From Nannochloropsis salina CCMP1776 (taxonomy: Eukaryota; Sar; Eustigmatophyceae; Eustigmatales; Monodopsidaceae), in contig SDOX01000122.1 of assembly GCA_004565275.1 (NCBI GenBank), forward strand, positions 960,279 through 1,024,278: a stretch of 64,000 nt of DNA. The letters run 5' to 3'. Below, piece after piece: positions 1 to 64,000 of this stretch. The stretch's first letter is position 1. Every line of letters begins with the position of its first letter. The translations under genes and the position numbers were made by a program. The notes below the pieces were generated by a model. That model was not told where the DNA came from, did no database searches, and worked only from the letters and a program-made list of their open reading frames with translations.

Positions 1-468
1 TACTCGGGCTTTTGGTCTCCTCGGCCGACACGACTTTGAAGACAGTATTGTGTCTCCATCCCAGGGCTGGAAATGAACCTTTGGATCCTCAAAGAGGCAA
101 GCGCCCTGACAAAACGCCACGTTTAAAACCGCGACGCGTGAGTTGGAAATATTGTGTACCTGTTGCATTGGGTAGGAAACATCCTGAAGCATGAAGCTTG
201 TTCTAAGAGGTTAACCTCCCCATCCCAGGGAAGTACGTTTTCCTTACTCGCTTACTGGCAACGCGTCGTGCAATCTCTTCACATAAAAAGGTAGAGGGCA
301 TGGCTGCTCTTTTAAGGTCTTGATGATAGTTTCATAGGAAACACTTGTGAAGCCTGACGGCATAACTATCCTAGACGTTTCCGTGCCAAATAATCACCAC
401 TTGGTGTAGTGAAAGTCACGGATTTTGACCACATAACGATTGACCTTACTATATACACAGCCTATATT
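1..468. other. Spacer upstream of the MYND gene
   Basis: No coding frame with recognisable content on either strand. It probably holds the promoter and 5' leader of the MYND-domain gene that starts at 469, and possibly the tail of a gene outside the window. No specific regulatory motif was identified. Confidence 0.4.
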
Positions 469-1644
469 ATGGCTACATCTCCGCAATCTGCTGAGACCAA
501 AGGAATACCATCATGCTCCTCTTCATCGCTTGAAGCAGAATTGGCACGGGGTCTCCAACTGACTGCAGAGCTGACGTCGTACTCGAAGGGCAAAACCAAC
601 AGCACAAGCAGTAGCGGCTATGAAAGCCCATCTTCTACAAGTTCTGGTCCTGTTGATTCTAGACAGGCCGCACTTCCTAACAAAGCAGGCATTTCCATCC
701 TCTTTGATGCAGATTTGCAGTACGCCCCACCATCAGAAACGGACGAAGAGGGGTCAACTTTGCAAAAATGTCATTTGCCAGCGTGTACTCAAATCGAGGA
801 TCGCGCTTCCATTCGCCTGTCTTCTTGCGCACAATGTAAGGTAGCACGCTATTGTGGACGAGCGCACCAAGTATTGGACTGGAAGCAAGGGCATAAACAC
901 GAATGCGCGCAATGGAAGACATTGATGGCCATGAAAGCCTCGTCAAGAGAGGCGGATGAACCCCTTCCAACCGCCGGGGGGAACAAAACGAATGCCAGCA
1001 AAGCGCAAATCCCGACAGAAGTCGAGGCACCTTCCCTACAAACTGCAGAATTTCCCGATGTCGAGAGTACAAACGAGAGTGAATCGTTGAAATCCACGCG
1101 TACAGACGAAAAGCATGGCAGCACTTTGACGGCTTCCTCGGCCGCATCCGAAGCCGCAGTCTCCCCCAGGCCCGTCCTTTCTCCCTCCTTTCCCACTTTG
1201 GACAAAAAGGACGTGGCCAGCAAACTCCTTTGCAAGCTTCGATTGCACCTAGGGCCGTATACGCTCGCGCACTACGACAGGCAAGGTCGGGGCTTCGGCT
1301 TCCTCCAATCCACCGCCACGGCCGGCGAGCTCTTCCTCTCGCGGCCCATCAACCGCCTCGGGCATCCGGTCCAACGCCACGTCCTCCTCCACTACTTGAC
1401 CTGGGGAGAGTTTGTCAGCGTGGTGCTGGAGGATGATTTCGAATACACCGTGGCGCGGACCCCCTTGCAAGCGGCTTTGGCGGCCTACGACCCCGAGGGC
1501 GAGTACGTGGCGATGGTCAAACTCCGATGTGGCTTCCTGGGCGTCTTCCGCGTCCCCTTGGTACCCCATGCCGCCGCCTGTCGCCGCCTGGCCGAGGATT
1601 ACGCGTGGGCGGAACGGGCGTCGGTGACTCTGGAGCTGGATTGA
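469..1644 (+). CDS. MYND-type zinc-finger protein, function unknown
   Basis: Single-exon frame of 391 residues from the ATG at 469; the frame is open a further 60 bases upstream but without an ATG. Residues about 101-147 form a MYND zinc finger: a CHLPAC pair, a CAQC pair, YCGRAHQ, and a final HKHEC. In the usual pattern (YC-x3-CQ) a Cys stands where this protein has His (YCGRAHQ), so one zinc ligand is swapped. The N-terminal 100 residues and the 150-240 stretch are Ser/Thr/Glu-rich and probably disordered. The last 140 residues form a well-composed globular region (GPYTLAHYD, GFGFLQS, LGHPVQRHVLLHYLTWGEF) that I do not recognise. MYND fingers bind proline-rich peptides in other proteins, so a protein-interaction role is likely; the pathway is unknown. 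The gene is convergent with the dehydrogenase at 2286. Confidence 0.8.
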   Translation: MATSPQSAETKGIPSCSSSSLEAELARGLQLTAELTSYSKGKTNSTSSSGYESPSSTSSGPVDSRQAALPNKAGISILFDADLQYAPPSETDEEGSTLQKCHLPACTQIEDRASIRLSSCAQCKVARYCGRAHQVLDWKQGHKHECAQWKTLMAMKASSREADEPLPTAGGNKTNASKAQIPTEVEAPSLQTAEFPDVESTNESESLKSTRTDEKHGSTLTASSAASEAAVSPRPVLSPSFPTLDKKDVASKLLCKLRLHLGPYTLAHYDRQGRGFGFLQSTATAGELFLSRPINRLGHPVQRHVLLHYLTWGEFVSVVLEDDFEYTVARTPLQAALAAYDPEGEYVAMVKLRCGFLGVFRVPLVPHAAACRRLAEDYAWAERASVTLELD

Positions 1645-2285
1645 GGGGCTGGCCTTCCCAGTCCGGGCGGCCCCGGCCTCGTCGAGACGTGCGGGCTTGG
1701 CAAGGGGGGGAAGGCGGGGCGGTTGGCCATGGAGGATCACCGACTGGCTGGACGTACACGTGTCTAGGATGCGGCGGGCGAGAGAGAGGTGGAGCTTTCC
1801 ACGGGGCGAAGTGTTGTTCCAAGATGTAACCATAGAAAGGATCTGGGTAGCCTGGCGAACGTGAGCGACTGAAGAGAAGGACTGGGGCATGTGTTAGAAT
1901 AAACGTATTGGGGGGAAGGAGGGTTTTGCTTTGTGCGAAAAAATCTTTTTCAATTTTGCGTCCACCCAATCCTTCCTTCTTATGCGTTTTCTTTTTGGGT
2001 CGAACACTAGGTTGATTACGCCTGAGGGTCTAGGGTACTTGCGGCCGCAACAGCATATTCACCCCTGAAAAATCCTCCATTCCTGACGCAGGCCCTCCCA
2101 ATTGTACAGTCGTTTCCCACGCCCGCCTTCTTCCCCTGCCTCCTCCTTCACCATACTTGCCTTCCTTTCACGCCTTCGTGTTGTTTCCTCCCTGTACAAG
2201 GTGCCCCCCCCCCCCGTGAGCTTCCATCCATCCAGCCCTCGTTTCTCCGTGGCACCGTGAGGACAGTCTGGTCAATCCACGGCCC
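1645..2285. other. Convergent 3' spacer
   Basis: Lies between the stop of the MYND gene (+) and the stop of the dehydrogenase gene (-), so it carries both 3' UTRs. An AATAAA-like element (aataaac) at about 1899 may serve the plus-strand gene. A run of C residues lies near 2203-2214. No coding signal. Confidence 0.4.
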
Positions 2286-3570
2286 TCATCTTTTCAAGTG
2301 TGCTGCAAGTAAGAAATTTCTCCCACGACGATGCCATAAGGCCTGCCGGATCCGCTCTTGGAACTCTACCTCTCCAGATATGCCATAGTCCTCCAAGGCC
2401 GTAGACACGCCGGCATCCTCGTTCAAAAAATGTTCCAAATATTCGTAAGGCTCTCGAGGCCTTCGTCCGGCCAGCTTGTCTGCTGTCATAAAATCCGAGA
2501 AAATTTCCTGGAAGAGGGCATCGCGGGTGGGGTCCGCTTGTTCGAGGGCGAGACGCAGCACACGGGGAAGGGAGAAAGAACACGCAGCCCCGTGCTTGAC
2601 GCCTTGTTCAATGGTGATCCGGTAGGAAATCGCGTGGGCAAGGGCTGTTTCAGTGTTGCTGAATGCCAAACCTGCCCGTAGGGAGGCGACGCTTAGCCCG
2701 GTCCTGGCCAGAAGGAGGGCCTTCTCATCGTCGCCGCCGTCACGGGGATCTTGGGCAATGACCGTAGGCAAATGTCGCAACACTCCTTTCGCGGCCGCAA
2801 CGGCCAAGACATCCGAGACCGGGTTGTGGTTGACGTTCCATATGGCTTCAAAGGAGTGGCTGAGGGCGTCCAAGGCGCTGTTTCGAGTAACCTCCCGTGG
2901 ACAGGAGGCACTCAACGAAGGGTCAAGGATCGCTCTTTCCGGCCATAGGCTACGGCCTTGCACGGACCACTTCTTTTTGCTTTGCGTATCCCAAACGGCA
3001 GCCCATGGGGTCACTTCCGAGCCCGTTCCCGCTGTGGTAGGCACGGCTACCACGGGGACGTGGGACAGGCGATCAATGTGCTTGCCCGCCGCGATGCGCT
3101 CCGTAAAGATGTCCTCAAAATCCACCTGACTGCGGGCCAGACTCATAACCTTGGCCAGATCAATGACACTTCCGCCACCCACGGCGACTATGACGATATC
3201 GTCGCGGTCACGCACAAAATTTCGGACCCTACGGTGCATACCGCGGTGCTCATTGACATCGGGCAACTCCGGACATGCCACCCATAACATCTTGTCATCA
3301 CCCAACACGGCGCGAAGGTTCGAGAACAAACCTCCAGATGCCTCAGCTTGTGGATACTGTTGTGCGGTTAGGGGAATGGGTGGGGATATATCAGTGAACC
3401 CACAGAGGCAAGTGACAATGGAACCCTGCCACCATCCTCTTTACCGTCATAAGCAAGGCTTTTCGATTGCCGACTGCCTCCAGTATACTCGTTTCCCAGT
3501 TACCCCATTCAGTGAAATTCAGCCGTACAGGATTATAGAAACGCTTGACGCCCGCGCTACTCAGTCGCAT
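2286..3570 (-). CDS. Iron-dependent alcohol dehydrogenase, phosphonoacetaldehyde-reductase type
   Basis: Two exons: 3570-3445 and 3356-2286, giving 398 residues. The first exon (MRLSSAGVKRFYNPVRLNF...) ends at a GTAAAG donor; the acceptor is preceded by a ctaac branch-like motif and ends in AACAG; both junctions are phase 0. The protein is a full-length group III (iron-containing) NAD(P)-dependent alcohol dehydrogenase: NPVR near the start, GGGSVID at about 102-108 for dinucleotide binding, and the metal ligands Asp205, His209, His283 and His297 with family spacing (4 and 14 residues). The segment IWNVNHNPVSD recalls the phosphonoacetaldehyde reductase (PhpC/hydroxyethylphosphonate dehydrogenase) branch, which reduces phosphonoacetaldehyde to 2-hydroxyethylphosphonate. 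Family assignment is firm; the substrate is inferred from memory of that branch. No targeting sequence is obvious. No other phosphonate gene lies nearby. Confidence 0.8.
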
Positions 3571-4142
3571 ATTGCCGAGGGTTGCAGGAAAGCAGTAATG
3601 TACACGAGTCGACCTCCCAGGCCAGATTGACCCCTGGTGTGCTGATTAACCGGCCTTCCCAAGAGTATGGCGCCAAAAGTTCACCGACCACCTTCCTCCT
3701 CGACCTGTATGATGTGATATGTGTACGTGTCAGTCAAGATAGAGGGCGTAAAACGTTGCAGGCACCGGGTTATTAAGGGTATGGAGGCATCTTGAAGTGC
3801 CATCTCCGGGTATGCTGCCCTCTGTGTCCGGATCGCCGCCTTGGGCAATCGATGATCTCCGAGTGCGGAAGATTCCGTCCCACGTTGACGTGTAAGCTGC
3901 CTTATTTGTCATAGGTGTACTGAGCATTGTATATGCGCATATTCAGACTGAAAAGAGGACGAACAAAAAGCAAAAGCTGTCAAAAAGCTCTTTTAGCTAA
4001 ATCTAAAACTTACAATTGCATTGCAAGTACCATATTACATCTTCTGAAATTTGGAAGCGCACAAGTAGAACAACAAGAAAATACCAAAATCGAAATTCCA
4101 TTGCATCTTCCTCATACAATCTCCAAAGTTATGTACATTACC
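3571..4142. other. Spacer between dehydrogenase start and permease end
   Basis: Holds the promoter side of the minus-strand dehydrogenase and the 3' UTR of the minus-strand permease. The part from about 3930 to 4150 is AT-rich. No coding frame or RNA gene seen. Confidence 0.35.
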
Positions 4143-6053
4143 CTATTTATCGAGCTCGAATGCCGGTGGAACTTCACCAATTGCTAAGATGTGGTGACTC
4201 GCCTCACTTTGGCCTTCGGGATGAGCTATGCAATCCAAATACTCCAATTCCTCTATATGTTTCACATTCCAGCAACTTTCTGATCTATCAAGGTTTTCTT
4301 TTTCCCGCATATGCTCCTTTTGCTGGCTTGATGACAGTCGACATCTCCCGACTCCCCGACTAGCAAAACGTCCCAGGCTGGCAGACACCATGTCGAAGAA
4401 TTTGAGTAGCAAGTGCATAATTATTGCAGTCACTATGCCTGCAATCACGCCGTAGGCAATGGAATACGTCAAAGGCATCAAGATGGCGGTGAGAAACGCC
4501 GGCATGGCCAGACGACGATTCGTCCATTGAATGTGACTCAAATGTTCCATTAATATGCACCCTACAAGGACCAAGGCCGCACCGGTCGCAAAAGGAGGAA
4601 TACTGGCCAATATCGGGGTAAAGATGACGCTCAAAAGAAACCCTAGCGAGCCCACTACGGCAGCCAAGCCCGTGCGCGCCCCGCATTCGATGCCGACCGC
4701 TGACTCCATGAATACCACCACGGGGGGCAATCCGAGACTCCCTGCCAGTATCGTGCCCAGAGCATCCACACAGAACGCCGCCCCGTCGCCCTTAAATCTC
4801 CCGTCTTCTTGCACCATTCCTGCCTGTCGGACCATGCTGTACAGGCATCCCGTCGTGTCCAGGACGTCGGTGTAGAGGAAGGTCAAGACAGCCAACCACA
4901 CCTGCGGACTCCCCAACCTTCCGAACTCCCACTGACCCGCTACATCAGCCATGCCTTGAATAGAAATAAGCTTTCGAAAGGCTTGGAAGCGTGCTTCCCC
5001 CACCCCGTCGGGCCCATCCCGGGGAAAGAAGGAGAAAGGCGTGTCCCGCACCCAAGACAGGAGGCTCACCAGGAGTATGACGACGCCCACCGCGCTCCGT
5101 ACCCCTTTCTCCAGCAGTGTTGTCATGAGGAGGAGTGCCATCACACCCACCCAGGTGGTCGCAGACTGCATCCTTTTCTCCATGCACACGTAGGTTCCGG
5201 CCCCGTCATCAACGGGGCTCCGGGCGGAGGGAGGACAGCCACCTAAGGTGATCAAAGTGTCGGGGCTGGCGGTGATGAGCCCTATGCCTTCCGGGGCTTG
5301 CAGGCCAATGAAGGCGAGGAAGAGACCGATGCCCCCCGACATGGCAAGTTTGATGGAGGACGGGAGGGATTGCACGGCCCGGGATCGCAGCCCGGTGATG
5401 GAAAGGAGGAGGAAAATGACGCCCTCCAAGACGACGGCCGTTACCCCCGTCCGGTAAGGCACATGGCCCAAACCGCGAACACCGACCACGGAGTAGGCAA
5501 AGTAAGCAGAGGTGCCAATGCCGGGCGCGAGGAGGAAAGGCAGGTTCGCCCACAGGCCCATCACGAGGGAGGAGACGAAGGAAGCAACGGCCACGGCGGT
5601 GAGAAGTTGATGGCGGACAAGGAATTTGCATCTTTCATAGACGTTGTCGGGGGCATGAATGTCGCAGGTGGCGCCCGTCTCGGCCACGATGGAGGCGGAT
5701 AAGGGCGTGATGTAGCTCATGGTAAGGAAGGTCATCCACCCGCCCATCGCTTCCCGGGAGAAGCACGTGCCCCGTTCTTCAAGCTTAAAATGTCGCCCGA
5801 CCCAGCTACGGGCCACGATGGCATCCCAACGCGCAAGGAAAGAGGGGGAAGACAAGGAAGGAGAAGGAGGGTCGTTGACCAGAGGAGGCCGGGGGACTGC
5901 TGCCAGCACCGGCGGGGTGCCTTCGGCTGCTAATAACGGCAGTGGCACGCTGCCGTCCGAGCCATCCAAAACGATGGAGGGAGAATTGCCTCGAGGTCCA
6001 CATGGTCTCTCCGTCTTCACTGCTGCATGTGCGCCCACTCCGGAGGTGGGCAT
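4143..6053 (-). CDS. AzgA-type purine permease (NCS2 superfamily)
   Basis: Single-exon frame of 636 residues. The open frame extends to 6200 but the first ATG is at 6053 (MPTSGVGAHAAVK). About 80 residues of low-complexity, probably cytosolic N-terminus precede the conserved core, which begins with SWVGRHFKLEERGTCFSREAMGGWMTFLTMSYI, the hallmark entry of AzgA-like hypoxanthine/guanine/adenine permeases. The core has about a dozen hydrophobic segments, for example LPFLLAPGIGTSAYFAYSV and LPPVVVFMESAVGIECGARTG, the latter being the second conserved substrate-site motif of the family. After the last membrane span (IAGIVTAIIMHLLLKFF) there is a soluble tail of about 80 residues. Members import purines by proton symport at the plasma membrane; the exact purine cannot be read from sequence. 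It is divergent from the mannitol dehydrogenase gene over a 1.07 kb spacer. Confidence 0.88.
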   Translation of the reverse strand: MPTSGVGAHAAVKTERPCGPRGNSPSIVLDGSDGSVPLPLLAAEGTPPVLAAVPRPPLVNDPPSPSLSSPSFLARWDAIVARSWVGRHFKLEERGTCFSREAMGGWMTFLTMSYITPLSASIVAETGATCDIHAPDNVYERCKFLVRHQLLTAVAVASFVSSLVMGLWANLPFLLAPGIGTSAYFAYSVVGVRGLGHVPYRTGVTAVVLEGVIFLLLSITGLRSRAVQSLPSSIKLAMSGGIGLFLAFIGLQAPEGIGLITASPDTLITLGGCPPSARSPVDDGAGTYVCMEKRMQSATTWVGVMALLLMTTLLEKGVRSAVGVVILLVSLLSWVRDTPFSFFPRDGPDGVGEARFQAFRKLISIQGMADVAGQWEFGRLGSPQVWLAVLTFLYTDVLDTTGCLYSMVRQAGMVQEDGRFKGDGAAFCVDALGTILAGSLGLPPVVVFMESAVGIECGARTGLAAVVGSLGFLLSVIFTPILASIPPFATGAALVLVGCILMEHLSHIQWTNRRLAMPAFLTAILMPLTYSIAYGVIAGIVTAIIMHLLLKFFDMVSASLGRFASRGVGRCRLSSSQQKEHMREKENLDRSESCWNVKHIEELEYLDCIAHPEGQSEASHHILAIGEVPPAFELDK

Positions 6054-7124
6054 GATGGTTGGGCGATGTGTGAGGCGTTGTCTCGATTTGTGACGGGAAA
6101 AGGCAGCTACTTGTGTGTTTTGATTTAAGCCTCGTCCCCACACAAAACAGAGCCGTCCCGTTCTCGCTAAGGGAAAAAAAGAATATTTAAGAAAAAGCAA
6201 GCAGATGCGGCGGAGTTTCCAGCATCACGGCGAGCCATTGTTACCGCGGGAGGTTTACGAAAAAATAAAATCTTAAAACATGAGCACCCGTCAATTACCG
6301 CGAATCATCCATTTTCCGACCATGGCTCTTTCGATGGAGAAAACCGCAAACAAGCATCAATTATGGCCATTGTAGAGGAAAAGGGAGAGTATTAGCGATG
6401 CACGACAAAGTTACATCGTGGCCGGAAGGCAGCTTTCGTGTGACATACTATTATATCGTGTCGTCACTTTTTCTGCGGCTTCCAGTAGAGGATAAAAAGG
6501 ATATGATCCACGTGATGGGAGGCCCCATAGGCAGACGACCAGTGTCACGCACAACAATGGCTGTGCCGACACCGTTAAGCAGCTCTCATGCACGCATAAA
6601 ATAGCATGTCGACTTCATTTTATGTCCTTGAAGACAGTAAGAGTGATATTGCAGTAGAAAAAAGCTCGCTCGAGCTGGCGTCGCTCAGTCGCCCCCCGAG
6701 CCACTCTTCGTGGAGCTTTAAATTGCCGTGTTTAGCCTCGACCACGGTCGCAAAGCACGTCCATGGGAAACACATACCACGTGCACGCCCCCCTTCCTAT
6801 CCCAGTGCGTCTTGGGGAAGTGGGACTGGAAGTACCACGCACGTATATCCCCAGGTTTTGGGACCACGTTTCTCTCAAGATCGATAAAACCATGCACGTC
6901 GCCCACCCGCCCGTGACTCTTTGGTATTTCCCTCCTACTGCTCCTTTCCTACCACGTTCTGGTCTATCACACAGGCAAACAGGCTGCAGTTGGATCATAA
7001 ACTCCACCATTCGTCCCAGTAATTTCGCCCGTGTAGTGGACAAGCACTCGTTGGTGTGTGCGCACCCTCCTGCCCCCGTATCTAAGGCACGTCCCCACCC
7101 CATTCGTGATCCCGGCCGCGTGCT
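6054..7124. other. Divergent promoter region, permease / mannitol dehydrogenase
   Basis: A 1.07 kb spacer between two start codons facing away from each other, so it must contain both promoters. The first 250 bases are AT-rich. Short open frames on both strands lack coding character. No recognised element. Confidence 0.4.
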
Positions 7125-9867
7125 ATGACTACCGATATGAAGATCCCCGAACTCCCGAAACGAGAGGGTGTGGAGCCTGAGTGGAACATGGATCTTGACG
7201 CCTTGGATCTGCATATCCCTCAGCCGGTCATCAATGTAAGTCCCCGGTAGCAAGGGGTTTGGCCTGTCGTGTGAGAAATGGGAGGAAAATGACAAACCTT
7301 CCGGTAAAGAACGTGCCCACGTCAGAATGGTCACACTTATATTCTTTTTTCCTGTTTCATTGTCTATCTTTCCATGAAAATTCTGTCATCCCGTGTCTTG
7401 ACTGAGAATTCTCATGCTGCGTGAAATCGGCCTGGCCTTCCCCATGTTGTAGTCTGTCGCCTCCCTCTCCTTCTCCTTCTGCCCCGATTCCTTTGTTTCA
7501 CTTATTTTGTACAGTATCCTGTGAGCTCATGATTTTTTGGCTTCCTATGATGTGATTGAAATGTCTCAATTCCGACGGTGATGTGTCTCAATACCGTCAT
7601 GTCTCCCTTTCCCGCCCTTTCCTCCTTCCGGCAGATTGAAATCGAGGCAAATGGGGCCATCACTCTCACCAAGACGGACCCGCACGAGCTTCAACGGAAG
7701 GCGAACAAGTTTCGTCAAGGGTATAAGAATTGGCGACAAAAGAAACCTTTCGGCGCCAGAGGCGAAGCGAAAGATTTGAAGGCGCAGCGCGAAGAGGAGG
7801 CCGCCGAGGAGAAGGAAGAGGAGCCGGCCCCCAAGTTGCAGCACGGCCGGACAATCTCGAGCATGGAGCCTGCGGCCTCGGGGGTAGAGGCTTCTGTAGG
7901 CAGTGGAACGGGGCACGAGGTGATCATTCCGCTCTCTCCTGTGAAAGGACTTACCCGAAGGAAGTCTTTTAGCGTCTCCCTGAGCGCCCAGGACCTGACG
8001 GCAGAAGCGGAAGAAAACTGGCTCAAGTTTTATGTGAACCCTTTCGCGGAATTGTTGGACAAGAAATCGGGGCCGCTTCCGTTGTGCACGAAGAATTTGG
8101 AGACAATCTTGCACCGGAATTTTAAATCGGTCCGAGGCAAGGGTCCGTCGTACGATCGATCCCCTGGGCCGTACTCGCGCATTGCCCACGTCGGGGTGGG
8201 AGGGTTCCATCGCAGCCACCAGGCTGTGTTCACGGACGACCTGCTCGAGTTGCAAAAAGACAAGCAAGCAGGGAACGGGAAGGGCGGGGGCAAGTCAGGT
8301 CCGCCGGACGATCGGTGGGCTATCTGCGGGATTGGTTTGATGACTTGGGACAAGAAGATGTACGAGGCACTGCATGGCCAAGATCACATGTACACCGTCC
8401 TGTTCCGTTCGCAGAAGGGGAACGACGCCCGGATTGTCGGCTCGATTTTTGACTTTGTCTTCGCGCCGGACGATTACCAAGCCTTATTCTCCACCCTCTT
8501 GGACCCCGCCACCCGCATCGTGTCCCTGACCATCACGGAGAAAGGCTACTGCCAGAAAGTGGACGGAAATTTGAACACGGAAGACCCGAACGTCAAGCAC
8601 GACCTGTCCGATCTGTCAACCCCCCGGACAGCACTGGGCATGCTGGTGGCGGCTCTGGACCAACGGAGGAAGGCGGGGCGGAAGTCGTTCACTGTGCTGT
8701 CCTGCGATAACCAGCCAGACAATGGTCATCAATTGGAGAAACTCGTCAAGGAAATGGCGCACTTGGCGGTGGGAAGCGATCTCACCTCTTGGATAGGGGA
8801 CCACACGACCTTTCCAAACACGATGGTGGTGAGTGTAGGATGCACTTAAGTAATGGGTTATGCAGGAGGGCGGAGAGAAAAGTTATGGGACACCGGATTT
8901 GAAAGCCGGATGACAAAATTACGTTGGCGTTCTGCTCGACGAACAAACTGCTTTCACGATTTTTACAATGCAACCTTCTCCCTCTCGTCCCTCCCAGGAC
9001 CGCATCACTCCGGCCACGGAGGCTGTGCATAAAGACATTCTGAAGCAAGATTTTGGGGTGGAGGACGAATGGCCTGTAGTTGCTGAGCATTACGGTCAAT
9101 GGATCGTCGAGGACAAATTTGTAGACGGGCGACCGCGTTGGGAGGACGTGGGCGTGATGTTCGTGCCCGATGTCAAGCCGTACGAGTATATGAAACTTCG
9201 TCTCTTGAACGGAACCCACTCTGCCTTGTCGTACGTTTCCCACTTGTCTGGGTTTCAATTTGTGGACGATGCCCTCAACAATGAGCAAATTCGGGATTTT
9301 GTCGAGTGCTACATGGAGGAAGTCTCCGCAGCTGTCCCCGAAGTCCCGGGGTTGGACCTTGTTCAGTACAAAAAGGATGTTTTAACACGCTTCTCTAACC
9401 CATACGTGAAAGACAAAGTCGAACGTCTCATGCTGGATGGGTCGCAGAAGCTCCGGAACACGATGCGAGATGCTATCAAATTCTTGACAGTGGGGAGCGA
9501 CCCGCCGCTGCCGACGACTTACTTGGGTATAGCCGTGGCTGCATACATTCGATACGTGACTGGCATAGATCAGGAAGGAGAAGAGATTGAGAAAGTGCTC
9601 GATCCTATCGCAGAGGAATTGAGAGAGCCTGCTAGGCTGGCGTGCTGCTTGCGTTCTCTTCCGCCGTCACCTACTGATGGGGAATCGGACTCGGGAGAGG
9701 AGAATGAGGTCTCGTCTGGTTCAGAGTCTTACGACCCCAAGGAGGTGATATCTATTGTTTTTGGCCCCGAAATTGCCAAGAACAAGGCGTTTGTCGGGAC
9801 AGTAAAAGAGGCGTTGGAGTCTATTTGCAAGCGAGGCATCATGTACACGCTGCTTCATGTTAACTAG
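7125..9867 (+). CDS. Mannitol dehydrogenase, long-chain family, with N-terminal extension
   Basis: Three exons: 7125-7235, 7635-8828, 8998-9867, all phase 0, giving 724 residues. Donors are GTAAGT and GTGAGT. The catalytic half matches mannitol 2-dehydrogenase-type polyol dehydrogenases, which interconvert mannitol and fructose with NAD(P)H: nucleotide-binding GVGGFHRSH (about 224-232), DNQPDNGH, FPNTMVDRITP spanning the second splice junction, and the catalytic signature KLRLLNGTH with Lys501, Asn506 and His509 in the spacing known from the Pseudomonas enzyme. These family members are normally about 490 residues; here roughly 170 residues precede the domain. The extension is highly charged (KDLKAQREEEAAEEKEEE) and then carries a basic-Ser segment (TRRKSFSVS, Ser near 148) that looks like a kinase target. 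No transit peptide is evident, so a cytosolic enzyme is likely. Mannitol is a storage and osmolyte carbohydrate in many heterokont algae. Confidence 0.9.
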
Positions 9868-11174
9868 CCGTTGATTAGCCGAAAAAGAATGGAGTTTGCG
9901 CGACTGTAACGGTGTTGATCGCATATGGAGCAGCAAGATGTGTAATGACACGAGAAGAAGTCAGAGATGCATCCTTGAGGGTAGGAAGCACTATGTAGTG
10001 CTGTATAAACATGCCGGGAAGGCTGACTAGGGTCCTGAAATTAAGGTCACAAACGTAGCATTTGATCGGAGGGTAGGATTCGCCAGTGTTTGGTAAGTGG
10101 CCTTATATGTTACAATGCTACTGGCTGTGCTCATTTGATGCACTTACTGAACGATAGACAAACCCACCAATTAATTGGAAGGTCTGTTTAAAACGAGGAA
10201 ATGCAAAGAAAGTGACCACTCTCAGTCATGCCTTGCTCCGGTGTCGTGCCTGTATTTTCAAATTGCTGTGCATTTTTTAAAACAATCACTCAATTGTTGT
10301 ATTTTTTCCCTTTTGACGTCAAGCAGCAGGTGAGATGATTCCTTGCAACATGTTTTGAAAGTTTTTAATATGCAGAGGTTCTTTCTACTTCTGCTAATGC
10401 TCTCTTTTCAAGCTCGCGGGTATTGATTCGAAATGTATGTCGATTTCCGCATTGAAATATTTGCAGTGACGCTTCCAGCTTCAAATTGTTAAGCTCATTA
10501 CAATGAATTTCTCTGACTCGGCATGCAAACGTTGCTCTCTCGCGCTTAAGCGATTACCCATCGATTTCTGTAGCAAAGCGTTCTTTTTTAAAATTTAAAT
10601 TTTGAAAAAAAGGGGCCCTTAACGTCCTTCGCGGCCTTCGCCCTCCGCGATGTGAGCTCTGACCGTTTGATGTGACGAAGTTTGTCCATTAGACATATTA
10701 CATGCCCTACGCCGTATTACTTTTTGATTTTACGCATTTCGTTGTGAGGATGGCCATTTGTGCTGAAAAAGTCTGCAGGAAATAGGAGGCAGAAGTTAGG
10801 AGGGGAGAGCGGGTACGGGAGAGACCGCGACCGGTGCTTGCTCTCCCTCCTCGATCTACCGTAACTTTTCTTGCCACCCGCTTTGCGAACGCAATCTCCA
10901 ACCCTCTGATAAATCTTATTATCCAACCAAGTGAACCATATCTTTAACTTAGTGACGGTTGATGATGTAGTATGTGTGACCCGGGCTAGCTTTCCTAATA
11001 AGTGAAAGATCGTGCATATTTCCAGCGGGTGGGCGAGCAGGAGAAGGACGACGACACGATGCAATGTCGAGATTTCGGGACGCTGCAAGACTGTGTGGTT
11101 CCATACAATTTGACAATTTTCATTGCTTGCATGATAGCCGATCTCTAATTTAAATATGATGTACTTGCGAGTTG
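9868..11174. other. Spacer, no gene seen
   Basis: 1.3 kb between the mannitol dehydrogenase stop and the ABC transporter start, both on the plus strand. AT-rich, with T runs near 10260-10310 and A/T runs near 10580-10610. Open frames on either strand have no coding character. Presumably the 3' UTR of one gene and the promoter of the next. Confidence 0.35.
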
Positions 11175-13495
11175 ATGGACACATGCTTCGGGTCAACTAC
11201 AAGCGCCTCGAGGAGACGCGCCCTCTTTCTCTCTGATAAAGATGTATCCCTCAACGCTAAGGCAGATCTAACAAACACTCGGTTTTCTATGTGTATGCCC
11301 TGCGTGGAACAGGGAGTTATGCCGGTCCAAAAGGAGCTCTCAGACCTTGAGCACGGACCAGTCAATGCGGCGGGTAGCGTAGCGATGGAAAAGGCGTTGC
11401 CTCAGACACCGATGGAAGGGAGAAAAGGAGAGGATCATGTCCTCGATTTTAATGTAGCGAACTTCAGCACCCCCAAAGGAAAACAAATCTTGCACGACAT
11501 CGGTAAGTCAGAATTAGTGACTGGATAGTAAAAGGGTAAGGGACAAGTGAATAAGGTGACCCAAATATCCGCAACTTCTTGTTCGTATATCGAAAGAGTG
11601 GTACGTGCAAAAGGAAAACTACTCATCGCTTCCATCTCCTTGTACGCTCTTGTTGGTGATCACACAGCGGGGCGGACAGTGACGGGCGAGTTTACCGCTC
11701 TCATGGGACCTTCGGGCGCGGGTAAGACGACTCTCATGGACTGCATCGCCCTCCGCCAACGATCATTTGAGGGTGCGATCCACGTGGATGGAAGATCCCC
11801 CAAGAGCGATTACTTCACACAAACGGGGTACGTCCATCAAAAGGAGCTCTTCTTCTCCTCGCTGACTTCTCGTGAGCATTTGGTCTTCCATGCCATCAAC
11901 CGGCTCGGAGGCAAGTATACCAAGGACCAATGCATGAAACGTGTGGATGAAGTGATCAACGAGGTAGAACTCGCCCGCTGTGCCGACACCATCATTGGTG
12001 GTGGAGAATTTGCTCTGGTCAAGGGGCTGTCTGGTGGGGAGCGCAAACGTCTATCGATCGGCACTGAGCTCCTCTCCCACCCGAAGATCATCTTTCTCGA
12101 TGAACCCACCTCGGGGCTTGACTCTGTCATGGGAGAGCTTGTGACCAACCTGCTTGCTGCCTTGGCCACGGGCAAAAATGGCGGGCCGCGACGAGTCATC
12201 ATGTGTGTCATCCACACACCTTCCTCGCGCATGTGGAGCCATTTTTCCCACGTCCTGCTCCTCGCCACGGGCGGCTTTATGGCCTACCATGGGACTCGTG
12301 AGGCCCTTTTCCCTTACTTTAAGTCACTGGGATACGATGTACCGCCCAACTACAACCCAGCGGATTTTGCACTCGAGGTATTTACCCAAACTTTTTCCCG
12401 AAGTCCCCTTGAAAACATCGCATCAGCTTTCAGCCATCATGGACGCCTCATTAGGTTATTCTACATATGTTCAAAGACATGTTTTCACATTCCTATCGTT
12501 CTCACTGCCCCGTTCTTTCCTTTTGCATTTCTTAGGTCGTCTCGGCTAAGCCTGGCGCCGAAGTCCAAGGAAAGACGGCGGTGTGGATCGTCGAGAATTT
12601 CGCCAAGCGCATGGAAAAGTTCAATCGACTCCCCCCCGAGACCAATCACCACACTTTCACCGGTGTGGCCACGTCCGGCGGGACAGGCGCTGGGTTCCTC
12701 TTGCAAACAAAGATGAACATTTGGCGCGCTGTCACCCAGTCCAGCCGAGACAAAGGTACCCTTTACGCGCTGGTGGGTATGTTACTTATCCTGGGGATGG
12801 TCTTTGGCCTGCTTTTCTTGAATCAAGCACATTCCTCCTGGCGGAACTTGATGGGAATGATGTTTGCCTTGGTGGTGGCTGTCCTGATCCTGTGCTCGAT
12901 GAACGTGGCGTTGAAATTCCCGGTCGAGTGGTCCATCTTCATGCGTGAGTACTACACAGGCGCCAACGCCTTGGGGCCCTATTTCATCGGTCGCACCATC
13001 GCCGACATCCCTTTCCTTGCTCTTTTCCTCCTGCTTGTCATCGTTCCCTACTGGATGTCGGGGCTGACGGCTTCCTTCGCGAGCTTTATCCGCTACTGCT
13101 TTATTTTCTTCCTGATTATCAACGGTAGTGCATCCACGGGGTATCTGGCCTCGTCTTTCTCTGCCGATCCCGTGCTGGGCTTGGCTATCACCCCTGTCAT
13201 TGACACGCCCATGATTCTCTTCTCGGGCATGCTTTACGAGCGTGCCTCGGTCCCCTTGTATCTGAAATGGATCCAGAACATATCCGTGGTCAACTACGGC
13301 TTTGCTGCCCTGGTCATCAACGAATGCAACTCCTTGGGCGACGGACCCATGCGTTGGCTGGTCCTTCACTTTTTGCAAATCGACCTGGGCATGTTTGGAG
13401 CGTGTATTGGATGGCTGTTCGGCTTGGCCCTTGGGTATCGCTTCGCCTCTTTCCTGGTATTGAAGCTGAGGATCCGGTACTCGACTTCCCTGTAA
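11175..13495 (+). CDS. ABCG-family half transporter
   Basis: Three exons: 11175-11502, about 11614-12377, and 12536-13495, giving about 683 residues. The acceptor at 11613 is the best of a few AGs that keep frame and could be wrong by some codons; the other junctions are clear (GTAAGT donor, cttag acceptor). The nucleotide-binding domain comes first, as in ABCG/White proteins: Walker A GPSGAGKTT, signature LSGGERKRLSIG, Walker B KIIFLDEPTSGLD, and the H-loop VIHTPSSRMW. The C-terminal third is an ABC2-type membrane domain with about six hydrophobic spans (LYALVGMLLILGMVFGLLFL, FLALFLLLVIVPYWMSGL, and others) and a FSGMLYERASVPLYLKWI loop typical of the family. A half transporter must dimerise; ABCG members export lipids, sterols or xenobiotics. 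The cargo is not readable from sequence. Confidence 0.88.
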
Positions 13496-15028
13496 CAAGT
13501 GCAAGGCGGGATGGAAGGTAGAGGCAAAGCCAGAAATAACGATAGCGGAAAGCGAAGGGCAAGAGAATGTACATAGGGATCGGGCTGGGGCTTGACGCTA
13601 AGACGGATGCGGGAGAAGAGGCGAAGAAGACGTGAAAGGCAGGTGAAGAAATGGATGGCATCGGTCAAACAGCAGCTCTTCAATGGACATCTCCGACGCA
13701 TTCTTATGGATGGTACAATGCCAGGAGCAGTAGCAACGATCCAAAGATTACTTTAAAAAAGCAAAAAAAAAGAGACGGACAGGATTGAGAAGGAAATAGA
13801 GGGAGAGATGAGAAATGATCGTCAATCTTTGCGTGTCTTACCAGCGATGGGAAGGCGATGACTGGTTTTAAGGCAGACAAAAGAAATACGAAGCATGGTG
13901 GAGGGGAAAGGATCAGGTCGAGAACTAGGAAGAACGGGCATCTGATGATGAGGGGGGGGGTGATCTGAGAGGGAGGAGAAAGCAGCACAAGATTCGAAAG
14001 TACTGCCGCATGAAGGTTAAAAAATACGTGTCGCCCAAAAGTTTCCCTTAGGACATGCGCACGAGCGGGTGAAGTAAGTACCGACACAGCGGGAGGAATT
14101 ACGTTTGCCAGTTTTGGCATGTGAATCTATGCGTATGGGAAAGATTGAGTAGGAGAGGCGGGCAGCGCAGTCCTTTATCTATTGCCATGTTTCATGAGTA
14201 TCGCACATTGTCATGGAGAGTACGCGTGAATGCACCAGAAGGCAAAGCAAATTCATGCAGTGTCGTTGTCATGTCAGTGTTGTGTGGATGGAGTAAGAGA
14301 TGGTCGGAGGTAGTACGCGGTATCTTTTGGAGAGGACGAGGGCGTGCGAGAGCGTAGACGCTGTGGTCAAGACGTTTTCATGCCACGAACTCAAGGAAAA
14401 TAAGCGTGTGTTTCATCCTTTTCTTAGTCCCGACCTGACAGCAAACTCTTCCGAATAAATCACATCACAAGCACACGCCATAGGGTTCCATTTGGAGACC
14501 CATATATCAGAAAAAGAAAAAAAAGGTCGATTGGTAGAGGGGATAAATGAAAGCAAATCGGACGTAGAAATGGATTTGTCAGGACTGCTGTTTCAGCATA
14601 CATGATGTAGGCCAACAGGCTGGCTTATTTTCTTGTTTCATTTCTTTTGGGAATCTAGTTTACATACTATCTCGCATCTCAGCGACCGACGTCCGATTCT
14701 GGCTGCTTGTCTTGACAGTGCCCAAATCTGATTGCGTTGCAACATCCCCTTTCCTCTTAAAGAAGACATAAGGAAGACAAGGGTAAATTTACGTCTTACT
14801 GAACTCAATCAGATACGGTCAAGCGGGCCGAAAACTCAAAATTTTGAATTGAATTTAACGGGCATCTTCGCATGGGAATATGGGCCTTCATTAACGGCAG
14901 GTCCTTTCATGAAGTAAACATCAAGCCGGCGCTTCATTCATTGTAACCCAAAATTACTTATCGCACAGGTCCCTACAGGACGTTGTCTCACAGAAACGCC
15001 CGCATATTACGTGACATACGCCTGAATC
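13496..15028. other. Spacer, no gene seen
   Basis: 1.5 kb between the ABC transporter and the Rab-like gene. Contains short purine-rich and A-rich tracts (about 13755-13800, 14510-14527). The open frames here on both strands look non-coding. No RNA gene recognised. Confidence 0.35.
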
Positions 15029-17050
15029 ATGGCCGACGATGACCCTGATTTCCCACTGTCTCCGTCAAGACGGGAGCGTCATCATATCCCTTCAGCTTCA
15101 TTACTAACGCCAGTACAGTCGTGGAGTACCAGTGTTCACTATAGCCGCTATCACGATTTACGTCCTATGGTGCCCACTGCCGGTGGCTTTGCATTGATCA
15201 AGCTGGGTATTTCCTCCCGAGTGAAGGCCCAAGAAGCCAATCGGCCCCCAGTAACCTCTAATACTGACGCGAGCAGCACATCTGCCTTATCAACGCCGTT
15301 ACCTAACACTAAGGCAGTCACACCTATTCCTCCATCCTCATTTGGTATTCATAATCGCGGTACTGCTTCATGGGAAAAGTCTCATCCAACAGAAAGGTGT
15401 ATGTGTTGTCCTTACCATTCTCATCATAAGATGGACGCGATTCTCACGCAGAAACAAAATGAAATTATCATTCAAAGCGTCGACAATGACGAGGATTACG
15501 AAGTTGAAGAAACCAAAGAGGAATGCGGCACCTTTCATGGGGGGAATTTTACGGAATCTTCCTCTTCACCGACGAGATTAGACAATCGACTTGATGCACT
15601 CTCAATACCCAGCCAGTCTTGCAGTTCTCCAGATTCAGACATACAGGTGATACATTCTTAGACATTCAAAAGCTGACCGCGAATGTCTATGAGGCAAATT
15701 CTATCCCGCAGGCTCATTAATGTAAGAATGCGAGGAGTTCTCACATTTTGTTCTGCATACCACCCATTCACACCATGCCAGAATCAGCCCCTTGCATCCC
15801 TATCCTTGCAATCCCTTCAAAGTGCGGCAATTCGAAGTGGTGTGCCTGTATCAATATGCAAGCTGCTGGTGGTAGGCAATGCCAAGTGCGGCAAAACAAG
15901 CGTTATCCGCCGCTTTGTGCAAGGCAACTTCCAAAATGTACGTCTCTCGCACCAAACTCTATCCTCTCACTATGCATATGTGTACAGAAGATAATAGATC
16001 CATGCAGCGGATGAAGTGGTGGACATTACATTCTGTGCCTTGTGCACATGTACAATTGGGCATCTTTACATACTTGAACGGTCATTTTTTTGCGCTACCG
16101 CCTTGCCTTCCGGCGTCTTGCACCACTTTCCTAATTACTCACGATATAAGTCGAACACGGACATTAGGCATACGTCTCTACCGTCGGTGCCGATTATTTG
16201 AAACGTGACGTGATTCTGAAGGACGGGAGGCCAGTCCGGCTGCAGCTTTGGGACATTGCGGGGCAAGATCGATTCGTTCACCTGACACGAGTTTATTTCG
16301 CTCGAGGTAAGACACATTCTTGACCCACGAAAGAACAATAGCAGCGCTCAGGCGGTCGACAGGGAGGTGAATGTAAGACAACATGGAGATATGTGGACAC
16401 CACCTCCCGACATTCCTTCTGACCTTTACCAATCTGCACGCAGCGAAAGGTGTCCTGGTCGTTTGTGATCTGACCCGTGAGAAGACATTTGAAGCTGTCA
16501 GGTCATGGAAATTAGAAATTGACGAATGGGCGCGCACTGAGGGCCGAGAGGGTGGTATTCCGGTCGTTTTAATTGCTAACAAGGTACGTGGAAAGATTAG
16601 AGCCTTTGCTTTTTTATGCTTTTTGTTGCCACACACAGGCGCCTCAACATCATTCTGTTTTGAGTCGACTTTTCAACCAGCAGAATGGAAACTAATTAAC
16701 GACGCGTGATAGGAATCATCATGTTGATCCTTTTAAGAAATACTATTTTATGAAACATAATTTACCCAAAATATCAGTGCGACATGCTTACGGACGCTGC
16801 TGACTCTTTCGTGGCTGGCGCCAACATGGCATCCATGTGCCACGAACAAAAATTTGCATCGTGGTATGTAACATCGGCAAAATTAGGCAGTAACGTTGAG
16901 ACTGCATTCTTGGACCTAGTCGAACGGGCCATGGATAAGAAAGAAGTATTGGATATCGAGAAAAAAGGGTCATTTGGGTTCAAGTTATCTGCAGCTGATG
17001 TAGAAGGAACAACTACGAATGCAGAAAAGGCTAGGTGGACAATTTGCTAA
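15029..17050 (+). CDS. Rab32-like small GTPase with long N-terminal extension
   Basis: Five exons: 15029-15646, 15782-15937, 16168-16306, 16444-16583, 16778-17050, phases 0,0,1,0, giving 441 residues. The GTPase core starts near residue 230: P-loop GNAKCGKTS (about 238-246), switch II WDIAGQDRF (about 286-294), TRVYFARAKG, FEAVRSWKLEID, the NKCD base-binding motif restored across the last junction, and ETSAK-like VTSAK. WDIAGQ in place of WDTAGQ, and the TRVYF and FEAV..WK segments, are hallmarks of the Rab32/Rab38 group, which acts in membrane traffic to lysosome-related organelles and mitochondria and can anchor kinases. About 230 Ser/Pro/Thr-rich residues precede the domain, including a CMCCP cluster. 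The C-terminus is TIC, a single terminal Cys rather than the usual CC. Codon usage is more AT-rich than in neighbours. Confidence 0.85.
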
Positions 17051-17868
17051 AACTTTAACAAACAGGAATAGGTGATGCATCAGTCCTTTGGACAAGTAGA
17101 ATAATGGTTTGTTGCACTACTGCAAGTATACGCGCAAAGAGAAAAGTCCAAGCGCTGTTCCTTTGCAATTTTCTTTCAATTTTTGAATAATGCATCCAAA
17201 AGCATAAACGAAAGGACGTCACACCACTACTCCGCGTGCTCTCGAACGAAGTCATTACGCGGAAGTAATCATCGCCGCCTGGAAAATACGGTGGATTTAA
17301 ATTTGTAAATTTGAAATACGACACCAACGGCAACTCACAGGGATTTCTTCCTCTCCTGCCCGGCAAGTAGGCCGCACGACAACGTCTTCCCTTCGGCCCT
17401 CAATAATTTGAGGAGAGAATACAAAGACCATTTAAAGATGGTTTTACATGATATACTTCGGATGAACTCGCAGAGTCACGCCCTAAAAAGCGCGCTAGCA
17501 ACATTGGAGAGAGGTGGAGAGTTTTTGTGAATGACGACTGGCCTCACGCTCGCCTCCCATCCCCAGGCCTTCCCTCCACACTCAATTATTAATACATTCT
17601 TATGCATGTCCTATCAAATACGACTTCTTGCCTTCGTGCGTTCGCATGCTATGTCCCCTAAAAATGTAGAAAGGCATTTGACACATACTTGAGAATGGGT
17701 TACGTTGTCTAGAAAGAAAACCATTCGGAGACCATTCCAAACGGTTCCTTTCAATGAGTGAATCGACGTCCTTCTTTGTATATATATTCATGAATATAAA
17801 TCGTAACTTGGGCACCATCTCACCATTCATAGGTTGCACAAGGAGACGTTCCTAGTCATTTTGCAGCC
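17051..17868. other. Spacer between Rab32-like and cellulose-synthase-like genes
   Basis: 818 bases, AT-rich, between two plus-strand genes. Nothing recognisable on either strand; expected to hold the 3' UTR of the GTPase gene and the promoter of the glycosyltransferase gene. Confidence 0.35.
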
Positions 17869-20061
17869 ATGTCCGTCCCAAGGCTGCGCTCTCCGGGGAA
17901 GAAGGCAGTCTCGAATGAGAGCGCCTTTGCCAGCAGCAAGGCGGCAAAAGACCATAATGCAGCCTTACAGGAAGGGAGGGTTATGCCAGTTCCTCAATTG
18001 AAGAGCTCGCTCATCCCAGTTTACACTCAGGAGGAATTAGATGCGGACGTAATTGCCCCTAACAAACTCCTTCTTTTCTACGAGCGTGGCGTGGTACTTC
18101 TTTCTTTCGCAGCCATGATTATCTACATGGGATGGCGCTGGTCCTCCTTTGTTACCCATCGATCCAGCTACTGGATTTCCGCGCCGCTCATTATTTCCGA
18201 GACATCACTAGTCATACCGGGTAAGGTGTTGTGCCCGCGTGCACATGCAAATCGAATATAAATTACGAACGTTCGACAGTGATTCGAGTGACGAACTACG
18301 TCGACTCCTCTTTTTCAATGCCCATGACAAACATATTCTAAATCGTGGTTATTTCCCACTCACTTTAGGCCTCTTCATCTCGTATTTTATGATCTGGCAC
18401 CGGATCCTTCGTCCTCGCAAACGCCTTTCGGATATGCCTATTTCCGACGCGGAGAAACCCACCGTCGACGTACTGATTCCTTGTTACACGGAGCCGGTCG
18501 AGATTATCCGAGACACCCTGGTTGCCGCTTGCCACATTGATTACCCCGTTGACAAGATCACGGTCAACATTTGCGATGATGGTAAAGATCGGGATGAGGT
18601 CCGCGCCCTGGTCGATGCGGTGCGGGAGGAAAACAGGGCGCGTGGCAACCACATCGTCCTTCGGTACTTCCGACGAGTCAAGGAGGTGGGCAAGCCCCAC
18701 CACGCCAAGGCCGGGAACTTGAACAATGCCATTTTGAACGAAGGGACTACGGGGCAGTTCTTGGTCATCTTTGACTGCGATATGGTGGCTGAGTCCCACT
18801 TCCTGGACGCACTCATTCCCCATTTTTACACACGGGTAGGTGAGAAACGTAGGCACGACAGCCTTTGCTTGTCTTTTAATTTTGTTGCGATTGTGTTTGT
18901 GGAAGTGCTCCATCTCCTCGCACGCACTCAGGGCTTTAGTCTTAAGTTACATTTCCGCTTCCTCAAATGCACTATGTATCCTTTCCTTTATAAATGTAGA
19001 CCGGGGAGGAAAAGTACGAGGTCGATCCCGACGTCGCCCTCATCCAGTCCCCCCAGTCCTTCTTCGGTGTGCCGCTGAGCGACCCGCTGGGTCAACAGTA
19101 CCGTTACTTCTACGGCCCGGTGTTGCAAGGTTGGGACGGCGCGGACTCTGCTCCCTGCTGTGGGACCAACGTGATCTTCTCCCGAGCCTGCCTGACCGCC
19201 ATTGGAGGTTTCATTTACGGCTCGGTGACCGAGGATTTCTTGACGTCCATGTACCTGCACAATGCAGGCTTCAAAACCAAGTATGTGCACGAGTACCTTG
19301 CCCGTGGTTTAAGTCCTGAGTCCCTCCATGACTTTATGAAGCAACGCCTCCGCTGGGCGGGAGGAGCGGTGGAGATCTTCTTCTACCACAATTCCTTATG
19401 GCGCCAAGGGTTGACGCTCAAACAGAAGTACCTGTATTTCTGGGCGGGTCTTCAGGCGCTCTTGGGGTTCCCGTTGTTCTTGGTGTGCATCATCCCCTTT
19501 ATCGCCCTCGCTGATTACCGGGTAGCAGTGGCACCAGTGGATGCAGGCATGTACCTGTATTTCATGGGCGCGTTCATGACCTTCACGGTCTGGATGCTTT
19601 TCGTCTCGTACCGGGATGTGCCCAAGCTGTATTTGATGCGCTCTGTCCAAGAGTCCGTCTTTATGTTGTTTTGCAAAGTCGACGCCGTCTTCAAGGTCCT
19701 CCGGCACGGAAAAATGGTGTTCGCCGTCACGAACAAGGATATTCAGCAATCCCAGATGCGAAAAGAATTCGGACACATCATTCCCCACATGCTCTACTAC
19801 ATCCTCTCCGCCCTCTGCTTCGCCCGCGTTGCCTACAATGCCACCCTCCCGACATTCACGCGGGAGAAACTCTTGGGCCAGGCTGTGTCCCTCATCTGGA
19901 TTTCTGTCGTGCTCTGGCAGCTGTACCCTCCCATCGGTATGGTGTTTGGTGAGTACTTTAACTCACTGAAAAAGCCCGCGAAGCGCGCGGCTGCGATGGC
20001 AGACGACGGCTCGGACCCACGGCTTGTCCCCGTCACCCCAAAGCTACCCAGCAGTCCCTAA
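17869..20061 (+). CDS. Cellulose-synthase-like GT2 glycosyltransferase
   Basis: Three exons: 17869-18220, 18369-18835, 19000-20061, giving 626 residues. The first intron is in phase 1 and ends in a strong pyrimidine-rich acceptor (cactcactttag). The catalytic region carries the processive GT2 set: PCYTEPVEI, a DDGKD aspartate pair, DCDM (the DxD metal/UDP-sugar site), TEDFLT (general base) and KQRLRW, the QxxRW signature that binds the growing chain. Two membrane spans precede the domain and at least five follow it, matching BcsA-like membrane synthases. Heterokont cellulose synthases are of this type, so beta-1,4-glucan synthesis at the plasma membrane is the likely role; another beta-glucan cannot be excluded. 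No PilZ domain is present after the membrane region, unlike bacterial BcsA, so control by cyclic-di-GMP is not expected. Confidence 0.88.
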
Positions 20062-21186
20062 GTCGACTTATAGGAGTGGAGAGAGACAAGACTTGATGGC
20101 AAAACGATGGGCATGTAAAAGGGGCTGAAATGGAGAAAGATTAATAAGAGAGGATTATGCGTGAGGGAGGGATATACGATTGAAAATCAGGTTGGCCAGG
20201 AAAACGGGGCCAAATTAATTTCTAGATTCCTCTCAATATTCGCGGCTTGGCTGTCACTCTATGCCTTGCATAGTGTACAATAGGAAGGTTAAGTAGAGGG
20301 CCGACGATTGTAATGGGTTGTCGTTCATCCTTGTCAGGTGGAACACGGGTCGAAGAATAGCTGAAGAGGGTTCAACAGTAAAGAGAGAGGGCAACAAGGC
20401 CAAAGGGAGAAATGGAGTACGCGGGACAGGAAATAAGAGAAGGAGGACGTGGAAAAAGACGTAGTAAAAGAGAAAGAACGGGGAGAGAGGAGTGGCTTGA
20501 GGGGGGAAATAAGGCAGCAAGGGAGGGACGGAAGCGGGAGATTCCTTGTATTTCTGACCCTTAATTCAGTCGGTGCATGCTGTTTGCAACCTGCATGTTT
20601 CAGAAAGCCGACCCTTTCCCACACGTTTTACCGGGGATCAAGAAATGAGAAGGATGATAGGAAGATCAACAGGACCATGGAGGACAGGGACGAAGGAAGG
20701 GGGGTAGCTCAAGAGGGAAAGAAAGGTACTTACTCATCCTATTCTATAGTGTATTCATTGAACTAAAGTATCCTTGACACACAAATCTCATGGCATCGAC
20801 TATTCATCATTTTTCAATTCAAATAATTGCGAAAGCAAAAAAAGAAACACATCGATGCAACAACAAAAGTATGAGCCACGGCACCCCCAGCTAGTCTTAC
20901 GCGTGACAAACGTTTTGAGCTTTTGTGGGAAGAGACTCTTAAAGTTGACGAATGGTCTGCTAATCGACCCATTTCCCATCAAATGCAAGAGGAGATGAAA
21001 CAACTTTGTCACTCTCCCCCCCAAAAAAGCTCATATCACGTGCCCGAGTCCAGCAAGATAGATGTTTGATCGGCCTTGTGGCACCAGTCTCTCCTTTAAT
21101 TGCTTCTCTCACCTAACTGCGACTAGAATCGCTTTTCGCTAGTGTCTTACGTACAATGTGTTCACATGACCTTCCCCATCCAAACA
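20062..21186. other. Convergent 3' spacer, cellulose-synthase-like / Lon
   Basis: 1.1 kb between two genes that end toward each other. Purine-rich between about 20380 and 20540. No coding frame with recognisable content. Confidence 0.35.
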
Positions 21187-24100
21187 TTACTCCTTGGGCG
21201 CCAAAAATCCACCTGACCCTCCTCCCCCTCCACTCTCCTCCGCGAAGGCGCAATCGAAGACGTCGTTGTACACCGTAGCAAAATGAACCTCCAAGCCTTC
21301 CTTCAAATACCCAGGGAGCTCCTCGAAATCCTTCTTGTTCCCGTGCGGGAAAATCAGGCAAGTAACCCCGGAGCGACGGGCTGCGATTGTCTTCTCCTTG
21401 ATCCCCCCTACGGGCAAGACTTTGCCAGTCAGAGAAATCTCTCCTGTCATAGCCACGTCCGCCCGCACCGATCGGTTCAATGCCAAAGACAAGAGCGCGG
21501 TCGTCATCGTCACTCCCGCCGAGGGGCCTTCTTTTGGAATCGAACCTTCTGGAACATGCATGTGCAAATCGTGCGTGTCGAAAAAGGCGTTGTCCGCCTG
21601 AAAGTCTTCCAACTTTCTCCTGGCAAAAGTATGGGCAATTCGAGTGCTTTCTTCCATCACACTACCCATCTGCCCCGTCGACGTCAGGGTACCACCGCCA
21701 CTACTCTTATGCCGCACACTCTGTACTTCAATATATAGAGAAGCGCCCCCCATGGCCGTCCACGACAACCCCATGACCACACCCGGGGGAGCCCCTCCTT
21801 CGTACAGGCGATCACTGGTGAAGACTCGCTTCCCCACGTATTTTTCAAGATTCTTCTCCGTCACCGACCAGTCCTCCCGCGTCGCCACGTCCTCCTCTCC
21901 TTGCCCGCTTTCCTCCCCCCCTCCCGGTCCTAGTTCGTCCGCACCCTTTGGCTCCACGCCCTCCGCTTTTTGCACCACCTCGTGTGCCAGTTTCCGGCAT
22001 ATCTTCTCGATGTGCTTCTCCAAATTGCGCACACCCGCTTCTCGGCAATACCAACGAATCAGCGAGTCGATGGCTCCTTCTGTGATACGCACATTTTCTG
22101 GTATATCCATGGCCGAGTGTGGCTTCTTCTCCATCGCTTCTTCTCCACCCTCCCCTTCCTTCGTCTCTACATGTCCTTCCTTCCCTCCCTCAAGCCCCGC
22201 TTCCTCCCTTCCCTCTATGGACGGCATCGGGATCCCAGCCTCCTCCCGTGCTTTGGGGATCAAATACTGCTGTGCGATCGCCACTTTTTCAGGCAGATCG
22301 TAACCAGAAAGACGGATGACTTCCATGCGGTCAAGCAGGGGCCCAGGGATCGTGTCTGGGCCAAGGCAAAGGGGGTAGAGAGCGGGAGGGAAAGGGACGG
22401 GATCATGAGAAGACCTGTCAGAGACATTCCAGCGCACAAAAAGGCAACACCATGGAGGCGCCACGGGCACAACAAGTGTTTACGGGTACCCTTGTGGGAA
22501 TGCAACGCATGCATGAGCGAGTCGCTCCAAGCCGAGCCCCCTGGACAGGGTGGTACAACCACACCGGTTACAGACGACAGGAGGGATGCTTCACGATTCT
22601 CACCGATCAGGTTCGCCGTACAAATGAAGAGGACCTTGGACACGTCCACGGGCACGTCCAGGTAGTGGTCGATGAAAGACTCGTTCTGGTTCGGGTCCAA
22701 GAGCTCGAGGAGGGCGGAAGCCGGGTCCCCCCTGTCCCGACCCAGCTTGTCCACCTCATCGATCAGCACCAAGGGGTTGGACGTTTGCACCGTCTTGAGA
22801 CACTAATGGGGAGGGAAGGAGAGCAGTGCACGTGTCGAGAGGGGGGCAGGGGACCATGGAGGGAGGCCTTCAGCGAGAGTGATGACGGGATAAGGGAGGG
22901 AGGCAAGGAGGGGAGAACAGAGGGAAGAGCAGGGGAAGGAAAGGGCTGATTGCCCCCGCACTCTCCCCCTTCCCATCTACCAGGGCCCACGAACCTGAAT
23001 AATCTTCCCTGGCATGGCCCCGACGTAGGTGCGGCGGTGGCCTTTGATTTCTGCCACGTCGTAAAGTCCCCCCACCGAGAACCGGTGGAACGCCCTCCCC
23101 AGGGCCCGGGCGATGGACTTGCCAATACTCGTTTTCCCCACCCCAGGCGGACCAACGAAGCACAATATCTTTCCTTGAGTGCTGCCTTTCAATTTGGAGA
23201 CGGCCATGAACTCCAAAATCCGATTTTTGATGTCCTGAAAGCGAAAAACAGCGGAAGGGAGGGTGGTCGTGGGGAAGAGGGAGGAGACTTGCAGTGAGCG
23301 GGGACGCCGTGGAGGGCAACGCAAAGGAACGGCTTTGGCCTGGCCCCCGCGCGATCGCCCTCCCTCCCTTCCTCCCTCCTTTCCTCTCTCTCCCCCTTCC
23401 CCTCCTTCGCACCTGCAACCCATAATGGTCTTCGTCCAAAATGACTTTCGCGCGTTTCAGGTCGAAATTCTCTTCACTCGTTACCCCCCAAGGTAGCGAC
23501 GTCAGCCATTCTAGATAATTCCGCGTCACGTTGAACTCGCTGCTGTTCTTTTCTAGGGACTAAGGGAGGGAGGGAGGAAGGGCGTGAGGGAGGGAGGGGT
23601 AAAAGAGGCAGGGGTCTGAGAAGTCTTACCTCCAATTTTTCTAGCTCCTCGTCGATGGCCGCCTGGGCCAATTTGGGTACCTAGGACAGAGAGACAAAAG
23701 GCGGCGTGAGCTTACATGCATGAGGAAAATTTGACAAGGGAGAAAAGGAGGAGGGTGGTCAGAGAAGGAGTGGTGTTAGGAGGCGCGATGAGGGGGGGAA
23801 GCAGGGGGGTGTGAGAAGAGGGAAGGGTGAGTAAGGATGGGGCAGAAAAGGAGCATGTACCTGCAAAGTCTTAATGCGTTCTCGGAATTTGGTAAGCAAG
23901 GCCTCTTTATCATCCTTTTCCATGCCCAGTTCCTGCGGAAAAGATAGCAGCGAGGGTTTGCCCGACAGGAAGGGATTGAGGAAGAAGGGAGGGTGGGGGA
24001 GGAAGAAGAGAGGGAGAGATCAAGGACAGCAAGAAGGGAACGCAGACGGCAAGAGAAAGGGGCACGATCGATAGCTCCATGAAAAGAAGCAACAAAAGAT

Positions 24101-25948
24101 CCAGGCGCGAAAAAAGAATAGAAGAGGCGACGGAGGTGAGGATAAAGGAGGGAGAAGGGGGAGGAGAACGGCTGTGGCGTAAAATGCACGAGGTCTACCT
24201 TCTTGATGTATTTGAGCTGCTCCATGAGGAAATATTCCCGTTGCTTTTGAGAAATTTTCGCCTCCACTTGCTGCGACCCCGATTGGAGTAGGGGAGGGAG
24301 GCGAGGGAGAAAGAAAGGGAGGGAGGGAGGGAGGGAGGGAGGAAGGGAGGGAGGGAGGGAAGGAAAGTGAGAGGCCGGACCGCGTCAGTTCCACACACAG
24401 TGACGATTGGGCTCTTCATCTGGAGCGACAGCTAGAGGACAACAGCACTAAGCGCTTCATTGAACGTGAGAGAGGGAGAGACAGATGTAGGGAGGGAGGG
24501 AGGGAGGGAGGGAGGGAGAGAGGGAGGACAGACCTGTTGGATCTCCTGTTGGATTTTCCCCAATTCCAACTCCTTCTTGATCAGGATTAGGGCCTTGTTG
24601 AGCCGTTTTTCAGCGTCCAGCTCCTCCAAAACCTCCTGCCAAGACGTTCCGAGCCAGAAAAAGAGAGGCAAGAAGGATTAGAGCGCTCAACCCGCTTCCC
24701 GCCCCCCCTCCTTCCCTCCCTCCCTCCCACCCTCGTTCCCCACCTGCAACTCCTTCCCTTCGGCCGTAGAGAGCGTCGCGGCAAAATCCGCAAGCCTGAA
24801 TGGGTCGACGATGTCGATCTTTTGTGTATAAAAATTAAAATGCTCTTTGAAAAGCGGGTTCACTTTCACCAGTTCCCGCACTGTGGAGACGACCTGAGGG
24901 AGGGAGGGAGGGAGGGAGAGAGGGAGGAAAAAAGGATGAGGTGGCTTAACAAAATAAAAATGCACCTGTAAAGTGACGACGAATGACTGACCAACAAATC
25001 GCCATACATCGTTCCCCTCCCACCCTTCGTCCCTCCTTCTTTCCTCCCTGCCTCCCTCCCTCCTTCCCTCCTCCCCCCCAATCATCCGACCTCGTTGGAA
25101 TACGCCTTGATCAGGGTGCTGTCGGGATCGTAGGCCCTCCCCTCCAAGTGCGACACCTTCACGCGCAAAGGAGGACCCAGCGCGATGGAGCCGTCGATTT
25201 TGATCCGCCTGTGGGACACTAACACCACCTGGCCCCCCATGCCGAGCGGGATCGTGTTCTGCACCTGGGCGAGCGTGCCCGTCTGATAAATCTGCGACAG
25301 GTCCGTGATCACTTCCGGGGGCGAGCCTTCCCCCGGGTCCTCCTTGCGCAAAAACGTGCCCACGTAGTAGTGCCCGTAGTCGTTTTTGATGGAGGAAATC
25401 GCTTCGAATACCTTGGGGCTGGTGATATTCACCGCTTGGACCAGGCCGGGAAAAAACGGACGGCGCATGATGGGGAGGGCCAACACGTGAGGATGTCGGG
25501 GCGCGTTTTCTCCCGCGCCCACTTTTGCGACGGCATCGAGTGTACTTGCTTCGGCGCCGCTCGAATGGCTTCCCTTCGTGCGATTCTCTACTACGACCAC
25601 GCGGTCCCCCCCCCCCGTGCTTTGCCGTCCACGATCTCCAGAGCCGACGTGCCCTCCTTCCTCACCGCCCGGAGCGCTCGCATCAGGTTTCTCCCCTCCT
25701 CCCCCCTTCTTTTTTTTGTCCCCCTTGCCAGTGCCCCCTCCCCCATTCTCTCCCCCACCTTCCGTGTTCCCTTTGCCCCACCAGGAGGCTACGCTACGGA
25801 CGGGGACATGGACGACCTGATAGTGCAAAGGGTCGCGGAGACAAATACGACTGGCGTCGGACAAGCTGTGGAGCACGGACGAAGACGTCATGATTTTCGT
25901 GCAAGGTATGGCTGTCCGCGGACGCCAAAGGAGATGAGTGAGCGGCAT
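21187..25948 (-). CDS. Lon protease, probably mitochondrial
   Basis: Ten exons on the minus strand: 25948-25091, 24893-24744, 24635-24534, 24270-24199, 23932-23861, 23680-23630, 23559-23413, 23234-22995, 22802-22604, 22355-21187; total about 1019 residues. All junctions are phase 0 except the last (phase 1), which rebuilds [19 protein letters not shown]. The start at 25948 gives an Arg-containing, acid-poor N-terminus consistent with a mitochondrial presequence, followed by a Gly/Lys-rich insert. Then come the LAN substrate-binding domain, a coiled coil, the AAA+ module with Walker [10 protein letters not shown] (about 512) and Walker [11 protein letters not shown], and the protease domain with Ser909 in PKEGPSAG and Lys952 in GGIKEK as the Ser-Lys dyad. 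Lon degrades oxidised and misfolded matrix proteins. Two donors are unusual (GTCGGA, GTCTGT). An insert around [15 protein letters not shown] lies in the AAA lid. Confidence 0.92.
24315..24365. repeat. GGGA microsatellite in Lon intron
   Basis: Purine tract made of tandem GGGA units with occasional GGAA, inside the Lon intron between 24271 and 24533. On the transcribed strand it reads as TCCC units in the acceptor-proximal part of the intron's sequence. Similar tracts lie at about 24490-24527 and 24896-24928. Confidence 0.85.
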
Positions 25949-26465
25949 CCGGAGCCTGTGGGAAGGGGAGGTGGAGGGACTGAGGGTTAAATACTCTTAA
26001 ATCAAAAATAGGCTTCTGGAACCACTCAAAAAATGCAGCATTGCCATCCAAATGCACATTCTCCAGTAGAAGGGTACTGGACTTGTTGGTAGCTCATACG
26101 GACACTCTCGGACGTCGTGGCAGTGACCACGTCCGGCATTCCGGGGGGGGGGACCGCCATAGACGCGTTAGATCGATTGGGAAGACATGGAATTACGAGA
26201 TTATTCCAGGCAATGCATCATATCCTGCCTCACGCATAAGAAATCTTCCATCGGAACCACCCAACCCATTGTTGGAGCCGCACGTCTCGTCTTATACCTC
26301 TTGCTCCTTTCCTAACCGCTTCCTGCTCGCCCTTTCTACTCGCGCGGACACGGCCAGCGACTTGCTGTCTCCAAGCCCCAACACCTGATCACTTTCACGT
26401 ACGCCCATCCCTGCTAAATCCATACAAACGGACACAGACACGTTATAGGGGTGTGCACACGAATA
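25949..26465. promoter_or_regulatory. Bidirectional promoter region, Lon / Ski2
   Basis: 517 bases separate the Lon start (minus) from the Ski2 start (plus), so both promoters and leaders lie here. A G run near 26142-26151 and scattered AT-rich stretches are visible; no named element was recognised. Confidence 0.45.
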
Positions 26466-29400
26466 ATGCCGCCCATATTGCTGGAGGACGCGGCAATCGA
26501 CGCATTATTCACGGAGGTGGAGGCTTGTGCTAGGGAGGATGATGGGGAGGTACACCCGCTACCCGTCCGATTACTGCAAGACAGTGTTTCAGGCGAAATG
26601 GTGGCATTGCCGCCTGCCACCGCTCAAGCCGGGGATGGAAGTTATTTTTTCGAGCGCATTGCAGCCACTACCACACCTTTCGGGTTGCCGGTGCCGAGTG
26701 CTCGGGAGCTGTTGATGGAGAGGTATTTGGAAATCGAGGCCTTACTCGACGACATGGTACGTGATGGGCGGTCGACCTGAGTTGTAATCGCATCATTTTT
26801 CCATCTAAAATTCATGAAGAGAGGGTGGTGTCGGAGCTTCGCCTTGGTTGCCTCAGGCCTTTCACAGCCTTCCTCAGTCATTCTCCGCATCGTCCCCTCC
26901 CGTCCCTACCTTAATTACATCGAGACATTTTATCCAGGACATCCTATTGATCTTATTGCCTATCAATCTTCAATCGTCACCCGCGTAAGCCTCCCCCTCC
27001 CCTCCCCTGGCACCCCTTCACATCCATCAGATCGACGCCTGCGAGGGCGGGCGGCCGGACACGAAATTGTGGACCCGGAGCTACTACACGTCCGCCTTGG
27101 AGACGGTCCTCATATCGCCCTCGCGCGCGACGCTGGTGGCCGACGACCCCGACTTGGTCGCGGCGGGCCTCGATCCGACCGGGGCCTGGTATGGGAAGAC
27201 CGTGCGCGAGGTGCCGGCGGAGGGCGGGGAGGAGGGCGGGGAGGAGGAGGCGGCGGAGACTGGAGCCGGGGTGGGGATTGCGGTGCATAGAAGGACCAAG
27301 CTGGGAGGGTTGGGGCGGTTGAAGGACTACAGTAAACGAAGGGCGGAGACTCCCAACCCATGGGCGGCCCCAGCGGTGAGGGAGGGAGGGAGGGAGGGAG
27401 GGAGGGAGGGAGGGAGGAAAGCATGCCTCAAGTCGTTAGGGCCTGCTTCCTCCCATTGCTTGGCAACAGGGAGGGCGCGAAGGTGAGATTTCGAGGCTGT
27501 GACTCTCACGGCCATCGTCTCTTGCCCGCCGGGGGTTTCCCTGTTGACAGACCGCCGCCGAGGGGGGGGACCCCCAATCCCGGAGCCGGGAGGCGGTGGA
27601 ACGAGGCCTACGGGTCTTGCGGGTACGTGAGCACGGGTCTGTTGATGCCTTCGTGTGCTTGACTTCCCTTTCCTCCCTCCCTCCCTCCCTCCTCCTCCCC
27701 ATCACTCACCAGCTCAGCGAGGAGGAGATGGAGCAAACGCGAGCGGCGGCACCAAGCGTGCCCCTCTTGCATGTACCTCCGGGTGTCTTTTTCGTCAAAG
27801 GCCTACAAGCTCACGATGTTCAGCGTCAGAGGGGAGGAGAAGAAATGGCCCTGCCTCCAGGCCGCTCTCCGAACCCCCCCTCCCCCCCTTCCTCCCCCCC
27901 AGAAGCCGACCCCCCTCCGCTTCCTCCAGGGGGGCGTGCGGGATCCTCCTCTTTCCGGGTGCAGGAACTGATGTACGACGAGGAAGAGGACTTTGATGAC
28001 CTGTTGGAGGAGGAGGAGGAGGAGGAGGAGGAGGAGGAGGGGGAGCAAGGGGAGGGAGGGGAGGGAGGGGAGGAGGAGGAGCTGGACCTCAAGGACGATG
28101 TTTTGTACGGGAAAGGGGCCGAAGGAGGGAAAGGAGGGGGAGAAGGGAGGGAGGGAGAGAGGGAGGGAGGGAGGGACGTGGAAAAGCTGGTCGGGCCGGC
28201 GGCGGGGCCAGCACGGAGCAGCAGGTGCGTCTGTTTGAGACCTTCCCCTACCTTCCCCTCCTTTCCCTCCCTCCCATCCCATCGTCGCCCGATTCATCTC
28301 CTATTTATGGATTATATGTGTATATCTATGTATACGTGTGTATATAATCTTGCATAAAACAATAATATAATAATGGTCTTATGTCCCCTTCTCCTACTCC
28401 TTGTCGCTCCCTTGGCCTCCGCCCCGCCCCCCCCGTGTCCTTGTCCAGGCCCCCTGGAAAATACGCGACCCCCGCCCCGTCCTCCCTCCCGCCCTCCCCC
28501 CCTCCCTCCTGGGTGGTCACTGCCCGCCTCGACGTCTCCGACTTCTCCGCCTTGGTCCCCCGCATGGCCATGACCTACCCTTTTCCCCTCGATGACTTCC
28601 AGAAGCAGGCCGTGGCCCGCCTGGAACGGGGAGAGAACGTTTTCGTTGCTGCTCATACGTCCGCGGGAAAGACGGTGGTGGCAGAATACGCGATCGGTCC
28701 GTCCTACCCTCCCTCCCTCCCTCCTTCGATGCCACTTTCCCCGTTATCATCCCATTTCCCTTTGTACCACCTGTCCTGTTTTTACAACACTACCTCGGGA
28801 ATTCAACCGCAGTAGTGGTCTATCCTACTTCCTCCTCCCTCCCTTCCCCCCTTCGTGCGTCTATTCGGGCCTGACGAGACATCCGATCCTGGGAAACCCC
28901 CCCTCCCTCCCTCCCTCCCTCCCTCCCTCCCTCCCTACCTACCTACCTACCTACCTACCTACCTCCCTGCCTGCAGCTCTCAGTGCCACGCACATGACGC
29001 GGACGGTCTACACCTCCCCTATCAAGGCGCTTTCGAACCAGAAGTACCGTGACTTCAAGGTTGGGAGGGAGGGAGGGAGGGAGGGAGGGAGGGAGAGAGA
29101 AGAGTAAGGAAAGGAAGCTTTCGTCGTACGCATGGCTCTCGCTGAAACAGTTTTCTCAGTGGTACCATCCTCGGTACGCTCCAGTCGTCTCAGTCCTTCC
29201 TTCGTTTCCGCCCTCCCGCCCTCCCTCCCCATCAGGAGAAGTTTGGCGAGCGCGACGTGGGGTTGATCACAGGGGACGTATCTGTGAACCCAGAGGCTTC
29301 CTGTCTCATCATGACGACCGAAATCCTCCGTTCCATGCTCTATCGGGGTGCGGACATCATTCGCGACATTGAATGGGTAGGAGGGAGGGGGGGGAGGGAG

Positions 29401-32400
29401 GGAGGGAGGGAGGGAGGGAGGACGGAGTACGATTGCTAACCAAGTCTTGCGTCTCATGCCGTGGCGACATCTGGGAAGGAGGAAGGAAAGAAGGGAGGGA
29501 GGGAGGGAGGGAGGGAGGGTGGACGAAGTGTGACTGCTAACCACGTCGTGCCCCTCCCGCTGCCAGGTCATCTTCGACGAGGTCCACTACGTGAACGACA
29601 CGGAGCGCGGCGTCGTGTGGGAGGAGGTAGGTCGGTCGGGGCGCCCCCTCCTCCCACAGCTTCCTTCCCCTCTTTCTCTCCTGTTCCTTGATTCCTGAAT
29701 CGCCGTTGGCGGGTCCTGGTGCTTTCTCTCGTCCTCCCCCCACGCCCCTGGCATGCTTCGCGCGAAATCCTACCAAATCCTAACCCTAATTCTAACCCTA
29801 CCATACACCCTCACCCTCCCTCCCTTCCTCCCTCCCTCCCTCCCTGTTTTCCTCCTTTCCTCCCTCAACAGGTGATTATCATGCTTCCCCCGTACGTGAA
29901 CCTGATCTTCCTCTCGGCCACGACCCCCAACACAGCCGAGTTCGGCGACTGGATCGGACGCATTCGACGGCGCCCTGGTACTACCTCCCTCCCTTCTTCC
30001 CTCCCTTCACACGCACCCACCGTAGAGCATCCCCTCGCACATGTTGCGTCCAGCCCACGCCACTCTCAATCTCCTTCCCTCCCTCCCTCTCCCTCGCTTC
30101 TGTCTTCTTCCCCCCTCCCTCCCTTCCTCCCCAGTGCATGTCATCACTACCACCTACAGGCCCGTCCCCCTCTCGCATTCTCTCTTCGCGGGGGGGGAAC
30201 TCTTCCAAATTTTGGACCAGCGGACTCCCTTTGCGGCCTCAATGCATCAAAAGGCGCAGGAGGTAGGGGGAAGAGAAGGACGGACAGGGCGAGGGGAGGG
30301 AGGGAGGGAGGGCGGGAGAGAAGGGAGGGAAGGTGGGGAAGCGCCTTCAGATTCTGCGTGTGCATGCGCGAACTGTGGCAACTGCCAATTCTTTCTTTTA
30401 TGTCCACCTTTCTTCCTCCTTCCTTTCTTCTTTCTTCTCCTCCCCTTCCCCCACCTTTCTCTCTCCATCCCCAGTCTTTCATGAAGAAGAGGGATTTGGA
30501 GCTGATCAAGCAAGGAATCAAACCGCCATTGCGGGGAGGAGGAGGACGGGGAGGAGGGGGAGGGGGAGGGGGAGGGAGGTGGGTGGATGGGGCTGGCAGC
30601 AAGACTCAGTGGCAGTCATTGTTGAATCGTTTAAGAAAGGAAGCGCTTCTGCCGTGCGTTGTCTTCAATTTCAGCAAGAAGAAATGCGAGGAATGCGCCG
30701 ATTATTTGGGGTCGGAGGACTTAAATGCCGCCAAGGAAAAGAGTCAGGTGGAGCCAAGGGAGGGCGTAGGGAAAAGGGGAGGGAGGAGGGGAGGAGGGAG
30801 GAATGGAGGGAAAGAGAGGGGAAGAGAGAGGGGGGGGGCGGGCAGGGATAAGATGACTGAAGCATCGCTCCATAACACAACATACCCTATCTATGGTAGG
30901 TGCATATCTTCACTTCCAGCGCAATCAAAAGGCTCCAGGCCAAAGACCAGGACCTTCCACAGGTAAAATCTGGTTAAAAAGCCTCCTACCCTATAACCCC
31001 CCCGGTATCCTTACACGCCTCTCTTCTCCCCCCATCCTCCTTTCCTTCCCCCTTGCCTTCCGCGGCAGGTCATCCGGGTACTTGACCTCTGTAAACGCGG
31101 CATTGGAGTGCACCATGGCGGTCTCCTTCCCCTCCTTAAGGTAAGCCGAGGCTTCCACATTTACACTTTCCCTCCGGGCCCTGCGCCCTTTCTCTTCATT
31201 TGTCTTACTGTCGGTATTGGGCCTCTCAGACTCCCCCTTGCCCCTCCCTGCCCTCGTGACCCGCCCCTCTCACGCGCCCTCCTTCTACTCATTGTGACAG
31301 GAAATCGTGGAGATCCTCTTCTCGCGGGGCTTGATCAAAATCCTTTTCGCCACCGAGACATTCGCCATGGGGGTGAACATGCCCGCTCGGACGGTGGTTT
31401 TCAACGCCTTGCGGAAGCACGACGGCCGAGACTTTAGGGACCTTTACCCTGGTACGTTCCGATCCTTTTCCCGTTCATGCTCCCTCCGCTTTGCTGTCTT
31501 CCTCCTCGTCTTCTCCACTCGTTTCCCCTTTCTAGCCTGCCTGCTCGTCCTCACCCCTTTCACTCTCCCTTCCACGTTTCCTTCCTCTATCCTTGTCTCT
31601 TTCAGGCGAGTACACGCAGATGGCGGGGCGGGCGGGTCGCCGAGGCTTGGATAAAGTGGGTACCGTCATTATCACCTGTTGGAAGGAAGTGCCCCCCCTT
31701 CCAACCCTCTCCCGAATGCTCACGGGGAGGGCGACCCTACTGTCCAGTCAATTCCGCCTGACATATAATATGGTGAGGGAGGGCGGAATGAAGGAGGAAA
31801 AGAGGGAGAGGAACCTCGGTGGGAGGGCAGGATTCGTGTTTTTCTTGTTCTCTTGGCTCCCCTCAGTGTATCCCTCCCCTTCCTTTTATAAGGTTTTATT
31901 GCCTCTTCATCCACAAGGGATATGTGCCACAAGGGACACGTGCAAATGGCCTGTTATCTCGCGTCTCTCCTCACCTTTTTCTTCCCCTCCCTCCTTCCTT
32001 CCTTCCCACCTCTCCTTCTTCCCCCCCCCCTTCTCTTACCCCGTCCCCAGATTTTAAACCTCCTTCGCACGGAGGACATGTCGATGGAGGATATGATCAA
32101 GCGCTCATTTTCCGAGTTTGCCACTCAAAGGGCTTTAGGCGCTCGTAATCTCCCATTGCAGCTTCAAAAGGCCGAGAAAGTTCTCGAAAAAATCCGAAAG
32201 GAAGGTTTAGCCCCCTGTTTGCGAGGGGATCCGCCTGCCATCGAAGATTATTATGCACAGAGCCGTCGGACAGCCCGACAAACCACGACAGTCGTCGCTC
32301 AGGCATTGAATCTGGCCAAGACTGGGAACAAATCCATGCTTGGGGAAGGCAGGTTCCTCAAAGTGACCCTGCCGCCCGCCCTCGTCAACGTGTGGGGCCT

Positions 32401-33853
32401 GGTGGTTCGGGGGCTGGAAGGGGGGGAGGGAGGGAGGGAGGGGGGGAAACAGGTTATGACGGTCTTGATTCTATGTCCGGAGGGTTTCCTCCCTCCCACG
32501 GCGGTGGAGAAGGAGGAAGCCGGGGCTGGGAGGAAGAAAGGGGAGAGAACAGAGACGGCGGAGGCCGGAAGGGTCCCGTTGCCGCCCTTTGGAGGCAAGG
32601 GCTTGATACCTGCCCCGCAGACGACCGGGGGCACGCCGCACACGGCGTCAGGGATGACGGACGAGGAAAATCGGGAGGTGTATGGGACGGCAGGGAGTCG
32701 GCACTTTGCCGTCCGGACCATCTCATTGGAGGATGTCATCTTCGTCACCGGGCGCCGGAGAAAAGACCGGTTTGACTCGGAGAAAATCCTCGCGTTCGGC
32801 GATGCCCTGCAACGGCCTACCCGTCAGCTGGCGACCATGTCCCTGCCCTCCCTCCCCGTCTCTACGGCTATCCCCTCTGTTATCGCCGACTTGGTGAAGG
32901 ATTTGGTGGCATGCGAAGAAGCAGAGGCGCATACCCAGTCCCTTAGCCCTTCCTCGCCCCCCGCCGCCCTCCCTCTCGCGCCTCTCAATTTCCCCAAGGA
33001 GCTGAAAATCAACGATCTTTCCTTTATTGAGGCGTATTCCCGCCTTCAACCCGAGCAGGAAGCCCTTTTTGCATCCAAGTGCCACACATGCCCCATCCTG
33101 CCGGCACAATATGCCCACGTGCACCGCCGCCGCCGTGTGGAAGCCAAAGTCGAATCCATGCGACACCTTCTATCCAACGAGTCCCTGTCCCTCTTTCCTG
33201 AGTTCCAGGACCGCCTGCGGGTCCTGAGCGCCTTGGGGTACATTGATTCCACCACGCAGGCGGTGCAGTTGAAAGGCAGGGTGGCGTGCGAAGTGAACAC
33301 GTGCGACGAATTGCTCTTGACCGAGACAGTCTTTGAAAACGTCTTGGCGCCCCTGACGCCCGCCGAGATCGCCGGCCTCCTCTCCGTCCTGGTTTGCCAA
33401 GAGAAAGGGGGGCGGGCATCCGGAAACGGGGAAGGACACGAGGCACAAGGAGGGATCTTAGACCCAGCCACAGAAGAAGCCGCGACCATCCCACCCGCTC
33501 TGCGACAAGCTTGCAGAGAGCTGTTGGAAATTGCCAGGAATTTGGGGGACGTTCAACGGCGTTTCAGCCTGCCCTCCGACCCGGAATCCTACGCCGCCCA
33601 GCATGTGAACTTGATTGCCGTCGGGGTGGTGTACGCGTGGGCGAGTGGCGTCTCGTTTCGGGAGATCATGGCCACGACCGAGATCCAAGAAGGTTCCATT
33701 GTCCGGTGTATCACGCGCCTGGACGAGTTGTGCCGCGAGGTACGGAATGCGGCCCGCCTGATGGGAGACCCGGCGTTGTATCGGAAAATGGAAGAAGCCA
33801 GCGAGAGGATTCGTCGGGACATTGTCTTTGCGGGAAGTTTGTATTTAACGTAG
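26466..33853 (+). CDS. SKI2: Ski2-type DExH RNA helicase (superkiller complex)
   Basis: Sixteen exons: 26466-26756, 27031-27375, 27551-27622, 27713-28224, 28449-28696, 28977-29059, 29236-29376, 29567-29626, 29872-29977, 30135-30262, 30475-30747, 30900-30962, 31069-31140, 31301-31451, 31606-31772, 32051-33853; about 1504 residues, all phases consistent. The helicase core has the Q-region DDFQKQAV, motif I AHTSAGKT, motif II VIFDEVH, motif III LSATTPN, and motif [37 protein letters not shown] is diagnostic for Ski2. The last 600-residue exon is the arch plus DSHCT domain ([15 protein letters not shown]-terminal [16 protein letters not shown]). Ski2 feeds mRNA 3'-5' into the cytoplasmic exosome with Ski3 and Ski8. 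The N-terminal 350 residues are low complexity with a run of about 12 Glu. In-frame purine tracts add GGGGRGGGG and GGEGGREGG inserts. Exons 2-4 are less certain than the core. Donors GTTGGG and GTCCGT are atypical. Confidence 0.88.
28004..28085 (+). repeat. GAG-codon repeat encoding a Glu run
   Basis: Tandem GAG triplets in exon 4 of the Ski2 gene encode an uninterrupted acidic stretch of about a dozen Glu, followed by GEGGEGG units. A second GGGA-rich tract at about 28130-28180 continues the exon as GGREGG-type sequence. Confidence 0.85.
28902..28976 (+). repeat. CCCT and CCTA microsatellites before a Ski2 acceptor
   Basis: A block of CCCT units is followed by a block of CCTA units, then CTGCAG at the acceptor of exon 6. 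It forms an extreme polypyrimidine tract directly at the 3' splice site. Confidence 0.85.
29060..29098 (+). repeat. GGGA microsatellite at a Ski2 donor
   Basis: Starts at the donor of exon 6 (GTTGGG) and runs as tandem GGGA units. Related tracts begin at or just after the donors at 27376, 29377 and 30263, and another lies at 29492-29520. Confidence 0.85.
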
Positions 33854-34113
33854 GGAAAGGGCGACGGGACTGAGAAGGGAGGCGGGCAGATCGCCAGGAA
33901 ACCGGAAAGGAAGAAAAAAAAAGTCGTTTATTGCACAAAATAAGGTGGTTAAGAATGCTATTTTCCAAGTTTGATAGTGAGTGCGCTCCAGTCCTAATGA
34001 GAGAAACTAGTGTGGCACACATGTTCCTTGATCCGCAGTCGCTTCCTTCGATAGGGGTTGTCACACGGTTGCTACCCGACATCGAGTATGTCACAGGGAG
34101 GAGCGCCAAGCAC

Positions 34114-35865
34114 TCACGCGGACTTTCGCTTCTTCTTCTTCTTCTCCTTGTAGCGCCTCCATTCGTGCCACAGCCCCAGCAGAAGAGGCAGAAAGATGGG
34201 AAGAAGGAGAGGAAGGAAAATCGCTGCGTAATGCTCGGGTGGGTAATAAGGAGGGGGCAAGAGCGCCGCATCCTCCAGCGCACGTTGCGCCGCGGCCCAG
34301 GCCGTGTTCACACGGGCCAAAGCCTGCAGAAACGACGACACGTTCCCACTTTCCCCCAGCGTTCTCCCCTGCGTCCCATCCCTGTCCTCAGTCGCCTTCT
34401 GCCGGCGTTCCCTTTCCCACGGGCCCCTCTTGACCAGCTCCTCCACGGCCGCGCTCGCTGCCTCGGCCACGCGGGCAGGAAAAGGCATCCCGGGGTGGGC
34501 GTGACGAAGGTCGCGGAGGACGGAGAGAGAACGGAGGGTGTCCTGGTGCCGGATAGAGAGGGTGTGAGTGGCCAGGCTGTCCACTTCCAGCGGGTGGAGG
34601 AGCTGGGGCCGGGGGAGGGGGAGGGAGGGCGGGGGGGAGGGGGGGAAGCCAAGAGACGTCCGCAGGATGGGCTGGAGGAAAGAAAGGATGTGGTGGTAGG
34701 TTGCTTCTGTAAGAAAACAGGTGGGAGCACGGGGGCCATGGGCGGAGGGGGGGGAAGAGGACAGGTTTTGGGCGGGTAGGACCAAGGCGCCCCCCCACCC
34801 GGGAATCTCCAAGCCGGTGGAGACCGCGTGGTGGGAGGAGGCGTTGCTGGTTCCCCGCAGGCCTTGCTCCACGTCATCCAAAAAGGCCAAGGATTGCTCC
34901 GAACTTGAGGCCGGGCAATAGAAGAGGAACCGCAGGGGGGACGCCATGGGCCCCGGAGTGGCTACGAGAGAGAAGGAGGGAGGGAGGAGCGTGGCTTCCC
35001 AGTATTGCCTGATGCCCGTCAAGGTGGAAAGAGGGAGAGGGTAGCCGTGGGCGTGCTTGGTCTGCACAGGCAAGAGCGTTCCGTAAGGAAGGAGTTGGAG
35101 GGAAGGGAGGAAGGTTGTCAGGGGTATTAGCGCACGAACCAAGGGGTTCAAGTGACGGTTTAAGAGATGGGCCCGATTCCAACGACAGAAGCGAACGCTC
35201 GCATCTTGGCTGACCAAAGTGAGCTGTATTTCGCGTGCAAGAGGGAGGGGGGTGGAGGTGGCGGGACGGAAGGAGATTTGCGCGCGGGCGTGAGAGAGCT
35301 CTCGGCCAGCCTGCTGGATGATAGAATGGTCGTCGTTGCCTCTGCGGGCATACCCAAAGCGTTCTTCCAAGCGCCAAGTGATGCCCGATGTCGAAGGTGT
35401 GGATGAGTCAGCTTCTGTAGAAGAAATGGGCAGAGAAGAAGGAAGGAGGACCAGCCAGTATTGAAGCATATTGGCCTCCATTTCCGGAGCAGCATTTTCT
35501 GCCACAGCACGGCGAGCAAAGCTCTCAAGAGTCTCGTTTTCCTGGCCCGAGGAAGCAGCAACGAAGGAAACACGCTTCAATGCCACACGAACACCATCGA
35601 CCTCCATCTCCATGAGGCTCGACGGAAAGTCATGTCCTACCAAGACGACCAGAAAGGGCAAAAAAGGCGCGCCAGGCGGCCTCAAGGAGGAGGGTATATC
35701 AGGGAAGGAAACACGTTCGAACCCTTCTTGCCACCAGGCTAGTCGGAAAGCGAATGGTGCCAGAACAATAACGCCCGCAAGGAACCAGAGCTGCGTCCAT
35801 AGTCGTGTCCCTGCCATAGGAATTACGAAAAAGGAGACGGTCGGGCCCTGATCAGAGCTTGCCAT
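34114..35865 (-). CDS. PIGS: PIG-S, GPI transamidase subunit
   Basis: Single exon of 583 residues from the ATG at 35865 (MASSDQGPTVSFF). The frame stays open upstream to an ATG at 36183, but that extension overlaps the divergent COQ10 gene and contains an intron-like acceptor (tactatgcacag), so I prefer the inner start. An N-terminal membrane span (RLWTQLWFLAGVIVLAPFAF) is followed by a lumenal domain (VSFPDIPSSL, LVRALIPLTTFLPSLQLLPYGTLLP, GPMASPLRFLFYCP) and a C-terminal span (YAAIFLPLLLPIFLPLLLGL) ending in a Lys/Arg-rich cytosolic tail. This two-span layout and the motifs match PIG-S/Gpi17, a non-catalytic subunit of the ER complex that transfers GPI anchors to proteins. The usual length is about 535-560 residues. 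It is convergent with Ski2, 260 bases apart. Confidence 0.85.
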   Translation of the reverse strand: MASSDQGPTVSFFVIPMAGTRLWTQLWFLAGVIVLAPFAFRLAWWQEGFERVSFPDIPSSLRPPGAPFLPFLVVLVGHDFPSSLMEMEVDGVRVALKRVSFVAASSGQENETLESFARRAVAENAAPEMEANMLQYWLVLLPSSLPISSTEADSSTPSTSGITWRLEERFGYARRGNDDHSIIQQAGRELSHARAQISFRPATSTPLPLAREIQLTLVSQDASVRFCRWNRAHLLNRHLNPLVRALIPLTTFLPSLQLLPYGTLLPVQTKHAHGYPLPLSTLTGIRQYWEATLLPPSFSLVATPGPMASPLRFLFYCPASSSEQSLAFLDDVEQGLRGTSNASSHHAVSTGLEIPGWGGALVLPAQNLSSSPPSAHGPRAPTCFLTEATYHHILSFLQPILRTSLGFPPSPPPSLPLPRPQLLHPLEVDSLATHTLSIRHQDTLRSLSVLRDLRHAHPGMPFPARVAEAASAAVEELVKRGPWERERRQKATEDRDGTQGRTLGESGNVSSFLQALARVNTAWAAAQRALEDAALLPPPYYPPEHYAAIFLPLLLPIFLPLLLGLWHEWRRYKEKKKKKRKSA

Positions 35866-36116
35866 GTCGAGGTAGCGAAGCGCTTCTGTGTCCTGATCTG
35901 GTTCATGATGCGCGCGACGCTGTGCATAGTAAAAGAATGGGAAAGGTAAGTCAGTGGTAACGAGGCAGTGGCCTCGCCACATGCGTTCAAAATGGACAAC
36001 AAAGTCTTTCTCTACTTGCACATAATGACCTCCCCGCTCACCGTTTCCGGGACACTCCTTTTTCTTAATTTCCCTTTTTTTAGACAAATTCCCACCCGCA
36101 CAATGTACAGAGCGCG
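35866..36116. promoter_or_regulatory. Bidirectional promoter region, PIG-S / COQ10
   Basis: Only about 250 bases separate the two inferred start codons, which point in opposite directions. The region must hold both core promoters and both 5' leaders, or the transcripts overlap. No named element recognised. Confidence 0.4.
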
Positions 36117-37117
36117 ATGGCCACACTAGTTCGATATGGGAGAAGTCATGCAAAATGTCTTCTGTCCACAGCGGGGACGCCATCCCTCTCTGTCTTGCTG
36201 CATCAAGAATTCGCCTTCGTCGGGCCTCAACCTTTTTCCTACCATCGCCTCCACCACCGTGCGCCTCAACGATGTTTCGGTACTAGCAATGTAACAAAAA
36301 GCACCAGTACAACGAAAAAGGAGGGGGAAATAACCGAACACCGTGTCCAGCGCGTCGTTCCCTTTACTTGCGAACAGCTCTTTGGTAGGTTGCGGGTTGT
36401 GTAGCAAGAATCGGGCTGCTCTTGCTAACGAGGTATTTTTATCCAATTTTTTTCGCGTACCATCCAGACGTTGTCGCAGATGTCGACAACTACAAAAGTT
36501 TTCTTCCGTATTGCACACAGTCTGCCGTCCTGCGCCGAGTCCCGCCCAATTTTATGTTGGTATGCCTCTTTGACTCACTTCCAGTCTCTTATTTGGCATT
36601 CTTTCACGCCTGCGTGCTGTACATTTTCAACAAAGAAACGTAATTCATTCCTGTTGCTCCCTGTCACCCCTTGTGATTCCGTCATGGACCATTTTTTCCC
36701 CAGGCGCAGCTAATCGTGGGGTTTAATAGTCTTCTTAAGGAAAAGTACACCTCGCGTGTGCGATTGGACCGTCCACGCTCCATTACGATAGCTGCATTAG
36801 ACAGCAAGATATTCACGCGCTTAGAAAGCACATGGAGCTTTCAACCGACATGGGAGGATAAGGAAGGGGGGAGCGGGGATGGAACAGCGGGAGGAAGAGG
36901 GGAGGATACTAGGAAGGGGGATGGATGCACCCACGTCGACTTCCGGATCCGTTTCCAAGTCTCAAACTCTTTGGCACAGAAGGCTATCAACATGGTGTTC
37001 GAAGACCTGGTGGAGCGGCAGATCCACGCGTTTGAAGACAGGTGCCACGCGGTGTATGGATCGGGCGCAGGGAAGGGCGGGAGGGAAGACGGGGAGGAAA
37101 TGCAGACAAGGGCCTGA
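36117..37117 (+). CDS. COQ10: COQ10, coenzyme Q-binding START-domain protein
   Basis: Three exons: 36117-36384, 36468-36559, 36704-37117, phases 1 and 0, giving 257 residues. Splicing joins EQLF to DVVADVDNYKSFLPYC, and FML to AQLIVGFNSLLKEKYTSRV, both exact matches to the COQ10 pattern, which validates the junctions. The C-terminal part (FEDLVERQIHAFEDRC) is the closing helix of the START-like lipid pocket. COQ10 binds ubiquinone in the mitochondrial inner membrane and is needed for respiratory-chain use of coenzyme Q. The first 60 residues (MATLVRYGRSHAKCLL...) are basic and Ser-rich, consistent with a mitochondrial presequence. An insert of about 25 Gly/Glu/Asp residues (EGGSGDGTAGGRGED) interrupts the domain between two strands and is absent from most homologues. 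Confidence 0.9.
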
Positions 37118-37353
37118 GCAGGGAAGGAAGTTACGGTTCCCCAGAAAATCTTTCATATCGCAAGTAAAAATTTAAAGAATAAAGCAGATGTTAAAGACAT
37201 CCTGTTCATTTCGTTCGGGCGCCGTGGACTTCCCGCCTGAGAGGGGGGGCCGCGGCCCTTCCTGCTCTCAGACCACCACCACCTCCCTGTAAAATTCGTG
37301 TACATCGTACCTTCCTTTTTTACACCTCCTGTAACTTTTGAAAGGGAGCATGC

Positions 37354-38191
37354 TTACAACTCCTCCTTCTCGCCCTCCATTCTTCCCACGCTCCCTTCTT
37401 CCATGAACTCCAGGGCATTCCCATCCAGATCCCGACAGAACACCGCGCGTCGCCCGGATTTACTCATGGTAAAAGGCACGCCTTCCTCTGTTAGCCTCGC
37501 CATCAGCGGATCGATGTTGTCGACCGTGAATGCCACATGCCGGTCTCGTCCTCCATGCTCCGGCCTCCCTCTCGTAGGATCGGGGTTGGGTAATTCCATT
37601 AAATGGATCTGTTGGGCACCACCACGCACAAAGGCCCCCGGGAAAGGGAGGGTGGAGGGGCGCAAATGTGTGTCGTCCTCAAAGCCGAGGACGTCCAGGT
37701 AGAATCTCTTCACGAAAATGTGGGGGCAAAGATCCGTGGAGGGATTATGTGAGACAGACAACATCTCTAACAACGCCAAAACACGCAACACTAGCAACGG
37801 CAGGGGAAAGTTCCTTTGAATTTGAAGACAAGATAAAGGTAAATTTTGCTACGCAGAGCGCACTCCGTAATGTTGTTGCAGTCGTGCATCACGTGCCTCT
37901 AAAATTGATCCCGTGAAAGTAGAAGCCCGGACATATGGTGTCGTATCTTCCTGTCTTGAGATCTTTCCTCCCCGATCTCGTTATCTACACACTCTTTACA
38001 TTTTTATCTGGACGTACCATGGACGATTGTGTGTCCGAGACGAGAATGCCCGCGTGCGCAATACCACCAAAGACCGGCTTGGGTGACTTGACAGACATGG
38101 ACAAGACGAAGCCATCCGTGGAACGTGAGACGAGTAGGGAGCAGACGCCAAAGAACGTGAGCAGCGGAGGTATGCTATGCAGGATGGGCAT
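37354..38191 (-). CDS. VOC/glyoxalase-fold protein with signal sequence
   Basis: Two exons: 38191-38018 and 37707-37354, phase 0, about 175 residues. Splicing joins GIAHAGILVSDTQSSM to RFYLDVLGFEDD, restoring the opening beta-alpha-beta unit of the vicinal-oxygen-chelate fold, which supports the 310-base intron. Candidate metal ligands are His in IAHAG, Glu in HLMEL, His in DRHVAF and Glu in ALEFME, the order used by glyoxalase I and ring-cleavage dioxygenases. The N-terminus (MPILHSIPPLLTFFGVCSLLVSR) is hydrophobic and looks like a signal peptide, so the protein enters the secretory system or, in an alga with a secondary plastid, the plastid. The specific reaction is not readable. The intron donor is GTACGT. 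The neighbour COQ10 is convergent. Confidence 0.75.
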
Positions 38192-38689
38192 TTCGCAGAG
38201 TGTCGACCTCTCGGTTACCGAGACGAGTTTTACCTTTGCCTCTGTGAGTGTGAGCAAGTCAATGCAGGTTGTTGGAACAAGTCGTTGTCGAAAACACCGA
38301 TGCAAATACTTATTGAAAAATTCTCAAAATGTGACGGGCGTGAAATTGGAAGACGCAATACCAGCTCCCAGTCTTTTTATCAAGGATCGACTGAGCATGA
38401 CCGACCAATCCGGCAGCCGGCAGTGTCTTAACATTTCTGCTTTTTCCTTCTTGCACACTTTTTCTGTCTCTCTTCCGGGTAGTAAATACTCGGCAACGAC
38501 AGGAACTCGCGCCGTTCACTGGAAAGCTGATAAGAAGCAGACATAATCTTAATTCGAGCATGAAAAATATTTGAAAGAGAGCCTGGCTATGCTTTGATGT
38601 TGTGCTTTGTAGTCAAGTTGTGCTTCTATTCTTTAAACATGGAAAGAATCGTTTCCACTGATATGCACTCACACAAATCATCAGTAATT
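38192..38689. other. Spacer between VOC and CorA-1 genes
   Basis: 498 bases between two minus-strand genes, so it holds the 3' UTR of CorA-1 and the promoter of the VOC gene. Nothing else seen. Confidence 0.35.
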
Positions 38690-41285
38690 TCAACACCATT
38701 TAATCCTATTCCCGACTTTATATCTCACACAAGCCAAGACACCACCAGATAAAATAAAACTCCAAAGCCAAAACCACAGGTACCCATACTCCCACGACAA
38801 TTCAGGCATGCTGGGGTCCCCCTGATTGGTTTGAAAATTCATCCCGAAGACTCCGGCCAGGAAGCTAGCCGGGGTGAAAATGCTCGTGATGATCGTGATA
38901 AACAGCAAGATCTCATTGATCCGTTCCTCTCGATGGTTGTGAGCCTCGTCAATTATGCTCTGGGCCATGTTCGACAGACCTGACAAGCCATCCAAACAAC
39001 GTTCCAAATGGTCGTCCACGTCTTGATAGTAAAGCTGAAGCTCCGTCGGCGCGATGCGTATCAGCTGTCGGATAATAGGTTTCGAAAGTGCCACCCGCCG
39101 CTGTAGCCAGAGCAAATCCAACTTGGTGTCCATGACCATCTTTGTCCTGCCTTTCCCGAAATTGGCCCCGCTTTGGTGCAGCATGTCTTGAAAATACGAG
39201 ACTCTGATCTGATACGCCTCGACTATGGGTACCAACCGGTCCACGTTATAATCGAGGATGGAATGAAGCAACCAGTGCGCGCTGTTCCCCTCCACGGTGC
39301 CTCTGGTGTGATACATGCCCTCGGCCACTTCGAGCATCACGTGGATGTCGAACGTGTCCTCTCTGTCCACCGCGAAGGGCAAGGAGGTGTCGTGCGTGGC
39401 TGCGTGGTCAAAAAGAACGTCCTCCTCCCCGCCTTCCTCCGGATGCTCGACAGGCATGGAGGTGTCGATAACTTGGTCCTCCCAGGTACTCTCCTCGTGT
39501 CCTGAAAGCTGTGGGGGGGCGTCGGTCACCCCGCCTTGGCCATTCATGGCTGTGCTCTTGGCAAATGAGACCTTTTGGACCATGCCCATGGCGTCTTGCT
39601 GGCTGGCATCGAGTTTCCCGTGCAGGATTGTCGCCCCTGGTCTCCGCTCGTTCTCACGGTCGTCTAGCGAGGTGCTGCCTTGGACTGTCTTTCCTTGTTG
39701 TGGGGAGGGACGTTCGGGGGCCTGTTGCGGGGGCGGCAACAGGCCCAGGCTCTTCTGTGTTTCCACCGGTATCATCGAGCCCATCCGCCTGAATGACAGG
39801 GGCGGAGGGACAGACAGGTGCTCAGCACCCTTCCTCCGCGTCCCCGACTGTATTCGTTCCGAGAGGGGGCGTAAGACACGTGTGGACGGCGTAGATGGTG
39901 TCGTGCCCCCCAGCACCGACACCGTCCTCCGCATCGACATGCGGGTGCCAGTTTTGTTGTTGACGGCTCGCCAAGGGGTACGGATGTTGATCACCGCGTT
40001 GTCGTTCTTGGGCGGGGCGGTGGAGAAGATTCCCCCCGTGGACTCCTCCAGCATGATAGGGAAAGGCCGTTTCCGTCGCCCTAATCGGTCGGTGCTCACC
40101 CCGACCACGTCGTGATTCTCCGCCAGCCAGGCTTTCAGGGCCCTTTCCGTCTCCCGTGCCAGGCGCAGAGTGGAGACAACGATGAAATAATTCCCTCCCT
40201 GGAGGGTCATTTTCGGCTTCTGCGTCTCCAAGCGGAGCACATCCTCCAAATGCAGACTGTGAATCCGGTACTTCACAGCGAGGCGCAAAATGTTGATGTA
40301 GTCGTGGGACTCGACCTGATGATCGTGGAAAGAGGGATGGAAAGTCAGGTGAGCTCATCGATCGCAACTTTTGTGCGCAGAAGACATGGACATTGCCCGG
40401 CGACATTGTGGTGGTAGGGGTTCCTGCCTGTAGGCTTCTGTCTAGCAGGGTGTTCATGGCGTCCGCCACACTCGATCAAGCCTACTGTGCCCTTAAAATA
40501 CCCAACATGTGAGAAGAAATGCGTCCGCATGTTTTTGGGGGGCTCACCGTTATCCAATTTAACAAAGTCTCGGGCGCCTGCCGACCCAGGAAAAAATTTC
40601 GAAACCGGTTTCCTTCTGACAAGTCTCGCTTGTACATTTGGTTACGCGTGAAATCGAAGACTTTCATCAGCAAGCTTTCGTCCAATCCCAGGTTTCCCAG
40701 CATGGAATGCTGCTGATTGGTCATCTTACTCCCTGCAGGACCAAGTGGAGGAGGGGCCCGGGAGGCTGCATGCTCCCCGTCACTTGCCTCTGCCATCGCA
40801 CCCCCGACTCCGTCACCGGTCCTCGCATATGAAGATTCCAATGAGTGATCTACCAAAGGTGGCAACAAAAGTTCTAATTTCAAACGTCGAAGCACGGCAC
40901 CAAAGGTCTCTTGAGTCACGAAGCCAGTGGCGTCCTCTGAAGACGACGTGGCTCTCCATAGTGCCTCTAGCGCAGGCAGGTCACTTGGAAGACTATTGCC
41001 GTTAAATGTGATTAAACATCTATTCAGACCCTCAGTGAACTGTGGGCGGCTTAGGTTTCCTGTTTTGTCGCGATCAAGTACATTAAAGGCTTTGACGATT
41101 GCTTCTTCTGAGGAGTCAACCCTCCTATGAATCCCCGGCAGCAAGCTTCCTTCAAGGCTCGCTTCGTCCACAAGATCAAGCCAAATGTATTCAGGTATTC
41201 TGGACATGTCCACAGCATCCGAGACTGTGGATGTAGCGTCCCGGTCGTTCTTGTTTGAGGGTGCGGCTTTAGATATTGACGGCAT
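38690..41285 (-). CDS. CorA-type magnesium transporter with EF-hand region (CorA-1)
   Basis: Two exons: 41285-40548 and 40315-38690, phase 0, giving 787 residues. The frame is open to 41348 without another ATG, so a short upstream exon is possible. The C-terminus is a canonical CorA pore: a long stalk helix, TM1 ending in LAGVFGMNF with the GMN selectivity motif, and TM2 (YGYLWFWLWSFILSGGVLACV). The cytosolic part has the CorA alpha/beta domain (KYRIHSLHLEDVLRLE) interrupted by about 200 low-complexity residues. The N-terminal 150 residues contain VKAFNVLDRDKTGNLSRPQF, an EF-hand with Asp, Asp, Thr, Asn and Ser at loop positions 1,3,5,7,9 but Gln at 12, followed by a weaker second EF-hand-like unit (DATGFVTQETF). 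CorA proteins carry magnesium or other divalent cations into cells or organelles. The EF-hands suggest calcium-controlled gating; that is inference. Divergent from its paralogue at 41596. Confidence 0.85.
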
Positions 41286-41595
41286 TGGGGATGGGCCGCC
41301 GGGGCCGTTCCGGAGGAGGTGGTTGACCGGAGTTGAATGGGAGGACACTCCTGTATGGGAATCGCAACGTCAAGTGTATGACATACTCTTCAAGGTTTGC
41401 TTACAATGGGTGTGGCAATGTGACAGTACAATCCGTGGGGGTAACCCCATTCTTCGGTCAAAAGGCGGTGTAATTATGAGGCACAGAGCTTGCGGATGAA
41501 ACCGTTACGCACTCTCTGCAACCCTGGCAACAGGTGTGAAAGCCACTCATTTGCCTGCCTAGCTCACCAGCGTTTTCATTTTGAAAGACAGGATC
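41286..41595. promoter_or_regulatory. Bidirectional promoter region of the CorA pair
   Basis: About 310 bases between the start codons of the two divergent CorA paralogues, holding both promoters. The open frame of CorA-1 runs 63 bases into it. No named element recognised. Confidence 0.45.
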
Positions 41596-44464
41596 ATGTC
41601 AGACTCAGACCAATATTCGAGAGAAATGCTGGAGCAAGCTCTTCTGGATTCATTGCAAGATAGGAGCCCTGTTATGCCGCCGCCGGACCCCGCCCCCCAA
41701 CAATCCGACTCAGACGAAGACGGTGTAGAATGGGAGGAGCGACTATGGAGAGAATTACCACAGGAATTATGGGATAAAGTTGTGATGCGAAATGGCGTGC
41801 CTGGCTTACACGACAGTAGGGCTATCTGCAAGACCTTGATTGAAGCTTTATATGACCCCCGCATTCACAAGGTACGGTCTCGTCGGTCTGGAAAAGGCTG
41901 ATTTGGCCTGAAAGGCTGGCCCCTCCGGCTTTTTTACTTCTTTTCTCCACCACCCGTCCAAAATGCGCCGCAAACGCTTTTTCAAATGCTGTTAGCTATG
42001 AACCCATCCCTGCCTTTGTTTTCCCTACAGTTTTGGATGTTGACGTATTGATTATTGTAGGCTTGTACACCTGATCACGGCTCTCCTGCTCCCAAGGCAG
42101 GAGAACATCGAATGCAATTCGCGACTCAGTCCGTCACGAAAGCTATTGACAGTTCTTTTTCTCGGGTTGGAGACCTCTGACAGGCGATTGTGTGTATAAT
42201 CTCTGCAAATTTCTCAGTACATGACTGATTTTTGCTGCCGTCACTCGCCAACCTTTCTGAATTTGATTGCACTAATGCTAGCTTTCCCAACATCCCGAAC
42301 CACAGCATGTAGACGTGACTAAGGACGGGCTGCGGCGATTCTTTGAGGCCTTGACCACCCACTCGGACCATGTGCTGCACTCCCACGAGCTGCAGGAAGC
42401 ATTTCAACGCACCTTGAAAGATTTTGGCGTGTGGGAAGGTGAGCGGCCGGAATTCCGACAATATTGGAAGAAGACCTGGGCGGAAATGTTGCTTGTCCTG
42501 ACCCGTGTCGTGCACGGGGAGAAAAGCTCGGGGTCGGCGGGGGGCGAGGCCCGGCGTCAGGGGGATACTTTCTGCTTCGGAGCTTTCGCGGGATTGCTCC
42601 GAAGGCTCAAATTAGAGTTGGCTTTGCGGGTCTGGGAAAAGTCCATGGGACCCAGAGTCATGTCGTTGGCCTCGCGTCGGTCCATCGTGGAGATTGATAT
42701 CGACGAGGGGAAGCGTGGTCGCGGTGGAAGCGGCGAACAGGGGGGCAATGGCCAGGAAATACCGGAAATACCGGGAATAGCGGATGGGAAATGGCCCCGA
42801 CGGTTGAGCGCCTTGTACAATTTGGAAGAGGAAGAAGTGGTTTTGAAAACCTACGTCTGGAACGCCCGCCGGGTCCAGGGACTGGACGTGACGCGTCGGA
42901 ACATGCGAGATTTCTTCCTGGGGCACCGGGATCCAGAGTGGCGGGTGCGGTGGGTGATTGCCGACTGGTCAGACAGGGCCAACATCATCCGCCTGAGTAT
43001 CAAGTACCGCTTCCACCCGTTACATTTGGAAGACGTGCTCAAGCTGGAGCGGCAGCAACCTCGCTTTCTCAAGTACGGAGGTCATTATTTTCTTATCTTG
43101 CCCTTGTTGCGCCTGGTCCGGGATGCCGCGGAAGCCAAAGGCGAGCACAGCACCCGTACCACCCCCACCAGCCTCCCTGACCACGAGACCCCATCCAAGA
43201 AAGAGGACAGGTGGAAAGCAGCCGCGTCACACGACTTCGCGGACATTGCCCTCGAAACCTCGCGTTTGGCGATTTTTGCCGCCGGCCCCCCCCATTTTGA
43301 CACCATCATCACCATCCACGGGGCTTGGCAACGCGTCCGCAACAGGTGCTGCTCCCTGGAACCCCCAACGTCCAACGAGTCGGTTCCCGGGAAACGGAAC
43401 GTCTTTGAACGGATGACCGCCCCGGTGCCCATCGACACAGCAGCCTGCGCGGCCATCCCCATGGAGGCGGCTCCCTCCCTTGCCTGGACACACGACACCT
43501 TCTCCACCCCCTCCATTCCCCCTCTCCCGGGGGACCTCTCTTCTGCACCGCGGTCGGGAGACAAGCCTCATGCTTTGAATCCAGAAGATTCGACCCCCCG
43601 GCCCATGGGTCCTACCAGCGTCTTGGGCGCTGCCTTCCGCCTCCTCCATGAGGACTACAGCTCCGTGAGACATGGAAATTCGAATTGGATGTTGCACACG
43701 ATACTCGAAACCATCACTAAGATGATTATTCCCATCATGGCCTTGTATGAAACTCGGCTTCTCGCTTTTCAGAGGGATCTGAACGGGCCGGACGCGCCGC
43801 GAATGCGTGAGCGTCTGAGCAAACCCATTATGGACGTGAAGCACGACTTGATATCGCTGCAACAACGCATAAAAAGCATGCTTCCCGTGCTTCGGGGCCT
43901 GATCAGTGAACCGAGCTTGCGGGAGGACGAAGCGCTTTTTTATATCCAGGGGGTTCACGACGATTTGCACGTGCTCTACGATGATATCAACACCATGTTG
44001 GTCCTGGCGCAAAGCTTGCTGGACGAAAGCAAGTACTTGAAGGATGATACCCGGAACGAGGCCTTGAAGCTCTTCGCCGTCGTCACGGCGTTGTTTTGTC
44101 CCTTACAATTTATCGCGGGCTACTTCGGGACTAATTTTGTCGGTAAGGCTCGCGCCTGGCCACGGGCAGCGGGAAGGATCTGTCGGTCGTTTGGGAAGTC
44201 GTTAGAGAGGACCTTAATTACATCTTTGTGGCATACGAAGTTACATGGAGGGAGTTCGTCGGCAAGCATTCCGTGTTGGTCACTCGTTGCGACTCACGCG
44301 TCCTAAAATTCCCCCCTCGGCATCTATCCACAGACGTGCACACAGGACGCTCGACAATACCGTTAATGAACCACCCCGATGGACCTCTTTTCTTTTGGCT
44401 GATATGCCTTGTGCTGACTGCGTTCTTTTTGGCGTACATTCGTTACAGCCGGCGGTGGATTTAA
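41596..44464 (+). CDS. CorA-type transporter paralogue with GTN in place of GMN (CorA-2)
   Basis: Three exons: 41596-41871, 42306-44142 and 44334-44464, about 747 residues. The last acceptor could instead be at 44345 (four residues fewer). It is clearly a paralogue of CorA-1: LRRLKLELALR, MRDFFLGHRDPEWRVRWVI, KYRFHPLHLEDVLKLE and the same low-complexity insertion site. The pore motif after TM1 reads GYFGTNF, so the Met of the GMN filter is replaced by Thr, and the loop to TM2 (PLFFWLICLVLTAFFLAYI) is longer than in CorA-1. The region matching the CorA-1 EF-hand (RIHKHVDVTKDGLRRFFEAL) has lost the loop ligands. GxN variants with other middle residues are known in distant CorA relatives, with altered ion selectivity. 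Function as a divalent or other cation transporter is likely; ion unknown. Confidence 0.82.
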
Positions 44465-44991
44465 GGACGGGGAGGGGAGGTGCACATGGGCCACGGCCTG
44501 GACCCCACCCGTGCCGCCAGCGTGGGAGATCACCAAGACGCGTCCTCCCTCTGTCCTGCGCGTACACGACAGAAGTGGGGAGCACAAAAGGACGCGAGGA
44601 ATCCTGGAAGCACCGTAGCCTTGGGTGGTTGGGATGGGATAAGTGCATGTATGCGCATGCGATGTGCATTTGTACGAAGCAATAGAAAACTGGGCTGGAT
44701 TAATGTGCTTGGGAATAAATGAATGAAATGATGATAGAGGGCATATATGTTCGACTCTTAATCTTGCCGTGTGGCTAGGCAATCATGATGAAAAATCAAA
44801 GCACAATCTTAAAAATAGAAATAAGAGGTGGGAGGGTTGCAGGTTCGCGTAACTCTGGCCAGCGCCAAACGAGGTGTCTACCGGAGCACGGTACATAAAC
44901 CCCTCGTTTCGTTCGTCGAGAGCGAGCTTTTCTTTTTTGGGGAATCGTTTGCCACCCCCATCGCCCGTTGCTTTCTCACCGGAAAGAGTTG
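44465..44991. other. Convergent 3' spacer, CorA-2 / Rpn6
   Basis: 527 bases between two genes that end toward each other. An AATAAA-like element (aataaat) near 44714 could serve the plus-strand gene. No coding frame. Confidence 0.4.
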
Positions 44992-46831
44992 TTAGGCAGA
45001 GGACGCCGCCCCCTCCCCCCCCCCGCCTCCGCCCTCTCTCGCATGCCCGGCATAAACCATTTTTTGTGCCCGTCGAAAGAGACTGTCCACCACCATGCCC
45101 AGATTGCCCACCAATTCCAAGCCGTGGGAGAAGGTTTTGTCCAACGTAGATCGTTCGTAGACGAGCAATTGTCCTTTTCCTTGGTCCAGGGTGCCATGAA
45201 GCTTATCGTCCAGGATCATCTGCGAGAGTTTCCTCTCCACGCTCTTCTGAGGAAGGTTGATCAGAGTGGCCACGTGCTCGATCTCCACGCACGAGAAAGG
45301 TTCGATGATTTTCAACAAATTTGATTCCAGGAGCTGCTCGTAGACGATATGGACGTGGTGTGTGAGCAGCAAATCCTGGGCGAGCACGCCCCCGTAGGTC
45401 TTCCGGGCCGCATCGAAGGCCTCCAAACTCCTTTCCTTGGCCGCGGCGGCAATGGCAATCAGCGCATTCATCCCGTCCCCTGCGTATTTCAAACCGTGCT
45501 TGCTCGTCACTGCCGAGACGTCCTGAGGGGCACCCTGCAGCACCAGGCAAAGCATCATGTATTCCAAGCATTTCGGCGCCCGCAAGTCCGATAAAGAATC
45601 GAAGGCCTCGAAAGCTTCCAAAAAGTACGAATGGGCGGTTTTGTAGTCCCCTTCCTCGCAATGCAGCACCCCAGACATCTGATCCAGCTCCGCTTGCATA
45701 GCAGGCACCACATAGATGCTGTTCCCGGCGGTGCGGGCGGCCGTAAGCGCAGCCTTGGCCTTGGGCAGGTTCCGAAGGGCGTGATCGATCCTGGCTTCTA
45801 CCAAATGGGTCTCCACCAAGAGCTGCTTGTCGTCGAATTTCTTGAGTTCCCGCAACAGCTTGCTGATCAAGGCCAGAGCGCCTGAATAGTCCGCGCGTGC
45901 GTACAATAAGGTGGCGAGGCGGGATTCAATCCGTTGCCGGAGGAAGGTTCGTTTCTGGGCAATGCACCAGGCCACAACCTGAATAAGATAATAAAACAGT
46001 TAGCGGTGAACGCAGGGACCATTGATAGTGGAGGGCGGGAGTGAATGCCAACAAGATCAGCCCGAGCCACTACGTAGTGTCCCTGCCCGGATCAGCGGCC
46101 CGGTTCCTCTTTTCTCACCTCTCTGCAGAGATCCACCTGGAGATCGACAGAATCCGGGACTTTGGTGACGATATCAATGATCGTCCGCACAATTTTGGCA
46201 GTCTTGGCTTTGGGAATCTGGGCGAAGAAAACATCGCTGGTCTTTAAGAGCAGCATCACCTCTTGAAATTGGTGAGCATCCGCGTGTAATTTCGCCAAGC
46301 GATAGATGGCTTCTTCCTTGAGGCGTTGCGCGGCGTCGTCCTCTCGATCCGGCGTGTTAACGATCGCGTGGAAGGCAGTGATGGCTTTTGACGGGTGCGA
46401 CTGCGCGAGCTCCTCGGCGGCTTCCAAGGCCTCTTTCAAAGGGTCGGGGAGGCTTTCTTCTTCCTCCTGCGCATGAGAAATGGGGAAACAAAAAATCAAC
46501 GGGAAAAGGGGGTTGAAAATAATCAGTGGAGGTGCATCTTAACGGATGTATCAGACGACACTGTTAGAGCAGGCTGTGGGCACAGGCTTCTCCGGAAAAA
46601 AGAGGCGACACTACATGAATGTTCCGCCTAGACAGCACCTACCAGGACCCAAAAAGTTATACCTGACAAAAATTCTGGCTTGTATGCACAAATATCGAGT
46701 ACTTCGCTTTTGTCAGGGGAATGACTTACCATCGCCGCATTGACGTTCGTGGGGGCAGAGGGCTTGGGCTCTGTCGCTGTCTTGCTTTCCTCCACGCCAC
46801 CCGAAACTTCCATTGACGCAGGCGCCGTCAT
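44992..46831 (-). CDS. RPN6: 26S proteasome lid subunit Rpn6 (PSMD11)
   Basis: Three exons: 46831-46730, 46466-46119, 45978-44992, all phase 0, giving 478 residues. Core matches to Rpn6 are unmistakable: LLRELKKFDDKQLLVETHLVEARIDHALRNLPKAKAALTAART, CEEGDYKTAHSYFLEAFEAFDSL, LKYAG, and the PCI winged helix LLKIIEPFSCVEIEHVATLINLP followed by KLSQMILDDKLHGTLDQG. Rpn6 clamps the lid to the 20S core and stabilises the 26S proteasome. The first exon is a 34-residue low-complexity leader (MTAPASMEVSGGVEES). The C-terminus carries a Gly/Glu tail (REGGGGGGEGAASSA) beyond the usual end. The first exon's GTAAGT donor and the acceptor tctcatgcgcag are strong. Usual family length is about 420-435. Confidence 0.93.
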
Positions 46832-47707
46832 GCTCGTCTCTACCTGGTGTATTGTTCATTTAATGAACGTGTGAGCATATTGAGCTGCACCTGCTGAAAA
46901 AGTCCACACAAGGATTCGAAGAATTCTCTGTGGGCGAGCTTCACGCACTCGCCCATTTGAGTCTGATAGTTACCGGGGAGGAGGTAAAGGAAATTAATAA
47001 CCCTCGTTTACTGAGCGGACGTCGTCCACGCACGAGCGAGAGCGATTTTCAAATAGAGGTTGATTAAACAGTCAAGTTAACTTATGTGTTATTGCGCTCG
47101 TTGATTGGATTTTTAGCTTAATAAGGATAGGATTTTGTGGGGTTGACGGACACCGGTAGACGACGACTTTTCCATTTTCACCAGACTTCATGCCTCCCTT
47201 TCCAAAAGTTATCCCAAAAAATAATGCATAAATGACAGTACCAAAGCTACCCTCAGCCTCCGCACGAATTCTTGAAGCAAAATAGAAGCGCAGAGCTGCC
47301 CTTTTCTGGGGGGGGGGCTCACCACGGAGATCATGTGAGCCGTGTCCTTTTGTTGGGCTGGTTTTCTCCCCACATGCTTTTGCGAAGCATTTAATGCATT
47401 ATAGACCCGTCTAAGGATTGTCAATTTGTCGTCCTCTTCCTTTCTCTTCCGCCCTGTCTCGTCTGTCCCTCACGAAATAAGCAGAAAGCAGGCTTATGCC
47501 CATGGTATCCCAAGAGCAATGTCGAGACGTGGAGAACCCTTGCATTTATCTTCATGCTGGGAAAACACACGTACAGACGTCTCCGGTGCATTTTGCAGAT
47601 AAAGAAATTGTGATACGAATTTAACCCTTCCCAGGCATTCTCATCACCTGTTACTTTCTTTATCGTTGAAATAAATTGCTTCCTGGATTCGTATCCCTTG
47701 ATACATA
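46832..47707. other. Spacer, no gene seen
   Basis: 876 bases between the Rpn6 start and the end of the next minus-strand gene. AT-rich near 47040-47120; a G run near 47311-47319. No coding frame with recognisable content. Confidence 0.35.
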
Positions 47708-48397
47708 TCATCTCCTCTTCATAGCACCCCCAGCGCGCCCCGCTTCCACCGCCTCTGTACCATCGGCAGGAGCTATGTACAACAATCCTATGGACAGGGC
47801 CACGAAAAACAAAGCAAATGTCACCCCGTCCTCCACACCTGCGGCATCTGGCAAGAATTCGGACCATGCTATGGCTACCCAGCATGCAAAGCAGAGAGCA
47901 CTGCCCCTGGCAGCCGTCCGCCACCGGTGACGAGTCATCCACAAAAATGCTAGTAAAAGCTCAAACACGCCTACTGCCGTCTTGACTGTAGAGGCCGGGA
48001 ACCGTGGGACGCGGGCGTGAAGGGAGGGATGGGCGGCAAGCAAAGCATCGACATGCTTGTACGCTTGCTCGGTGGCCAGTAGGTAGGATTTGTTTAAAGA
48101 GCGGTACAGGTCCTGGGAGAGTTCTATGCCCCACAGCTGTGCCGAAAATGGACGGGATGGTCGGTAAAAGGAATGATTAGAGGTGGCTCTAGTCTCGAGG
48201 GCATGCATGCACTCCGCTAATGGCTGGAGCAACCTGTGTTGTAATTAAAACACAGTTCCCACCAACCCTCTCGTGATCAGTGAGTTCAGCCATACCTTGT
48301 ACGTGAACTTGTGAATTCCGGATAACAGTAGGACATAAGCCACCGCCAAGGCGCCCAAATTGAAGAGGATGGTACGTATAAGGGAGGTGAAGGACAT
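47708..48397 (-). CDS. Small DoxX/TMEM35-like membrane protein
   Basis: Two exons: 48397-48296 and 48223-47708, about 205 residues (MSFTSLIRTILFNLGALAVAYVLLLSGIHKFTYK then PLAECMHALETR). An equally phase-consistent alternative uses donor 48302 and acceptor 48234, changing a few residues. There are four hydrophobic segments: the first at residues 8-26 followed by GIHKF, then STVKTAVGVFELLLAFLWM, GSALCFACWVAIAWSEF, and VTFALFFVALSIGLLYI. A first helix ending in (S/A)GIHK and three later helices is the layout of DoxX/TMEM35-like proteins, which include quinone-linked and chaperone-like membrane proteins. The match is by layout only, so function is unassigned. The C-terminus ends AMKRR, a possible ER-retention-like basic end. 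Divergent from alanine aminotransferase. Confidence 0.6.
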
Positions 48398-49199
48398 GCC
48401 GGTCACCTAGCCCAGCCGCCTTTTCCAAAAAGGCAGCAGAAACGTGGATGACTTGACGACGACAAGCAATCGTAAACCTGTGGTATGCATGCCAGGAATG
48501 TCACGGCGTGACCACATGGGGGAAGAACGGAAATCCTCGTTCTTGCGCTTTGCTCATGGCGGAAGGGTTTGCACGAGCACACCGCTTGAGGTTTGGAGGG
48601 AGCGAGGGTTAGCTTGCTGCCAGAGGCGGAAAACTAAATAGGAGGATTGCCTATTTAAAAGCAGCCGCCCTGTCCATCATGTCCATGTGGACGGTGGGGG
48701 GGTGAAACAGGGTGACACAAATCATGGCTCATGACATTTTTTGTGCAAAAGACGTTTTTGGGATTCAATCCATATGCCGCTGCGGTTGAGGAAAAGGTAA
48801 TTGTTCTATTCGATCCGCTTCAGTCAACCCTTTTGGGAAAGAAAGCGATATATGCCGACATGCACAGACATTGCGCTCAAGAGCCTCGTCAATACATATT
48901 CACCACGTAGAATGATACAATAACTTGCAATTGGAAGGGCAGGATAGATTCTGCCCCGAGTTCTCGCGATTTCTGATCCCTCCTTGCCTTTGCTCAACAC
49001 AAATACACGACACAAAGCTCCGAGGGTCGGTTTTCACACCATGAAAACCATTCGCTGCATGTGACTTTACTCCTGCTATTTGAGGAGCATGGGGGAGAAG
49101 CCAGCGCAGGACCTTCGCGGAGGCGTGTCCTAATCATTTTTCGAACTGAATCTCTGTGTCGGACGTCTTCCCTCCCCACTGTCCAGACTCTACAACACG
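48398..49199. other. Divergent promoter region, DoxX-like / alanine aminotransferase
   Basis: 802 bases between two diverging start codons. No coding content; short AT-rich stretches near 48650 and 48890-48930. No named element. Confidence 0.35.
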
Positions 49200-51412
49200 A
49201 TGGAGGCCATCTTCAGCTCCATCGGTCTACGACGCTTCCTGCATCGCCCAGCAGGCAGGGCACCCAAATGGAGCAAAGAGACGGTCAACCAAGATGTCCT
49301 GAATGCTTCCTACGCAGTACGCGGCCCCGTGCTGGACTTGGCCATGAAAATGGAGGAACGGCTCAGAAGCGGGGAAAGCTTGCCCTTTAAGGAAATGATT
49401 TATTGCAACATTGGTGAGTTTCATGTCGGGAGAAATGAGAAATGCTCAAAGAGGGGAAATTTCTGACATGGCCTCGCTCTGCCTGGTTCCCGTCGTGGGT
49501 GACAACAGGTAACCCCCAGTCGTTGCAACAGAAGCCTTTGACGTTTGTGCGACAAGTCCTGTCCCTCGTGACGAACCCGCTGCTTTTGGAGAAGCACAGC
49601 GATCTCTTTCCCTCCGACGCCGTGGCCCGCGCCCAGGTAAGGAGCCAGGGGGAGGGAAGGATCATTGCCGGACGTCCACGCACATACATGGAGGGGGCGG
49701 AAGTGAGAGTAGCTGGGCATGTGGGGGCGGAAGTGAGAGTGGCTGGGCATGTGGGGGCTGAAGTGAGAGTGACTGGGCTTGGACCTGATAAATTAACCCA
49801 CCATCTTCCGTCCCTGCCTCCCTCCCTCCCCTCTGGAAGAAATATCTGGGGGCGCATCCCATGGGCGCCTACAGCAACAGTCAGGGCATCAAAACCGTGC
49901 GGGAGGAGGTGGCGGCCTTTATCGGGAAGCGGGACCAGACTTTCTCCCCGGACCCGGACGCGATTTTTTTGATCAACGGGGCGAGTGAAGGGGTCCGGTA
50001 TGGCCTTCAGTCCCTCCTTCGGCCCCGTCTCGCCGGCTACCACGACGGCGTCCTCGTGCCCATTCCCCAATACCCTCTGTACTCCGCCTTGACCACGCTC
50101 TTGAACGGCGAACTCGTCCCTTACTACCTGCGCGAGGAGGAAGGCTGGACGTTGGAGGTGGGGGATCTGGAGGAGGCGTTGAAGCAGGCTCGGGCAAGGG
50201 GTGTAACGGTCCGGGGTTTGGTGGTGATCAATCCCGGAAATCCGACGGGGCAACTGCTCTCCCGTGCGAACATGGAAAAAATCATCGAGTTCTGTGTGCG
50301 GGAAAACTTGGTGCTGATGGCCGACGAGGTCTATCAGACCAACATCTACGTGGACGACCGGGGCTTCCTGTCGTTTCGCAAAGTGGCAGTGGACATGGGC
50401 TTACCCCCCGACGCGGGGCCGGAGGAGCAGGGAATGAACGAGAAGCATTTACAGCTGGTGTCGTTCCATTCCGTGAGCAAAGGTTTCATGGGCGAATGTG
50501 GCTTGCGCGGTGGTACGTGGGAAGATAATGGGAATCGGATGGATGGGGGGGGGGGTTAGGGATGTAAACGAAGGAGGGGAAAGCACTCTTGCCCGGAGTG
50601 GACCCGGAAGGGTTTCGTTGCGTTGGACAGGCGGAATATTTTACGCTAGGACATGCATAGACGGCAAATTTCACTCTCGGCCGTGCATAGACACTTTGCT
50701 CCGGTCGGGTCCTGGCACCCTTGATCTATCCGCGCTCCTCCCGGCTCAGGGCTATCTCCAGGTTTCACGCCAGAGTGGGAACGAGAAGATAGCGTTGCTT
50801 CCGAGTCAGAGAAATGCTCTCAAGCTAAAAAAAATGCCTGCTGACAATTTCTCTGCGCAATCCCCCTTTTTACTCGCCATGTTACTCCCAGGGTACATGG
50901 AGCTTTTTGGAATCCCCCCAGGCGTCAAAGCCCAGTTGTACAAGCTCGCCTCCATCTCTCTGTGCAGCAATACGATTGGCCAAGTCGTGACGGGCTTGAT
51001 GGTCCACCCTCCGGAAGAAGGCTCCCCTTCCTTCCCTACCTACGAAGGAGAACGCACAGCCACCCTCACTTCCCTGCGCCGGCGCGCTCAGAAACTCACG
51101 GCGGGTTTGGGAAACTTGGAAGGCGTGAGTGTTCAGCCTTCTACAGGAGCCATGTACTCCTTCCCACGCCTCAGCCTACCCCCTGCCTTCCACGCAGAAG
51201 CTGTCAAACAAGGCACAAAAGCCGACGAGTTGTACTGCATCCGTTTAGTGGAAGCGACCGGCATCGTCGTCGTCCCGGGGTCTGGCTTCGGCCAAGTGGA
51301 TGGATCCTGGCATTTCCGAACTACGTTTTTGCCCCCTGAAGACAAAATGGACTCTGTGATGGAACGCTTAGGAAAATTCCACAAGGAACTCCTGGATGCA
51401 TACCGCGGGTAG
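49200..51412 (+). CDS. ALT: Alanine aminotransferase
   Basis: Four exons: 49200-49413, 49509-49636, 49840-50512, 50892-51412, phases 1,0,1, giving 511 residues. Splicing rebuilds YCNIGNPQSL, ARAQKYLGAHPMGAYSNSQG and GECGLRGGYMELFGIPP, all canonical for alanine/glyoxylate aminotransferases. VINPGNPTGQ binds the cofactor, ADEVYQTNIY carries the ring-stacking region, and the Lys of SFHSVSKGFMGECG forms the Schiff base with pyridoxal phosphate. The enzyme exchanges the amino group between alanine and 2-oxoglutarate, linking pyruvate and nitrogen metabolism. The N-terminus (MEAIFSSIGLRRFLHRPAGRAPKW) is basic and amphipathic, consistent with a mitochondrial presequence. The second intron contains a 30-base minisatellite. 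Family length is about 480-545 residues. Confidence 0.95.
49693..49780 (+). repeat. 30-base minisatellite, three copies, in an alanine aminotransferase intron
   Basis: Three consecutive units of 30, 30 and 28 bases start at 49693, 49723 and 49753. Each contains GCGGAAGTGAGAGT or a close variant followed by a GCTGGGCATGT-like part. Lies wholly within intron 2. Confidence 0.9.
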
Positions 51413-52163
51413 ATGTCGACGAGGCGAAAACAAACTTTTTATGGAGGTATTCTGAGAAAAACATGCAGAGGGGACGAGGGATACCCACATAACATTCGCA
51501 CAAGAAATGATACTTGGTCTAGAACGCTTGAACGCATGGCACAGAAAGCTAAATCAGAACATGTGCTTGATGTGCAGTAGTTGCTATTACGTAATTACTG
51601 AGAGATGCCAGGTTACAAGTGCGTACGTACGTCGCTATGGTCACTTTTAAGGCTTAGGTTTGCAAATAGAGAGCTCTGTAATGAATGCATGTTGGCATTG
51701 TAAGTACAGGAGTACATGAAGTATCCTAAATTTCTGTAGCCTGCAAGCCTGTTTTTCGGTGCACAACTGTGAAGACCAATATTGGTATCACTGTTGTCCG
51801 TGGAATCATTTCGTTGATGTTGAAACATAAGAGGAGAAAGTCTGACAAGCTACAAGAAATTGATCTTAAATGCATTTGCAATGATCACCCGTTTTTTGGT
51901 TTGCTGTCATTGGAAAATGTTTTGTTCAAATTTGAAATTCAGCGATAAGCCGTTGAAGCCGACTGTTTCCGTTTCGCGTCTGGCACGGGTGCTTTACACA
52001 TGTCGACAATTTGAAAGAAGGCATCGACCATTTCCCTAAACCTGCTAGCCATGTAGACTTTCTGGATTGCCATCATCTTGCTTGATGTTGCCCTTTGTTT
52101 GAGACCCCTCTCTTCTCTTCTCTGATATTTCCCCTCAGGACCTGCTCTCCTTCCCCGAAGCAA
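51413..52163. other. Spacer with one copy of a 70-base direct repeat
   Basis: 751 bases between alanine aminotransferase and the next plus-strand gene. It contains the left copy (51850-51919) of a direct repeat whose right copy is at 53414-53483. No gene recognised. Confidence 0.4.
51850..51919 (+). repeat. Direct repeat, left copy
   Basis: Shares a 70-base alignable segment, roughly four-fifths identical, with 53414-53483, including the stretch ATGATCACCCG. The two copies bracket the membrane-protein gene at 52164-53273. Confidence 0.75.
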
Positions 52164-53273
52164 ATGAAGAGCGAGGCTTCACAAGAGCTAGCGTCGGGCG
52201 CAGGGGATTTCAGAAATGGCAGTCGAATGTCACCTCCTTTGTCCCGCTCACCCACGAACCGTGCATCGCCCCCTTCCATTCATGATCATGGTCGACATAC
52301 GCCTCCGATTCCCGAAGCATCTCTCAAGAACATCGACCTTGGAGGCGGGCATGTAGCTCCTCATCAAGCAATAAGAAGGCGGGACCACTTGTCGCCATCT
52401 TTTGTGCTGTCGAAGCAGTATCCAATACCGCAAGTGCAGGAATTGACGGCCGTCGACGGAAGAGGACAGGGGGCTTCGTCAGCATGGAGGCTCGCTTTAG
52501 CGCAACTCAAGCGTTTCGACATCGAATGGGTAATCAGTTTTCTCCTCATCATTTTTACATGCTCAGCTACAGCCATTTTTACGCGCGACAAGGGTTGGTT
52601 TCTCCTCACCGCGCCATTGGTGGGTTTTCCATTGTCCAATACGTTCGCGTCGTTCAACATCGGCCTCTCCACCTATGTAGCCGAGGCTTACGGCGGTGAC
52701 GAGCGTTTAACATTGTATCGACACGTGGGGAGAATATCAGAACTTTCTCCGCGCGCAGGGAGCATCGCAATATACCTATACGTGTGCCTGGTCTTTTCAT
52801 TGCTTCTATCGGTGATCCTGCTTTGGTATATCGCCTTGTTCTACCAGTATTTGAAAAGCATCGAGCTGTTGCCCTCAAGAGAATCGGCTGTGCGACTGTT
52901 TGGTCTAGGTGCGCTGACACTTGGGCTCCTGCTGTCAGCGCTTGGCACAGGATCTTTTCGGGCCGTCATATGGAACGATATGCGGCACCGTCGCAACAGC
53001 AGCGAAAGTGTGAATAGCGCTGACGCCTCCCCGAGTTTCACAGACATTGATACGGGGGCACTAGCTCTTCGTAATGGGTACGCTTACGGTTCTACCGTCA
53101 TTACCTGGCTCCTGTGGATCATCGTCGGCTGTGTTTTCATTTCTCGCTCAAGCTGGTGGGCTAAAGGCGCGGGCATGGCGGCGACACAGGCGCAAGCAGA
53201 CATAGAAATAGTCAATGATGACATGGCATCAGAGGAGGAGAATACGGACCAAGGTCCGCCTCCCCATGTATAG
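52164..53273 (+). CDS. Multi-span membrane protein, function unknown
   Basis: Single-exon frame of 369 residues from the ATG at 52164; the frame is open 69 bases upstream without an ATG. The first 120 residues are Ser/Pro/His-rich and probably cytosolic. Hydrophobic spans follow: WVISFLLIIFTCSATAIF, WFLLTAPLVGFPLSNTF, IAIYLYVCLVFSLLLSVILL continuing into WYIALFYQYL, LFGLGALTLGLLLSALGTG, and VITWLLWIIVGCVFISRS. An acidic tail closes the protein (NDDMASEEENTDQG). The layout of four to five spans with a long first loop (LSTYVAEAYGGDERLT) loosely recalls SUR7/claudin-like tetraspans, but no motif confirms this, so I leave it unassigned. The gene is bracketed by a 70-base direct repeat. Confidence 0.65.
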   Translation: MKSEASQELASGAGDFRNGSRMSPPLSRSPTNRASPPSIHDHGRHTPPIPEASLKNIDLGGGHVAPHQAIRRRDHLSPSFVLSKQYPIPQVQELTAVDGRGQGASSAWRLALAQLKRFDIEWVISFLLIIFTCSATAIFTRDKGWFLLTAPLVGFPLSNTFASFNIGLSTYVAEAYGGDERLTLYRHVGRISELSPRAGSIAIYLYVCLVFSLLLSVILLWYIALFYQYLKSIELLPSRESAVRLFGLGALTLGLLLSALGTGSFRAVIWNDMRHRRNSSESVNSADASPSFTDIDTGALALRNGYAYGSTVITWLLWIIVGCVFISRSSWWAKGAGMAATQAQADIEIVNDDMASEEENTDQGPPPHV

Positions 53274-53876
53274 TCTACTTTCCATGATCCCCAACAGAAT
53301 ATTTACCCAAAAAAATCCATGAGTAAGCAGCAGGAAAAAGGGCGCGTATCGGCCAAGGCCCGTGTATATTTGCATTTGCGTGTCATGAGAGGTCAGGAGA
53401 ACAAGGCCCAACGCTACAAAAAATTAATTTTACGTGTATTTGCTATGATCACCCGCTTTTTGGTTTGCTTCTATCAGAATATGCGTTGCGTGGACCCTTG
53501 CATGTGCGATTTGTCGTGATGCTGGGCATCACGACCCTCTCGAAGAGCCCGTCATCTGCCACACTTGATGTAAGAATAGACCTCTTATCATCACTTTGTC
53601 AATTGTGCGCATGGAGCTCGGGCGTGATACAATGGTATGTTCGAATCGGTAATTTGCTGGTAAGGCCTTGTCAGATATCAGTGTATACAATTGCATTTTG
53701 GGAAAAGAAAAGATGGGGGGGGAAGTCTTCTCGGACATCAATTACAGTGCTATTTTAGCGGCGGAAAGGAGTAATCGCATGCAGCGCTCGCATTGCCGTG
53801 TCCGTCAAGGCAAGCTAGGTTTCATCGAGTACTTTGTTCTTTGCAATCTCACGCCCGCGCTCGCTCTTGCCGAAGC
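53274..53876. other. Convergent 3' spacer with the right repeat copy
   Basis: 603 bases between the stops of the membrane-protein gene (+) and the sterol-isomerase gene (-). Contains the right direct-repeat copy at 53414-53483. No gene seen. Confidence 0.4.
53414..53483 (+). repeat. Direct repeat, right copy
   Basis: Partner of 51850-51919 in the same orientation. Contains ATTTGCTATGATCACCCG followed by CTTTTTGGTTTGCT, close to the left copy. Confidence 0.75.
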
Positions 53877-54545
53877 TTATAGTTCAACCACTCGACCACT
53901 CGCTTCTACAGGAGGAGGAGCAGCTGTAGCTACCAGGATCAGCGGCACTAAAATCACGTAGACAACCATCGCCATTGCCAGCACCCAGAACCAATGGACC
54001 GAAGGTATCCCCGGTGCCTGCCCCCTCTCCTCCCTCTTGCTCCCTCCTTCTTCCCCTCCGCTCGCTCCAATTTGGGCCAGGGAGCAGGCCCCAACGAGTG
54101 TGGCCCCGCTTTCCCATGCAAGGACGGCGGGGATGAGGACCCACAGGCCATTCATAAAGATCAAATGCACCGAGAGGAGGAAGGGATCCTGAAGTGCCAG
54201 AGACGGCGCACCTGCCAGCACATCGGGTGCAAAAGTCATCCAACCGCCGTACAGCTCAAGAAGAGAGATGCCAAGTTGAAGGACGTGGCGGTAAGGACGT
54301 CGATGATAGATGGCCCATGCGGCAAGCAGGCAGGCGGGGCCCAGGAGAAAAACAGTGACCAATTCGATGGCGATGATATTAGGATCTCGCCCGGCCCACC
54401 GACTGTCTGCTCGCGCGTACTCACGCCAGAGGAACCCCATGAAGGAGGGCGAGGCACGCGCAGTGGGACCCAATGCGAGGAGCACGTAGCCAAGTTCGAT
54501 GGAGAGATGCGTGATGGCGTCGAGCACAAACCATGAGAAGGCGAC
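53877..54545 (-). CDS. EBP-type sterol isomerase, 5' end unresolved
   Basis: The 3' exon (54545-53877, 222 residues) begins after a clear acceptor (gaccgatttcctcag) with VAFSWFVLDAITHLSIELGYVLLAL. It matches emopamil-binding protein/sterol delta8-delta7 isomerase: the catalytic HLSIE (H-x3-E), FLWREYARADSRW, IIAIELVTVFLLGPACLL, YRHVLQLGISLLELYGGWMTF and FMNGLWVLIPAVL. The enzyme moves the ring-B double bond of sterols in the ER membrane. A loop of about 20 extra residues ([17 protein letters not shown]) lies before the last span. The N-terminal span or spans must be on one or more upstream exons between about 54560 and 55700; I could not place them with confidence. Confidence 0.82.
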   Translation of the reverse strand, partial: VAFSWFVLDAITHLSIELGYVLLALGPTARASPSFMGFLWREYARADSRWAGRDPNIIAIELVTVFLLGPACLLAAWAIYHRRPYRHVLQLGISLLELYGGWMTFAPDVLAGAPSLALQDPFLLSVHLIFMNGLWVLIPAVLAWESGATLVGACSLAQIGASGGEEGGSKREERGQAPGIPSVHWFWVLAMAMVVYVILVPLILVATAAPPPVEASGRVVEL

Positions 54546-55889
54546 CTGAGGAAATCGGTCAAACAAAAGACGGGAAAGAAGAGAACAGGTAGAGCAGGGG
54601 GAGAGGGTGTGTCAACAACCGTATGCCTTTGGAAAAAAACACACAAAAATTGACGAGAGCGATGATTGGGAGAAGTCGCAGGTAATTTTGTTCCTGTTGA
54701 TAACGATCCGTACCCGATCTATGTACGTCATGGGCACATTATGCTGCCACTTTGGTTCCCTCTTGATGCTGCCCTCGCGCCGACCCTGCTCCATACCTAT
54801 ACAGTGTCTTCAAAGCGCATTTTGTTGTGATGGTCGTGAAGCCAATCGCTTTTATCCTGCTCTAAGACATGAATACCACTTGTAGGAATAAGGCGCGAAG
54901 AAAGCATCAGGCTTTCGAGGTGTTAGGCTGGCGGCAGACATGATATACATTTAATGCCCCTGTTTGGCGCACCGTCTGGGCTCTCTGACACCGCCTTGCC
55001 TCCACACAATCGTAAGCGTGATGCTGCCCACATGATTCTCTGGGTTGCCTTTACATAGCCAGCACCACGGAGACGTAAATTGCTCGGCATCCCCTGCGCT
55101 CGCTGTGTCCTCAGCGAGCGGAAGGCCAATGAGAAAGGAACAAAGTTAAATCTCCGCGGATAAATACACGTGGCCATCCGTGCCGTTCCCTGGTCCATTC
55201 TCCTGTCCACATGGCATGTGGCCGGGCCGTCTCACGCATCCGGTCGCTCCATGTACGAAGTTCATATGGTGCACGCGGGAGATTTGGGGCACCACGTCTG
55301 GTTTGGTGCAGGCGGCCCGGTTATTGCCCGCGTCAGAGTGTATTGCTGCTCTCTCAGAGCCGGACATTTCCCTCCCCTTGAACTTCGAGGCTTAAGCTCT
55401 ACATACGACGAAACTCTCGGGATCGCCGTACGGTCACTTGGCATGGGCGTGATTACCCCCCCAAATACCGGCAGTGACGCGGGGCCGTGGCCTCTTGGGA
55501 GGACGGAGGGGCGTGGTCGTATGTGTCGTGTGGCTTTGTCGGGGCAGACGCACGTCACGACAAGAAAGAGAGCGAGGAAGTGGTGCGTAGGCCCCACTGC
55601 CGCTGCCGTCAGCAGTTCCTGAGCCCTTTTTACTGGGCTTACGGAAGTCGAACGCAACGTTTTTCATGCATCGTGCCTGACGCGTGATGTACCATGTATT
55701 GTACTAACAGGTGCATGTACCGTGTTGTTGCACTCTTCGGTCAAGGCGGGGGACGACGAGCTTAACTGGCGCACCCCGTGACGAGAGCAGGGGGTGGAGT
55801 GGGCGAATACTACAACACACAGCCATCAACACCTTCAGAAGCTGAGCAAATCAAGCGGTAATCAGAGAGAAGCATTCGCATCGGTTGTC
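54546..55889. other. Region holding unresolved 5' exon(s) of the sterol isomerase
   Basis: 1.3 kb between the recognised isomerase exon (-) and the start of the next plus-strand gene. It should contain the isomerase 5' exon(s) and promoter plus the promoter of the gene at 55890. Several frames are open but none shows a convincing EBP N-terminus. Confidence 0.3.
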
Positions 55890-57647
55890 ATGTGCACAAA
55901 CGAGCTCATGACGGGATGTGTGGAGGCGCCTACAGCAATGTGTTCCGGCAGTCACTTTTCGGCCAAGGCACCGGTTGGCGGCAACGAGCTCAAGGACCTC
56001 CGGTGCGACGCCCAGAGCATTTGCAAACCCTGTTTTTTGACTCGAGACGCGTCTGTCAATACCGCCGCGTCCATCACGGACGACGACGAGGACGAGGATG
56101 ATGAGAGCTGTGCATGTGCTTTGGAACGGGGCGGGGCCTCCATGACCCGGAGCTTGCTGGAGGACGACGCGGCTACCCTTTTCGGACTAGGCGGTTGCCT
56201 GGACCTGCTCGCGAATTCCAAGCATCGTCTCGGAGCCAGACAGACTTCCAGGAGAGATTGTGAAGCGGTGGAAAAGGAGAGCACGACGCTGCCTGCGTGG
56301 GCCCCTCTTCCCGTGCCACCGCCACAGCTTTGGCGACAGCGCTCAGCGCAAGAAATTCGCAAGCACTACGCGGTCAAGCTGGGCATTCGGACAATGGGCA
56401 CAGGCCATCTCGCGGCCGGGCGAAAAGCGTCGCAATGGCGAACGTCCTGTCTGCCCGAAGGCGTCCGTCCGGTGATCGAAAAATTGAAAGGCCAGCCCGA
56501 GTCCTACGGAGGATTCCTCCGCCTGATGCGGAGACAAACCTTGGTCGGAAAAGGGCAGCAGGCACCAGCGGAGAAAAGTGCACCCACTGGTAACCCAAGC
56601 TCCCCCGAGTTGCGGTCTTCGCTTTCCTCGGCAGACGACCGGGCGCCTGCCTGTGCCGCCTGCCATGCCCTCCCCTTGGACCGTGCGCCCAAACAGCGGG
56701 CCTTACCCGTGCCTGTTCCTGGACGCTCCAGCGTGGACAGCACGATCGAACCTCGACCTGCCGTGGACTATGTGGGAGGAAGCGGCGGGGACGACGAGAG
56801 CGACGGCTGCGGTTCCTTCTCCTCGGAAGCGTCGGGCTACCTGAGCTGCAGCTCCTGCTCTCGAACCAGCCCTTCTTTTCCCCTACCCGCGTTCCAGTAC
56901 CCCTTGGGGACTGGGGTGCCGCACAATATACGCGACGGGAGGCGGGTTGGCGGCTTGAAGCGCGAGCCCAAGCTTGCAGTGCCCCAGGTGAGCAACAGCG
57001 CGGGCGAGTCTGGGATGGGCAAGGCCCTTCCGTCCCCGTCCGCCCTCCCTCCCTCCTCCTTCCCCTCCCCCTCGACCTCGTCTTTTGCGGTGCGGTGCTT
57101 GATGGACGCGGCGAACAGCCCCGCGGACTCCACCAGCGTAGGGGCCATGAGCCTCACGCCTGCCTCCTGTTCCTTCTTGTCCCGGGCTTCCTCCCCGCCC
57201 CACGCCCAAACCGACCGGCAGGCCAGCCGCCTGGCCTTGTCCCCCGCCCCTCTTTCCCGACGTCGGATTGCCTTCCACGAAGACGTCTGCGTGGTCCACA
57301 TTCCTTCCCATACCGGTGCGTCGGCCGGGCTCCTAAGAAACCGCAACCCTAACCCTAACCCTCCCCTATGTCGGCCGCTCACCTCTTCCCTCCTTACTAC
57401 CCTTTCTCTCCCGTTTTCGACAGAGTACAGCCGTCGCATCAAGTCGCAGTACTGGACCAGCCCGGCCGAAATCTACGAGATGGCGTGTCGGAACCTGGTA
57501 GAATTCGAGGCGGAAGGGTACTCGTGGGAGGCAGCTTTGGAGGAGGAGCACCTGTACTGGTGCCCAGACACGGCCAGTTTTGTGCACCCGGCCCATATTA
57601 TGATGGAAGATCAAGATGATGGGAGAGAGGGAAGAAGGGAGGGTTGA
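55890..57647 (+). CDS. Ser-rich protein of unknown function with conserved C-terminal module
   Basis: Two exons: 55890-57315 and 57424-57647, giving 549 residues from the first ATG; the frame is open upstream to 55794 without an ATG. The intron (GTGCGT donor, ttttcgacag acceptor) is 108 bases, a multiple of three, and has no stop, so its retention would add 36 residues. Splicing joins HIPSHT to EYSRRIKSQYWTSP, giving a compact module: RRIAFHEDVCVVHIPSHTEY, then RIKSQYWTSPAEIYEMACRN. Modules of the form V.F...V.V..IP...YS...K...W...E are common in uncharacterised heterokont proteins. The rest is Ser/Pro-rich with an acidic patch (DDDEDEDDES) and a CSSCS cluster, probably disordered. I do not recognise the function; a regulatory or scaffold role is a guess. 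Confidence 0.6.
   Translation: MCTNELMTGCVEAPTAMCSGSHFSAKAPVGGNELKDLRCDAQSICKPCFLTRDASVNTAASITDDDEDEDDESCACALERGGASMTRSLLEDDAATLFGLGGCLDLLANSKHRLGARQTSRRDCEAVEKESTTLPAWAPLPVPPPQLWRQRSAQEIRKHYAVKLGIRTMGTGHLAAGRKASQWRTSCLPEGVRPVIEKLKGQPESYGGFLRLMRRQTLVGKGQQAPAEKSAPTGNPSSPELRSSLSSADDRAPACAACHALPLDRAPKQRALPVPVPGRSSVDSTIEPRPAVDYVGGSGGDDESDGCGSFSSEASGYLSCSSCSRTSPSFPLPAFQYPLGTGVPHNIRDGRRVGGLKREPKLAVPQVSNSAGESGMGKALPSPSALPPSSFPSPSTSSFAVRCLMDAANSPADSTSVGAMSLTPASCSFLSRASSPPHAQTDRQASRLALSPAPLSRRRIAFHEDVCVVHIPSHTGASAGLLRNRNPNPNPPLCRPLTSSLLTTLSLPFSTEYSRRIKSQYWTSPAEIYEMACRNLVEFEAEGYSWEAALEEEHLYWCPDTASFVHPAHIMMEDQDDGREGRREG
57345..57362 (+). repeat. Telomere-like (CCCTAA)n array in an intron
   Basis: Three consecutive units of the C-rich telomere-type repeat, AACCCT three times, inside the 108-base intron of the gene at 55890. 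A more degenerate example lies at about 29775-29805 in a Ski2 intron. Confidence 0.85.
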
Positions 57648-59116
57648 AGCCTGGATATGGGAGGGAAGTAAGGCTGGCGGGAGGGTAGGCGGGAGGGAGA
57701 GGAAGTGGGAAAAAGCAAGGCATGTGGACGATGTGTGTTTTGAAAGTAAGATTTGAAATGAAGCGGCGCTGGGCGAAAAACAACAACGCCAGCCGTGGCA
57801 GTAAATGCAGCACGTAAAACAGTCAGCATGGCCGCAGCGAGAGTCACCAAGGCGAGCCCGCGCTGAAGAGTATTGCATCATGTGAGTCGATCACTTTCGA
57901 CCCAGTACGTGATCAGACTGCCTTTCGCAAGGTGGGGAGAAAGTAACCGTGAAAGCAACGACTGCACAGCAGGCCTCTGAGAATGGGGCGGCAGAAACGA
58001 AAGGAAAGTATCTGAATGGATTGAAACCACTGCGTAATGCAGGGGAACGCGAAGGGGGAGGTAAAAGACCTTGAGGGTCAGGTACGGGGGGGGTGAAGGC
58101 GGGCGCTCGAGCATGACGGGGAAAAGTTGGGAAAAGGACACTGGAGGCAGGACGTCGGGGATGTAGGAAGGGAAGAGTTGGGAGGGCTTGTGAATTCCGG
58201 GTATGATGACATGGCATGTCTATCCCGAGTTGAAGTTCGAGGAAGGTAACGCCGGGCGGCCAGTCGGCCGGACGCTGACGGCGGCATACGCCTGGGCGGT
58301 GCGCCTGACTTGATGGGGCCGGAAGGTCCGTGAGACAGCTAGAAAGGGGTGGGTGGAAGGAGTCTAAAGGAGAGGAGGGAGGGTATCGTGAGATCCTGCG
58401 CTTTCTTGTGCTCGGAGTGTATCTGTAGACACGTAAGGCATGTAAAATCGTGGTTTTTTAAAATAGTGGATGGGAGGCTTCTTTAGGCATACAACGAGTG
58501 AAGAGGAAGGTGGGAGGTAGGCGGGATGCATTACATCCCGCCGGGGTCGCTTTTTTTGCCTCTGTATGCATGTGCATATTATGATAATCATGTCATCTGT
58601 TGAGGGATGTTTTTTGCAATCGGTTGGCCGTTGAGACAAAGACTGGTGGACTGGAATATTTTAAATAAAGTTGCTGCTGATGTCGACTGAAAATGTACGA
58701 GGGTAAAGCCTGATCCGTTTTTCTATTTATTGAATTGAATGGCTGTAAATGTCGGGAGGGAGTGACCCTGGCATTGGGAGTGAAGACCTAAAGGTGAACA
58801 GTTTTGTTAAAGGCTTTTGTGGGAAGAGAGAAAGGAAGGCATAGGACAGGAAGGCAATAATTTTTGATTCGATTCGTGCATGCAAATAATAAACGAGAGG
58901 GGAGGTAGAGTCCCCGACAAGCGAGTATAAGTGGCTGTCGACACGGTCGTGGTCGGCATCCTCCCCAAAAGGAAACTCCATCTATCCAACACCTCGGACG
59001 TGGTGGATAGTCCACTGCGATCTTCTCCCCGGCACACATTTTTTTTTCGTTTGTTGTTTTCTTCCATCCCCTTTCCATGTGCCCGCACAACGGTCCACAA
59101 GAGCTTCCTTTTTGAG
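57648..59116. other. Spacer, no gene recognised
   Basis: 1.5 kb of mostly purine-rich and AT-rich sequence after the Ser-rich gene. No frame has recognisable content and no RNA gene was identified. Confidence 0.3.
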
Positions 59117-59924
59117 ATGCCGAAAGCCAATGGTCACGCCCGTCTTTTGCAGCGTGCGAACCTGCTCCTCGTTAGTCTTCCACCAAATTCTTTATTCTCT
59201 ACGATTTCTTTCCCTTCTGCTCCATACTGTGTAGAGAAAAGAGACGTGGAAATGTCCGAAATAAGCCCAGGCGCGTGCACGTGCACGAACGGCACCGCAA
59301 CACACGCTTCCGCCTCCCCTCCGCCCTCTCTCCCCTCCTTCCTTCCTTCATACTCACTCATATCTGATTCTTCGGCTCAGCTGATAAAGCTGCGCGACCT
59401 CGTTGGAGGCATGGCAAGCGAGAAGGAGGTAATTGCGGGGTTGGACCATCCATGCGAACCGCATGAACAACACGCTGTAGACTGAGAGGACTGCAGATGG
59501 GGGAAAAAAAATGAGTCAAGACAGAGATTGTTCATTGTGACCACACCATTCACACGCCTTTGTCTACCGCTCTGGCCGTCCTTTGAGTCCAAGGCGTTAG
59601 CACAAGAAAAACGGGCCCTCTACACACACGTTACAAACACAAAAGGAGAAGGTGGAGGCACTGCGTAACACCCCTGACTCGTCGCATGTGGACGTACCTC
59701 CTGTCATTTTGGCTGAGATTGTCTCAGGTGGCTTCCTCGAATCAATCATTGCCTACTCAACATGTGATAGAAACATCGGTTGTACCGTCACTTTGAATAT
59801 TTTTCCCGTCACATCCTGTCTACCATCTTCGATGTCTCCTTACCGCCAGCACAAAGCCCCAATTCGCCACCGGCCCCCAAAAATGCGTGGTTTTGGGCCC
59901 CGTGGGACTGTTTATAAATTGTAA
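59117..59924 (+). CDS. Possible three-exon small protein, unknown
   Basis: Tentative model. Exon 1 59117-59170 ([18 protein letters not shown], donor GTTAGT), exon 2 59237-59428 ([19 protein letters not shown]... to [14 protein letters not shown], donor GTAATT), exon 3 from 59652 ([28 protein letters not shown]...) reading to a stop at 59922-59924. All junctions are phase 0, and the joined piece [25 protein letters not shown] looks like a helix. The intron between exons 1 and 2 is also open in frame, so a longer uninterrupted exon is possible. No family recognised, and the 3' part may need another splice. Offered as a candidate only. Confidence 0.25.
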
Positions 59925-60736
59925 GAGCCGCGCTGACATATTCTAAGTTCTGGTTTGGAAATGCAGGGCCTTCGGAAAAAAGGAAATGATCCCCGATGCT
60001 TGCTATTAGCCGCTTTGATATGGACGCAGCTAACCAGCCAGCGCACCGTGATGGCTAATCCTTGCACAAGCCAACTGGTCACTATGTAGGAAGCAACGAT
60101 TTGATGCGAGCGTGTGCCAGGTGTAGAGATTGGTGAGATATGTGGTTGCCTTTTTGTTGTTGCGTTGCTCAAATGAGTCTAAATAAAGGCCTATAAGGGT
60201 GCTAAATCGGTCGAGTTGCCGGCCTTGCTACCAGACCGTGATGTAGCATTTGCACTAGGACGCATGAAATGCCCGGCTTTATGCGTGTGAAAGCGGAAGC
60301 GCTTGACATGTTTCTGTTCGACCACTTGGTGCAGTGTTCAGCTTTCACAGTATCGCGTCTCCCCTACGACTCGCCCACTCGCTTTCTTAGATCAGCGTTT
60401 GGAACCCATACCCGCGCTCCCGATACACAAGCAATCATGGCGGAAAACACATAAAGTGTGCTGAGCTTTGACATACGCATTCCTGTTCATGTATTTTGTG
60501 AATTTGGTTGTAGAAAGGGCATTTTCGGCATCATTTACCCTCCACTTCTCGCATACTCGCCTCCTCACTCACGAAAGCCTCTAGCACTGATTGTACTACA
60601 CTAATTGTGGCAAGGCCGACGTGACCGAAAGCTCATCTTTTCAGACGACAAATATCCGATCCCAACACTTCGACACGGCTCCCTATGTCCAAGGTGGTGG
60701 TGAATATATACTGAGAGAAAGGCTTTGTTGAATACC
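59925..60736. other. Spacer upstream of the APC15-like gene
   Basis: About 810 bases with no convincing coding frame. Presumably contains the promoter of the gene starting at 60737. Confidence 0.3.
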
Positions 60737-61260
60737 ATGAATGCAGTGCCCTTCTCCTTCCCGCCTGTCCTGCCTCGAGACACTGAAGAAGGTAAGTTAT
60801 GTCCTGGAGGCAATCATCTATGTTTTTCATAGACCATCTTCAGATCAATTTGAGATTTGAGTCGACTTTGGAGCATGAACGCATGAAAAGCGGATGAGAA
60901 AGAGCACAGGCGTGATCATCCCTTCCTTCCCATGGCTCATGGATTCCACTTTCTTTCCACACGATAGCCTGGTTCCCCCGGCTCGAACGAGGAGAACTCG
61001 AGCTTTTGTCTTTCGTCGAACGGCAGGTAGAAAGCAAACTGGTGGAGATTCAGAACATCGCCGCCCCCCCCCCCATAGGTGTGATGTCGAGACGGGAGGA
61101 GGAGGCGGTGGAAGAGGAAGAAGAGGAAGAGGAAGAAGAGGAGGAGGAAGAAGAGGAGGAAGAGGATGGAGAAGCAACCATTGCGGGAGAAGAGGGGGAG
61201 GACGGGACAGAGTTCGAGATGGACGAGGAGATGGATTTGTCGGGAAACGAGGATGATTAA
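60737..61260 (+). CDS. APC15: APC15-like subunit of the anaphase-promoting complex
   Basis: Two exons: 60737-60791 and 60968-61260, phase 1, giving 115 residues. The donor GAAG|GTAAGT and the pyrimidine-rich acceptor (tttccacacgatag) are both strong, and splicing makes VLPRDTEEAWFPRLERGELELL. This resembles APC15/Mnd2: an N-terminal FP..FPR..ETLWF-like segment, a Glu-rich helix (ELELLSFVERQVESKLVEIQ), a PIG-like motif (PPPIGVM), and a long acidic tail (a run of about 20 Glu, ending MDLSGNEDD). Human APC15 is 121 residues with the same order. APC15 supports turnover of the mitotic checkpoint complex on the APC/C. The identification is from pattern memory over a short protein, so moderate. A decayed partial copy of exon 2 lies at about 62740-62834. 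Confidence 0.6.
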
Positions 61261-61499
61261 GGAAGGAGGGGCATGGTCCGATTTATTGGCGGACCGCATG
61301 GGGGGTACTGCGACGGCTTTCCTCCCCGCTTCTCCTTGGTCGTGGCGATGTACACGGTGGCAGTATAACAAACATGTGCATAAAGAGTCGATTTCCGACA
61401 AAGCGATTTCTTGCGTGACTCCTCCCCTCAGACCTGCTCCCCCCCCTCTGTAGCCACCGCAGCCGACGCCTGGGCTCTATATCACAAAATCCTCGGGCC
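61261..61499. repeat. Segment duplicated at 62825-62945
   Basis: Contains a stretch (about 61378-61440) with TTTCCGACAAAGCGATTTCTT and GTGACTCCTCCCCTCAGACCTG nearly repeated at about 62822-62888, in the same orientation and in the same order relative to the APC15-type acidic exon. About 220 bases present here are missing from the second copy. Confidence 0.7.
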
Positions 61500-61624
61500 G
61501 TGAATTCGGATCCTAAAGCCCGATCGTCATCTTGGTCCCTCTCCCTCCATCCATCCCTCCCATCCACCCTCCCTCCCTCCCTCCCTCCCTCCCTCCCTCC
61601 TTCCCTCCCTCCCTCCCTCTCCAC
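61500..61624 (-). repeat. Deacetylase intron-like segment with TCCC tract
   Basis: Plus strand: GGATCCTAAAGCCCGATCGTC followed by TCCC microsatellite (about 61553-61622). The same unit recurs at about 63896-63978 in the same orientation. On the minus strand it directly follows the donor of the deacetylase exon at 61718-61625. Confidence 0.75.
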
Positions 61625-61718
61625 CTGGGTCCAAAACCGCCACCCGCCGGACCCCGTATCGAGCACGCGCGTGCATGGCAGCCACCCCGGCGTGGTTGAC
61701 AAAACAGAAGCCCATGGA
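61625..61718 (-). pseudogene. Histone deacetylase middle exon, orphaned
   Basis: A 94-base exon with acceptor gggtag and donor GTGGAG encodes MGFCFVNHAGVAAMHARARYG then RVAVLDP, matching the GFCFFNN...AA..A...G..RVA.(V/L)D segment of class II-type deacetylases. It ends in phase 1, exactly the phase needed by the deacetylase exon at 63775 (DVHHGNGTQ), but that exon lies upstream in the direction of transcription, not downstream. No further deacetylase exon is found between 61260 and 61625 on this strand. Either this is a fragment left by duplication and rearrangement, or the assembly is scrambled here. Confidence 0.6.
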
Positions 61719-61947
61719 CTACCCGTTCACAGGTAGGGCATGCATGTTGATCGCGGTTGTTGTCGGCTTTTTGTTGTTGTTGGGGAGCTGGTGATTTCCA
61801 AACAAAAGAATTAAAGCATCGCTGCGCGCAGAGAACAAGTGTGAAATGAAACTGTATTTGTCAGAAGTAAAATATTTTACTGTTCTTTAGTCTAGCCAGC
61901 ACAAACGATGGACTTGAGCGAGACCCGCGAATTAGTTAAACGACAAC

Positions 61948-62366
61948 CTAAAAAACGATGGTCATACTGGCATTGTGAGCTTTTTTGAAAGATTCCCACA
62001 AATTACCACTCTTTGCCCGTTCATTTTTGTACTCGGGATAATCCTTGTGCACAGGTATCTTTTCCTCGTACACTGACCACATCATGTGCACTAAATGGTT
62101 CCTTTTCGTCCTTACTACCCTTCTTCCTTGGCTCTTGATCCATTTAAGAATATGCGCATCTTGTATGGTTGTCCCGGATTTGTAGAGTCTTATGAATTCT
62201 GGGGTGCGAAAACACACCATTTGCATTCCCGTTGGAGCTTCGATAAAGTCTTCATGCTCGGCGCCATTCGACATGTAGTCTGGGTTTTTGTGTTGTGAAA
62301 GAGTGTCACCACACAGCCATGATTCATGGCCCATGAAACGGTCGCAGGTGAATTTCCCTTCTTCCT
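61948..62366 (-). CDS. Sulfotransferase-like 3' exon or fragment
   Basis: Open on the minus strand from an acceptor-like gactgctaag (exon start 62366 or 62364) to a stop at 61948, about 139 residues: EEEGKFTCDRFMGHESWLCGD ... The first internal ATG is at 62334. The part ILKWIKSQGRRVVRTKRNHL followed by VHMMWSVYE resembles the 3'-phosphate-binding region of PAPS-dependent sulfotransferases (a basic KRxN segment followed by an R/S-containing helix), but the 5'-PSB loop is not present in this exon. Upstream exons are not evident within the next 800 bases, which instead hold duplicated sequence, so this may be a truncated gene. The assignment is weak. Confidence 0.35.
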
Positions 62367-62739
62367 CTTAGCAGTCACAAACGGTGACGACCGTTTCTAA
62401 GTACCACCAGCTTCTTTAATTAAAACGCGCTTTAAGTTTGAGAAAGCTTCCGGCATATTATGGAAAAATAAAGTTATATGTACCTTGACGAAGTATAGCT
62501 GAAATGTATGGCTGCCTTTTCGTAAAACCCCTTTTGCACGCCCCAAAAAACTTGGAGAAGGTCCGTCTGGTCGGCGGCCCCCACGCCCCATGACAAGTTT
62601 TTAAAGTTCATGGATGCAGGCGCGTAACGCGGCCTCAGCGACTTGAAACTTCTGTTCCGATGAAATATGATACGTGAGTTGACTTGTGTTGTCATTGCCG
62701 CAATGTATGTAGTCATGGGCGGCCCCCGAGATCGCGCCT

Positions 62740-62834
62740 CACCCCCCCCCATCGATGTCATGTCGAGACGGGAGGAGGCGGAGGAAGAGGAAGAGAAAGA
62801 CGAAGAGAACGCGGTGAAACACATACGTACATAA
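62740..62834 (+). pseudogene. Decayed partial copy of the APC15-like terminal exon
   Basis: Begins with a C run and the shared ATGTCGAGACGGGAGGAG as at 61084, then a shorter Glu-coding stretch that becomes ENAVKHIRT and stops at 62834. The AG acceptor context and the upstream helix-coding part are not preserved, and the acidic tail is truncated. The same duplicated unit continues at 62822-62945. Confidence 0.6.
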
Positions 62835-63125
62835 AAAGTCTATATCCGACAAAGCGATTTCTTTCGTGACTCCTCCCCTCAGACCTGCCCCTCGCGCTCT
62901 GAGTGCCGATGCTGTTCCTCTATATTACAAGATCCTGTACAATTTTATACACCCATACGCCAAAGAAACACATATCACACCCACAAATCGTCGTGGGAGT
63001 GATCTTTCTTGTCGTTCTCACCTTGTTCCTCCCTGGTCTCCGCCCCGACACACACCACCCAACCTGACCCTCCTTATCCCTCCCTCCCTCCCTCCCTTCC
63101 TCCCTTCCTCCCCCTCGTCCTCTAC

Positions 63126-63775
63126 CCGCACCTCCTTTAGTCCCTCCACCAGCTCCTCCTCGTCCCGCATGGTCACCGGCGGCAGCACATGCGCCTTGGG
63201 CCCTTCCTCCCCCTCGCCCCCCCCCTCGCCCTCCTGCTCTTCCTCCCACTCCCTCTCCCCCTCCCCCTCGCCCTCGCCCTCCTCCCCCTCCCCTGCACGG
63301 GTCGCACCCAACAATCCCCTCACATGGGCAATTGCGCAGGCTCCCAGTGCTGCGAGATCGTACCCTCCCTCCAATATCGACACCACCTTGCACCCCTCCC
63401 TCCCCCCCTCCCTCCCCCCCTTCCTCCCCCCCACCCGCCGGACTTCCCGGCTCAACCATTCGAAATCCTCAGGGCGCAACTCCATCTCCCCCAACGGATC
63501 TTCCGCCACCGCATCGAATCCCATCGACAAAATGATCAACTCCGGCTGAAACTTCCTTAACTTGGGGAAAATCTCCTCCGCCCACGCCCGCCGGAACTTC
63601 TCGCTGCTTCCTTCCCCCTCCCGGAAGGGCACATTCACCAGGCGATCCTCCCTCCCTTTTGCGTCTTTTCTCGAGCCTGTGCCAGGGTAAAACCCGTAGC
63701 CCACGTGCGTAGAGGCATAGAAGAGGTCAGGATCGTCACGAAAGCCGTCCTGGGTGCCGTTTCCATGGTGGACGT
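63126..63775 (-). CDS. Histone deacetylase C-terminal half (partial gene)
   Basis: Exon starts at 63775 after a pyrimidine-rich acceptor (ccctcctggtag) in phase 1 and reads DVHHGNGTQDGFRDDPDLFYASTHVGYGFYPGTGS, then ELIILSMGFDAVAEDPLGEMEL and KVVSILEGGYDLAAL. DVHH, GFDA and LEGGY are the zinc-site and active-site elements of class II-type (HDA1/HDAC6-like) deacetylases, which remove acetyl groups from lysines. A GGGA-derived insert ([13 protein letters not shown]) interrupts the domain between REV and CKVVSILEGG. A likely donor (GTAGAG) lies at 63125; the frame itself runs to 63018. The N-terminal half is not adjacent: the matching middle exon is 2 kb downstream on the same strand. So the gene is partial in this window, or rearranged. 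Confidence 0.75.
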
Positions 63776-64000
63776 CTACCAGGAGGGAGGCAAGGAGGAG
63801 GGGAAGGAGGGAGGGAAGAAGGGAGGGAGGGAGGAACGACGGGAGGAATTGAGCGCCTACGAGACTTGAAGCTTATTCCCTCGGGACGTGAATCCGGATC
63901 CTAAAGCCCGATCGTCATTTTGGTCCCTCCCCCTCCCTCCCTCCCTCCCTCCTTCCCCTCCTCCTTGCCTCCCTCCTGGTAGACGTCCACCATGGAAACG
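63758..64000. repeat. Inverted repeat, 46-base perfect arms, at the window edge
   Basis: The arm 63758-63803 is the exact reverse complement of 63955-64000; the loop is 151 bases. Each arm contains the deacetylase exon start (GTAGACGTCCACCATGGAAA on one strand) plus its pyrimidine-rich acceptor. The right arm is cut by the window end and probably continues. The loop contains GGATCCTAAAGCCCGATCGTC, also present at about 61509. Confidence 0.92.

Follow-up and report, generated by a model that had tools for sequence, protein, structure and literature searches.

The window, a stretch of 64,000 nucleotides from Nannochloropsis salina, contains two genes for CorA-like proteins, CorA-1 and CorA-2, which are genuine homologues in a divergent, head-to-head arrangement. 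CorA-1 (38690..41285, minus strand; 787 amino acids) comprises two exons (41285-40548 and 40315-38690) separated by a single intron (40547-40316, GTGAGC...CATCAG), and CorA-2 (41596..44464, plus strand; 747 amino acids) comprises three exons (41596-41871, 42306-44142 and 44334-44464) with introns at 41872-42305 and 44143-44333. All three introns begin with GT and end with AG, and the stop codons of the two genes end at 38690 and 44464. The gene models bear out the coordinates, order and 310-base separation reported in the initial annotation, placing between the two start codons a spacer (41286..41595) which is possibly a shared promoter. The second exon of CorA-2 is open over 612 codons, whereas the longest open frame in base shuffles (n=300) averaged 127 codons and reached 255 at most, indicating that the observed frame is above chance. 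The annotation had also described the two proteins as alignable, and their homology is recovered as two BLASTP blocks around a variable insert.

A third paralogue, CorA-3, is encoded on another contig of the same genome and shows 28% identity to CorA-1 and 31% to CorA-2 over the alignment. All three proteins score above the curated cut-off (27 bits) of the Pfam CorA family (PF01544), with 103.2, 88.3 and 155 bits respectively for CorA-1, CorA-2 and CorA-3. Hydropathy scoring, applied to CorA-1 and CorA-2 only, places two C-terminal membrane helices around the filter at residues 714-737 and 758-776 of the former and 677-700 and 719-743 of the latter. The Gly and Asn of the GxN signature at the end of TM1 are present in all three paralogues. 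The filters themselves read as originally annotated: CorA-1 has GMN (38845-38837, minus strand), followed by MPEL, and CorA-2 has GTN (44127..44135, plus strand; GGG ACT AAT), the middle codon being ACT in CorA-2 versus ATG in CorA-1. In CorA-2 the MPEL motif is also replaced by IPLM, encoded in exon 3, while CorA-3 has both GMN and MPEL intact. A review (PMC9276622) describes the middle GxN residue as hydrophobic (Met, Val or Ile) and mentions distant CorA relatives that lack MPEL and retain GxN alone; this residue is Met in CorA-1 and CorA-3, and Thr in CorA-2. The pore hydroxyls are likewise gone from CorA-2 (T295A and T299A), whereas both sisters keep them, position 299 being Ser in CorA-1, and the acids D179 and D253, retained by CorA-1 and CorA-3, are absent. 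At 28 conserved columns, CorA-2 shows departures at 16, CorA-1 at 13 and CorA-3 at 10; the overall divergence of CorA-2 is thus not much above that of its sisters, which counts against the explanation favoured below. A Gln at position 305 is common to CorA-2 and CorA-3. The introns, CorA-3, and the loss from CorA-2 of MPEL, the pore hydroxyls and the conserved acids were absent from the initial annotation.

Canonical EF-hands provide calcium ligands at loop positions 1, 3, 5 and 12, with a Gly at position 6. The first EF-hand loop of CorA-1, DRDKTGNLSRPQ (residues 71-82; 41040..41075, minus strand), as delineated by Pfam, a PDB profile and predicted helices, has Thr at position 5 and, as had been noted at the outset, Gln at position 12. 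Lower calcium affinity is expected of a loop with Gln at this position, which also counts against the favoured explanation, and with these two residues the sensor of CorA-1 appears to be already weakened. The Pfam EF-hand_6 model (cut-off 25 bits) scores 24.9 bits on residues 1-146 of CorA-1, 19.7 on the whole protein and 17.2 on CorA-3, the last being below both the cut-off and CorA-1 and again unfavourable to that explanation; all Pfam EF-hand scores lie under their curated cut-offs. A profile of the three N-termini nevertheless matches EF-hand proteins of the PDB in the first hand (best 5.6e-7), and in structure models from single sequences (CorA-1 and a CorA-2 fragment, with mean pLDDT of 50.7 and 66.3) helices are predicted, at low confidence, to flank the CorA-1 loop at residues 50-68 and 80-95. 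The first hand of these proteins thus appears to be a helix-loop-helix homologous to known hands, with a fold that is itself a prediction, and it is conserved in one of the two paralogues of CorA-1. The description of CorA-1 as carrying an EF-hand pair was generous: the first hand is clearly matched by Pfam, but the second is a degenerate helix-loop-helix, and the alignments reveal no canonical ligand set at this second hand in CorA-1, CorA-2 or CorA-3.

The loss of calcium ligands from CorA-2, as previously claimed, holds at a different segment from the one proposed. Three-way alignments identify TTHSDHVLHSHE (42354..42389, plus strand) as the counterpart of the loop, in which Asp-5, Leu-8 and Glu-12 are retained and positions 1, 3 and Gly-6 are lost. 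The segment originally taken for the loop, HVDVTKDGLRRFF (42306..42344, plus strand), is ruled out as such by BLASTP, MAFFT and the three-way alignments, which make it the helix entering the EF-hand, and by a helix predicted over it (residues 4-18 of the fragment). A Pfam search of CorA-2 listed no EF-hand match. EF-hand proteins were likewise missing from the best 50 of 117 matches (best E 1.0) when the CorA-2 fragment was compared with PDB folds, but this carries little weight, as the model of the fragment was built from a single sequence and leaves out exon 1. The CorA-3 loop, DRDFDGRLSKPE, has the full ligand set. Calcium control is therefore better argued for CorA-3 than for CorA-1, given Thr-5 and Gln-12 in the latter. 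The region might alternatively serve as a module for structure or Mg2+ binding, with no part in calcium sensing, inherited with the fusion and slowly decaying in channels that are not calcium-gated. The completeness of the ligands in just one of the three paralogues, the second hand devoid of the canonical set in all of them, the sub-threshold Pfam scores and the poor calcium binding expected of the Gln-12 loop would all suit such a module. We nonetheless consider it unlikely, as the ligands of CorA-3 are all canonical despite its low identity to the other two paralogues, suggesting that its loop has been maintained.

The fusion of an EF-hand to a CorA channel, proposed earlier from CorA-1, recurs in CorA-3 with complete ligands and an intact GMN and MPEL; hence it appears to form a small family in this genome, an aspect that is new here, with CorA-2 as the odd member. 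In the phylogenetic tree, CorA-2 groups with CorA-1 (support 98/87), as expected from the local inverted duplication suggested in the initial annotation; however, neither alternative topology is rejected (p-AU 0.126 and 0.131) and the branches are long, such that a firm sister relationship of CorA-1 and CorA-2 is not upheld. The branch of CorA-2 is the longest of the three (1.68), and this, together with the simultaneous disappearance of several motifs, could be taken to mean that CorA-2 is a decaying gene with no current function. Its 747 stop-free codons, GT-AG introns, coding-type GC3 and retention of both membrane helices make this highly improbable.

To place the altered filter in context, we considered bacterial-type relatives at 44 loci (L010 and L019-L061), from which 38 distinct proteins remained after six were dropped (L034 and L035, with no recognizable pore, and L028-L031, duplicates of L020, L026, L019 and L023). 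These are the best-scoring loci rather than a random sample, and 33 of the 38 belong to one phylum, five being named and the phylum to which G001 belongs supplying the other 28. The search that provided these 28 had matches in 121 of 193 genomes, and loci were obtained for 30 of the matches. GQN without MPEL is found in 25 of the 38, ruling out the notion that a polar filter residue is unparalleled and indicating that a hydrophobic middle residue is no strict criterion. GTN, whose occurrence in unrelated single-copy orthologues would, according to the initial annotation, have spoken against its reading, is seen in none of the 38. The GQN proteins form a clade separate from CorA-2 in the tree and differ from it in having Gln rather than Thr, though the combination of a polar GxN residue and an absent MPEL in CorA-2 is paralleled by them. 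The viral contigs yielded one bacterial-type CorA (a 348-aa frame matched at query residues 656-845) and no relatives of the EF region, while all nine loci from the prokaryotic genome scan and all eight from phage records were matched within query residues 363-850 and 638-847, respectively.

Given that CorA-2 keeps the Gly and Asn of GxN and that a bacterial clade has GQN without MPEL, CorA-2 may conduct. It could then be a working channel on its own, with selectivity for another divalent cation or a lower preference for Mg2+, its filter, hydroxyl rings and acids having changed together to suit another ion. The GxN-only relatives mentioned in the above review would accord with this, as would the channel threonines of Thermotoga maritima CorA, which determine its preference for Co2+ over Mg2+ according to PMC3629940, and the single hydroxyl losses among the 25 GQN proteins (one with Ala at 295, two with Ala at 299). 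The parallel is incomplete, since the GQN proteins keep D175, D179, D253 and H257 in all 25 cases, Thr-295 in 24 and Thr or Ser at 299 in 23, whereas all of these positions are changed in CorA-2. On balance, we regard an independent channel of altered selectivity as possible but rather doubtful.

Among known systems, the best solved relative by profile is the T. maritima CorA (PF01544; 4.6e-28), which shares the CorA core and two C-terminal membrane helices with these proteins, and GMN and MPEL with CorA-1 and CorA-3 only. At 351 residues (best-matching chain), it has neither the long inserts nor an EF-hand domain at its N-terminus, and CorA-2 departs from it further in GTN, IPLM, D253G, T295A and T299A. 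The fungal Alr1 and Alr2, compared by description only, are likewise CorA channels of eukaryotes in which the N-terminus is extended and two paralogues exist, Alr2 being described as a minor equivalent able to form heteromers with Alr1; the accessible part of this source (PMC12720413) makes no mention of an EF-hand. The mitochondrial and plant Mrs2/MGT proteins (PF22099) are also 2-TM-GxN channels, but none of the three paralogues matches PF22099 at E<=10, and the same genome encodes a separate MRS2-like frame (on C29; 608 aa, GMN), in which, taken alone and apart from any upstream exons, no EF-hand match was found. By profile, the first CorA helix-loop-helix resembles the hands of calmodulin and calcium-dependent kinases, from which the CorA proteins differ in their degenerate second hand and in having complete ligands in CorA-3 only. 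In the brown alga Saccharina japonica, an EF-hand domain ahead of a membrane protein is described for Tic20 (PMC6720183), which belongs to a protein translocon and is not a cation channel. No description of an EF-hand/CorA fusion was encountered among the titles and starts of abstracts of the literature matches listed, nor among those on CorA in Nannochloropsis, nor in the accessible parts of PMC10371168 and PMC10284544; a survey of eukaryotic Mg2+ transporters (PMC13022745) retained GMN sequences only, and the word EF-hand is absent from its accessible part. The architecture may be listed elsewhere, for instance in subscription papers or domain databases.

The explanation we favour, and advance tentatively as plausible, is that these proteins constitute a small EF-hand CorA subfamily of eukaryotic divalent-cation channels, within which CorA-2 has turned into a poorly conducting or regulatory partner. 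The earlier interpretation is supported in part, including its proposal that one copy changed both sensor and filter, as CorA-2 is altered in both. CorA-3, with full ligands and an intact filter, would form Mg2+-conducting pentamers, and so, probably, would CorA-1, whose filter is intact although its loop is weakened. Cation binding to the EF-hand would move the cytosolic portion of the channel from the closed to the open state or back; the calcium control of Mg2+ flux proposed in the initial annotation is conjectural. CorA-2 has kept the scaffold and both membrane helices, but the sensor ligands, D179, D253 and the pore hydroxyls are lost, as are Met from GMN and Glu from MPEL. Most likely it conducts little or not at all and joins CorA-1 in mixed assemblies, where it would reduce or retune the flux, somewhat as Alr2 possibly affects Alr1 in yeast. 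The head-to-head order and short spacer would favour co-expression of the pair. A more far-reaching version, which we think quite improbable, is a calcium-gated Mg2+ channel family with a graded sensor, full in CorA-3, weakened in CorA-1, and deaf as well as poorly conducting in CorA-2, in which CorA-1 and CorA-2 would be expressed together from a shared promoter and co-assembled, with subunit mixing setting the grip of calcium on cellular magnesium.

If the EF-hand does gate the pore, these proteins would connect magnesium uptake to calcium signals directly at the molecular level. CorA-2, with its sensor, filter, hydroxyls and acids all changed, is a natural multi-site variant with which to ask what a CorA subunit can do without when it sits in a mixed pentamer.

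The gene models bear out the head-to-head order proposed for the two CorA genes of the window, CorA-1 (41285 to 38690, minus strand; two exons, 787 residues) and CorA-2 (41596 to 44464, plus strand; three exons, 747 residues), with 310 bases between their start codons and introns of the GT-AG type, from which the genome is taken to be eukaryotic. Both proteins are assigned to Pfam CorA far over the cut-off, and they align in two BLASTP blocks, one covering the front half (27% identity, 6e-29) and the other the pore half (32% identity, 8e-30), which are separated by a variable insert. A partial 26S proteasome RPN6-type protein (44992-45699, minus; PCI 66.1 bits, RPN6_C_helix 32.9 bits) adjoins CorA-2, and a Glyoxalase-family ORF (37354-37764, minus; PF00903, 44.5 bits) lies past the 3' end of CorA-1. 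A profile search of the whole genome (26.5 Mb, 103 contigs) recovered six Pfam CorA matches, namely CorA-1 and CorA-2, an MRS2-like frame on contig C29 that lacks a Pfam EF-hand match, two exons of a single gene on contig C1, and a short exon on contig C46. The gene on C1 encodes a third paralogue, CorA-3 (six exons, 850 residues); when it was used as a protein query, the 11 matches among the best candidates scored all fell within CorA-3, CorA-1 or CorA-2. The short exon TQVTTLMLPAQFLTGVFGMNVR (locus L009, G000:C46, 2692-2757, minus), which contains GVFGMNV, probably belongs to a further CorA or Mrs2-type gene.

The fusion of an EF-hand to a CorA pore recurs within this genome, given that CorA-3 combines a pore bearing GMN and MPEL with an EF loop, DRDFDGRLSKPE, whose ligand set is complete (Asp at positions 1, 3 and 5, Gly-6, Leu-8, Ser-9 and Glu-12). 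A Phe at position 4, where no ligand sits, takes this loop off the PROSITE pattern, and Pfam EF-hand_6 gives CorA-3 just 17.2 bits, less than it gives CorA-1. Beside the complete CorA-3 loop, that of CorA-1, with Thr-5 and Gln-12, is a weakened copy; Gln at position 12 is expected to lower calcium affinity. The initial annotation had identified HVDVTKDGLRRFF as the degraded loop of CorA-2. In a three-way alignment this segment matches VIDVTDGRLRNLY of CorA-3 and RVDSSEEAIVKAF of CorA-1, and a helix is predicted across the region (4-18 of the CorA-2 fragment), placing it in the helix entering the hand. The loss of ligands nevertheless stands by virtue of the succeeding loop, TTHSDHVLHSHE, in which Asp-5, Leu-8 and Glu-12 survive while the residues of positions 1, 3 and 6 do not. 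CorA-2 has no Pfam EF-hand match, and no EF-hand protein occurs among the best 50 of 117 fold-search matches to its fragment.

Among pore residues and conserved acids (Thermotoga maritima CorA, TmCorA, numbering), CorA-1 and CorA-3 retain E88, D89, D175, D179, D253, H257, T295, Thr or Ser at 299, GMN and MPEL. CorA-2 retains E88, D89, G312 and N314, and displays the changes D175E, D179K, D253G, H257D, T295A, T299A, M313T, M318I and E320L. As a counterpoint, at 28 columns, each at least 90% conserved across 38 bacterial-type relatives and TmCorA, CorA-1, CorA-2 and CorA-3 depart 13, 16 and 10 times, respectively, and CorA-2 and CorA-3 share a Gln at 305; hence the overall divergence of CorA-2 is not much greater. 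On these comparisons it is the location of its changes that distinguishes CorA-2. In Mrs2, Mg2+ is reported to be bound by N443 of GMN and E449 of the next loop, with function impaired by triple-Ala or N443A substitution of GMN (PMC11919701). In TmCorA, D253 is described as contributing to metal-dependent closure, and threonines of the channel as setting its preference for Co2+ (PMC3629940). Among distant CorA relatives, MPEL is reported to have disappeared and GxN to persist, x being Met, Val or Ile (PMC9276622).

The 38 relatives are the distinct proteins from 44 loci (two without a pore, four repeats), a best-match set skewed towards one phylum, and within it GTN is absent. GMN is found in 13, with an MPEL-like motif in 11 of these, and the other 25 have GQN without MPEL (L019, L021, L025-L027, L037, L038, L040-L042, L046, L048-L061). 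The GQN proteins, five from Myxococcus or Pyxidicoccus and 20 from other genomes of the same phylum, form one clade in the tree. All 25 keep D175, D179, D253 and H257, with Thr at 295 in 24 and Thr or Ser at 299 in 23, so a polar filter residue without MPEL arose elsewhere in otherwise conserved-looking proteins. This speaks against taking GTN by itself as a loss of function, and it lends the rival view, that CorA-2 conducts a different ion, its chief support; the further losses of CorA-2 are not shared by the GQN clade. That CorA-2 is a dead gene is unlikely, given that its second exon runs for 612 codons without a stop (300 shuffles gave at most 255), that GC3 stands at 0.68 and that neither membrane segment is missing.

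A tree of 42 core sequences unites the three paralogues (support 100/100) and, among them, pairs CorA-1 with CorA-2 (98/87), as the local inverted duplication suggested initially would predict; but the alternatives that constrain CorA-3 with either CorA-1 or CorA-2 survive the AU test (p-AU 0.126 and 0.131), and the tree program flags long branches, including those of CorA-1 and CorA-2. Such a duplication is plausible, not proven.

The titles and abstract openings among the literature matches listed mention no EF-hand/CorA fusion, though the architecture may already be catalogued elsewhere, such as in eukaryotic sequence collections or domain-architecture databases. Most likely, CorA-1 and CorA-3 would be EF-hand-fronted Mg2+ channels and CorA-2 a modified partner, a role for which fungal Alr2, a second CorA paralogue reported to join and perhaps modulate Alr1, offers a precedent (PMC12720413). 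Calcium control of such a channel would be best argued for CorA-3.
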